The notes beneath the pieces were generated by a model that made no database searches, was not told the DNA's origin, and saw only the letters and a list, made by a program, of their open reading frames with translations. DNA of 34,268 bases from a virus. Positions 1 to 34,268 of the stretch are shown one piece after another. The position numbers and the translations under genes are program-made. Within the stretch, counting starts at the first letter, position 1. Every line of letters begins with the position of its first letter. The stretch is from IMG/VR virus record IMGVR_UViG_3300042691_004200, positions 1 to 34,268 of that record; one strand, written 5' to 3'.

Positions 1-154
1 CAAGCAAGGGGGGTGGGGGAGGGGCTAGCCCCCCATACCTGATTGGTTATGACCCGCATGCCTGAATGATGTGCCAGAGGTCTGCTCTAGTATCCCTAGC
101 GTGGGGACTGGTGGTGCTTCAAAGTCTATTGATGGTGATGGTGGGGTGGTATCC
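1..154. other. Left-end non-coding region, possible part of cos/pac
   Basis: No convincing gene lies between the window start and the HNH stop codon. The stretch begins with a very G-rich run on the plus strand and contains a perfect 12-bp palindrome GGGGCTAGCCCC at 21-32. The 10-mer GTATCCCTAG occurs twice (90-99 and 149-158). In a circular genome this would sit between the HNH nuclease and the primase/terminase genes, where actinophage packaging sites usually are. The packaging role is inference from position and composition only. Confidence 0.4.
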
Positions 155-481
155 CTAGAGGATGCCTGGGTGTTTCTCACCTGGATGCCGCTCTGACCTG
201 GGCTTCCGATTCTTTTTTGCTTCGGCTTGGGTCTTTTGTTTGTGGTGCCACTCACATAGTAGCTGGAGGTTGGTAAGTGAATCACTACCACCCTGGGCCA
301 GATTGATTATGTGGTCCACATCCCTGCCTGGAAAACTACATCTGATTGCCATGGCGGTGGGGGAGGAATCGGATGGCTCTGAGTAGTGTTCGCACTGACC
401 CTGAGCCCGCTCTATGACCGCCCGTCTAAGTGATGACCACCCTGGGGGGTCTTTGCGGCGGGTGGAGCTATTCCATGGCAT
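155..481 (-). CDS. HNH endonuclease
   Basis: A 108-aa HNH-family nuclease. The C-terminal half carries the beta-beta-alpha metal motif: a DHI element (VDHIINLAQGG, residues about 64-74), a central Asn in SLTNLQLL, and the final CEWHHKQKT with His-His. Further Cys residues upstream may form a structural zinc site. AGGGGG lies 7 bases before the ATG. It is the last gene of the leftward operon. On a circular map it precedes the terminase genes, and HNH proteins in that position are known to assist terminase cleavage at cos in several siphophages. The packaging role is inferred from position; the HNH call is from the motif. Confidence 0.85.
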   Translation of the reverse strand: MPWNSSTRRKDPPGWSSLRRAVIERAQGQCEHYSEPSDSSPTAMAIRCSFPGRDVDHIINLAQGGSDSLTNLQLLCEWHHKQKTQAEAKKNRKPRSERHPGEKHPGIL

Positions 482-484
482 TTG

Positions 485-949
485 CTACCCCCTGGGGGTC
501 TCTAAAATTTTTAGCTCTTTCCAGGATTTTCCATCTGGCCAAACACCCTGATTAGTGCTGGTCTCATACGCTTGGCGAACCTGTGCCGTGGTGAGCCAGA
601 TGATTCCCCTGGTAGTGGCAATCACAATCCTGTATGGGCAATCTGGTGTGGCATAGGTCTGCTCATACCAGTCCAGGCGTTTGTAGTCCTGCTCTTTGAA
701 TTTCAGTGTGCCCTTGACTGAGACAACTGCTAGGCGATTCTCTTTGGTCACTAGGTAATCTGGCATCTGCCTGATGGTCTGAGCTACTTTGTGCCAGCCT
801 GGGATGATGCCTGTTTTCTCATCATAGCCAAGGCGGTGGCAACCGTAGTCATTCTCTTTGCACCAGGCTTCAAACAACTGCTCCCCTAGGTTTATTGTCC
901 TAGCGTTGCGTTGCTCATAGCTTTGATAGCCATTGCCATAATCAGACAA
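485..949 (-). CDS. PD-(D/E)XK-like nuclease, degenerate motif
   Basis: A 154-aa protein resembling small restriction-fold nucleases found in phages. Visible elements are an upstream Glu (E23), the MPDYLV segment (D64), and a beta strand ending in AVVSVKG (K79). The usual acidic residue of the (D/E)XK triad is a Ser (S77), so activity may depend on a migrated acidic residue or be lost. The downstream segment with DYKRLDWYEQ fits the family's helix. It overlaps the phosphoesterase gene by 8 bases and lies just ahead of the HNH gene, suggesting co-translation in a DNA-processing cluster. The fold call is by eye and moderate. Confidence 0.5.
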   Translation of the reverse strand: MSDYGNGYQSYEQRNARTINLGEQLFEAWCKENDYGCHRLGYDEKTGIIPGWHKVAQTIRQMPDYLVTKENRLAVVSVKGTLKFKEQDYKRLDWYEQTYATPDCPYRIVIATTRGIIWLTTAQVRQAYETSTNQGVWPDGKSWKELKILETPRG

Positions 950-2093
950 CTAGCACCGTGCCTTGGAACTCTTTTTCTTTTTCCAGCGGCAAGACAACAA
1001 CACCCGTGGAGCTATCATGGCCCGCAATGTTTTTGAACCAGGTGGAGCCTGAATCAAGTGTCTTGGCCTGGACCCAGAATCTACTGGAGCCCCGCTCTGT
1101 GTTTCCAATCTCACGGATTTGGAGACTGTGGAAATGTCCAGAGGTGAAGATGGTGGCTGATGCAATTGGTGCATTACCTAGTTGCTGGCCTTGAATCCAG
1201 TTAGGCACGCCGTCTGGCCTGTTTGCCTGGTGGCCGTGAAATAGTCCTAGCCTGTGGAATCCATCACCAAACACATCATGGACCAGAGATTCTGACCAGG
1301 TGTCTGGCTCATAGAACTGGATGGGTAGCCCTACCTCATGGCTCAATCTAGCCAAGGTGCGGGCAATGTGGACACCCCAGTCATCTAACGCTGTGCCAAC
1401 TTTTTGTTTGTTCACACGCCATTGGCAGTGGTTTGAACCTACTGACAAATAGGCAATGGATTCACAATGCGCTGATAACGCTTTGAGGGTGTCCCAGGTC
1501 ATGGTAGTAGCCAGGTCAATCTGGCCCTGAATACTGAGCGTATTGGTGTAGAGCTGGTGTTGGTCTGCCTTATTAGCAAACCCCTCAATGATGTCACCAA
1601 CATCTGCAAAAACTATGCGGCTGGGCTTTTCCTTTTTGGCTAGATTGACTAGCCTCTCCCTGGTTTCATTCACTCTCTGAATGAGCTCCAGGTGCCCGCC
1701 TCTGTGGTCTGCCTTACCAACCTGTAAGTCTGACCAGAGAATCACTAGGGCCTTTTCCGCATTTGTTTTCTGCGGCGGCTTTGGTGCCTTTGTCTTTTTG
1801 GCCTGTGAGTAAAGCAATGGGAGATTCACGCCCTCACCGCTACTGACCCTGAATGTCAGTTTGTAAGCCGTGCGCCATGAGCCGTCATAGACTTGCCAGC
1901 GGCTAATCCTTGGCGGTGCAATCAGCTCCACGGTGTCTGGGTCCAGCCCAGCATCTCTCAGCCACTCTGAATAATCCTGGCCGTCTTTCAGACCTGGTGT
2001 AGTGGCTTCACCCTGGGAGCCGTCAATGACAACTGATGGTGTGCCAAATGGGCTGTTTTCCATGGGCTTGGCTGTGTGTAGATTTTCCAGCAT
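942..2093 (-). CDS. Calcineurin-like metallophosphoesterase
   Basis: A 383-aa protein with the full metallophosphoesterase motif series in order: SDLQVGK (D122, with Gln where the family often has His), ADVGDIIEG (D164/D167), GSNHCQ (N221-H222), FHGH (H286/H288) and GHFHS (H320/H322). These residues would bind two metal ions and cleave phosphodiesters, either in DNA or a nucleotide. The first ~110 residues are unrelated and include a linker rich in Lys and Pro. An AGGGG ribosome-binding site lies 6 bases before the ATG. Phage relatives are often annotated as DNA repair exonucleases (Mre11/SbcD-like), but no SbcC-like partner is visible here, so the substrate is uncertain. Confidence 0.75.
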   Translation of the reverse strand: MLENLHTAKPMENSPFGTPSVVIDGSQGEATTPGLKDGQDYSEWLRDAGLDPDTVELIAPPRISRWQVYDGSWRTAYKLTFRVSSGEGVNLPLLYSQAKKTKAPKPPQKTNAEKALVILWSDLQVGKADHRGGHLELIQRVNETRERLVNLAKKEKPSRIVFADVGDIIEGFANKADQHQLYTNTLSIQGQIDLATTMTWDTLKALSAHCESIAYLSVGSNHCQWRVNKQKVGTALDDWGVHIARTLARLSHEVGLPIQFYEPDTWSESLVHDVFGDGFHRLGLFHGHQANRPDGVPNWIQGQQLGNAPIASATIFTSGHFHSLQIREIGNTERGSSRFWVQAKTLDSGSTWFKNIAGHDSSTGVVVLPLEKEKEFQGTVLVV

Positions 2094-2095
2094 GA

Positions 2096-2326
2096 CTACC
2101 CCTTACCGCACTGGCAGAGATTCCTGCGGTGCTTTGTGATGGTGGTATCAGCCAACATGACTTTGCGCTCTTTGAGAGCGTTTGATAAAGTCTTGGCTGG
2201 CCAGGTTTGGTAGTCCTCTAGAGCCTGTGTCAGGATTGCCTGGTCACTGGGCTCCATCATTTGCATAACCTGTGCGACCTTGCACGGGTATAGTCTTTCA
2301 TGCGGTGGTTTCAATCCCTCTAACAT
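2096..2326 (-). CDS. Small phage protein with C-terminal Cys/His motif
   Basis: A 76-aa protein of unrecognised specific function. The C-terminus reads TITKHRRNLCQCGKG, a His/Cys cluster that could bind zinc. The central part is helical and looks like a small helix-turn-helix (AKTLSNALKERKV). GAGGA sits about 8 bases before the ATG. It lies between an HTH protein and the phosphoesterase in an operon with gaps of only a few bases. A DNA-binding role is possible but unproved. Confidence 0.55.
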   Translation of the reverse strand: MLEGLKPPHERLYPCKVAQVMQMMEPSDQAILTQALEDYQTWPAKTLSNALKERKVMLADTTITKHRRNLCQCGKG

Positions 2327-2330
2327 TGTA

Positions 2331-2534
2331 TCATCCTCTCAGTGCAACTTTTGCAGGGTTTTTCCGTGGCCTCCCAATCTTAGCGGTCATAGCCGCCTCA
2401 GCTTGGAATAGGTCATCAGAATCTATGTATCGGCTAGTCTTTGGCAGAACTCCCCACTCAATCCAGTTATAGATTGTGCGGCGGGAACGCTTTGCCAAGT
2501 AGGCCGCCTCATTCACGGTCAATGCTTTTTTCAT
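2331..2534 (-). CDS. Helix-turn-helix DNA-binding protein (excisionase/MerR-like)
   Basis: A 67-aa protein whose first ~50 residues match the winged-HTH pattern shared by excisionases and MerR-type domains (HTH_17): LTVNEAAYLAKRSRRTIYNWIEWGVLPKT. The rest is a basic tail (KIGRPRKNP). Its start overlaps the stop of the FmdB-like gene in an ATGA arrangement. Proteins of this type are often labelled excisionase, but no integrase gene is present, so a role as small transcription regulator or DNA-bending factor is more likely here. Confidence 0.7.
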   Translation of the reverse strand: MKKALTVNEAAYLAKRSRRTIYNWIEWGVLPKTSRYIDSDDLFQAEAAMTAKIGRPRKNPAKVALRG

Positions 2535-2716
2535 CTGTCCTCTGTCTTGTCATTGGTGTAGAAACCTGAGCCCTTGAACTTGATTGCGCCCAGATTGTAG
2601 ATTCGGTGCATGTTGGTGTTGCATGCTAGGCATGCTGGTGTTCTAATTTCGCTCATGCTGGCGGTCACCGTCACTGTTTGCTGGCAACCCTTGCATTGGA
2701 AATCATAAGTGGGCAT
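2531..2716 (-). CDS. FmdB-type zinc-ribbon protein
   Basis: A 61-aa protein opening with MPTYDFQCKGC, a second CLAC pair, and the typical FmdB C-terminal GSGFYTND. The two CxxC pairs should bind one zinc ion. The family was named as a putative regulatory protein in Methylophilus; its role in phages is unknown. It overlaps the upstream zinc-binding gene by 14 bases and the downstream HTH gene by 4, so the three are likely made together. Confidence 0.8.
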   Translation of the reverse strand: MPTYDFQCKGCQQTVTVTASMSEIRTPACLACNTNMHRIYNLGAIKFKGSGFYTNDKTEDR

Positions 2717-3314
2717 CTCTTTCCCTCTCTGCTAGGTTGGCATAAAATTCCATCTTTTCTGGCGGGATGCTAAACCCGCAATTGAGGCACTTGACCTCTA
2801 GATTGTCCCCATACTCCATGGGTGGTTGGTAGATGGTGCGCTGATTACACTCTGGGCATGGGAGCAATGTAGAGCGGGCTTTTTCCTCCATTGGGTATCT
2901 GTAAAGTCCCAATCTGGTGTGCTTGACAATCGGCATCAGGTAGATGACCTCTTTGCGGTTGCTCACTTCATCAATGCGGCGGTTTAGGTCACCGCACTTT
3001 TCCATAGCCTGGTTATAGACCTCTGATGATGTCCAGTCCAGTGGAATGTAACGCTCTGTCAGTGATTGCCAGATGTCCTCTGCTATTTGCCAGGCATCAA
3101 GATTGAACGGTGCTGGTGGCTCTTTTTTCTGCGGCTTGGCTCCATCTAACTCCAGTGGAGACCTGAGCACATAGACCTCTCTCAGATGGCCAAGCACTGC
3201 GGGTGCCTTTTCCAAAGCCCACCTCAGATTTTCATAGCAATTGGAGCAAAGAAATCCGTGGTTGGCCTCTACGGGCTGACCCTGAATCTTGCAACCAGTG
3301 ACACAAAATTTCAT
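2703..3314 (-). CDS. Zinc-binding phage protein with two Cys pairs at each end
   Basis: About 203 aa if started at 3314, where the ATG overlaps the stop of the glutaredoxin gene (ATGA); an in-frame extension to 3428 would run through that gene and is unlikely. The N-terminus has CVTGC and CSNC, the C-terminus CPEC and CLNC, two separate zinc ribbons flanking a charged helical middle. No catalytic motif was recognised. Its place among small zinc proteins and NrdH suggests a nucleic-acid-binding or regulatory early function, which is inference. Confidence 0.65.
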   Translation of the reverse strand: MKFCVTGCKIQGQPVEANHGFLCSNCYENLRWALEKAPAVLGHLREVYVLRSPLELDGAKPQKKEPPAPFNLDAWQIAEDIWQSLTERYIPLDWTSSEVYNQAMEKCGDLNRRIDEVSNRKEVIYLMPIVKHTRLGLYRYPMEEKARSTLLPCPECNQRTIYQPPMEYGDNLEVKCLNCGFSIPPEKMEFYANLAERERDAHL

Positions 3315-3562
3315 TTGCGGTTTTGCTCTCCATGAATCAGTTTGATGATGGCCTCTAGTCTCTCCATGCGGAATCCTGACCAGTGCTGATTCCCCGCCTC
3401 TACTACTGGTGCCTGTGTGTAGCCCCACGCTCTGATTTTTTCCATTGCGGCGGCATCCGTGCTCAGGTCAATCTCAGTGAACTGGACATTGCCTTTGGTG
3501 AGCATCCTTTTGGTGGTGTCACACTGCACGCATGCTGGTAGGGAATAAACGGTCACATTCAT
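3311..3562 (-). CDS. nrdH: NrdH-like glutaredoxin
   Basis: An 83-aa thioredoxin-fold protein with a CVQC redox centre (C11/C14), a cis-Pro segment TQAPVV (around residue 50) and the NrdH-like ending HWSGFRMERL. NrdH donates electrons to class Ib ribonucleotide reductase. No reductase gene is visible in the window, so it would act on the host enzyme or another disulfide target. Its ATG overlaps the stop of the DUF3310-like gene (ATGA), implying translational coupling. Confidence 0.85.
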   Translation of the reverse strand: MNVTVYSLPACVQCDTTKRMLTKGNVQFTEIDLSTDAAAMEKIRAWGYTQAPVVEAGNQHWSGFRMERLEAIIKLIHGEQNRK

Positions 3563-3885
3563 GGTTTCAATAACTCCAAGTCACTCTCTATGTAATCAGC
3601 CAGGTCAGCCACATACAACTGCTCACTGTGACCGCCAAGCTCTTTGATGTATCCAAGCACTTTGTGCTTTTCAATTCTGGTAGGCGTGCCGCCTAATCTG
3701 CGGATTTCATCAGCCAGATAAAACATGGCCTTTTCCAAATCCTGGATTGCATCATCCTTTTGACCTGCACGCCAGATGTATTTGATGGCGTTGCCTAGGT
3801 TGAAATTCATGTATCTGGTCACCTCAATGGCCTCAATGCCAGATGGGTGGCTGGTGTAGTGCGCTGGATTATTTATCAGGTCCAT
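3559..3885 (-). CDS. DUF3310-like phage protein
   Basis: A 108-aa protein beginning MDLINNPAHYTSHPSGIEAIEV and containing NLGNAIKYIWRAGQKDDAIQDL, the hallmark of DUF3310, a nucleotide-kinase-like small phage family related in name to T7 gene 1.7. The start at 3885 is preferred over 3906 because AGGAGG lies 5 bases before it. Function in nucleotide metabolism is suggested by family and by the neighbouring NrdH, but is not shown by any motif here. Confidence 0.8.
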   Translation of the reverse strand: MDLINNPAHYTSHPSGIEAIEVTRYMNFNLGNAIKYIWRAGQKDDAIQDLEKAMFYLADEIRRLGGTPTRIEKHKVLGYIKELGGHSEQLYVADLADYIESDLELLKP

Positions 3886-3964
3886 TGTCCCTCCTATCAA
3901 TTCCAATGATGATTGCCAACATGATTGTGTTTATCACTACTAGTGTCATGATGTATTCAATCAT
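3869..3964 (-). CDS. 31-aa predicted single-pass membrane peptide
   Basis: A short reading frame starting MIEYIMTLVVINTIMLAI with an almost uninterrupted hydrophobic stretch of about 20 residues, then a charged tail (DRRDNGPDK). AAGG lies about 6 bases before its ATG. The ATG overlaps the end of the upstream small gene, and its own end overlaps the DUF3310-like start by 17 bases. The arrangement and hydrophobicity suggest it is translated, but no family was recognised. Confidence 0.45.
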   Translation of the reverse strand: MIEYIMTLVVINTIMLAIIIGIDRRDNGPDK

Positions 3965-4118
3965 TTTTGCCCTTTATCATTGCAATCATTGTCTCTCTCT
4001 CAATTGCAAAACTAGTCAATTCCTCAATCATTTTGATAATGCGCTCACGCTCACGCTCAACACCCATGTTGAACGCTCTGATTGATTGTGTTGCAATGAT
4101 GTCCTGTAAGTCACTCAT
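3957..4118 (-). CDS. 53-aa charged helical small protein
   Basis: A short ORF starting MSDLQDIIATQSIR and containing an alternating VEREREREIIKMIEE-type charged helix (residues about 20-33), probably a coiled coil. The RBS is strong (GGAGGAAAGG before the ATG). The ATG overlaps the stop of the 4115-4345 gene as ATGA, supporting coupled translation. No function recognised. Confidence 0.6.
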   Translation of the reverse strand: MSDLQDIIATQSIRAFNMGVERERERIIKMIEELTSFAIERETMIAMIKGKND

Positions 4119-4345
4119 TTTTTCCTTTCCTCCCAATCCTCATCAGGCTGATACCTGAAACCAATTGGGAAATCTGGTTCAATTCCGTCTGATTTTTCTA
4201 TGTGAGCACCCATGATGGATTCTCTAGGGTCCTCTGGTTTTTCAAGGCATGTGTGCTTTTTGCGCCATTCCCGCACCAGGCGGATTGCGTCTGGAGCGTT
4301 GAGCTGGATGCTGGCACCGCAACTGCACTTTTCCTTGATTTGCAT
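4115..4345 (-). CDS. Small protein with N-terminal CxC...C motif
   Basis: About 76 aa from the ATG at 4345, which lies 4 bases after the preceding gene's stop. The N-terminal part carries CSCGASIQLNAPDA and a later HTC, which may form a zinc ribbon; the C-terminal half is acidic and probably disordered (GFRYQPDEDWEERKK). An in-frame extension to 4396 would overlap the upstream gene and has no better RBS. No function recognised. Confidence 0.55.
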   Translation of the reverse strand: MQIKEKCSCGASIQLNAPDAIRLVREWRKKHTCLEKPEDPRESIMGAHIEKSDGIEPDFPIGFRYQPDEDWEERKK

Positions 4346-4349
4346 TGCT

Positions 4350-4577
4350 CTACTTGATGATGTCCTGGACAACTTCCATAGCCTTTTCATACCCAATCTC
4401 TTGGGTCTTAGTTAGATTGAGATTCTTCATCCTGGTCTTTTTGTATTCCATCTCAACTCTAATCCTGGAGGCTAAGTATTGGCGGCCAGCAATCTGGCCA
4501 TGGTGAAACGCTTCATCCAGTTCATACTCAAAGAATCTGTCTGCAAAACGGTATTTGAGTTCTCTCCAACTTTTCAT
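4350..4577 (-). CDS. Hypothetical helical phage protein
   Basis: A 75-aa protein, mostly helical and rich in charged and aromatic residues (KSWRELKYRFADRFFEYELDE at the start). Its ATG overlaps the stop of the 4574-4879 gene (ATGA). No known domain was recognised; it belongs to the series of coupled small early genes. Confidence 0.55.
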   Translation of the reverse strand: MKSWRELKYRFADRFFEYELDEAFHHGQIAGRQYLASRIRVEMEYKKTRMKNLNLTKTQEIGYEKAMEVVQDIIK

Positions 4578-4879
4578 TTGTCAAACCTTTCCTGTGTAAC
4601 CCAATCACGGCCAGCATCTCCACCCCATAGGTCCCAGGCAACTCTCCATGGTGTTGGAGCTCCATCCTTGATTTCCCATTTGGTTGAGCGGTAGTTTCCA
4701 TGGCGTGCGAAAAATGACCGCATGCGCTGGATAGTTTCATCACTTATGTTTTCATCATTTGCTAGTTGGTTAGCTCTGGCAAGTCCAACTCTGGTGAGGT
4801 TATCTCCACCAAAGCCAGCATCTACCCACGCTAGTCCTCTTTTTGCGGCGGTCTGTGCGCCTTTTGGTGCTCTTGGCAT
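4574..4879 (-). CDS. Conserved phage protein with WxLWGGDxGxxW motif
   Basis: A 101-aa basic protein. The pattern SDETIQRMRSFFARHGN followed by WRVAWDLWGGDAGRDWV resembles a small uncharacterised domain seen in many phage and plasmid proteins, which I recall but cannot name. The N-terminus is rich in Ala, Lys and Arg. It starts just after the stop of the 54-aa gene and its end overlaps the next start by 4 bases. No catalytic assignment is justified. Confidence 0.55.
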   Translation of the reverse strand: MPRAPKGAQTAAKRGLAWVDAGFGGDNLTRVGLARANQLANDENISDETIQRMRSFFARHGNYRSTKWEIKDGAPTPWRVAWDLWGGDAGRDWVTQERFDK

Positions 4880-4880
4880 G

Positions 4881-5045
4881 CTAGTCTCTCTCAGTTTTCA
4901 GTGGTATTTGATTCATCCAAGATTCAAAATTGATTCTCTGGATTTTGATAAATTCTGCCCTCAGTTTTTCATAGAGCTTTTGGTCTCCAGCATCATAGGC
5001 ATCCCATGCTCTGGCCCATAGTCTGTCGCTTTTTGCAATGTCCAT
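4881..5045 (-). CDS. 54-aa hypothetical protein
   Basis: The ATG at 5045 has AGAGGAT about 8 bases upstream and starts MDIAKSDRLWARAWDAYDAG; the longer frame to 5153 has no RBS and would overlap the membrane peptide upstream. The protein is short, helical and Trp-rich (WARAWDAY). No family recognised. Confidence 0.5.
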   Translation of the reverse strand: MDIAKSDRLWARAWDAYDAGDQKLYEKLRAEFIKIQRINFESWMNQIPLKTERD

Positions 5046-5058
5046 TTTTTCTATCCTC

Positions 5059-5205
5059 TCAGAACGCAATGTAGTAATTCCAAAAATCTGTGAACGCTGA
5101 CCAAAATGCGGCCAACATGTGGCGGTGCGGTTCTGCAATTGCAACCCATGCACCTAGGGTGACCGCTAGAGCCACCGCTAGGATTCTACGCTGTGTCACT
5201 GTCAT
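5059..5205 (-). CDS. 48-aa predicted membrane or secreted peptide
   Basis: Starts MTVTQRRILAVALAVTLGAW, a basic N-terminus followed by a hydrophobic helix of about 15-18 residues, then a more polar aromatic tail ending FWNYYIAF. Its ATG overlaps the stop of the upstream gene (ATGA), which supports translation. The N-terminus could be a signal anchor. No function known. Confidence 0.5.
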   Translation of the reverse strand: MTVTQRRILAVALAVTLGAWVAIAEPHRHMLAAFWSAFTDFWNYYIAF

Positions 5206-5507
5206 TTTGTTTCAGCCCTCATCAGTTCATTCATCTCTGCTTGGATGTCCAGAACACGGCACTCAAAAAGTCCATCCCATTCTGGGTCTAGAAAGTGGTT
5301 GCAATCATCATCAAACTGGTCTGCCAACATGACTGGCTTTTCTAGCTTGATTAGTTTATTGATGTCTGACTGAGCCATTGTTGCCTCCCAGTCAATTGTT
5401 TCTTTGTAGATTTTCCAGATTCCAAGATTGCCCTGGTATCTGGCAAGTGAGAATCCCTCAAATTTTTTGACAACTTCTAGCTCTGATGCCTTGATTTCTG
5501 TTTTCAT
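5202..5507 (-). CDS. Hypothetical acidic protein
   Basis: A 101-aa protein with AAGGA about 8 bases before its ATG. It contains a Trp/acidic patch (DDDCNHFLDPEWDGLFEC) and ends in a helical segment. No known domain recognised. It overlaps the downstream membrane-peptide gene by 4 bases. Confidence 0.5.
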   Translation of the reverse strand: MKTEIKASELEVVKKFEGFSLARYQGNLGIWKIYKETIDWEATMAQSDINKLIKLEKPVMLADQFDDDCNHFLDPEWDGLFECRVLDIQAEMNELMRAETK

Positions 5508-5517
5508 TTTTTTGTCC

Positions 5518-5697
5518 TTACTTGATGCCTAGCATTTTGTTTGCTGTGCCGTTGGTGATGAAACCCCAGTAGTGCAACTCAAAAACTAGGTTTGAGATGT
5601 TGGTGTGTGCTTTGAAAATCTCATCTATCATTTGAGCGGCAACCTCTGGATTCTGGCCAATTCTTACCGCTCTTGAAATCATTTTCTCTCTGTCCAT
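5518..5697 (-). CDS. 59-aa hypothetical protein behind the duplicated promoter
   Basis: Begins MDREKMISRAVRIGQNPEVA and ends GTANKMLGIK. The RBS is AAAGGA five bases from the ATG, in a sequence nearly identical to that in front of the gene starting at 6895. A promoter-like element (5723-5751) lies just upstream, so this gene is probably the first of its own transcript. No family recognised. Confidence 0.55.
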   Translation of the reverse strand: MDREKMISRAVRIGQNPEVAAQMIDEIFKAHTNISNLVFELHYWGFITNGTANKMLGIK

Positions 5698-5722
5698 TTC
5701 TGTCCTTTCCTCTTACAGATAA

Positions 5723-5751
5723 ATCATTGCATACTTTGGGGATTTGTGCAA
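5723..5751 (-). promoter_or_regulatory. Promoter-like element, copy 2
   Basis: On the minus strand TTGCAC (5751-5746), a 17-base spacer and AATGAT (5728-5723). The element is embedded in a longer match, AAGTTGCACAAATC...TGCAATGATTT, with the copy at 6932-6960. It overlaps the 3' end of the upstream gene and lies about 25 bases before the 59-aa gene. The -35/-10 reading fits a sigma70-type promoter, although the -10 is 4/6. Confidence 0.6.
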
Positions 5752-5975
5752 CTTTTCCCGCAAATTATTTTTGGCGTGTCACCCTCCATGGCGGCCACCT
5801 GGTAGCCGTGCCGCCTATAAATGGCCTGGCGGATGTCCCAGTCCCCATGCCTTGGAGCTGGAATTTCCTGGCCATCTACTAGCCAGAACGCTCCATCAAT
5901 TCGCTCATTCATCTGGGCATCCTTGACATTGCCATCCAGGTCCACCAGGACCCACCTAGACAACCTCTTTGACAT
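5724..5975 (-). CDS. Hypothetical protein
   Basis: About 83 aa from the ATG at 5975, with GGAG 8 bases upstream; the frame start at 5996 has no RBS. It begins MSKRLSRWVLVDLDGNVKDA and contains WDIRQAIYRRHGYQVAAMEG. Its 3' end overlaps a promoter-like element. No known domain recognised. It overlaps the upstream 53-aa gene by 20 bases. Confidence 0.5.
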   Translation of the reverse strand: MSKRLSRWVLVDLDGNVKDAQMNERIDGAFWLVDGQEIPAPRHGDWDIRQAIYRRHGYQVAAMEGDTPKIICGKSCTNPQSMQ

Positions 5976-6117
5976 CAAAAACATCTCCAGTCTCAAAGAA
6001 TCCAGCAGTCCGTAACTGGTCTAACTTGGACAATGCGGCATCAAAATCCTCAGCATCCACATAGTAGAATTTCTGAGTTTTTGATTTGGTGGTGACTACC
6101 ACCTCAAACTCTCTCAT
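5956..6117 (-). CDS. 53-aa hypothetical protein
   Basis: The ATG at 6117 (MREFEVVVTTKSKTQKFYYV) has AGGTGA six bases upstream and is preferred over the frame start at 6204, which lies inside the neighbouring gene. The pattern of a strand-rich N-terminus followed by DFDAALSKLDQL suggests a small alpha/beta protein. No family recognised. Confidence 0.5.
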   Translation of the reverse strand: MREFEVVVTTKSKTQKFYYVDAEDFDAALSKLDQLRTAGFFETGDVFDVKEVV

Positions 6118-6121
6118 TTTT

Positions 6122-6289
6122 TCACCTGCCTCTATTGAATTTTTTGACATTTTGGATGGGCACTTCATACTCATCAAGACCAACATCCACCACAACATTA
6201 CCATTTTTTGGTTTTTGAATAACCACGGCTCTTATGTATTGAAAATCATTCCATTTGACAAACACAATTTGACCAACATTCAAAGTCAT
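6122..6289 (-). CDS. 55-aa small beta-barrel-like protein
   Basis: A short ORF with strong RBS GGAGGCA before the ATG. The sequence MTLNVGQIVFVKWNDFQYIR and later NVVVDVGLDEYEVPIQNVKK has the alternating pattern of a small SH3-like or KOW-type barrel, which is a by-eye suggestion only. It is followed at once by the 53-aa gene, whose RBS overlaps its stop. Confidence 0.55.
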   Translation of the reverse strand: MTLNVGQIVFVKWNDFQYIRAVVIQKPKNGNVVVDVGLDEYEVPIQNVKKFNRGR

Positions 6290-6292
6290 TTT

Positions 6293-6496
6293 TTACTTGC
6301 CTCCATAAACATCTTGATAAACCTGGTTGGAAATTCTCACTCTCAAATCATCTATTTTCTGATACTTTTTGTAGATGATTTCACGGTTTTCTTTGCTCTT
6401 AGCTGATTGAGACCTGCGATAGTAGCTGTCTCTCAACATTCGCAATGCCTTGTCTATCTCTTGCACTTCACCTTTGTAAATTTCTACCTGTGACAT
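6293..6496 (-). CDS. 67-aa coiled-coil-like hypothetical protein
   Basis: A basic helical protein (ALRMLRDSYYRRSQSAKSKE) with AGGAGG about 7 bases before its ATG. No family recognised. It is separated from the next gene by 3 bases. Confidence 0.55.
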   Translation of the reverse strand: MSQVEIYKGEVQEIDKALRMLRDSYYRRSQSAKSKENREIIYKKYQKIDDLRVRISNQVYQDVYGGK

Positions 6497-6508
6497 TTTC
6501 TTTTCCTC

Positions 6509-6895
6509 CTAGTCCAATCTATCTTCTGCATAAGCTCTGTAACCGTATCTTTGGAATACCTCAGCGGCGGCCTGGCATCCAGCGGATTTCAATTCAACTG
6601 ATTGACCGTGACATCCCAAGTCATAGGAGCTGACTGAAAATGCCTTGCGGTAGTCATCCCATCTAACACCAGCGGCTTTCAAAGCCTTGCCCTCTGGTTT
6701 TCTACGGTCTGCATAGATGTTCACCCATGCGAATCCACACATGAATCCAATGCTGTGTGGTTTGCTCAAATCCACATCATTGCCAAATGGCGTGGATGGC
6801 TGGCCAAATACAACTGGCGTTGCCTGTGCCTCTTGAAATGCTTTTTCAGCGGCTTGCTTAGCCAACTGGAAAACGGAATCAAAACTGATTTCCAT
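6509..6895 (-). CDS. Conserved hypothetical early protein
   Basis: About 128 aa from the ATG at 6895, which has AAAGGA five bases upstream; the longer frame to 6943 would include the promoter-like element. The C-terminal half, with YADRRKPEGKALKAAGVRWDD followed by a Cys and GCQAAAEVFQRYGYRA, looks like a compact conserved domain, but I do not recognise a function. It is the first gene behind the promoter-like element at 6932-6960. Confidence 0.55.
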   Translation of the reverse strand: MEISFDSVFQLAKQAAEKAFQEAQATPVVFGQPSTPFGNDVDLSKPHSIGFMCGFAWVNIYADRRKPEGKALKAAGVRWDDYRKAFSVSSYDLGCHGQSVELKSAGCQAAAEVFQRYGYRAYAEDRLD

Positions 6896-6931
6896 TTCTG
6901 TCCTTTCCGTGACCTCCCTGGCCACAAAGAA

Positions 6932-6960
6932 ATCATTGCACACATTGTAGATTTGTGCAA
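6932..6960 (-). promoter_or_regulatory. Promoter-like element, copy 1
   Basis: On the minus strand TTGCAC (6960-6955), a 17-base spacer and AATGAT (6937-6932), with the same spacing and hexamers as the copy at 5723-5751. The -35 is also the left arm of an interrupted inverted repeat TTGCACA...TGTGCAA, so a repressor could bind here. It lies in the ~110-bp gap between the RusA gene and the gene starting at 6895. Confidence 0.6.
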
Positions 6961-7007
6961 CTTATTTGCGGCGTTTCTTGTCCTATTTTTGGGGGACAAA
7001 TAAAAGG

Positions 7008-7493
7008 CTAAAAGATAGGGTTTTCGGCCATGTGCCAGGGGATGCCCGCCTGGCGCACCGTGAAATAGACCCCGATTTCATCAGGCTCCCCATAGACCTT
7101 TTGAGCCAGCCAAGTGACCACTAGGGCATCATCTGCAATCAGAGGTTGGCCGCCGCAATACCGCTCCAGGCTGATGGAATCACCCAGGGCCCTGCACAAT
7201 TTATCCAAATCTGGGGCCACGGTTGGCCAGAATCGCTTGATGGTTTTGGGCCTGGGCATTACAAAGATTGCCTCAATCTCCAGCGGGCCCGTGAATGGTT
7301 CTGTGTCTCCAGTTTTTGCCATGTGCTCAATCACTGCCTGGCCGATTGCTTGCCTGAATGGCTCTAGCTTTTTGCTGGCCTCAATGAATCTGCCACCGCT
7401 TGCACGGTTGCCGCCCACATAGCGTTTAGAGCCCTGGGGAGCGGGTTCAATCCCTCTCACCCAGAGCCGTGCGGTTCTATTACTCACTGTCAT
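7008..7493 (-). CDS. rusA: RusA-like Holliday junction resolvase
   Basis: About 161 aa from the ATG at 7493. RusA-family features are the N-terminal GIEPAPQGSKRYVG, the acidic cluster PDLDKLCRALGDS (D95, D97, D105) and the IADDALV pair (D121/D122), which bind the metal for symmetrical cleavage of four-way junctions. It would resolve recombination or replication intermediates before packaging. The start overlaps the preceding membrane-protein gene by 14 bases and lacks a strong RBS, suggesting coupled translation. The longer frame to 7520 would extend the overlap. Confidence 0.85.
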   Translation of the reverse strand: MTVSNRTARLWVRGIEPAPQGSKRYVGGNRASGGRFIEASKKLEPFRQAIGQAVIEHMAKTGDTEPFTGPLEIEAIFVMPRPKTIKRFWPTVAPDLDKLCRALGDSISLERYCGGQPLIADDALVVTWLAQKVYGEPDEIGVYFTVRQAGIPWHMAENPIF

Positions 7494-7644
7494 AGTGACT
7501 AAATCGAATCGCCATAACAATAGCCGCCAAAAACATCCATGCGGCTAGAGCGTAGCCTGGCCACTTTAGCCAGGGGTTACTTGCATCAGTGGCGAGCAAA
7601 CCAAGAAATACTCCAAACACCAATGCATAGATTATTGCGGCCAT
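7480..7644 (-). CDS. 54-aa protein with two membrane segments
   Basis: Starts MAAIIYALVFGVFLGLLATD and contains a second hydrophobic stretch ALAAWMFLAAIVMAI, separated by a short loop with two Trp. The ATG shares its A with the stop codon of the SSB gene (TAATG), strong evidence of coupled translation. Function unknown; small membrane proteins in early phage operons can affect host membrane functions, but nothing here shows that. Confidence 0.6.
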   Translation of the reverse strand: MAAIIYALVFGVFLGLLATDASNPWLKWPGYALAAWMFLAAIVMAIRFSHYDSE

Positions 7645-7928
7645 TAGAACGGCGCATCCTCTCCAGACTTTTCAATCCGTGGATTGTTCACGCTTACCTG
7701 TGCGTAGCGCACTGTTCCATTGTCACCCTCAAATTCTTCAACCTTGACTGAGAGATTGCCAGTCACGCTGATGACATCTCCAACTTTGTAGGCTGATGGG
7801 TCAGTCCAGACTGTGAATTTCTCTTTGCCTGGCTTGCCGTCTTTGCGGGTAAAGCTGGTGGACACTGCCATCCCTAGTCCTGCAATGATTCGGTCCACGG
7901 TTGCGTTTTGAATTTGTATCTTTGCCAT
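7644..7928 (-). CDS. ssb: Single-stranded DNA-binding protein (short OB fold)
   Basis: A 94-aa protein with a beta-rich central part (FTVWTDPSAYKVGDVISVTG, then VRYAQVSVNN), consistent with a compact OB fold. It ends in the acidic-hydrophobic tail GEDAPF, like the host SSB tip (DDIPF) that recruits replication and repair proteins. It sits between the helicase and RusA genes, as expected for a replication module. GAGG lies 6 bases before the ATG. Shorter than cellular SSB; the call rests on tail, composition and context. Confidence 0.7.
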   Translation of the reverse strand: MAKIQIQNATVDRIIAGLGMAVSTSFTRKDGKPGKEKFTVWTDPSAYKVGDVISVTGNLSVKVEEFEGDNGTVRYAQVSVNNPRIEKSGEDAPF

Positions 7929-7958
7929 TTCGGCCTCTTTTCTTTTTCTTTTCTTACT

Positions 7959-7977
7959 ATTGACCTAGCTGGTCAAT
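7959..7977. repeat. 7-bp inverted repeat, operator-like
   Basis: ATTGACC, 5 central bases, then GGTCAAT, overlapping the helicase stop codon and lying about 30 bases before the SSB start. It could be an operator or a small hairpin. No clear -10 follows it. Confidence 0.35.
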
Positions 7978-9197
7978 TCTTCAACTCTAGCGCATGCGCC
8001 ATTGAAAATCAGGTCTAGCTCACCTGTGATGCCGTGTCGGTTTTTGGCCACATCCATGATGAATCCGCTCATCTCAAAATCACGGTCTGTTTGCTTTTTG
8101 TGGCGGCTCAATAACATGACCACATCTGCATCCTGCTCAATGGCTCCAGAATCTCTGAGGTCTGAGAGCTGTGGCATTTTGTCCAAGCGGGCCTCACTGT
8201 TTCGGTTGAGCTGTGCTAGTGCAATCACTGGGACCTCAAAATCCCTGGCAATGGTTTTCAGGCTCACGCTGAAATCTGTGATGGCCTCATAGCGTTTGCG
8301 GCCTGGCACGGTGTCACGGATTAGACCCAGATAGTCCACCACAATTGCACCCAGTCCACCGTTTTGCTGGATGGTGCGTGCGTGGGCTCTGATGTCATTG
8401 ATGGTCTGGCCACCCTTATCCACAATCACCAGATTGCTTTGAGCCAGTTCATCCTTGGCCTCTGCTAGGCGTTTCCAATCAAACTCACTGAGCTTGCCTT
8501 TTTCAATGTTGCCAAGATAGACACTGGCGGTCATGGAATAGAGGCGGTTTAGCAATTCATTTTTGCTCATCTCCAAGCTGTGGAATGAGACTGCCTTTGA
8601 CTTGCTCAGGTGGTATGCAATCTGGAGGCCCACCACGGTCTTACCAACACCTGGCCTAGCTCCAATCACATAGAGCCCGCCTGGTCTGAATCCCTGGATT
8701 GCTTCATTCAAGATTTTCCACGGGCTGGAGAGATAGTGGCGTGGCTGTCCCAGTGTGTCTAGGTGGCTCACTGCAAGATGGCTGATGTATTCAATTCGCC
8801 CGTCTGTGCGCTTTTCTGCCATTGCGCCAAACTCACGGCGAGCATTGTCAATCAGAACATCTAGGTCATCCGTCTCTGACTTATTCAGGATTCTTTGAGC
8901 GGTGAAATTTAGATTGCGGCGGATTGCGTTGTCTCTAACCAGTGAGGCGTAATAGCCAACATTTTCCCAGGCTGGTGTTTCGCTCTGCCAGTCCCAAACT
9001 TTGAGAGCGTGCTCAGGCATCTTTGCCGCCACGGTGATGGCATCAATCGGCTCATGCTGAGAGCGCATTGAGCGCAATGTCTCATAGACCCTGGCTAACT
9101 TTGGGTCATTGAACTCATCTGCGGTGAGGGTAAGCTCATCAATTGCTCTGCCGTGGCTGAGAATGATTGAGCCAATGATTGCGGTCTCTGGGTTCAT
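7965..9197 (-). CDS. dnaB: DnaB-type replicative helicase
   Basis: A 410-aa hexameric helicase that unwinds the fork 5' to 3'. An N-terminal DnaB domain (ETAIIGSIILSHG) precedes the RecA-like ATPase core: Walker A GARPGVGKT (179-187), the SLEMS motif (207-211), Walker B AIVVD (284-288), and the sensor ALAQLNR (327-332) with SDLRDSGAIEQDAD after it. GGAGG sits 5 bases before the ATG, which directly follows the stop of the initiator gene. A separate loader is not seen; the upstream winged-helix protein may load it, as for lambda O/P or replisome organizers. Confidence 0.95.
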   Translation of the reverse strand: MNPETAIIGSIILSHGRAIDELTLTADEFNDPKLARVYETLRSMRSQHEPIDAITVAAKMPEHALKVWDWQSETPAWENVGYYASLVRDNAIRRNLNFTAQRILNKSETDDLDVLIDNARREFGAMAEKRTDGRIEYISHLAVSHLDTLGQPRHYLSSPWKILNEAIQGFRPGGLYVIGARPGVGKTVVGLQIAYHLSKSKAVSFHSLEMSKNELLNRLYSMTASVYLGNIEKGKLSEFDWKRLAEAKDELAQSNLVIVDKGGQTINDIRAHARTIQQNGGLGAIVVDYLGLIRDTVPGRKRYEAITDFSVSLKTIARDFEVPVIALAQLNRNSEARLDKMPQLSDLRDSGAIEQDADVVMLLSRHKKQTDRDFEMSGFIMDVAKNRHGITGELDLIFNGACARVEELTS

Positions 9198-9863
9198 TTA
9201 GTCCTCCAACTTGAATTTGTGCTTAGTCCTTGGCGCATCTTTTGGCTTAGAGTATTCAGCCGCTTTGCGAATCCAATTTCGCCACGCCGCTTGCCAATCT
9301 TTTTTCATTGCGTTTTTGCTAGTTGAGGCCCAATAGTCTTTGAACTTATGTGTCTCTAGCTTGATGTCCACCCACGGGAAATGTTCAATCATGACCTTGA
9401 CTGAATCCTCACTAGGTGCAAAATCTTTGGGGAGGCGGCTTATGGTTCTATTTAGGTTAAGTTTAGGTTCTGGTGAAACGGGCTTCACCCCTGAATGACT
9501 CTGGATTTCACCCCTGATGACCTCAGATTTCACCCCTGATGCACCAGATTTCACCCCTGTTTTGTGTTGCAGACTGCCATCACAATCCGCTGGGCACTGC
9601 ACCAAAATCCAGTAGCGGTTGGTTTTGTATTGCTGGTCACCAAATCCACCCTGCTCATCAATCTCAATCTCACCCATGTCTGCCAGCTCTCGGATGATTT
9701 GCTGGACTCTGCGCTCAGTCACCCTGGCATAGTTGGCAAGGGTGGCAATTGATGGCCATGCGCCATTGTCTGAATGATGGTTTGCAATACCCCACATGAC
9801 TAGCTTGGCTGTGCCCTCAGCCTGGCTGTGGTGTAGAACTGCGGTGGTTGCTTCAATGCTCAT
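9198..9863 (-). CDS. Winged-helix replication initiator (replisome organizer-like)
   Basis: A 221-aa protein. Residues about 20-85 form a winged helix (SIATLANYARVTERRVQQIIRE and the wing after it). A linker of about residues 88-140 follows, then a C-terminal domain with KDYWASTSK...KKDWQAAWRNWIRKA, typical of phage replisome organizers and DnaD/DnaT-like ends. It would bind origin iterons and recruit the helicase encoded next. Four 11-bp DNA repeats lie within the linker-coding part (9484-9560). AAGGA is 10 bases before the ATG, and an extended -10 promoter lies ~40 bases upstream. Confidence 0.8.
   Translation of the reverse strand: MSIEATTAVLHHSQAEGTAKLVMWGIANHHSDNGAWPSIATLANYARVTERRVQQIIRELADMGEIEIDEQGGFGDQQYKTNRYWILVQCPADCDGSLQHKTGVKSGASGVKSEVIRGEIQSHSGVKPVSPEPKLNLNRTISRLPKDFAPSEDSVKVMIEHFPWVDIKLETHKFKDYWASTSKNAMKKDWQAAWRNWIRKAAEYSKPKDAPRTKHKFKLED
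9441..9480. other. A/T-rich stretch next to the iterons, possible unwinding element
   Basis: This segment inside the initiator gene is richer in A/T than its surroundings and holds TTTAGGTT twice, 11 bases apart. It directly abuts the iteron array, the arrangement seen in the lambda origin. A role in strand opening is inference. Confidence 0.4.
9484..9560. repeat. Four-copy iteron array, putative replication origin
   Basis: TTCACCCCTGA begins at 9484, 9507 and 9529, with TTCACCCCTGT at 9550; copies 2-4 share a longer ATTTCACCCCTG core. Start-to-start spacing is 23, 22 and 21 bases, about two helical turns. The spacing is not a multiple of three, so copy 2 is read in a different frame from the others (RGEI versus GVK) while the DNA is conserved. 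This points to selection on DNA, as for iterons bound by the protein encoded here. Confidence 0.75.
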
Positions 9864-9904
9864 TTGCGGCGTGTCCTTATCTGATTTTGTCCATTTTGTT
9901 TTCT

Positions 9905-9913
9905 ATTATAGCA
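9905..9913 (-). promoter_or_regulatory. Extended -10 promoter for the replication genes
   Basis: On the minus strand the sequence reads TGCTATAAT, a perfect extended -10 (TGnTATAAT). No good -35 is visible at 16-18 bases, as is common for extended -10 promoters. The predicted start lies about 35 bases before the initiator ATG. It sits in the ~100-bp gap after the HNH gene. Confidence 0.65.
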
Positions 9914-9966
9914 CCAGGGTTCAACCCCTTGGAAACCGTTTTGTCCTTTCGGTTCGCATAGTCCCC

Positions 9967-10308
9967 TCAGTTGCCTCCAACTGGGGGGACTTCTCTTTTC
10001 CCAAACTTATTGTCAAACAAATACCACTTGCCATCCCAGGCATCAAAGACTGGGGTGCTCTCAGGCTCTTGCCCAGCCCGTAGTTTCCAGCCATACTTCT
10101 GAGCGGCCCTAGATGCCGTTTCAGAGGCTTCAAAAAGTCCGTTGACCATGGAACATACCACTACCACATTTGAGGGCTCAGAACGGCTCTGAGAGCCTCC
10201 CATGCCCCTATTTCGGCGGTGCTGTGGGACTAGGGTTTCATCAGCGATACCACAATGGTAGCAATGCCCATCCCTGGCTAGGTATTTGGCGAACTCTTTT
10301 TTAGTCAC
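9967..10308 (-). CDS. HNH-type endonuclease domain protein
   Basis: About 113 aa from a GTG at 10308 (read as MTKKEFAKYLARDG), the N-terminus usual for this actinophage family. The alternative start at 10374 would swallow a small upstream gene. Features are a CYHC zinc pair (C16/C19), the VPQHRRNRGMGGS core with the putative catalytic His (H30), an Asn (N47) and a further Cys (C52). The rest is a less conserved tail. It may be a structure-specific nuclease in the recombination cluster; its role is not proven. No strong RBS is seen, so coupling to the upstream ORF is likely. Confidence 0.7.
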   Translation of the reverse strand: MTKKEFAKYLARDGHCYHCGIADETLVPQHRRNRGMGGSQSRSEPSNVVVVCSMVNGLFEASETASRAAQKYGWKLRAGQEPESTPVFDAWDGKWYLFDNKFGKREVPPVGGN

Positions 10309-10387
10309 AATCAGGACCATCATCCTCTGCGCTAGTGTCGCAAAAACACTCTTTGGCATCCGCACAAAAAACACATGCGGTGCTCAT
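10301..10387 (-). CDS. 28-aa Cys-rich micro-ORF
   Basis: Starts MSTACVFCADAKECFCDTSA and contains CxxC and CxC pairs plus a final Cys in an acidic tail. Its ATG overlaps the stop of the upstream gene (ATGA), GGAGAA lies 8 bases before it, and its stop overlaps the GTG of the HNH gene. The layout supports translation; a metal-binding peptide is plausible. Too short for a family call. Confidence 0.45.
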   Translation of the reverse strand: MSTACVFCADAKECFCDTSAEDDGPDCD

Positions 10388-10719
10388 CTGGTGGTTCTCC
10401 ATTCCATCTCAATCAGTTTGCCAGCCGCCATGACTGCCATCAAAGATTCTGAGAGGTGTTTGATTTTTGATTTGACCCTATTGATTTCAATCTTTGCTAG
10501 GTCTGCCTCAAAGCGTGCATCTGCGGATTTGAGTTTGGCAATTGCTTGGCGGTCCACTACTGTGCCCTGAGCTTTGAGCAACTCAGATGCCTCAATTTTT
10601 TCTGCGGCGGCTTCCAACTCCAACCATTTGCGTTCTGCCTCTGCAAGGATTTCAATTCCCTTTTCAGATTGCTGGCGGATTTTCTCCAGCTCCCGTATCA
10701 CCTGACCTGGGGTTTCCAT
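10384..10719 (-). CDS. Coiled-coil hypothetical protein
   Basis: A 111-aa almost wholly helical protein with heptad-like pattern (QVIRELEKIRQQSEKGIEIL, later RFEADLAKIEINRVKSKIKHL). AGGA lies about 9 bases before the ATG. It overlaps the upstream gene by 56 bases, an unusually long overlap. No function recognised; position suggests an accessory of the recombination module. Confidence 0.55.
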   Translation of the reverse strand: METPGQVIRELEKIRQQSEKGIEILAEAERKWLELEAAAEKIEASELLKAQGTVVDRQAIAKLKSADARFEADLAKIEINRVKSKIKHLSESLMAVMAAGKLIEMEWRTTR

Positions 10720-10870
10720 TTATCTCTTTCCTGAGAATCTGGCCCAAACGCCTCAGCTCCATGTATTCAGCCAAACCATCATCTGGCTTGCCCTGGTCAT
10801 AAAGCATTTGGACCAGTTCCCGCTTTTCTAGTATTGCGGCTATAAGTATTTGCCTACTGCGAAAATCCAT
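10664..10870 (-). CDS. 68-aa hypothetical protein
   Basis: Begins MDFRSRQILIAAILEKRELV; helical N-terminal half, polar Gly/Pro-rich tail. Its ATG lies within the end of the annealing-protein gene (17-base overlap) without a strong RBS, suggesting translational coupling. No family recognised. Confidence 0.45.
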   Translation of the reverse strand: MDFRSRQILIAAILEKRELVQMLYDQGKPDDGLAEYMELRRLGQILRKEINGNPRSGDTGAGENPPAI

Positions 10871-11351
10871 CAGCTAAGGCAGTGATTGCCGCCAGGACAT
10901 CTTTCGGAGCCTTTGCCTGGCGGGCCTCATTGTAGATGCGGCGGAGGTCCTCAACTGAGTTGCTGTCTCCAGCCTCAGCCAAAAAATCCCGTGTCTCAAC
11001 TTGGCGGTTTCGGATTTCCTCCACGCTTGCAATGCCCTTTTTAGTATCTGCGGCTAGGGCGGCAATGATTGACCTGCCCCAGGCCGCCGTTTCGGCGTTC
11101 TGCACCTCAGAATCTCTGGTAAACCTAGTTGGTCCTGGCACTGGTTCCCATGCGGTTCCAATTCCTGGCCGTGGGTCATCAGGCGTGCGGTATGCCGCCG
11201 CCGTATAGACCACCCAATCCTTACCAGCAAAACTGATGAACTGCAAATCCACTTGGCTTAGTGAGCCAGTTGGATACTTAGTGCGAAACTCTTGGATGCG
11301 TGTGGCCACATCAATGTAGCCATCAAGGATGCCACCGCTACCTGTCTGCAT
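10854..11351 (-). CDS. ERF-like single-strand annealing protein
   Basis: About 165 aa from the ATG at 11351 (GAGG six bases upstream; 11366 is an alternative). The pattern YIDVATRIQEFRTKYPTGSL, a Trp/Tyr strand (WVVYTAAAYR), and QNAETAAWGRSIIAAL followed by KKGIASVEEIRNRQ is typical of actinophage ERF/RecT-like annealing proteins. It would anneal resected single strands made by the YqaJ exonuclease encoded two genes upstream. Family assignment is by eye and good but not certain. Confidence 0.7.
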   Translation of the reverse strand: MQTGSGGILDGYIDVATRIQEFRTKYPTGSLSQVDLQFISFAGKDWVVYTAAAYRTPDDPRPGIGTAWEPVPGPTRFTRDSEVQNAETAAWGRSIIAALAADTKKGIASVEEIRNRQVETRDFLAEAGDSNSVEDLRRIYNEARQAKAPKDVLAAITALADGFSQ

Positions 11352-11538
11352 AACGCACCTCAACATCCTTTGTGAGGGTGAGCCAGATGTCTAGCCCTCC
11401 CAGTAGCACTGCAACATCATCAGGATTCACATAACCCGCACGGATGCCTTTGACGGGTCCCACAATGTAAGTTTTGGAGCCGTCTCTATTGATGGTCAAA
11501 TCTAGGATTTCACCAATCTTGATTTCACTATTGTTCAT
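11338..11538 (-). CDS. 66-aa hypothetical protein between exonuclease and annealing protein
   Basis: Begins MNNSEIKIGEILDLTINRDG; strand-rich, acidic. The ATG overlaps the exonuclease stop (ATGA) and AGGAGAGGA lies just before it. No family recognised. Position between the two recombination genes suggests a related role. Confidence 0.55.
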   Translation of the reverse strand: MNNSEIKIGEILDLTINRDGSKTYIVGPVKGIRAGYVNPDDVAVLLGGLDIWLTLTKDVEVRYADR

Positions 11539-12425
11539 TGTCCTCTCCTTATCGCTAGAAATGGTGTGCCAGAGCCTCTTGCTTGGCGGCTAAACACCCA
11601 TTGGCCATTGACCAATCCACGCTTAGCTAGTCCCATTGTATCAAGCACTTGGCTCTTTACTTTGAGTGCCTCAGCCTTTGCCTCTGATTCTTTTTGTATC
11701 GCTGTCAAACATAGTGCACCTAGGTCACCTAGTTCAACTTCATCATCCAGAATGTCTGGGTGAATTTTTCGCACCGTCTCATAGGTGCTCTCTGAGCCAT
11801 CCCAGTCTGGGGCTTTGTCTTTTTCTACGGCATCCAAGAATTGCTCCACAATGGCAATGTCTGCCATTTGCTGGAAATGGTCTGCCTCAACCTCATACTC
11901 ACGGTAGTCAGAGCCACCAATCAGCACGGCCACATAAGCTCGCTGGATGCCTAGGCAACTGAGATACCACTGCACCTGGGTCAGGTAGTAAAGCGGCACG
12001 CCCTGCTCCCAATCATCTGGAAATTTGGCGGTCTTGATTTCAATCACGCATAGGTTGCCATGCTCATCTGTGGCAATCCCGTCTGGGTTTGCAATCTGGT
12101 ATGGCCGCTCTAGGTTCTGCCAGGTGCCTACCTCACGGATGATTTCAAGCTCTGGGTGCTCATCTTGGAATTTGTCCATGACCACTGATTCCAATCTGCG
12201 GCCCCACTCCATTGCTGGGGAATCGGGAATCTCACTTGGAATCTTGCCAGTGAACTTAGCCCAGGCGGTGTATGCGCTCTCCCATTTGTTCAAGCCAGCC
12301 AGGGTGCCCACCAGACTGCCGCCTATGCCCTTTGAGCGTAGTGCGTGCCATTCGGGTGAGTTGCTGGGAAAAGTTCCCAGGTGTGTTGCTTCATCAATTT
12401 GCGCTAACGGTTCAATGTATGTCAT
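11535..12425 (-). CDS. YqaJ-type viral recombinase (5'-3' exonuclease)
   Basis: A 296-aa protein from the ATG at 12425. The YqaJ/lambda-exonuclease motifs are present: NSPEWHALRSKGIGGS (R30), EWGRRLES (E79), NPDGI (D115) and VIEIKTAK (E129, K131), which form the PD-(D/E)XK metal site. It would resect double-strand ends for the annealing protein. The ATG is placed exactly where transcription from the upstream -10 would start, so a leaderless mRNA is likely; an in-frame ATG at 12440 would put the -10 inside the gene and has no RBS. First gene of the leftward early operon. Confidence 0.9.
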   Translation of the reverse strand: MTYIEPLAQIDEATHLGTFPSNSPEWHALRSKGIGGSLVGTLAGLNKWESAYTAWAKFTGKIPSEIPDSPAMEWGRRLESVVMDKFQDEHPELEIIREVGTWQNLERPYQIANPDGIATDEHGNLCVIEIKTAKFPDDWEQGVPLYYLTQVQWYLSCLGIQRAYVAVLIGGSDYREYEVEADHFQQMADIAIVEQFLDAVEKDKAPDWDGSESTYETVRKIHPDILDDEVELGDLGALCLTAIQKESEAKAEALKVKSQVLDTMGLAKRGLVNGQWVFSRQARGSGTPFLAIRRGQ

Positions 12426-12439
12426 ACTCTGACTATACA
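12411..12439 (+). promoter_or_regulatory. Rightward promoter for zinc-ribbon/WhiB genes
   Basis: TTCAAT (12411-12416), 17-base spacer, TATACA (12434-12439). Predicted start near 12446, leaving a short leader with AGAGGA before the ATG at 12461. The -35 is weak (3/6). Its -10 overlaps that of the leftward promoter. Confidence 0.55.
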
Positions 12440-12460
12440 TCTATGAGAGGACATTTACAA
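12432..12460 (-). promoter_or_regulatory. Leftward early promoter (leaderless)
   Basis: On the minus strand TTGTAA (12460-12455), 17-base spacer, TATAGT (12437-12432), then 6 bases and the ATG at 12425. A start 7 bases after the -10 falls on the A of the ATG. The -10 overlaps the rightward TATACA, so the two promoters share DNA. Confidence 0.6.
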
Positions 12461-12649
12461 ATGCGGTATGAGAGACCAGATGGCATTTTTGAAATTGAAT
12501 GTGACCAATGCCACATGCGATTGACTGAGGTGATTGTGGGCTCTATGCCCAGGGATTGGTTCACTGCCAGGACCGTTGCAATTCTAAATGGATGGGTGGC
12601 AGACCTAGAGGGCCAGATTTGTGTGGGGTGCTGGAATGTTTCTAAATAG
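12461..12649 (+). CDS. 62-aa zinc-ribbon protein
   Basis: Starts MRYERPDGIFEIECDQC with AGAGGA 9 bases upstream of the ATG. Two Cys pairs, C14-x2-C17 and C54-x2-C57, bracket the protein and should bind one zinc ion. It is one of two plus-strand genes and overlaps the WhiB start by up to 29 bases. Small zinc proteins next to whiB are plausible transcription factors or partners; the function is inferred from context only. The frame is open further upstream but without support. Confidence 0.65.
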   Translation: MRYERPDGIFEIECDQCHMRLTEVIVGSMPRDWFTARTVAILNGWVADLEGQICVGCWNVSK

Positions 12650-12932
12650 TAGAGCACGGCAAAAATGGGAGGCACTACATGAGGCAATTGAGAACGCCCC
12701 AATTGTGGTGCCATGTCAAAACACTGACCCAGAACTTTGGTTTGGTGACTCCAACCAGAATGGTTATACGGGCAATGAGCGTGGTTTCAATTACTCTGAT
12801 GCCCGCAAACTCTGTAACAAATGCCCAGTGCGCCAACAATGCTTGGAATACGCCTTGGCAAACCGTGAGGAATTTGGCATGTGGGGTGGGCTCTCGCCTC
12901 AACAAAGAAACAAAATCCTGAGGGGGCAATAA
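12621..12932 (+). CDS. whiB: WhiB-family Fe-S transcription regulator
   Basis: A 103-aa protein with the four WhiB cysteines: C32, then C65-x2-C68-x5-C74 (LCNKCPVRQQC), which hold a 4Fe-4S cluster. The GMWGG turn follows (86-90), then a basic C-terminus. WhiB proteins bind the primary sigma factor and are found only in Actinobacteria and their phages, where the phage WhiB can alter host transcription. The start is GTG at 12621 (GAGGG 8 bases before) or ATG at 12636. It is transcribed against the rest of the genome, from the promoter opposite the early operon. Confidence 0.9.
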   Translation: MWGAGMFLNSRARQKWEALHEAIENAPIVVPCQNTDPELWFGDSNQNGYTGNERGFNYSDARKLCNKCPVRQQCLEYALANREEFGMWGGLSPQQRNKILRGQ

Positions 12933-12950
12933 CCCCGCCAAACGCAAAAA

Positions 12951-12976
12951 ATCCCCCCAGCCGTAGCCAGGGGGAT
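12951..12976. terminator. Bidirectional intrinsic terminator
   Basis: Stem ATCCCCC/GGGGGAT with a 12-base loop. On the minus strand it is followed by TTTTTT, ending the late operon; on the plus strand by TTCTTTGTTT, ending the whiB transcript. It lies in the convergent gap between whiB and the holin gene, exactly where both transcripts must stop. Confidence 0.85.
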
Positions 12977-12993
12977 TCTTTGTTTGGAGACTA

Positions 12994-13018
12994 GTTACTC
13001 AGAGCGTGACTGAGTAAC
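12994..13018. repeat. Perfect 9-bp inverted repeat over the holin stop codon
   Basis: GTTACTCAG, 7 bases, CTGAGTAAC. It covers the last codons and stop of the r1t-like holin gene and precedes the terminator hairpin by ~20 bases on the minus strand. It may stabilise the 3' end or assist termination. Confidence 0.5.
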
Positions 13019-13198
13019 AATGGAGGTGAGGATGGACAAAACTGCGGCACCTGCCGAGACTGAAAAGACACCAGCCCAGTCAATAGCCAAAAGACCAACA
13101 CTGCCACCACCAATGGTTGCAATTGCGGTCTGTGCAAAAGTCTTGATTGCACGCTCTAGCGCATAATCAATCCAAAATTCAATGCTCAAAATCTTCAT
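12995..13198 (-). CDS. r1t-type holin
   Basis: A 67-aa protein starting MKILSIEFWIDYALERAIKTF with the family pattern ALERAIKTFAQTAIATIGGGSVG...IDWAGVFSVSAGAA and two hydrophobic segments. The start at 13198 is chosen for AGAGGA about 7 bases upstream; 13228 lacks an RBS. r1t holins oligomerise in the inner membrane and open it to release the endolysin. It is the last gene of the late operon and overlaps the preceding membrane-protein gene by 20 bases. Confidence 0.85.
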   Translation of the reverse strand: MKILSIEFWIDYALERAIKTFAQTAIATIGGGSVGLLAIDWAGVFSVSAGAAVLSILTSIVTQSRSE

Positions 13199-13487
13199 AG
13201 GGTTCCTCTTTTTTCTTTGCATCCTCATAGGTTGCTGATGCGGTGTAGGCGGTTGTTATGATTGTAAGAATAGCAACCCCGCCAATAACTAGCTGATTGC
13301 TGACACCCGTGTCAAAAAAGAATGTGACTGCGCCAAAGATAATCATGGCAACTGCTAGGCGATAGGCACCGTAGATGAGCCGCCGTCTGAATTTCCAATT
13401 GTCTTTGGGGTCTGTGGACTTGCCGCCTAAAAAGAAAAACCCATCCACAATGGACATGGCAAATCTTTTCAGGTTACGCTTGGCCAT
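13179..13487 (-). CDS. Two-TM membrane protein of the lysis cassette
   Basis: A 102-aa protein with two hydrophobic segments (AYRLAVAMIIFGAVTFFFDTG and QLVIGGVAILTIITTAYTAS), a basic N-terminus and a charged acidic C-terminus. It lies between the endolysin and the r1t holin, overlapping both genes. Actinophages often carry two holin-like membrane proteins; this may be a second holin, antiholin or spanin-like factor. The exact class was not recognised. Confidence 0.65.
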   Translation of the reverse strand: MAKRNLKRFAMSIVDGFFFLGGKSTDPKDNWKFRRRLIYGAYRLAVAMIIFGAVTFFFDTGVSNQLVIGGVAILTIITTAYTASATYEDAKKKEEPYEDFEH

Positions 13488-13896
13488 TCTGTCTATCCAT
13501 CCACTTGATAGGGTCCACGGGAATCTTGCCCCGCACCTCCCAGTGCAAATGAATACCAGTGCTGGCTCCAGTGGATGCCATGATGCCTAGTTTCTGACCT
13601 TGCTTTACTCTGTCACCCTTTTTGACTGCCAGGTCCTCACGCATGTGAGCCATGACATGGGTAGCACCAGAGATGCCCCGATACTTGACATAATAGCCGT
13701 AGCCTCCACCAGGCGCATTTGATTTGCGTGCCTCAATCACTAGCCCTGCCTCTGGAGCAATGATGGCTGTGCTGGCCCTGCCTGTAACAATGTCAGTCCC
13801 AGCGTGTAGCCTACGCTTACCCGTGATTGGGTGCGTGCGCCATCCAAATGGGGATGTAACTTTGAATTTGCCTTTGACTGGTGGAATGATTTTCAT
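13474..13896 (-). CDS. M23 (LytM/LytA-like) peptidase endolysin
   Basis: A 140-aa metallopeptidase from the ATG at 13896 (GGAGAA nine bases upstream and overlapping the previous stop as ATGA). It has zinc ligands HAGTD (H31, D35) and the GIHLHWE motif (H116, H118), plus VMAHM (H84). It would cut peptidoglycan cross-bridges. There is no signal peptide and no cell-wall-binding domain, so release depends on the neighbouring holins. It lies in the lysis cassette just before the membrane genes. A tail-associated lysin is an alternative but less likely from position. Confidence 0.85.
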   Translation of the reverse strand: MKIIPPVKGKFKVTSPFGWRTHPITGKRRLHAGTDIVTGRASTAIIAPEAGLVIEARKSNAPGGGYGYYVKYRGISGATHVMAHMREDLAVKKGDRVKQGQKLGIMASTGASTGIHLHWEVRGKIPVDPIKWMDRQNGQA

Positions 13897-14075
13897 TTGT
13901 CTTTGTTCTCCCAATCGCCGCCAGGTGCGATTCTCTCAGCACGGCTGACCGCTACCATCTGTGAAATGGCCTCAGTCTTTGTGCTGTGACATGCAAGCGT
14001 TTCTCCATCCTCTTTGACCACGGCCCAGCGTGGGCAACCTGTGAGGTTGGTATCAGAGCTGATGTAGTATGGCAC
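13893..14075 (-). CDS. 60-aa hypothetical protein in lysis cassette
   Basis: Starts at a GTG (MPYYISSDTNLTGCPRWAVVK) close behind the preceding stop. It has two Cys and the pattern WAVVKEDGETLACHSTKTEA, reminiscent of small phage DUF2188-type proteins, but this is not certain. The stop overlaps the endolysin ATG. A role in lysis timing or cell-wall contact is conjecture. Confidence 0.5.
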   Translation of the reverse strand: MPYYISSDTNLTGCPRWAVVKEDGETLACHSTKTEAISQMVAVSRAERIAPGGDWENKDK

Positions 14076-14076
14076 T

Positions 14077-14298
14077 TTAGTTCAAAGCCTGTGTGACTAG
14101 GGCAACCACAATAGCTGTGGCACCTGCGGATGCAACTGCCGTGACCCATGCTGTTTGCCAGCGGGCCTTTTCCAGCTCACGGATGCGGTCCTCATGGTCT
14201 TGCACTGTCTTGATGGTGGCTTTGATTTCCGCCATGTCCTGGACTAACTGCCAGAGCAACTGTGATTGAGTGCTTTTTTGTGTAACTGGCTCAGTCAT
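14077..14298 (-). CDS. XhlA-like membrane protein
   Basis: A 73-aa protein with an N-terminal helical, probably coiled-coil part (QDMAEIKATIKTVQDHEDRI) and a C-terminal membrane helix (AWVTAVASAGATAIVVALVT). This layout is that of XhlA/hemolysin-type lysis proteins, which assist holin function. Its ATG overlaps the previous stop (TAATG). The role in lysis is inferred from layout and neighbours. Confidence 0.6.
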   Translation of the reverse strand: MTEPVTQKSTQSQLLWQLVQDMAEIKATIKTVQDHEDRIRELEKARWQTAWVTAVASAGATAIVVALVTQALN

Positions 14299-14543
14299 TA
14301 TGCACCAGTGATTGCGGCAATTTCCTCAGGGGTAAGACCCAGTGCCGCTAGTTTTTCTTTTGCGGCGGCCCTAGCGGCCTCACGCTCTGCCTCTGCTTGT
14401 TCTTGGGCTAGACGGTCTGCCTCAAATTCGGCGGCCATGATTTCACGCTCTGCAATTTCCTCTGGGCTCAATGGGATAATTGATTCACGCTGGCCCTCTG
14501 GTTTGTTCAAATCAATTACTACTTTGACTGGGGTATCTGACAT
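14298..14543 (-). CDS. Small Glu/Ala-rich tail-region protein
   Basis: An 81-aa protein with a short N-terminal strand (VKVVIDLNKPEG) and a long charged helix (EADRLAQEQAEAEREAARAA), ending in LTPEEIAAITGA. Similar small coiled-coil proteins follow the tail fibres in many phages, but the function is unknown. Its last base is shared with the next start. AGGAAA lies before the ATG. Confidence 0.55.
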   Translation of the reverse strand: MSDTPVKVVIDLNKPEGQRESIIPLSPEEIAEREIMAAEFEADRLAQEQAEAEREAARAAAKEKLAALGLTPEEIAAITGA

Positions 14544-14550
14544 TTTTTTC

Positions 14551-15057
14551 CTAACTTATGATGTAGAGGCTTGCGGTTGTATGCTGGGCAAGAATGATTG
14601 ATGATGATGTCCCAGCCATTTTCAAACTTGTGATTCCACTATAAGCAACCTTACTTAGTGATGTAATCATTGAGTCAGCGGTTGAGCCATTTCTTTCCCA
14701 AACATGGTCCAATAAGCCAGTTTTGTCTGTGTTTGAAGTATAATTTGTGATGTAAAGTGAACCATTTCCAAAAGTGTTTGCAGTTGTAGAGTTTCCTTGG
14801 AAAAATGTTTCCCAGGCATCATTGTTGAGCCTTGATTGACTATTGACGGATGTTCCACTACCTCTAAGGAATTGCCCATTATAGTTAGTGGTCAAACCAT
14901 TGAATTGAAACCACAAAAATTCTGATGTTACTGAATTGCTAGTCCTTGCGCTGAATAAGACCAAAAGGTCTTTTCCTGTTTGCGGGATGTTTGTCCATTC
15001 TATACTGACACTACCGCCTGAACCAATTGTCACCGTGCTAACTAATTCCATAGCCAT
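14551..15057 (-). CDS. Putative receptor-binding/tail-tip paralogue 3
   Basis: A 168-aa beta-rich protein (MAMELVSTVTIGSGGSVSIE) with many Ser/Thr/Asn and the pattern of the two proteins upstream: ILVLF-type strands after an initial loop, an aromatic FQFNG segment, and a final set of strands ending in SLYIIS. The call as a tail-fibre-like jelly-roll protein is by comparison within the window. It is more A/T-rich than the structural genes. A receptor-binding role is inference. Confidence 0.55.
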   Translation of the reverse strand: MAMELVSTVTIGSGGSVSIEWTNIPQTGKDLLVLFSARTSNSVTSEFLWFQFNGLTTNYNGQFLRGSGTSVNSQSRLNNDAWETFFQGNSTTANTFGNGSLYITNYTSNTDKTGLLDHVWERNGSTADSMITSLSKVAYSGITSLKMAGTSSSIILAQHTTASLYIIS

Positions 15058-15059
15058 AA

Positions 15060-15572
15060 TTATGCCGCCTTGATTCCATAAATAAAAATTGAAGTCCCAC
15101 TAGCCAATGAAGCTCCATTTCCTGAATAAAGTTGAATTGATGTTATTGCACCAGAAATAGAAGCTCTACCAGCTAACATTTCAACCCCACTCAAAGCTCT
15201 GTTTGCTCTAACTAAACAATTTTTTATTTTGTCAGTGGCGGAAAAATCTAATAAATTTACTGTTATCTGTAAAGCCTCGCCACCACTTGGTGCAAATTGA
15301 TTATTAGCTAGTTGTTGACCATTTTCAATTCCATTGAAACTGCCAAATGAGCCACCGCCACCGTGCGCACTTACCCACGCATAGGCCGTGCTTGTTGTTA
15401 CGCCATTGTATCTCAGTCTCGGATAAAAATCATTTCCAGTAGCAAACAAATTCATAATCAAAACTAAATCTCTGTAACCAGCGGCAAGTGTATTTAGTGA
15501 GGAATAAGTTATTGAAGTTGTAGAGCTACTAAGTGTTGTGGATGTCAATAAATCATAAGTTGGAGTTGGCAT
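15060..15572 (-). CDS. Putative receptor-binding/tail-tip paralogue 2
   Basis: A 170-aa protein sharing layout with the next gene upstream: an N-terminal SITYSSL element, RDLVLIM strand, RLRYNG motif, central Gly/Ser loop, then ITVNLLDFSATDKIK and the ending GTSIFIYGIKAA. The shared YGIK ending and RYNG motif mark the two as paralogues. AAAGGA lies about 5 bases before the ATG. A/T-rich compared with the structural genes. Function likely in host recognition (inference). Confidence 0.6.
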   Translation of the reverse strand: MPTPTYDLLTSTTLSSSTTSITYSSLNTLAAGYRDLVLIMNLFATGNDFYPRLRYNGVTTSTAYAWVSAHGGGGSFGSFNGIENGQQLANNQFAPSGGEALQITVNLLDFSATDKIKNCLVRANRALSGVEMLAGRASISGAITSIQLYSGNGASLASGTSIFIYGIKAA

Positions 15573-15574
15573 GA

Positions 15575-16150
15575 TTATCCTTTGATACCGTAAATTGAAA
15601 TTCTGGTCCCACTTACCCAGCTACCAAATTGTGGTAATAAAGTAATTGAATTGATGGCATCTGTTGTTGTATTGAAACCAGATGAAAAAATAACAAATTT
15701 AGATTGTGTTCCACCAGCAATGCCAGAAAACATTCTTAGTGTTTTAGTTGTATTACTATTCTTGAAATCCAAAATGTCTATAATTGCAGAACCAAAATAA
15801 TTTGAAATTTCTGATGCTGAAAAAAGATTGAAGCCATTGCTTCCAGTGGTGTAAATGAATTGAAAATTATCTTGATAAGCAGATTGGGCACTACTTCCAG
15901 TTCCTTGAAGCACATGAGAAACATAAGTAGAACTTGACACACCATTGTATCTAATTGCAATACGGTCTTGATAATCCGCTCTATTTGTGCGGCCAGTCAG
16001 TCTTATTTGCAAATGCTTATAGTCATAATTATTCAAATTGCTAAATGTAACACTGGCGGTGGTGGTTGAAACAAATGATGTTTCAAGCAGGTCAAAAGAA
16101 CCCGCTGAAACACCTGATGCCGCAAGTATGCCTAATGGAATTGGTGACAT
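15575..16150 (-). CDS. Putative receptor-binding/tail-tip paralogue 1
   Basis: A 191-aa protein. After an N-terminal hydrophobic stretch (IPLGILAASGVSAG) come SVTFSNL, a KHLQIRLTG strand, AIRYNGVSSSTYV, the IIDILDFKNSNTTKTLR segment, and the ending SGTRISIYGIKG. Motifs match the next gene (RYNG, LDF...K, YGIK). It starts directly after the stop of the fibre gene (TAAATG). One 60-base line in this gene counts 30% G+C against 50% for one line in the tape measure gene, hinting at separate origin. Confidence 0.6.
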   Translation of the reverse strand: MSPIPLGILAASGVSAGSFDLLETSFVSTTTASVTFSNLNNYDYKHLQIRLTGRTNRADYQDRIAIRYNGVSSSTYVSHVLQGTGSSAQSAYQDNFQFIYTTGSNGFNLFSASEISNYFGSAIIDILDFKNSNTTKTLRMFSGIAGGTQSKFVIFSSGFNTTTDAINSITLLPQFGSWVSGTRISIYGIKG

Positions 16151-17071
16151 TTAGGCCAGTGCTCCAATCAATACTGCCGTGGTGGCTGATGTGAAAAATA
16201 CTGTGGCACCCGCCCATTGTTTGTTCACGGTGAATTTGGCATCTGCCGCATTTAGTGTAAGGCTTGAACCAGAAAAAGTAATTGTGCCGCTTCCAATGTT
16301 TATGAAATCCACCCTGTCACCTGCGGCAAACACATTGCCTGGAACTGTGATTGTGAATGTTCCATTGCCAGTAACTAGGTCACCTTTGTCTGCGGCGATT
16401 AGGGTATAGGCACCAGTCTTTGGCTCAATCGGCTGGGTTAGTGGAGCCTTACCATCTAGCTGAGTTTGAATTGCTGAGGTAACACCATCAAGGTATCCAA
16501 TCTCAGTGTTTGAAACACCAGACACAATGTCCTGTTTTGCGCTGATTGCAGAATCAAGCGCATTGATTTCAGTCTGCAAGCCAGTCACATCTGCAATTGC
16601 AACTGAGCCAGTCCAGGCTGAGAAAATAGTGCGCTCATCAGTTACATCACCAGGCGCAATGTTTGTGGCGTTTGCGGCAACATAAACCTGAGCCAGGGGC
16701 AAATCATAAATTGCGCCATCTGTCTGCGTTAGTGCTGGAGCTGATGGAGATGCATTTGGTGTGCCAGCTAGGCGGTGGAGCAAGATTGTGTTTGCCGTAG
16801 GGTCTAGGCGTAGAACAATCCTGTCAATGCGTGGATTAGTTGCATCTGCGGCGGGAATGGTAATGGTCTCAGTGCCAGTGCTGTCATAGTAGTGACCACG
16901 CACCAATGCCTGGCCAGACTTGACCTTTACATTCATGCCAGTGCTGTCAGCATACGGCTCTAGTTCAAAGCCTTTACCCTCAACTGGGCCCTGACCCAAA
17001 TTGCGGAATAACTGAGAGTATTGTGTCTCAGATGTGTCAATGTTCTCAAACGGCCATGATGTTTGTGCCAT
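16151..17071 (-). CDS. Tail fibre/minor tail protein with shared C-terminal module
   Basis: A 306-aa protein whose N-terminus (MAQTSWPFENIDTSETQYSQ) is typical of actinophage minor tail/fibre proteins, followed by a beta-rich domain with SGQALVRGHYY and RIDRIVLRLD. A helical segment (about 160-215) leads to a C-terminal domain (218-306) that resembles residues 361-460 of the collagen-like fibre upstream. AGGGAG lies 9 bases before the ATG. Likely part of the tail-tip adhesion device. Confidence 0.7.
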   Translation of the reverse strand: MAQTSWPFENIDTSETQYSQLFRNLGQGPVEGKGFELEPYADSTGMNVKVKSGQALVRGHYYDSTGTETITIPAADATNPRIDRIVLRLDPTANTILLHRLAGTPNASPSAPALTQTDGAIYDLPLAQVYVAANATNIAPGDVTDERTIFSAWTGSVAIADVTGLQTEINALDSAISAKQDIVSGVSNTEIGYLDGVTSAIQTQLDGKAPLTQPIEPKTGAYTLIAADKGDLVTGNGTFTITVPGNVFAAGDRVDFINIGSGTITFSGSSLTLNAADAKFTVNKQWAGATVFFTSATTAVLIGALA

Positions 17072-17084
17072 CTATTTTTCTCCC

Positions 17085-18467
17085 TTAGCCTAGGTCACCA
17101 ATGAGGCGATACTGTGATGCGGCTACCTTTACCAGTGTAGCCCCTGAATACTGTGCGGCTGTTTTCAACTTGCCGCCCTTGGATTGAATTGTGATTCCTG
17201 ATGCTGTGAATGTAATTTGTCCAGAACCATCCTGGATAAAATCAATGCGGTCACCAATGTTCAAAACATCTGGGACCGTGAATGTTCTGCCAGTTGAGCC
17301 AGTCAGTCTAATTAGCGTAAAGGCATCACCGCTCACCAAAGTATAGTTTGCAGATTTGTCAGAAACGGTCTGGGTTAGTGTTGCATCTGCACCCGCTGGA
17401 CCCTGTGGACCAGTTGCGCCCTGGGGTCCAGTTGCACCAGTTGCTCCAGTTTCACCCTGAGGACCCTGAGGCCCAGTTGCGCCCTGTGGCCCCTGAGGAC
17501 CTGTGTCACCAGTGTCACCTTTAGGACCCTGCAAACCAGTCTCACCCTGTGGACCTTGTGGACCCGTCTCACCCTGCAAACCTTGTGGCCCCTGAGGGCC
17601 TGTTTCACCTTGTGGACCTTGTGCTCCAGTCTCGCCTTGTGGCCCCTGGATTCCCTGTGGACCTTGCTCGCCCTGTGGGCCTTGGATTCCCTGTGGGCCA
17701 ATCTCACCCTGGATACCCTGAGAGCCCTGAGGACCTGTTTCGCCCTGCGGCCCCTGAGCACCTGTCGCACCAGTTGGACCAACTTCACCCTGTGGCCCCT
17801 GCGGTCCAGTTGGACCTTGGATGCCTTGGATTCCCTGCGGGCCCTGAGGTCCTGTGGCACCTTGCAAAGCTAGTGGAAACCAGACTGATGATTCAAGACT
17901 TGGAACATCTCCAGGTGCGGCATCATCTGATGCAAACCATGATGTGCTGTTATGGAAAACGGCATCATTGTTTTTGTAGTCAGTAGATGATGACCAATTA
18001 CCACGCCATGTGATTCCAGTTGCACCCGCTGGGCCCTGTGGGCCAGTGTCACCCTTTGGGCCCTGTGGCCCTTGGATTCCCTGCATGCCTCTTGGACCAG
18101 TTGGGCCTGTCGCTCCAGCCTCACCAGGCAAACCCTGTGGACCCTGTGAACCCTGTGGACCCGTGGGGCCAACCTGACCCCTAGGTCCCTGTGACCCCTG
18201 GGGTCCCTGTGGACCCTGGATGCCCTGGTCACCTTTGTCACCTTTGTCACCCTTTGCGCCACGCTCACCAGTGAATCCTCTTGGACCATCTGGGCCTACT
18301 GGACCCTGAGCCCCCTGTGGGCCTGTGGGTCCTGCGGGTCCTACTGGGCCCTGGTCTCCACGCTCACCTTTGATAGTGGCTGGCTGAAAATAGTTGAGCT
18401 GATTACTGGGGTCTGTGACTGTAATCCCACCACTGGTGGAATCTGGGTCATTGATGATGATGGGCAT
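17085..18467 (-). CDS. Collagen-like tail fibre
   Basis: A 460-aa fibre. A short N-terminal anchor (1-32) is followed by Gly-X-Y triplets (33-150), a non-collagen insert (152-200) with [20 protein letters not shown] resembling a carbohydrate-binding fold, more Gly-X-Y triplets (203-360), and a C-terminal beta-rich module (361-460). Triplets should form a trimeric triple helix; the insert and end may bind glycans on the host surface. The C-terminal module has a relative in the next gene. It starts just after the stop of the small Ig-like gene (TAAATG). Confidence 0.85.
17388..17861 (-). repeat. Gly-X-Y coding repeats, distal block
   Basis: Codes residues 203-360 of the collagen-like fibre as unbroken triplets, mostly GPQ, GIQ, GET and GAT. 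The repeats are imperfect at DNA level, but near-identical 9-mers such as CCTTGTGG (plus strand) recur, so length variation by recombination is likely. Confidence 0.8.
18018..18371 (-). repeat. Gly-X-Y coding repeats, proximal block
   Basis: Codes residues 33-150 of the collagen-like fibre. Contains charged triplets near the start ([18 protein letters not shown]) and GPQ-type triplets later, separated from the distal block by the non-collagen insert. Confidence 0.8.
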
Positions 18468-18800
18468 TTAGCGCACCACCTCTGGGCTAGGTGTGATGTC
18501 ACCCTCTATGAATCGGATGACTGTGCCATCAGTGTGAGTGAGTTCCATGGCATAGACATACTTAGATGCTGTGAGCAAAGCGGTTTGTGCGGCTGTGAAT
18601 GTCCAGCTAATCCTTGCGGTTTCAACATCAATGGTTGGCTCAATGTCAATCACTGCGGTTGAGCTTGATGGGGTCAGTCTGACCTGGAGCTCTGCGGTGT
18701 AATCAGTGAGGTCAAACAAAGTTCCATCAGGATTTGTGTATGTAATTTCACGGCTGAATGTAGCTCCAGCTTCAACATAAAGATTGACCCTAAATGCCAT
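18468..18800 (-). CDS. Small beta-sandwich tail protein (BppU-like)
   Basis: A 110-aa protein (MAFRVNLYVEAGATFSREITY) with PDGTLFDLTDYTAELQVR and a C-terminal VYAMELTHTDGTVIRFIEGD. This pattern resembles N-terminal domains of baseplate upper proteins and other phage Ig-like small tail proteins. AGGGAT lies before the ATG. It lies between the gp37-like protein and the collagen fibre, so it may connect the fibre to the tail tip. Confidence 0.6.
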   Translation of the reverse strand: MAFRVNLYVEAGATFSREITYTNPDGTLFDLTDYTAELQVRLTPSSSTAVIDIEPTIDVETARISWTFTAAQTALLTASKYVYAMELTHTDGTVIRFIEGDITPSPEVVR

Positions 18801-18801
18801 G

Positions 18802-20385
18802 TTATCCCTCTATTTCATAAGTTCCAGCAATGTGGAAACTGTCTGCGGTGGTTAGTGTTATGGGCTGATTGTAAGTAAAGGCAACATCCTGGACACCAGA
18901 TGAAACTTTGTCTGAGAATCTCAACCAGAGCACATCTGAATCAGCGTTCACATGTCCACTGATGTGATACTCAGTGCCAGCGGATGCATCATGCAAACAT
19001 CCATCTCTGAGCATGTATGCAACCCGTGCTGGGTAGGGCAATGTCAAATAGTATTGCCCAGTTCCAAAACTAGTGATGTTGTCAAAATCTACTAGGATGC
19101 TGAAATGCACCATGTTGCCAAAGCGGTTGAATGAGCCAGTGATTGCTGGGCCACTGAATGTTGGCTGAGTGCCGTTAGTGCCACCCTCTGGCTGATAGGC
19201 AACATTTATGCCATAGCCAGTGACCGTGCGCTCTAGGTTTGATAGCCGCTGGTCAGTGTTGGCCTGTTTGGCTAGGACCTTTGCTTCATAGTCAATGCCA
19301 ACTGGCGTGCCTACGGTTGCCGCAATTCGGACACCATCAGCATCAATTCCAATGCCAACCTCAGTCACCACGGCCTGAGCTTCAAGCTCATCAATAACCA
19401 CGGTGACTTTATCGCCTAGATACCAATCAATAGCAAAGCGCATGTTGATGTCATCAGATGGGGTCACTGATAGCTCAGTGATTGTCTTGCCCTCATCTAC
19501 CAGTAGCTCTAGGCCATCCTGGGTTAGCTGGTCAGTGATGCGGGATTTTCTACCGTCTTTGAATACTTCAATGCGGCGGCCCCATTCGCTCTCTGCGGCA
19601 AGGCTGTCAGTGTTTGTAACCTCTACAAACCTGCGCCATTCCTCCTCACCTTGGCCACCTACAATTGCTCTGGTTACCTTGGCAACTGAATAGGCATACT
19701 CAGCCCGTGAGAGTTTCTGGTTGAATAAGTCCATGCGAATTGTGCTGGTCTTATCGGCTGGCTCATAAACACTGAAAAGTAAATTGCCGTTATCCTGAGC
19801 GATTGTGTAGCCAAGTCCACCAGTCTGCGCTAGGCCATAGAGTAGCTCTTGGAGTTTATCAAATCTAGCCTGGCCCTGGACCGTCTCGCCTCTAAATTCA
19901 TCCGTCTCAATTAGTAGATTTTCTACCTGGCGGCTTGGCACGGCATCTGGTCCAATGTTTGCGCTCACATAGTCTTTGAGCACTGTTTCAGCGGGGCCAA
20001 ATCTTGCATCATAGGCTTGACCTAAATCAGTCACATCATCAGTGGTTGGATTTGGATAGGCCAAACGCTCATTGAGTAGCACGCTGTCATCTGCGCCAAC
20101 AATAAACCAGTCACCCTGCAAATTGTCTGGGGTCTGCTCTAGCCTGGCTGAGAGTGTAGGCCCTGAGAAAATTACGGTGTCATCTGGTCCAGTTACTATG
20201 ATTCCATAGCCTGGTAGGCGTAGAAATTCGCCAAGTCTGTTTCCAGATGGGAGCTTCATTTCCCATGCGCCAACATTGTTATAGCGCAAAATGAACTTGG
20301 CCCCTACTAGGTCACCTGGTCTGAATTGACCAATGCGGTTGAGCTCTGGGTCTCTGACCTCAATGATTAGCTCATCTACTTGCAT
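18802..20385 (-). CDS. ReqiPepy6 gp37-like tail protein with C-terminal extension
   Basis: A 527-aa protein. The first ~380 residues match the Siphovirus ReqiPepy6 gp37-like family: MQVDELIIEVRDPELNRIGQ, the RYNNVGAWEMKLP segment, VYEPADKTSTIRMD, and GDKVTVVIDELEAQAVVTEVGI. Such proteins form the tail hub. A C-terminal domain of ~140 residues follows, with TFSGPAITGSFNRFGNMVHF and YYLTLPYPARVAYMLRDG, resembling C1q/jelly-roll-like phage tail tips. The ATG shares its A with the stop of the distal tail gene (TAATG). Confidence 0.8.
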   Translation of the reverse strand: MQVDELIIEVRDPELNRIGQFRPGDLVGAKFILRYNNVGAWEMKLPSGNRLGEFLRLPGYGIIVTGPDDTVIFSGPTLSARLEQTPDNLQGDWFIVGADDSVLLNERLAYPNPTTDDVTDLGQAYDARFGPAETVLKDYVSANIGPDAVPSRQVENLLIETDEFRGETVQGQARFDKLQELLYGLAQTGGLGYTIAQDNGNLLFSVYEPADKTSTIRMDLFNQKLSRAEYAYSVAKVTRAIVGGQGEEEWRRFVEVTNTDSLAAESEWGRRIEVFKDGRKSRITDQLTQDGLELLVDEGKTITELSVTPSDDINMRFAIDWYLGDKVTVVIDELEAQAVVTEVGIGIDADGVRIAATVGTPVGIDYEAKVLAKQANTDQRLSNLERTVTGYGINVAYQPEGGTNGTQPTFSGPAITGSFNRFGNMVHFSILVDFDNITSFGTGQYYLTLPYPARVAYMLRDGCLHDASAGTEYHISGHVNADSDVLWLRFSDKVSSGVQDVAFTYNQPITLTTADSFHIAGTYEIEG

Positions 20386-21239
20386 TAGTGCACTACCTCA
20401 TAACGCTTGGAGTAATAGACATCAACACGGGTGTCATCCGTGACATCAGTTCCAGAAATCACAATAGTGCTCTCACCAACTGGGAGCCTAAAAAGTTTAG
20501 GTGCTGGATTCAGGATGTCATAGCGGTTCTGATTTGACTGGTCATAGACCTCACCAGTCTCAGTGTTCACATAGATAATCTCACCAGTCAGCAATGGCTC
20601 ATTGAATCCAAAGCTGAATCCATTTGATGAAATAGCCAGGTCAGTGATTGGGCCAATAACCCTATAAGTTGGATACATAGCAACATCACCAGTGTTATTG
20701 ATGAGAACTGTTCCAAGTGCCTGTGAGGATGAAATCCTGAGCTTACTTAGCTGAGGCAATAGTGAGCGGCCAGTTGAGCCACGGGTGATTGTGAACTGTT
20801 CTACTGTGGTGCTCTGCCAGTATGGCTGTGGAGCCTGGAGGGATAGCGTGATGCGTGACCAAACCAATCCACCAGATGAGCCCCATTGACCCTCTGCGCC
20901 GCCTGTGTAATAGGTGGACAGAGATAGAATTTCGCCATCTGTGTAGCGGGCTTCAATGCGTAGCGGTCCAAATAGATTCTGAGTTAGCTTTGCAAGCCGT
21001 CTCAGCTTTGTCTGGACATCCCCTCTATCAGTGCCAATGACTGTGATTGGGAGGTCTAGGTTTCTCACACCACGCTTGGCATGTCTAAAGACACCGCCAT
21101 CACCTGCGCTGTTTTCAATTCTTACCTCAGCGGGTGGAACATAGAATCCGACAAAATCAGGGTTGAGCACATAATTGGTTGAATCAAAAACAATTGTGTC
21201 ACCGTTTGCGCCTACTAGCGCATAGTTCACATTTACCAA
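20385..21239 (-). CDS. Distal tail protein (Dit-like)
   Basis: A 284-aa protein right after the tape measure gene, as for Dit proteins that start the tail tip. N-terminal strands (FDSTNYVLNPDFVGFYVPP), the VRNLDLPITVIGTDRGDVQTKLRRL segment and a galectin-like C-terminal half (FRLPVGESTIVISG) match the family. The start is TTG at 21239 with AAGGTGG upstream or GTG at 21230; either overlaps or abuts the tape measure stop. Confidence 0.8.
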   Translation of the reverse strand: MVNVNYALVGANGDTIVFDSTNYVLNPDFVGFYVPPAEVRIENSAGDGGVFRHAKRGVRNLDLPITVIGTDRGDVQTKLRRLAKLTQNLFGPLRIEARYTDGEILSLSTYYTGGAEGQWGSSGGLVWSRITLSLQAPQPYWQSTTVEQFTITRGSTGRSLLPQLSKLRISSSQALGTVLINNTGDVAMYPTYRVIGPITDLAISSNGFSFGFNEPLLTGEIIYVNTETGEVYDQSNQNRYDILNPAPKLFRLPVGESTIVISGTDVTDDTRVDVYYSKRYEVVH

Positions 21240-23884
21240 CCTACTACCACCTTTGCTCTACGCATTGCCTGGAACAAATCACGCTCTGAATCAATTGACT
21301 GGTTTGGTGCCGCATAGTAATTGATGGAGGCACTACTGCTAGTCATGTTCATCATGCTTTCAAATCTGTCTAGCGGAATCACTACCTCTGGCCCAGCCTC
21401 GCCAATCAGTGCGTTAGTTGGACCCGTTACCAAACCGCCCTCAGCCAGTTTGACCTTTGGTGTTACCTGGGCTGGAATTTGTGGGACCTTTATTGCGGCG
21501 GCGGCGGCCTGAGCGGATGCAATCTGGCTTTGCAGTGCAGAAATCTGGCTGGCCAGTGCTTTTGCCGCACCTTTCATCTCAGCAATTTTAGTATTGAATT
21601 GTTTCTGGATGTTGGCTAGGTCTTTGTCAAAATTCTCTGCGGCTTTGAGCAATGCCTCTTGGAGAGCTTCCTCAGCCTCTTTGAGAGCTTTGTCACGCCT
21701 ATCCTTAGCCTCTTGGATTGCTCTATCCAATGCGGCCTGAGCCTCAACCAGAGCCTCATCACGGGCAATCTGAGCATCCACAATTGACTGGTTGAACTGA
21801 GCATTGATTTCAGCAATGGTCTCTTGATAAGCCTGGTTTTGTTCTTCCAGTGCAATGACCAGCTCTGCCTCAGCCGTTGCATAAAGTGCTTTTAGTTCTG
21901 AGGTTGCTAGGCCAGCTTCATCATAGATAGCCTGAGCCAGCGAATCCATAGCGGTTTCGCTCTGGTCCTCTAGCTGTCCATAAAGTGATTTCAGCTCTGC
22001 AATGGTGTCAGGGGTTGCGCCTAGGATGCTATTTGCCAGCTCATTACCTAGCTCAGTGCCCGCACCAACTACCTGCTCAATAAATGTCTGAGAGAATCCG
22101 AGAGCGTTTAGCTTGGCCGCATTGTCAATGAGTTGCTGTGAGGCCAGTAGCTTTTCACGCAAAACCTCAACCGTGCCATCAATTGAACCAGCCAACTCAT
22201 CACTGTCAAAGATGCTTGCAACATTGATAGCCACCGCATTACGGTAAGCATCACGCAATCTGTCCATTGATTGCTGAATGATGTCAGCCTGTCTCTGGGC
22301 AAAGTCTTTTTGAATCTGGCTGAGTCTCTTATTGTGCTCAGTGAGCGCACTAGCCAAACTCTCATCACGGCGTTTGGTTGCGGCATTGACTGCCTTATCA
22401 AATTGCTTTGCAATGTCGGCAGAACGCATGGCAAAAGTTTCATTTGCCTGGGCAACTGCCTCATTATAGGCTTCACCAATTTTGGTCTGTGCCGCTTCAA
22501 AATCTTTATTGAGGTCTGCTACCTCTTTGGCGTATTCTTGGCGTGCCTCTTTGAAACTGGCTCTAGTGTCTCTGATTAGTTTTCTAAGTTGCTCACGCTG
22601 ACTCTTAGCCGTGCCACCAGCCGCACCACCAGTGAATGTGAATGTTGGTGCTGGGACCTTGACACCTTTCATGGCATCAGCAAGTTGCTTTTGGTTATCT
22701 GCTAGGCGGTTACCAATTGCTCTAGCGGCGGCATCATCTGCGCTCTTATAGAGACCATCCACAAATCTGTTATAGCGTGTGAAGAATGTGGATGCGTTTT
22801 TGTATGCGCCCTCAAAGTCACCAGAGAAAATCTTGCTAAGGGTATCAGCAACATCTCCACCAATGTAGATGATTTGTGAGAAACCATTCACCAACATCTG
22901 GACAACATCCAAAATGTTTTCTAGGACCTTGGCGGCATCAATCCTACCAAATACCATTGCGAATGTTTCGCCAAATGCTTCAAATGTGCCAATAAGCTCA
23001 TTCCAAGCCTCACCCAAATCCGTGGTGGGGTCTTTGATTTGAGCTAAGCCATCACGGAATGTGACAACCAATTCCTCAAATGCTGGCATGAGGGCTAGGC
23101 CAATCTCAGTGCCTAGGTCTGCAAAGGTTGCCTGGATGGTCTTGATGGCGTTGCCAAATGTGTCAGCATAATTGACAAAATCACCCTGGCGCACGCCAAG
23201 CTGTTCCATGATTGCGCCTTGACGCAAAATGGTTTTCTCATTCTGGGTCATGCTGTCATAGACATCACCCAGACCTTGCTCCATGGCGTATGCCTTTAGA
23301 GTGGTATCATCAATAAAAATCTGGAAATTTCTCAGCGGCTCTGATTGTCCTGCAAGTCCAGACTGCAATGCCTGGAGAGCTTGCTCAACTGGGACATCAT
23401 TGAATGATGCTAGGTCACCAGCGGCCTGGAGCAAATCAATGCTGAAATCTGCGGCGGCTTGCCCGCTCAATCCTGCGGCGGTAGCGAAACCACCAAATGC
23501 TTTTGCGGCTCTTAGTGCTTCGGTCTCAGATAGACCAATGCTAGTTGCGGCGGTGTCTGCGAATGTTTGGACTGCATCAGCACCATCCAAGAAAATCTGA
23601 TTGACACCCTCAAATTCCGCATAGAATCCAGATGCGGCTGTGAGTGCTTTGCTGATTGCCACGCCACCAGCAACCACGGCAGTAGTAAGTGCACCGCCAA
23701 TAACAGAACCCAAAGATGGGCCCTGAGACATTGCATCCTTGAAACCCTTTTTGAATGTTTCGCCAGCGGAGAGGCCCTTTTGTGCGCCAAGCTCAGGGAT
23801 GCCAGCAAGTTCTTTGGCAATACCTGCCTGGAAACCCTTGGCAACTGGGATGAGTGTTACATACGCATAGGCTTGTTCTGCCAA
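21233..23884 (-). CDS. Tail tape measure protein
   Basis: An 883-aa protein. The N-terminal part has a hydrophobic segment (SVIGGALTTAVVAGGVAISKAL, about residues 60-80) and a tape-measure domain (TETEALRAAKAFGGFATAAGL, LQSGLAGQSEPLRNF). A long helical region (about 430-800) contains repeated Ala/Glu/Asp-rich heptads (EAQAALDRAIQEAKDRRDKA). The end has ALIGEAGPEVVIPL, common in tape measures. The start is a TTG with GGAG 7 bases upstream. Length sets tail length, here about 130 nm by the usual 0.15 nm per residue rule. Confidence 0.95.
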   Translation of the reverse strand: MAEQAYAYVTLIPVAKGFQAGIAKELAGIPELGAQKGLSAGETFKKGFKDAMSQGPSLGSVIGGALTTAVVAGGVAISKALTAASGFYAEFEGVNQIFLDGADAVQTFADTAATSIGLSETEALRAAKAFGGFATAAGLSGQAAADFSIDLLQAAGDLASFNDVPVEQALQALQSGLAGQSEPLRNFQIFIDDTTLKAYAMEQGLGDVYDSMTQNEKTILRQGAIMEQLGVRQGDFVNYADTFGNAIKTIQATFADLGTEIGLALMPAFEELVVTFRDGLAQIKDPTTDLGEAWNELIGTFEAFGETFAMVFGRIDAAKVLENILDVVQMLVNGFSQIIYIGGDVADTLSKIFSGDFEGAYKNASTFFTRYNRFVDGLYKSADDAAARAIGNRLADNQKQLADAMKGVKVPAPTFTFTGGAAGGTAKSQREQLRKLIRDTRASFKEARQEYAKEVADLNKDFEAAQTKIGEAYNEAVAQANETFAMRSADIAKQFDKAVNAATKRRDESLASALTEHNKRLSQIQKDFAQRQADIIQQSMDRLRDAYRNAVAINVASIFDSDELAGSIDGTVEVLREKLLASQQLIDNAAKLNALGFSQTFIEQVVGAGTELGNELANSILGATPDTIAELKSLYGQLEDQSETAMDSLAQAIYDEAGLATSELKALYATAEAELVIALEEQNQAYQETIAEINAQFNQSIVDAQIARDEALVEAQAALDRAIQEAKDRRDKALKEAEEALQEALLKAAENFDKDLANIQKQFNTKIAEMKGAAKALASQISALQSQIASAQAAAAAIKVPQIPAQVTPKVKLAEGGLVTGPTNALIGEAGPEVVIPLDRFESMMNMTSSSASINYYAAPNQSIDSERDLFQAMRRAKVVVGW

Positions 23885-24267
23885 TCTAGTTCTCCATCTT
23901 TCGCACGCTTTAGAATTTCTCTAGCATCTTTTCTGGCTTTACCCTTTGCCTTGACATTTGGGTCTCTCCAAGGTCTTGGATAGGGTTTTGGTTTTCTCTT
24001 ACCTGAATAAACCTGGGCCAGCAAATCATAAGTGGCAACATTGACTGTCCACTCATAACTGATTGGATGCTTCCATCCTGCAACTGCGGCATGGAGCCAA
24101 CTAGATGGGTCTCTTAGTAAGACATCTACTAGTAGAACTAGCTCATCAAAATTCACCTTAGCGGGATTGATTCCCAATTTTCTAAGGTCATAAACTAGTT
24201 CAGCTTCATGCTCCGAGATTACACTGTGGAGCCAGAATCTTTTGGGCCCTGAATGTGCTCCAACCAA
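23857..24267 (-). CDS. Tail assembly chaperone, -1 frameshift extension
   Basis: The downstream reading frame of the chaperone pair, without a start of its own. A -1 slip at CCCAAAA (24240-24246) joins residue K87 of the upstream ORF to RFWLHSVISEHEAEL of this frame, giving a fusion of about 214 aa. The extension ends in a basic stretch (KAKGKARKDAREILKRAKDG) and overlaps the tape measure start by 28 bases. As in lambda G/GT, the fusion would bind the tape measure during tail assembly. Confidence 0.85.
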   Translation of the reverse strand: MVGAHSGPKRFWLHSVISEHEAELVYDLRKLGINPAKVNFDELVLLVDVLLRDPSSWLHAAVAGWKHPISYEWTVNVATYDLLAQVYSGKRKPKPYPRPWRDPNVKAKGKARKDAREILKRAKDGELDWQNKPMRM

Positions 24268-24500
24268 ATCTTTGCAAGTGGGCCAAGGTCATCCTGGGCA
24301 ATCGCACTTTTGAAATCCGCTGGGACTACATCAGATAAGAACACGGCTAGAAATGCTTCATCTCCGCCGTCTTTTTGTGAGGCAATCATTTTCTCAACCA
24401 TTGCGCCTGAGATTTTGCCTGGTAGCACATAGACCTTGCCGTCATACTCAACTTTTAGGTCTGGTCTTTTTTGTGCTGTTTCTAATTTGATAACTGACAT
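24219..24500 (-). CDS. Tail assembly chaperone, short form
   Basis: A 93-aa protein (MSVIKLETAQKRPDLKVEYD) with AAGAGA before the ATG. It lies between the major tail protein and the tape measure, the fixed site of the siphophage chaperone. Its last codons contain the slippery heptamer in the correct frame (C CCA AAA), so most ribosomes make the short form and a fraction makes the fusion. Confidence 0.85.
   Translation of the reverse strand: MSVIKLETAQKRPDLKVEYDGKVYVLPGKISGAMVEKMIASQKDGGDEAFLAVFLSDVVPADFKSAIAQDDLGPLAKIWLEHIQGPKDSGSTV
24240..24246 (-). other. -1 programmed frameshift site CCCAAAA
   Basis: On the minus strand the heptamer is read as C CCA AAA in the 0 frame, fitting X XXY YYZ. 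After slippage the next codon is AGA, entering the 23857-24267 frame. It lies 20 bases before the 0-frame stop. No strong downstream pseudoknot was identified by eye. Confidence 0.8.
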
Positions 24501-24521
24501 TTTGTCTCTTTTCTAGATAGA

Positions 24522-24544
24522 GGGAGGGGTTTGTGGCCCCTCCC
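24522..24544. terminator. Hairpin after the major tail gene
   Basis: Perfect 8-bp G/C-rich stem GGGAGGGG/CCCCTCCC with a 7-base loop, in the gap between the major tail gene and the chaperone. On the minus strand it is followed by TCTATCT rather than a T-run, so it is probably a partial terminator or a 3' stabilising structure. Confidence 0.65.
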
Positions 24545-24559
24545 CCATCATAGCATTAT

Positions 24560-25090
24560 TTATGCCTCTAGCTGTGAGAACCACTTCTTGAATGTCACGC
24601 TGTCGGTGTCTGCATAGGCGGTGATGGTCACATTGTAACCAATTGCCTCACCTGATGCTAGGGTGCGCTCTCCCACTGCGGTTACTTCACCCGCTGGGAT
24701 GTAGGTGCGCTCCACAATGTCACCATCTACAACATCAATCACAAATGACTTACGGCCACCCTGCTTTGTAGGGTCTCCATCAAGTTCACCTGATGTCAGG
24801 GTGCTACCAAAGTAAAGCTCTAGGACATCTTCATTGGTCTCAATGAATGTCATTGCTACTGAGTAAGTTCCCTCAGAAACTACTTCACGCACTAGAGCAC
24901 CGTTTTGCCATGCTCTAATCTGTGAGGTGGTCTTGTCAATAGTCTCAGTGATTCCGTCAGCCGATACATAGCCAAGGTCAGTGAAACCAGTTAGGACTGA
25001 GCTGGATGATGATGGAGCGGTTGCGCTGGTTGGACCAACATACACCGCACCCGTCACTGCAACTCTTACATTGTCTGAATCTAGTGCCAT
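24560..25090 (-). CDS. Major tail (tube) protein
   Basis: A 176-aa protein with the tail-tube pattern: MALDSDNVRVAVTGAVYVGPT, GFTDLGYVSADGITETIDKTT, and SYSVAMTFIETNEDVLELYFGS-type strands. A C-terminal strand set follows with RTYIPAGEVTAVGER and YNVTITAYADTDSVTFKKWF. It would stack as hexamers to form the tube. GGAAA precedes the ATG. A stable hairpin follows the gene. Confidence 0.9.
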   Translation of the reverse strand: MALDSDNVRVAVTGAVYVGPTSATAPSSSSSVLTGFTDLGYVSADGITETIDKTTSQIRAWQNGALVREVVSEGTYSVAMTFIETNEDVLELYFGSTLTSGELDGDPTKQGGRKSFVIDVVDGDIVERTYIPAGEVTAVGERTLASGEAIGYNVTITAYADTDSVTFKKWFSQLEA

Positions 25091-25112
25091 TATTTATTTC
25101 CAATCTAACTAG

Positions 25113-25499
25113 TTAGAGGTTGGTGCCTCTATGTGTTACGGCAAAGCGCATAAATCTACGCTCTCCCTTTAGGTCTGTCACATCCTGGATGGAGGACTGA
25201 ACAGATGTAGCCACAATGGGATTTCCATCTGGCAAGTCATCAAAAATTGCTTCAACCAGTATGGCTAAAGTCTCTGCATTTGCATAGCTAGTCTCATAGA
25301 TGTTCACACCTATAACTGAGCTCATTACGGTTTTGCTGTCACGGCTTCCACCGTCACGCCTAAGTATTACCTGAGATGCGCTGTCATTGGCTTTGATACC
25401 AACTCTAGTGGATGTGTATCCTCTGGCGGTTAGCTCTGTGCCAATCCGCTCAACTAGATGCGCCATGATGTCACTAAAAATAACACCATCAGCCATCAT
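25113..25499 (-). CDS. Tail terminator (tail completion) protein
   Basis: A 128-aa protein located directly before the major tail gene. MMADGVIFSDIMAHLVERIG and VILRRDGGSRDSKTVMSSVIGVNIY and QDVTDLKGERRFMRFAVTHRG fit the small alpha/beta fold of the terminator proteins that cap the tube and join it to the head. Start at the first or second Met; the frame overlaps the previous gene by 4 bases. Confidence 0.7.
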   Translation of the reverse strand: MMADGVIFSDIMAHLVERIGTELTARGYTSTRVGIKANDSASQVILRRDGGSRDSKTVMSSVIGVNIYETSYANAETLAILVEAIFDDLPDGNPIVATSVQSSIQDVTDLKGERRFMRFAVTHRGTNL

Positions 25500-25795
25500 G
25501 CACCTCTCTTAGGTTTTGGGGTTTTGATTTTTGTTCCACGGCGGCCACCAGATAAATCTAACGCTCTGGATAGGTCACCAGTATTTGCTTCATCAAAATC
25601 AGAGCCCCTGGATACCTTTACGGCTACACGGGTTGGCCTCATTACCGCCTCTAGTTTTGAGCCTGGCAATGCGCTTTGAACTGGCAACATCCTCATTACC
25701 AATCCAGCCCTGATTTCATTTGACTGTAAAAGTTCTCTCATGCCCTGTCTATGGAGATAAACCCTACCGTTACCACCAGGGATTTTACTAGCCAT
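25496..25795 (-). CDS. Head-tail connector (HK97 gp10-like position)
   Basis: About 99 aa from the ATG at 25795 (MASKIPGGNGRVYLHRQGMRE), with AGAGAG upstream; the frame to 25873 has no RBS and would overlap the neighbour heavily. Basic, ending in GGRRGTKIKTPKPKRGA. Position between head closure and tail terminator suggests a neck or tail-component protein; sequence family not certain. Confidence 0.6.
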   Translation of the reverse strand: MASKIPGGNGRVYLHRQGMRELLQSNEIRAGLVMRMLPVQSALPGSKLEAVMRPTRVAVKVSRGSDFDEANTGDLSRALDLSGGRRGTKIKTPKPKRGA

Positions 25796-26108
25796 TGATT
25801 TCTCTCTGTAAGTCAATAACTGTGCCTGGTGTCCAATTGCCCAGGCCATTGCGCCAATCAAATGGCTCACCATCTACCACATAACGCTCACCACGCACCA
25901 CAAACACATCATCTACTTTGATTTCTGTGGCTGGTGGTAAGTAGAGCGTGAGACCTGATGTGACTGTGATTTCAGCCGCACCAACTGTCTTGGAGCCAGT
26001 CCTAGCCGCTACTATCCCAGTGAGTGGGATTTCAGTGGTGACAATGATTGGCTCACCATAAGCATCAGTCCCGCTGGAACTTTGTCGGATTTGGGTAATA
26101 GATTCCAT
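25788..26108 (-). CDS. Head closure/stopper protein
   Basis: A 106-aa beta-rich protein (MESITQIRQSSSGTDAYGEP) with the VFVVRGERYVVDGEPFDWRNG segment typical of head-closure proteins such as SPP1 gp16-type. AGGAA is 9 bases before the ATG. It overlaps the adaptor gene by 44 bases, longer than usual in this genome. Confidence 0.7.
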   Translation of the reverse strand: MESITQIRQSSSGTDAYGEPIIVTTEIPLTGIVAARTGSKTVGAAEITVTSGLTLYLPPATEIKVDDVFVVRGERYVVDGEPFDWRNGLGNWTPGTVIDLQREING

Positions 26109-26667
26109 AGTTGCCGTTTCCTAGGATTGATGTGGAGCGGAATGTCAGACCACGGTAGTAGTCTGCAACCTTTGCCTCTGCGGGGCTCATCATTACTTGG
26201 CCACCAACTGCCCATGTTGCATAGGACTGTGAGAATGGGCCAACACTTTGCTGAGTGACACCTGCGGCGGCATCTGGGCTGATTGATAAGGTGCGGGCAA
26301 CCATGCCAGCTACACACGCAACCACATCCGCTGGGATAGTGGCAGAACCGTGCTCATAAGTCACGGTCACTGGTGTGTATGCACCTAGGTCATAGAGGCT
26401 TTGATGTCCATCAAAAGTGTAATCAATCTCTACACCATCAATGTCCTTGACTTCAACAACCTCAATCACTGGCCTCTGCACCAATCGGACAATCCCATCT
26501 TTGGGGAATAGCCTCACTGTGCTCTCGCCAACTTCAAATTTTTGCACTGCACGCTGGACAAATAGCGCACTGGCATCTTCCAAGTAGGCGGCGGCTTTTG
26601 GCTGTTCGGCTACGGTTAGGCTACGCCCTAGGCGTGCCTCTACATCTGCAATGGTGGCCAGTGCCAT
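26065..26667 (-). CDS. Head-tail adaptor protein
   Basis: A 200-aa protein (MALATIADVEARLGRSLTVA) placed after the capsid gene. The initial helix ADVEARLGRSLTVAEQPKAAAYLEDAS is the usual start of gp6/gp15-like adaptors, followed by strands with GIVRLVQRPVIEVVEV and YEHGSATIPADVVACVAGMVART. It would bind below the portal and connect head to stopper. Confidence 0.85.
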   Translation of the reverse strand: MALATIADVEARLGRSLTVAEQPKAAAYLEDASALFVQRAVQKFEVGESTVRLFPKDGIVRLVQRPVIEVVEVKDIDGVEIDYTFDGHQSLYDLGAYTPVTVTYEHGSATIPADVVACVAGMVARTLSISPDAAAGVTQQSVGPFSQSYATWAVGGQVMMSPAEAKVADYYRGLTFRSTSILGNGNYGIYYPNPTKFQRD

Positions 26668-26699
26668 CTATGACCTCTCTAAAAATTGTGTGGTTATGA

Positions 26700-26729
26700 C
26701 TGAGGGCCCCAGTTGCCCAGGGCCCTCAG
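26700..26729. terminator. Hairpin after the capsid gene
   Basis: Perfect 10-bp stem CTGAGGGCCC/GGGCCCTCAG with a 10-base loop, about 12 bases after the capsid stop. There is no T-run on the minus strand, so it is more likely an attenuator or 3' end stabiliser than a full terminator. Confidence 0.65.
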
Positions 26730-26741
26730 CGGTTAGGTTAT

Positions 26742-27560
26742 TTAGGCGGCTGGAGCCGATACATAACGGACAACTGCCTCAGTCTTTACAACCTTTGAAC
26801 CATAAACATTTAGTCCACGCACAATGTCAGCGAACTTGGTTGGGTTGCGTAGGCTCTCCAGGGATTCAATCTGGTTTACAAATGCAACCATGTCCTGGTG
26901 GTAACCGATAGCGGCTGGGCGGTCTACATCTACCAATGGGCTCTCTAGAACATCCATTCCGTATAGGCGTAGAATCTGGCCATCACGGAGCTCAGTTGAG
27001 GAACCTGCGGCACCGACATCTGATAGGTCAGCAAGTAGTAGGTCAGCCATGTCTGGGTTTACTACTACAAAGCGGCCAGCGGATGGAACCTTAGCCTCAG
27101 TTAGAGCTTTGCGGATTGCACGGATAGCGGCCTTAGCTTCGGCTGGGGTGTCTACAACAACTGAGGATGGGTTGCCCTGAGTTGAGTTATTTAGCATCTG
27201 GTCAATTACATAAGCCTCAGCATCCTCTGCTAGGGCACGGCCAGCGGCCTCAGTCCAAGCGTTGAACTCACCTGCGGCCTGAACACGGTCCACATCATCC
27301 ACATTGACAGAGAACGCCTTTTCCTGGTCAATTAGTAGCTGGACCTCAGTGTCGGACAGAGCCTCTGCGGTGATGCTACGGCCAGCGGCGGCGTAGTCCA
27401 CTACGGTTGGGGTGGTTGCATTGATGATGTGCACTGTGTTTCCACGGGTTGCAACACCAGAATACTGGGTGTTTAGGGTAGGGATAACAATCTGGTTAGC
27501 AATGAATGATTGCGTAACACCTGCCGCCCATACCTCTGGAATAAAGTTATTGATTGCCAT
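26742..27560 (-). CDS. Major capsid protein
   Basis: A 272-aa protein (MAINNFIPEVWAAGVTQSFIANQ) with the actinophage capsid pattern NTVHIINATTPTVVDYAAAGR, DQEKAFSVNVDDVDRVQAAGEFN and RFVVVNPDMADLLLADLSDV. It should adopt the HK97 fold. No protease gene was identified and no long N-terminal delta domain is present; a separate scaffold is encoded upstream. AAGAGA precedes the ATG. A strong hairpin follows the gene. Confidence 0.95.
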   Translation of the reverse strand: MAINNFIPEVWAAGVTQSFIANQIVIPTLNTQYSGVATRGNTVHIINATTPTVVDYAAAGRSITAEALSDTEVQLLIDQEKAFSVNVDDVDRVQAAGEFNAWTEAAGRALAEDAEAYVIDQMLNNSTQGNPSSVVVDTPAEAKAAIRAIRKALTEAKVPSAGRFVVVNPDMADLLLADLSDVGAAGSSTELRDGQILRLYGMDVLESPLVDVDRPAAIGYHQDMVAFVNQIESLESLRNPTKFADIVRGLNVYGSKVVKTEAVVRYVSAPAA

Positions 27561-27572
27561 TATTTCTCTTTC

Positions 27573-28160
27573 TTATAGTTTGCCCATTAGGGAATCTAGG
27601 CGGCCCTCTTTACGGGCCTGTAAGATTTCCGCTGGGGACATGTTTTGGAGCTCATCTCTTGAACGGATTTGAGCTTTGCTCGGATTATTTCCACGGGCAC
27701 CCTGCGCCAAGTCTGGAGCTGGAATGTCTGCGGTTTTGCTATGCGCCTCAACCCATGACTGAATAGCCTCTGAGTTTGGATTGCCGTCATCATCTATAAA
27801 TGCGGATTTGTCAAAAGACAATAAAGCACCAGCATCTAGCAATCTGCCGTTGAGCTGTGATTTGAGTTCTGCATCCACCAACTTACCAGCGAACTCACGG
27901 CGCACTGCCAAAGCTGTTTGCTCTTTAGTTTCTGCAATCAGTCTTTCAGTGTCGGATAGCTGGGATTTTTTGATTTCCTCTAACTCTTTAGCGGCGGCAA
28001 TGTTTGCTTTTGCTTGCTGTTCATTTTTGCGGCTCAGAGATTTCCACTTTTCTACCTCAGCCTGGAGCTTTTCAGTTTCAGAAATTTCTGGGGTAGCGGT
28101 GTCAGTGACCTCAGCCTCAATTGGCTGTGAATCAATCTGCTCTGTTTCTTTGTCAGTCAT
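27573..28160 (-). CDS. Capsid scaffold protein
   Basis: A 195-aa acidic, helical protein. The N-terminal ~50 residues are disordered and acidic, then comes a coiled coil (KLQAEVEKWKSLSRKNEQQA...ERLIAETKEQTALAVRREFA) and a basic C-terminal tail for capsid binding (SKAQIRSRDELQNMSPAEIL). It lies directly before the capsid gene. GGAG is 8 bases before the ATG, within a motif shared with the small terminase start. Confidence 0.85.
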   Translation of the reverse strand: MTDKETEQIDSQPIEAEVTDTATPEISETEKLQAEVEKWKSLSRKNEQQAKANIAAAKELEEIKKSQLSDTERLIAETKEQTALAVRREFAGKLVDAELKSQLNGRLLDAGALLSFDKSAFIDDDGNPNSEAIQSWVEAHSKTADIPAPDLAQGARGNNPSKAQIRSRDELQNMSPAEILQARKEGRLDSLMGKL

Positions 28161-28188
28161 TATGGTCTCCGTTTCGGATAGGGTGTGC

Positions 28189-28220
28189 GCTCTTTTCAGA
28201 GCTAATCAGCGATTTGCTGA
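28189..28220. repeat. Two adjacent small hairpins before the scaffold gene
   Basis: GCTCT/AGAGC around TTTC (28189-28202) and TCAGC/GCTGA around GATTT (28206-28220). They fill the ~60-bp gap before the scaffold gene. On the minus strand the first has a GAAA tetraloop. They may fold in the mRNA; no T-run and no clear promoter were seen. Confidence 0.4.
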
Positions 28221-28223
28221 AAT

Positions 28224-28463
28224 CTAGAATTTAGTGATTTGGTCTGGCAGATTTTCCTCTGCCACATTTTCCAAATCTGGTGAACCAGTAGCGGTGAGAT
28301 AGCCAAGATAATCACTGGCTACCCATTCATTTGCATCTCTGTCCCACTTATAGTCTTTGAATGAGTATTCAGTTCTAAAAACTCTTGCATACAATGCTGA
28401 GCCCTCATCCAGTGGCTTTGCGCCAACTGCGGCACTATAAATGAAATACAAAACTCTGTTCAC
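28224..28463 (-). CDS. 79-aa protein following the MuF gene
   Basis: Starts at a GTG with AGGA 7 bases upstream (MNRVLYFIYSAAVGAKPLDE). The core SALYARVFRTEYSFKDYKWDRDANEWVASDYLG is acidic and aromatic. Similar small proteins occur in actinophage head operons without known role. Its place directly after a MuF gene with a toxin-like domain also fits an immunity protein. Both options are inference; no family was recognised with certainty. Confidence 0.55.
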   Translation of the reverse strand: MNRVLYFIYSAAVGAKPLDEGSALYARVFRTEYSFKDYKWDRDANEWVASDYLGYLTATGSPDLENVAEENLPDQITKF

Positions 28464-28474
28464 AATGGTCCTAT

Positions 28475-29920
28475 CTACTGAAATGTGGGTATGCCAATTC
28501 CATCTAATCCACCTGGAATCACCACATCACGCCATAGCTTGCGTGATTCCTCCACCAGTCTATCCTTTTCTGGGCCATCTGGTAGTTTTCTGGACTCATC
28601 ATAAAGTTTGTGTGATGGGTCTTTGACCTTTAGTGATTGAGGGGTATGGAACTGCAATTCCAGCTTTTGACCATCTGGGCTACGCATGTTCACATTCATG
28701 CCCATGTAGCCATTGTCTTTTAGCCAGTAGTTTTTGACCTTGACAACTTCAAATCCCTGTGCTCTGAAATCATCCAGGGTGTCAGTCACCGTGCGGGCAT
28801 AGTTGGCGGGTGTTGAGACCATGGTGAATCTAACTGAGTCACCAATCTCACTTGCCGCCCTAGATAGCGAGATGCCCTTTTCCTCAGCATCTTTAGCAAT
28901 TTTTCTAGCCAGGCTGTCTTTGGTTTTCAGTCTAAACTTTAGACCGCTCAACTCAGCATTGTTTGCACTAGCAATGTTTTCCATTGCCTCAGTGATAGCT
29001 GGCTCAGAGCCTCTTGCACTGGTATAAACATCCTCAGCCAGTCTCTTTGCCCTGGGTCCATACTGGACCTCAATAGCTTCATCAAGATAGAACTGACCGC
29101 TCTCCAGGATTGGCCCAATTTCAGTGCCTAGTGTGGTGAACTTTTGACCCCTGACTGTTAGCACTGGGCCTAATTCGCCATGTTGCTGGACCTTTATGTC
29201 ACGGTAGTCAATTGCTGTTCTGGCATCTCTAGATGAAACGCCAAATCTTTGGTCCACGGCTTCATGTATTTTGTCCAAATTGTATTGGTCCAAAACTTGG
29301 CCAGGGTCTTTGGTGCCATAAATTGGCATCTCTCCACAATCGCAACCTGGGTGAATTGGGAGCAAATCGCTTTTTGTGTATCTCTGAGTAGATGCTACAT
29401 AGCACAAAGCGCAATTCTCTGAGCCAGTCAAAACTCTGCGATAGCCCACAATGCGCTCATTGTTTTGGCGATTCTGCAAACCAGCTTCACGCCTGGCTAA
29501 TTGAACATCTGTGGATGCAATAGATGTCATGCGGCGGGCACCAGCTTCAATGGCATCAGTCATTTGCTTACCCTGAGCCAGTGCTGTATAGACCTCCACA
29601 AATGGCCGTCTATAAACCTCTGCGCTAGTTACACCATTGCGTAGTGCTGGCGTGGACAAATCAATCTGAGACATAGGCACTGCCTTGAATGGCTCATCTA
29701 TAATTTTGGCCATTTCTGAGTAGTAGCCAGTTTGCAATTTAGCCGCCTGGAGCTTTGCACCACTTACGGTGTTATCAGCTAGTTTCAAGAATCTTTGGTA
29801 ATCCTCATCACGCCATGAGCCAAGATTGCGAAAGGCATTGCCTAGCTTTTCACCAGTGCCATTGACTAGCCTGGTGCTTAGCCTGGAATAACCATCCCAA
29901 AGTTCTTGCTGGGTTGCCAT
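28475..29920 (-). CDS. MuF-type capsid protein fused to a RelA/SpoT-like domain
   Basis: A 481-aa two-part protein. Residues ~1-200 are a MuF/minor capsid domain with VGYRRVLTGSENCALC (C170, C173) and IHPGCDC (H190, C193, C195), typical of actinophage portal-associated proteins carried in the virion. Residues ~320-440 resemble (p)ppGpp synthetases: LKFRLKTKDSLARKI (R330, K332), EIGDSVRF (D361), DNGYMGMN (Y405, with Asn for the usual His) and LELQFHT (E421). The C-terminal part would be delivered or act as a toxin-like effector. The ATG shares its A with the portal stop (TAATG). Confidence 0.8.
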   Translation of the reverse strand: MATQQELWDGYSRLSTRLVNGTGEKLGNAFRNLGSWRDEDYQRFLKLADNTVSGAKLQAAKLQTGYYSEMAKIIDEPFKAVPMSQIDLSTPALRNGVTSAEVYRRPFVEVYTALAQGKQMTDAIEAGARRMTSIASTDVQLARREAGLQNRQNNERIVGYRRVLTGSENCALCYVASTQRYTKSDLLPIHPGCDCGEMPIYGTKDPGQVLDQYNLDKIHEAVDQRFGVSSRDARTAIDYRDIKVQQHGELGPVLTVRGQKFTTLGTEIGPILESGQFYLDEAIEVQYGPRAKRLAEDVYTSARGSEPAITEAMENIASANNAELSGLKFRLKTKDSLARKIAKDAEEKGISLSRAASEIGDSVRFTMVSTPANYARTVTDTLDDFRAQGFEVVKVKNYWLKDNGYMGMNVNMRSPDGQKLELQFHTPQSLKVKDPSHKLYDESRKLPDGPEKDRLVEESRKLWRDVVIPGGLDGIGIPTFQ

Positions 29921-31449
29921 TATTCAGCTTGCTGTTCCGTTACCGCTGTCTCAGCTTCAACTAGTGGTGTTGGCTTTAGGGTGATTGGGATTGCATCCAC
30001 AAATCTGACCTCACCGCCAAGGTTTGAAAGTCTGGCGGCATCCTCTGGAATTACACCAGAACGGATGAACGCTCCAAGTGATTCTGCCTTTTCTTTGAGG
30101 CTTGGCTCATTGCCTGGTAAAGTTTCGCCATTAGGGGCAGTGCCAAGTAGTGCCTCAGTGAGTAATTGCTCACCTGCACGCTCAACTTCCATCTCTGCAA
30201 CTTCGGCTGGGCTAAATTGTCCAACCAACTTCATGCGTGAACGGAATGGCATGTCCTGGAACTTAGTATTAGCATCAGCACGCTCAGATAGTGAGTAACG
30301 CTCTGCGGGCTTCCATAGTGGCTCTAGGTCCAACATGTTGGCACGCTCTGTGTCACCCATCCACTTGAACATAAGTGACATGACCTTTGACCAGCCCACG
30401 GTTGCACGGGCAATGCGGTCCTCAGTCTTGAACACTAGACCCTCACGGGCAAGGGATGCGCCCTCTGCGCTCTGGTTAGCTCCATCTGGAGATAGATAGT
30501 GCATAGGTGTGCGGGTAACTGCCGCAAAATCTTGAATGTCAGCACGCACGGCATTGATGATGTCTTGCATGGATGACTGGTCTAGCTCGCCTAGCTCTGC
30601 ATCAGGTGGGAGCACCCACATTGCGCCTGGGCTTGCTTCAAATAGACCGTTATAGTCAATCTCATTGCCATCTTGGTCATGCGTTGGAAAATCGCCCTTG
30701 ACCCACTTTTGTTTGAACGCTGTGGTGGTGGCAATGATTAGCCTCTGGAGAATCATGTGATTGATTCTGTCAATGATGTCTAGATAAGGCTCATACTCAC
30801 CACGGCCATCAGCGTTGGTGAACTTGACCACGGGAACCTCCCCCAGTGGGTTGGTTGCGCTAGACATCTCATCATAGGACCACTGGTCAATGTCAAATGC
30901 ACTTGAATCAGCGGGCTTTGAGAAAATTAGAATCTCATTCGGATAGTAGAAATAGGCATAGTGTCTGCCATTCTCAGTGAATACCTTTACGGCGGCCAGC
31001 ACCGTTGCTGGGTCCTCTGGGCTGGTCACGCAATAAACCTGGCGTGGGTCCTCTACGGTTACCAATGGATACTCACGGCCATTTGGCATGCCCACAATTG
31101 CGTATGCCTCACCAAACTTCAAAAAGTTAGTGTGCAGGTCTGCGGAATAAACATCAAGATTGTTTGACTTCCACAAACGGCGTGCGACATCATCACCATT
31201 CTCATCATCTGCGGCTCCAGTGCGGAAACCACCAATCCTCATACGCTCACGGACTGCGGCAACTGCAAGCTGGGCTAGATTCAATCTAGCTTTGCGCTGA
31301 AAACGGCGGTATGCACGGGATTGGCCCTCTGCGCCCTCTGGGAGCGGGGCATCACCGTCATAGTAACGCTCTAGCAAGTTATAGTGAGCCTGAGCCTTTG
31401 CCAGACTTTTCAGCATCATTTGCTGTGAGCCATTTAGCTGAGTGGCCAT
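29920..31449 (-). CDS. Portal protein (SPP1 gp6-like)
   Basis: A 509-aa protein with actinophage portal features: LLERYYDGDAPLPEG, RKARLNLAQLAVAAVRERMRIGGF, FGEAYAIVGMPNGREYPLVTVEDPRQ, and the long helical region with INAVRADIQDFAAVTRTPMHYLSPDGANQSAEGASLAREGL. Twelve subunits would form the DNA entry ring. AGGAAA precedes the ATG. It is followed by the MuF gene with a one-base overlap. Confidence 0.95.
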   Translation of the reverse strand: MATQLNGSQQMMLKSLAKAQAHYNLLERYYDGDAPLPEGAEGQSRAYRRFQRKARLNLAQLAVAAVRERMRIGGFRTGAADDENGDDVARRLWKSNNLDVYSADLHTNFLKFGEAYAIVGMPNGREYPLVTVEDPRQVYCVTSPEDPATVLAAVKVFTENGRHYAYFYYPNEILIFSKPADSSAFDIDQWSYDEMSSATNPLGEVPVVKFTNADGRGEYEPYLDIIDRINHMILQRLIIATTTAFKQKWVKGDFPTHDQDGNEIDYNGLFEASPGAMWVLPPDAELGELDQSSMQDIINAVRADIQDFAAVTRTPMHYLSPDGANQSAEGASLAREGLVFKTEDRIARATVGWSKVMSLMFKWMGDTERANMLDLEPLWKPAERYSLSERADANTKFQDMPFRSRMKLVGQFSPAEVAEMEVERAGEQLLTEALLGTAPNGETLPGNEPSLKEKAESLGAFIRSGVIPEDAARLSNLGGEVRFVDAIPITLKPTPLVEAETAVTEQQAE

Positions 31450-31457
31450 CTAATTTC

Positions 31458-33116
31458 CTATCTTATGCGGCGAGGCACAAATGTTGTCTTAGTAGCTTCA
31501 CCCTTGGATAGGGCTTGCAATCTAGCCTGGTAGGCCAGCACTGCCGCAACTGCGGCATCAATCTTGTTAGGTGATTCAGGATGCTCTTTGGCAATGCTAA
31601 CACCAGAGCGGCCCAATCTACGGCGTGCATTGAGGACATGTCTAGTCAATGCCAATCCGTTATGTGTGAGCTCTTTATCTAGCACGGCATTTTGGAACTG
31701 CTCCAAAGCACGCACTACCAAATAGCTACGGTTTCCAGTCATCCACCATTCAATAGGATGAGCCTGGGTAGATTTGACTTTTAGCTTTTTGCCAAAGTCT
31801 GCCTCCCATTGAGCAATGTAGCTTTCCCATTTAGCTGGGTCTGCAAAAAATCCAACTACATTGAAACGCTCAAATGCTTGGCGCACTTCATAATCCACCT
31901 CAGTGATTGGGACTTCCCATCCCTCACCTGCGGGGCCATCTGGTTGCTCCCAGATTCTAATCTCAAACAAATGCCCATCTGAAACACGGCATCCAATTAG
32001 GGCTGTGGCATCTGTCACGCCTCTAGTGCGTTTTCTGGAACCGTCAAATCCAAGTGTAATTTCCTCACCCTTGGCAACCTCTTTAGATGAGGCACATGCC
32101 ATCCATTCAGGTGAGCTGACCCAGGCATCCTTGGATGATGTGGGCTGATTGAAATAATAGCGGCGTGAATCCTGCGGGTCATTGCGTGGGTCATAGAACT
32201 CAGTGAGGATGCGCTCTACATCCATGACCTTTGAAAATGGGCCATAGGCTTCACGGATTCCAGCACGCACCTGCTCTGGGTCTGTGAGGTCAATGTCAGC
32301 ATCAGCCTCACGGTGGTCAAACAATAGCCTCTGAGTTTTTGATTTACCCTCACGGATGAGCTTTGCAAGGTCATGCGTTTCCTCAGCCACGGATTTCTCA
32401 CCAGGCAAATACATGGTGGATGTTTCCAGTGACCACGGCTCTGCGGCTTTACGCTTTGCCAGGTTACGGCGAACGGTGTCATACATCCGTTTTAGTTCCC
32501 TGGTGGTGTAGAGGTGGGTTTCATCAAAGACCACAAATGTCTCTTTACCACCATCCTTGGAACTATTGGATGCGGTGCTGGGAATAATCTCCCCGCCACC
32601 TGGTAGAAAAATTCTGGTTAGTCCAGCGGCATCTCTGGGGAGCCCGTTGCCTAGTGGGCCCTCTGTGAGATTGAAATACACATTGTCATAGGTGTTGCCA
32701 GCCTGGCCCTCCTCAGTAGCCAGACACCTGATAACGGGTGCGGTTACTAATTTGCCTAGCGGCTCACCTGGAGCGTAGGTATAGACATACCCCTCACGCT
32801 CATAAGTTTCTCCACCCTCAGCCCATCCATCAAAACGGGCTGGGCCCATTGCTTCAAATAGGGTGATGAATCCTGCCAGCTCAGATTTGGAACGGCCCTT
32901 GGCTCTACTGATAAATGCTGAGTCATAGAGGCGGCGGCCTGTGTCATCCAGTGCGTAGCTGTCTAGGATAAAGGCGGCAAATTCTTCATCTAGTTCAACT
33001 GCCTGGCCTTGAACATCTCCAGGACCGTGAACACAAAAAGTCTCAATCCACCAAATGGCAATCCAACCCAGTGACTTTTTTCTGTCATGGGTGCTGGCTT
33101 GAACTCTCTCACGCAT
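31458..33116 (-). CDS. terL: Terminase large subunit
   Basis: A 552-aa packaging motor. The ATPase half has a Walker A-like SRAKGRSKSE (70-79) and Walker B TFVVFDE (193-199). The nuclease half has acidic residues of an RNase H-like fold at LGFDGSR (D358), FFADPAKW (D426) and KIDAAVAA (D520). It cuts and pumps DNA into the prohead through the portal encoded next. Its start overlaps the small terminase by 8 bases. Confidence 0.95.
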   Translation of the reverse strand: MRERVQASTHDRKKSLGWIAIWWIETFCVHGPGDVQGQAVELDEEFAAFILDSYALDDTGRRLYDSAFISRAKGRSKSELAGFITLFEAMGPARFDGWAEGGETYEREGYVYTYAPGEPLGKLVTAPVIRCLATEEGQAGNTYDNVYFNLTEGPLGNGLPRDAAGLTRIFLPGGGEIIPSTASNSSKDGGKETFVVFDETHLYTTRELKRMYDTVRRNLAKRKAAEPWSLETSTMYLPGEKSVAEETHDLAKLIREGKSKTQRLLFDHREADADIDLTDPEQVRAGIREAYGPFSKVMDVERILTEFYDPRNDPQDSRRYYFNQPTSSKDAWVSSPEWMACASSKEVAKGEEITLGFDGSRKRTRGVTDATALIGCRVSDGHLFEIRIWEQPDGPAGEGWEVPITEVDYEVRQAFERFNVVGFFADPAKWESYIAQWEADFGKKLKVKSTQAHPIEWWMTGNRSYLVVRALEQFQNAVLDKELTHNGLALTRHVLNARRRLGRSGVSIAKEHPESPNKIDAAVAAVLAYQARLQALSKGEATKTTFVPRRIR

Positions 33117-33567
33117 CTAGCAATTTCTGGCGGCGGTCATCAAGACTTGCCACTGGAGCTATTGCGGGGGTCTCAGGCTCAGGCTCTACATAGCGGATGC
33201 GTAGGTCACGGCGGGCATCTACGGTGGTGCCCATAACCTTTTCCCGCATCCTCAACTCTGCCATTGCGGTGGTCTTGCCGTGGCACGCATCAGCGTGAAC
33301 CATGGCGGTATCAATTGCAAATTGCCAATCTGAATCCTGCCACAAAATGCAATGAGGCATGGATGTGATGGCATCCCACCAGGCACGGGTGCGTGGCTCA
33401 ATGGGAAATTCTTGGAGCTCGCCTTTGGGATTCATAACCAGGCGGCTAGTTGGTAGCTCTGGCTTTGGTCCAGTGTATGGAACTGCGGCAACCTCTGTCC
33501 AGTCCACGGTTGGTTTGTGTCTGGTTACGGTTGGCCTGTCTGCGGGTTTTCTACCTGCCATTGCCAT
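33109..33567 (-). CDS. terS: Terminase small subunit
   Basis: A 152-aa protein with the actinophage TerS pattern: RTRAWWDAITSMPHCILWQDSDWQ, ATACHGKT-like loop, and AELRMREKVMGTTVDARRDLRIRYVEP. The N-terminus is basic (AGRKPADRPTVTRHKP) and likely DNA-binding. GGAG lies 8 bases before the ATG, in the sequence ATCCGAAATGGAGAC, also present before the scaffold gene. It recognises the packaging site, expected nearby across the window ends. Confidence 0.85.
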   Translation of the reverse strand: MAMAGRKPADRPTVTRHKPTVDWTEVAAVPYTGPKPELPTSRLVMNPKGELQEFPIEPRTRAWWDAITSMPHCILWQDSDWQFAIDTAMVHADACHGKTTAMAELRMREKVMGTTVDARRDLRIRYVEPEPETPAIAPVASLDDRRQKLLDA

Positions 33568-33590
33568 AGTGTGTCTCCATTTCGGATTGG

Positions 33591-34148
33591 TTAGCTTTTC
33601 GCTAATTCGGTCAAATCTAAGTGTGCAAAGCCTTTGCGGGTCAGTGCTCTGCCCGTCACTGTGAGGTAACGGCCAGATGGGTAGATTTCTACGCTCAGCC
33701 CGTTGCGGGTAAAGCGGCGGCCCTTTTCCAGGACTGCAAATCCCCAGATGTGTAACCCTGTCCCACTGGGACTGATTTCCACATAAGTCTCAGGCAATGA
33801 ATCAATCAAAGCCTGGGCCTCTGCGGTTGGCTGACCATCAAAGCAATGGTCTAGGTCAATGCACACAATCCCATCACCGTTGAGGACAAAACCAAGGCCA
33901 TCCCCGTGAGGGGAATCTGCGGCTGATTGGTAGTCACTCCAGGTGGCTGGGTTTGTAGAGCTGGCGGCTTGGCCCGTCACTGTGATTGGCACTTTGGATT
34001 TGTGTCTAATCCAGCGGGGTAACCGTCTGAGCTCTACTGGGATGTGGTGGCCACGGTGAGAGCGAACTCTGCACCTGGTCCCACAAAATCTAGGTTTGCG
34101 GCCACGGGCTCCAGCCTGGACTGGGGTGCCGCACACTTCACACTTCAT
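33591..34148 (-). CDS. Minimal primase-polymerase-like protein
   Basis: A 185-aa protein. An N-terminal zinc ribbon (C3, C6, C22, C26) precedes an archaeo-eukaryotic primase-like core: VCIDLDHC (D98, D100), ISPSGTGLHIWG (H133) and VEIYPSGRYLTVTG (E154). These match metal- and nucleotide-binding positions of phage prim-pol domains (NrS-1-like). There is no helicase part; at 185 aa it is only the catalytic module. It lies before the terminase, far from the replication genes, and is the first gene of the late operon. The start is leaderless (see promoter). Confidence 0.75.
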   Translation of the reverse strand: MKCEVCGTPVQAGARGRKPRFCGTRCRVRSHRGHHIPVELRRLPRWIRHKSKVPITVTGQAASSTNPATWSDYQSAADSPHGDGLGFVLNGDGIVCIDLDHCFDGQPTAEAQALIDSLPETYVEISPSGTGLHIWGFAVLEKGRRFTRNGLSVEIYPSGRYLTVTGRALTRKGFAHLDLTELAKS

Positions 34149-34268
34149 GTGATTAGTTTAGCGTTACATGGATGCGGATGCAAGCGTGAATCGCCTCATG
34201 TCGCATGGCTTACTCCCCTGTATTTATGCGGGGTCAATGCCTGGGATTTTGCACACACAGCGAACCAC
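34149..34268. other. Right-end non-coding region
   Basis: 120 bases before the first gene of the late operon. It contains a promoter-like element next to the gene (34155-34183). A 17-codon frame starting MRHEAIHACIRIHV on the minus strand has GGGGAG before it but is too short to support. No terminal repeat to position 1 is visible. Confidence 0.45.
34155..34183 (-). promoter_or_regulatory. Late-operon promoter, leaderless
   Basis: On the minus strand TTGCAT (34183-34178), 17-base spacer, TAAACT (34160-34155), then 6 bases and the ATG at 34148. Transcription starting 7 bases after the -10 would begin on the A of the ATG. No RBS is present before the ATG. The same geometry is seen before the YqaJ gene. 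Confidence 0.6.

Follow-up and report, generated by a model that had tools for sequence, protein, structure and literature searches.

A putative replication origin with phased GGGGTGA iterons inside the initiator gene of a tailed phage

We propose that positions 9440-9560 of the window, i.e. the whole 34,268-bp stretch of viral DNA that was analysed, form the replication origin of a tailed phage and that this origin is embedded in the gene of its own initiator. We put the probability of this reading at about 0.9. It rests on DNA conservation, on the pairing of a repeated word with one protein domain and on residue-base rules, all of which, together with the architecture of the locus, were shown by comparing the sequences of related loci. 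By analogy with lambda and P22 we infer initiator binding, DNA opening and helicase loading at this site. The record contains portal, capsid, terminase, tail and WhiB genes and was therefore assigned to a tailed phage; the gene content also suggests an actinobacterial host.

A repeat array in the linker-coding part of the initiator gene

The gene at 9198-9863 (minus strand) encodes a predicted replication initiator of 221 aa. Its N-terminus matches HTH_36 (PF13730, E 5.6e-9) and passes the family cut-off, and the protein matches PHROG 8540, named 'replication initiation O-like' (E 1.5e-27). In the AlphaFold2 model, for which the alignment rows were the window protein and related loci, residues 1-90 (9594-9863, minus strand) form the winged-helix DNA-binding domain with pLDDT mostly >90. 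The recognition helix comprises residues 50-62 (9678-9716, minus strand) and includes residue 55, a Gln encoded at 9699-9701 (minus strand), which predicts iteron base +7 by covariation. The linker of residues 103-138 is disordered (pLDDT <50) and lies between the winged helix and a three-helix C-terminal domain (residues 150-205; 9249-9416, minus strand) that putatively contacts the helicase or single-stranded DNA. This domain matches PHROGs 1408 and 3992, both 'replication initiation / primosomal protein'. Moreover, a relative with the same C-terminus as the window protein showed a weak match to DnaT (PF17948, E 0.015, below the cut-off). The family names and this sub-threshold match suggest that the C-terminal domain may act on the helicase. 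The next gene after the initiator encodes a DnaB-type replicative helicase (7965-9197, minus strand; PF03796, E 5e-75), and a RusA resolvase gene lies beyond it. Searches of the PDB with the initiator by sequence and by fold returned generic winged helices only, none below E 0.001, and the DnaB protein gave no match when used as a probe in IMG/VR.

The DNA that encodes the linker corresponds approximately to the iterons plus an A/T-rich element. The word TTCACCCCTG occurs in four exact plus-strand copies starting at 9484, 9507, 9529 and 9550, with start-to-start distances of 23, 22 and 21 bp; the earlier note, which had listed these copies as about two helical turns apart, was correct. On the coding strand the word reads CAGGGGTGAA. 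In the direction of the gene, the first iteron (9550-9560) is TTCACCCCTGT (coding strand ACAGGGGTGAA), and the second (9529-9539), the third (9507-9517) and the last (9484-9494), which is nearest to the A/T-rich element, are each TTCACCCCTGA. The copies at 9484, 9529 and 9550 have a common codon frame and the copy at 9507 is shifted by one, in agreement with the earlier observation that one copy lies in a different frame.

No further copy of TTCACCCCTG was present on either strand of the 34,268-bp record, and all four lie within the initiator gene. A repeat frequent across the genome had been named as a possible refutation of the origin; we found it confined to the array. The count expected from dinucleotide shuffles was 0.07, and four copies did not occur in any of 100 shuffles. 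Besides, when codons were shuffled synonymously within the gene, keeping protein and codon usage, four copies of any 7- to 10-mer were obtained in 0 of 300 shuffles for each word length. With two mismatches allowed, 24 repeats were found compared with 19 expected, which is the chance level, and therefore only exact copies were counted. The same pipeline recovered the annotated iterons of lambda O (20, 24 and 23 bp apart) and, for P22, found repeats within the origin annotated in gene 18. A mark in the GC skew near 9.5 kb, which had been suggested as a check, did not appear as a clear turn; the skew is uninformative here because almost all genes of the phage lie on one strand.

Conservation of the DNA in relatives

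At identical amino acids, the window and three relatives with 65-74% protein identity used the same codon in 97% of cases within linker residues 102-141 vs 46-51% elsewhere (p 2e-6 to 7e-8). This bears out the claim that the DNA and not the peptide is conserved. Relatives that are only ~43% identical retain GGGGTGA words with spacings of 21, 22 and 23 bp, and their penultimate copy lies in a different frame from the others. A peptide kept without the DNA spacing had been put forward as a second possible refutation, and these distant relatives keep both the spacing and the words.

The repetition in the DNA might also be a by-product of a linker that needs an SGVK motif, and three of the four copies do encode (S/T)GVK in one frame. 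However, the third copy in gene direction encodes IRGE in another frame, the DNA repeat is lost in codon-preserving shuffles, frozen synonymous sites are found in the linker only, and the AACC repeats of the A/T-rich element lie in three frames. A repeated peptide as the cause is hardly credible, and the codon shuffles and frame differences led us to rule it out.

The A/T-rich element and its AACC repeats

The A/T-rich stretch that had been noticed next to the repeats was located at 9440-9479 (minus strand), where the 40-bp window with the highest A+T content of the gene is found. This putative DNA unwinding element is weaker, with 67.5% A+T, than the elements of lambda and P22 with 80%. A first AACC repeat (9466-9469) lies inside it, a second (9455-9458) follows at a distance of 11 bp in a different reading frame, and a third (9444-9447), 11 bp from the second, is in the third frame (all minus strand). 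Among the clusters, the AACC(A/G)T repeats start two helical turns beyond the last iteron and are 11-12 bp apart. Their offsets from the last GGGG (+22/23, +34 and +45/46) carry on the helical phase of the iterons by one turn per step. Codon-preserving shuffles gave 49 +/- 4 AACC words and 12 +/- 3 pairs at 10-13 bp; the observed numbers were 101 and 55, respectively. The exact word is absent from 13 of 52 clusters, and GATCCGTC-like variants replace it in some of the clusters fetched later.

It is quite possible, if on balance doubtful, that the array is the origin while the AACC triad has no part in unwinding or initiator contact and instead serves a host factor or the start of a primer, or arises in part from the EP/TI-rich linker peptide. 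Such a role would fit a signal that is weaker than that of the iterons, given the 13 of 52 clusters without the word and the codon-preserving shuffles that retain about half of the count, whereas the pairs at 10-13 bp at nearly five times the shuffled number, the offsets that extend the iteron phase and the different frames of the repeats argue against it. We favour the reading that the AACC(A/G)T repeats, in the same helical phase and in steps of 11-12 bp, are probably secondary initiator or single-strand contact sites.

At 9472-9489 lies a perfect inverted repeat of 18 bp, GGTGAA-acgggc-TTCACC; the earlier note had mentioned neither this repeat nor the AACC triad nor the DnaB gene. One of its arms is the last iteron, which gives a two-arm site like those of lambda. 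Among the clusters, a second arm at the same offset with at least 5/6 matches accompanied the last copy in 18/52 vs 12/146 of the other copies. Two-arm iterons were also seen in the relatives L322, L327, L344 and L350 (GGTGAC-N6-GTCACC, GGGGCGAC-N-GCGTCAC and CCGGTGAA-N-TTCACC); by eye, these four agree with the residue-55 rule described below.

The iterons and the DNA-binding domain

IMG/VR was scanned, blind to protein, for three GGGGTGA words spaced 21-23 bp. In 96 of the 119 loci with this pattern the array lies within an ORF of the HTH_36 initiator family, 88 in sense direction. Across all ORFs of the pattern-derived loci, viral and bacterial together, the family HMM matched 97 of 478 with an array vs 1 of 10,454 without one. 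Starting from the protein, at least three internal GGGGTG words were present in 22 of 28 clusters, which came from the alignment-based protein search and from annotated phages. In the pooled set of 52 array-bearing clusters, 127 of the 146 iteron intervals measured 21-23 bp, and the two spacings nearest the A/T-rich element were 22 and then 23 bp in 25 of the clusters. Bacterial genomes searched with the initiator protein yielded no relative. The pattern scan of bacterial genomes gave 117 loci, mostly unrelated repeats, with about six in the HTH_36 initiator family.

Some GGGGTGA arrays lie outside the initiator family (L058, L140, L151, L153, L042, L072 and L121; e.g. GGGGTGAACTTTTTCCACGG and GGGGTGACTGCTCCG repeats) and are possibly other replication or partition sites. 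An array orientation opposite to that of the initiator gene was observed in L095, L097, L110, L126, L129, L132 and L165.

Domain swaps were informative about the partner of the word. Four loci (L019-L022) have only the C-terminus in common with the window protein (65-71%) and differ in the N-terminal domain, and their iterons are ACCGTTGACGG with a period of 15 bp. Conversely, locus L275 combines the window-type DNA-binding domain with another C-terminus and has retained GGGGTGAA iterons. As judged from these loci, the iterons travel with the DNA-binding domain of the initiator. L019 (3929-4591) and L020-L022 also have A/T-rich TAAGAATA-like repeats, likewise ~15 bp apart, and the periods of iterons and unwinding element seem to change together.

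Covariation points to individual residues. In 49 of 50 clusters residue 55 predicts the base that follows GGGGTGA (+7), Arg going with C and any other residue with A; the runner-up among the protein columns accounts for 39 of 50. All 18 new clusters, i.e. later-fetched loci with <80% identity to the training set, obeyed the rule (Fisher p 2e-5). In the window protein, Gln55 is found together with GGGGTGAA in all four copies, as the rule expects. The antisense arrays, which had been left out of rule-making, conform in 6 of 7 cases, L095 being the exception. A second rule connects wing residue 78 with the base before GGGG (-1): Gln with A in 20/21 and Asp with C in 10/10 clusters, and the five new clusters with Gln or Asp all agree. 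Arg-G, Gln-A and Asp-C are standard protein-DNA contacts. Both rules are correlational. On the best tree, which is short of columns and poorly resolved, at least 8 changes are needed for base +7 and 9 for residue 55; strongly supported branches force one change only, and therefore the 8-9 joint changes are not all certain. Related pairs such as Galaxy (gp42; Asn and A) and Kepler (gp46; Arg and C) differ in both positions.

Winged helices are often transcription regulators. The array could therefore be an autoregulatory operator at which the protein limits transcription of its own gene while replication starts elsewhere, and the covariation does lend good, if indirect, support to binding by the gene's own product. 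Yet the array lies in the middle of the gene and not at a promoter, and no further exact copy of TTCACCCCTG is found upstream of the gene. Moreover, the family is named for replication initiation, the DnaB gene comes next, and the A/T-rich element with its phased AACC repeats is kept. We regard an operator as very unlikely and retain the reading as an origin. This reading, already given in the earlier note, is supported in that the DNA constraint, the winged helix, the site in the linker, the A/T-rich element and the DnaB gene match an origin of the lambda/P22 type.

Comparison with known origins

The architecture of the window resembles that of lambda, where four iterons about two turns apart (20, 24 and 23 bp) also lie within the initiator gene in differing frames. 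In both, the iterons are situated between the parts encoding the DNA-binding and the C-terminal domains and are followed by an A/T-rich element. The iterons of lambda are inverted repeats of ~18 bp (PMC7466680), and so is the last iteron of the window. In contrast, the lambda word is ATCCCTCAAAACGAGGGA and that of the window GGGGTGA, the other copies in the window are mainly one-armed, and the AACC repeats at one turn are unlike lambda. In the window no separate loader like lambda P was identified, and the DnaB is encoded by the phage. In vitro, lambda requires only the two iterons adjoining the A/T-rich tract (PMC7466680).

The proposed likeness to the linker site of lambda O stood in part. 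The array does encode the linker that follows the winged helix, but the protein does not belong to PF04492 (Phage_rep_O), for which no match was obtained up to E 1 while the controls lambda O and P22 gp18 matched at 6e-36 and 7e-38. Nor was sequence similarity to lambda O detectable by BLASTP and profile comparison; the PHROG profiles of the two proteins overlap partially, with mostly weak matches for the window protein. P22 has an initiator gene 18 with internal iterons followed by gene 12 for a DnaB-type helicase, which is the gene layout of the window, so that with an initiator beside its own DnaB the window appears more like P22 than lambda. Differences are that P22 gp18 belongs to PF04492 and that its repeats are TCGGTAAAA. 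On this comparison, we take the window initiator to work like lambda O and P22 gp18 and to belong to the HTH_36 initiators, not to PF04492.

Actinophage initiators of the HTH_36 family with matches to PHROGs 8540, 1032 and 270, such as those of the Arthrobacter phages Galaxy and Kepler, have the domain family in common with the window. Like the window, they show GGGGTG(A) words at 22 bp in the gene and AACC repeats; unlike it, they have another C-terminal domain, a methyltransferase as the next gene and no adjoining DnaB. The 15-kb Arthrobacter phages Decurro, Arielagos and Swenson (L026, L027 and L034) carry the window-type DNA-binding domain with a cysteine-rich, zinc-ribbon-like C-terminus, and in the initiator genes of these Decurro-like relatives no GGGGTGA array was found.

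As a rule, the iterons of plasmids are located outside the rep gene. The iteron plasmids RK2, P1, F and R6K resemble the window in having helically phased direct repeats beside an A/T-rich region (PMC5043065), but their initiator families differ from that of the window. Plasmid iterons bind initiator monomers (PMC5043065).

Proposed mechanism and significance

In the model that we propose, the winged-helix domain would bind each CAGGGGTGAA word. The base pair after GGGGTGA would be read by residue 55 in the recognition helix, and the base before GGGG by residue 78 in the wing. Since the words are 21-23 bp, i.e. two helical turns, apart, the bound initiators would all sit on the same face of the helix, bending or wrapping the DNA, and the resulting strain would open the adjoining A/T-rich element. 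The C-terminal domain could then pass the opened strand to the DnaB from the next gene, as in the P22 layout. In lambda, binding of the initiator to phased iterons leads to bending of the DNA and to opening of the A/T-rich element, and O also contacts the opened strand (PMC7466680, PMC5043065).

Beyond the window, we tentatively suggest, at somewhat less than even odds, that one modular origin code is common to a wide range of HTH_36 initiators, from phages of Actinobacteria as well as of other bacteria. It would consist of GGGGTGA-type iterons two turns apart, a last copy with a lambda-like inverted repeat and AACC(A/G)T repeats in phase at one-turn steps. Specificity would come from residue 55 (+7) and residue 78 (-1), and the AACC triad would act as a sequence-specific opening path. 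Given the phasing of the AACC repeats, the regions in which phage origins unwind may hold sequence instructions besides A/T-richness.

We found no description of GGGGTGA iterons or of the residue-base code in the open-access papers searched. To our knowledge, apart from the lambdoid phages and a handful of Gram-positive models, most phages have no mapped origin. In the case of mycobacteriophage RepA, it was only suggested that the origin is located within the gene or immediately upstream of it, and no repeats were found (PMC7157519). Here, a sequence word locates the candidate origin, ties it to the protein predicted to read it and predicts the key residues of this reader; thus, sequence alone may suffice to locate origins in uncultured phages. 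The code is directly testable in the cultured Arthrobacter phages Galaxy (Asn, A) and Kepler (Arg, C), which represent the two cases of the residue-55 rule.

Two further genes of the record were noted. The WhiB transcription factor gene (12621-12932, plus strand; PF02467, E 2e-19) is among the few plus-strand genes, and a gene for a collagen-repeat protein (17085-18467, minus strand; PF01391, E 4.5e-45) sits among the tail genes.
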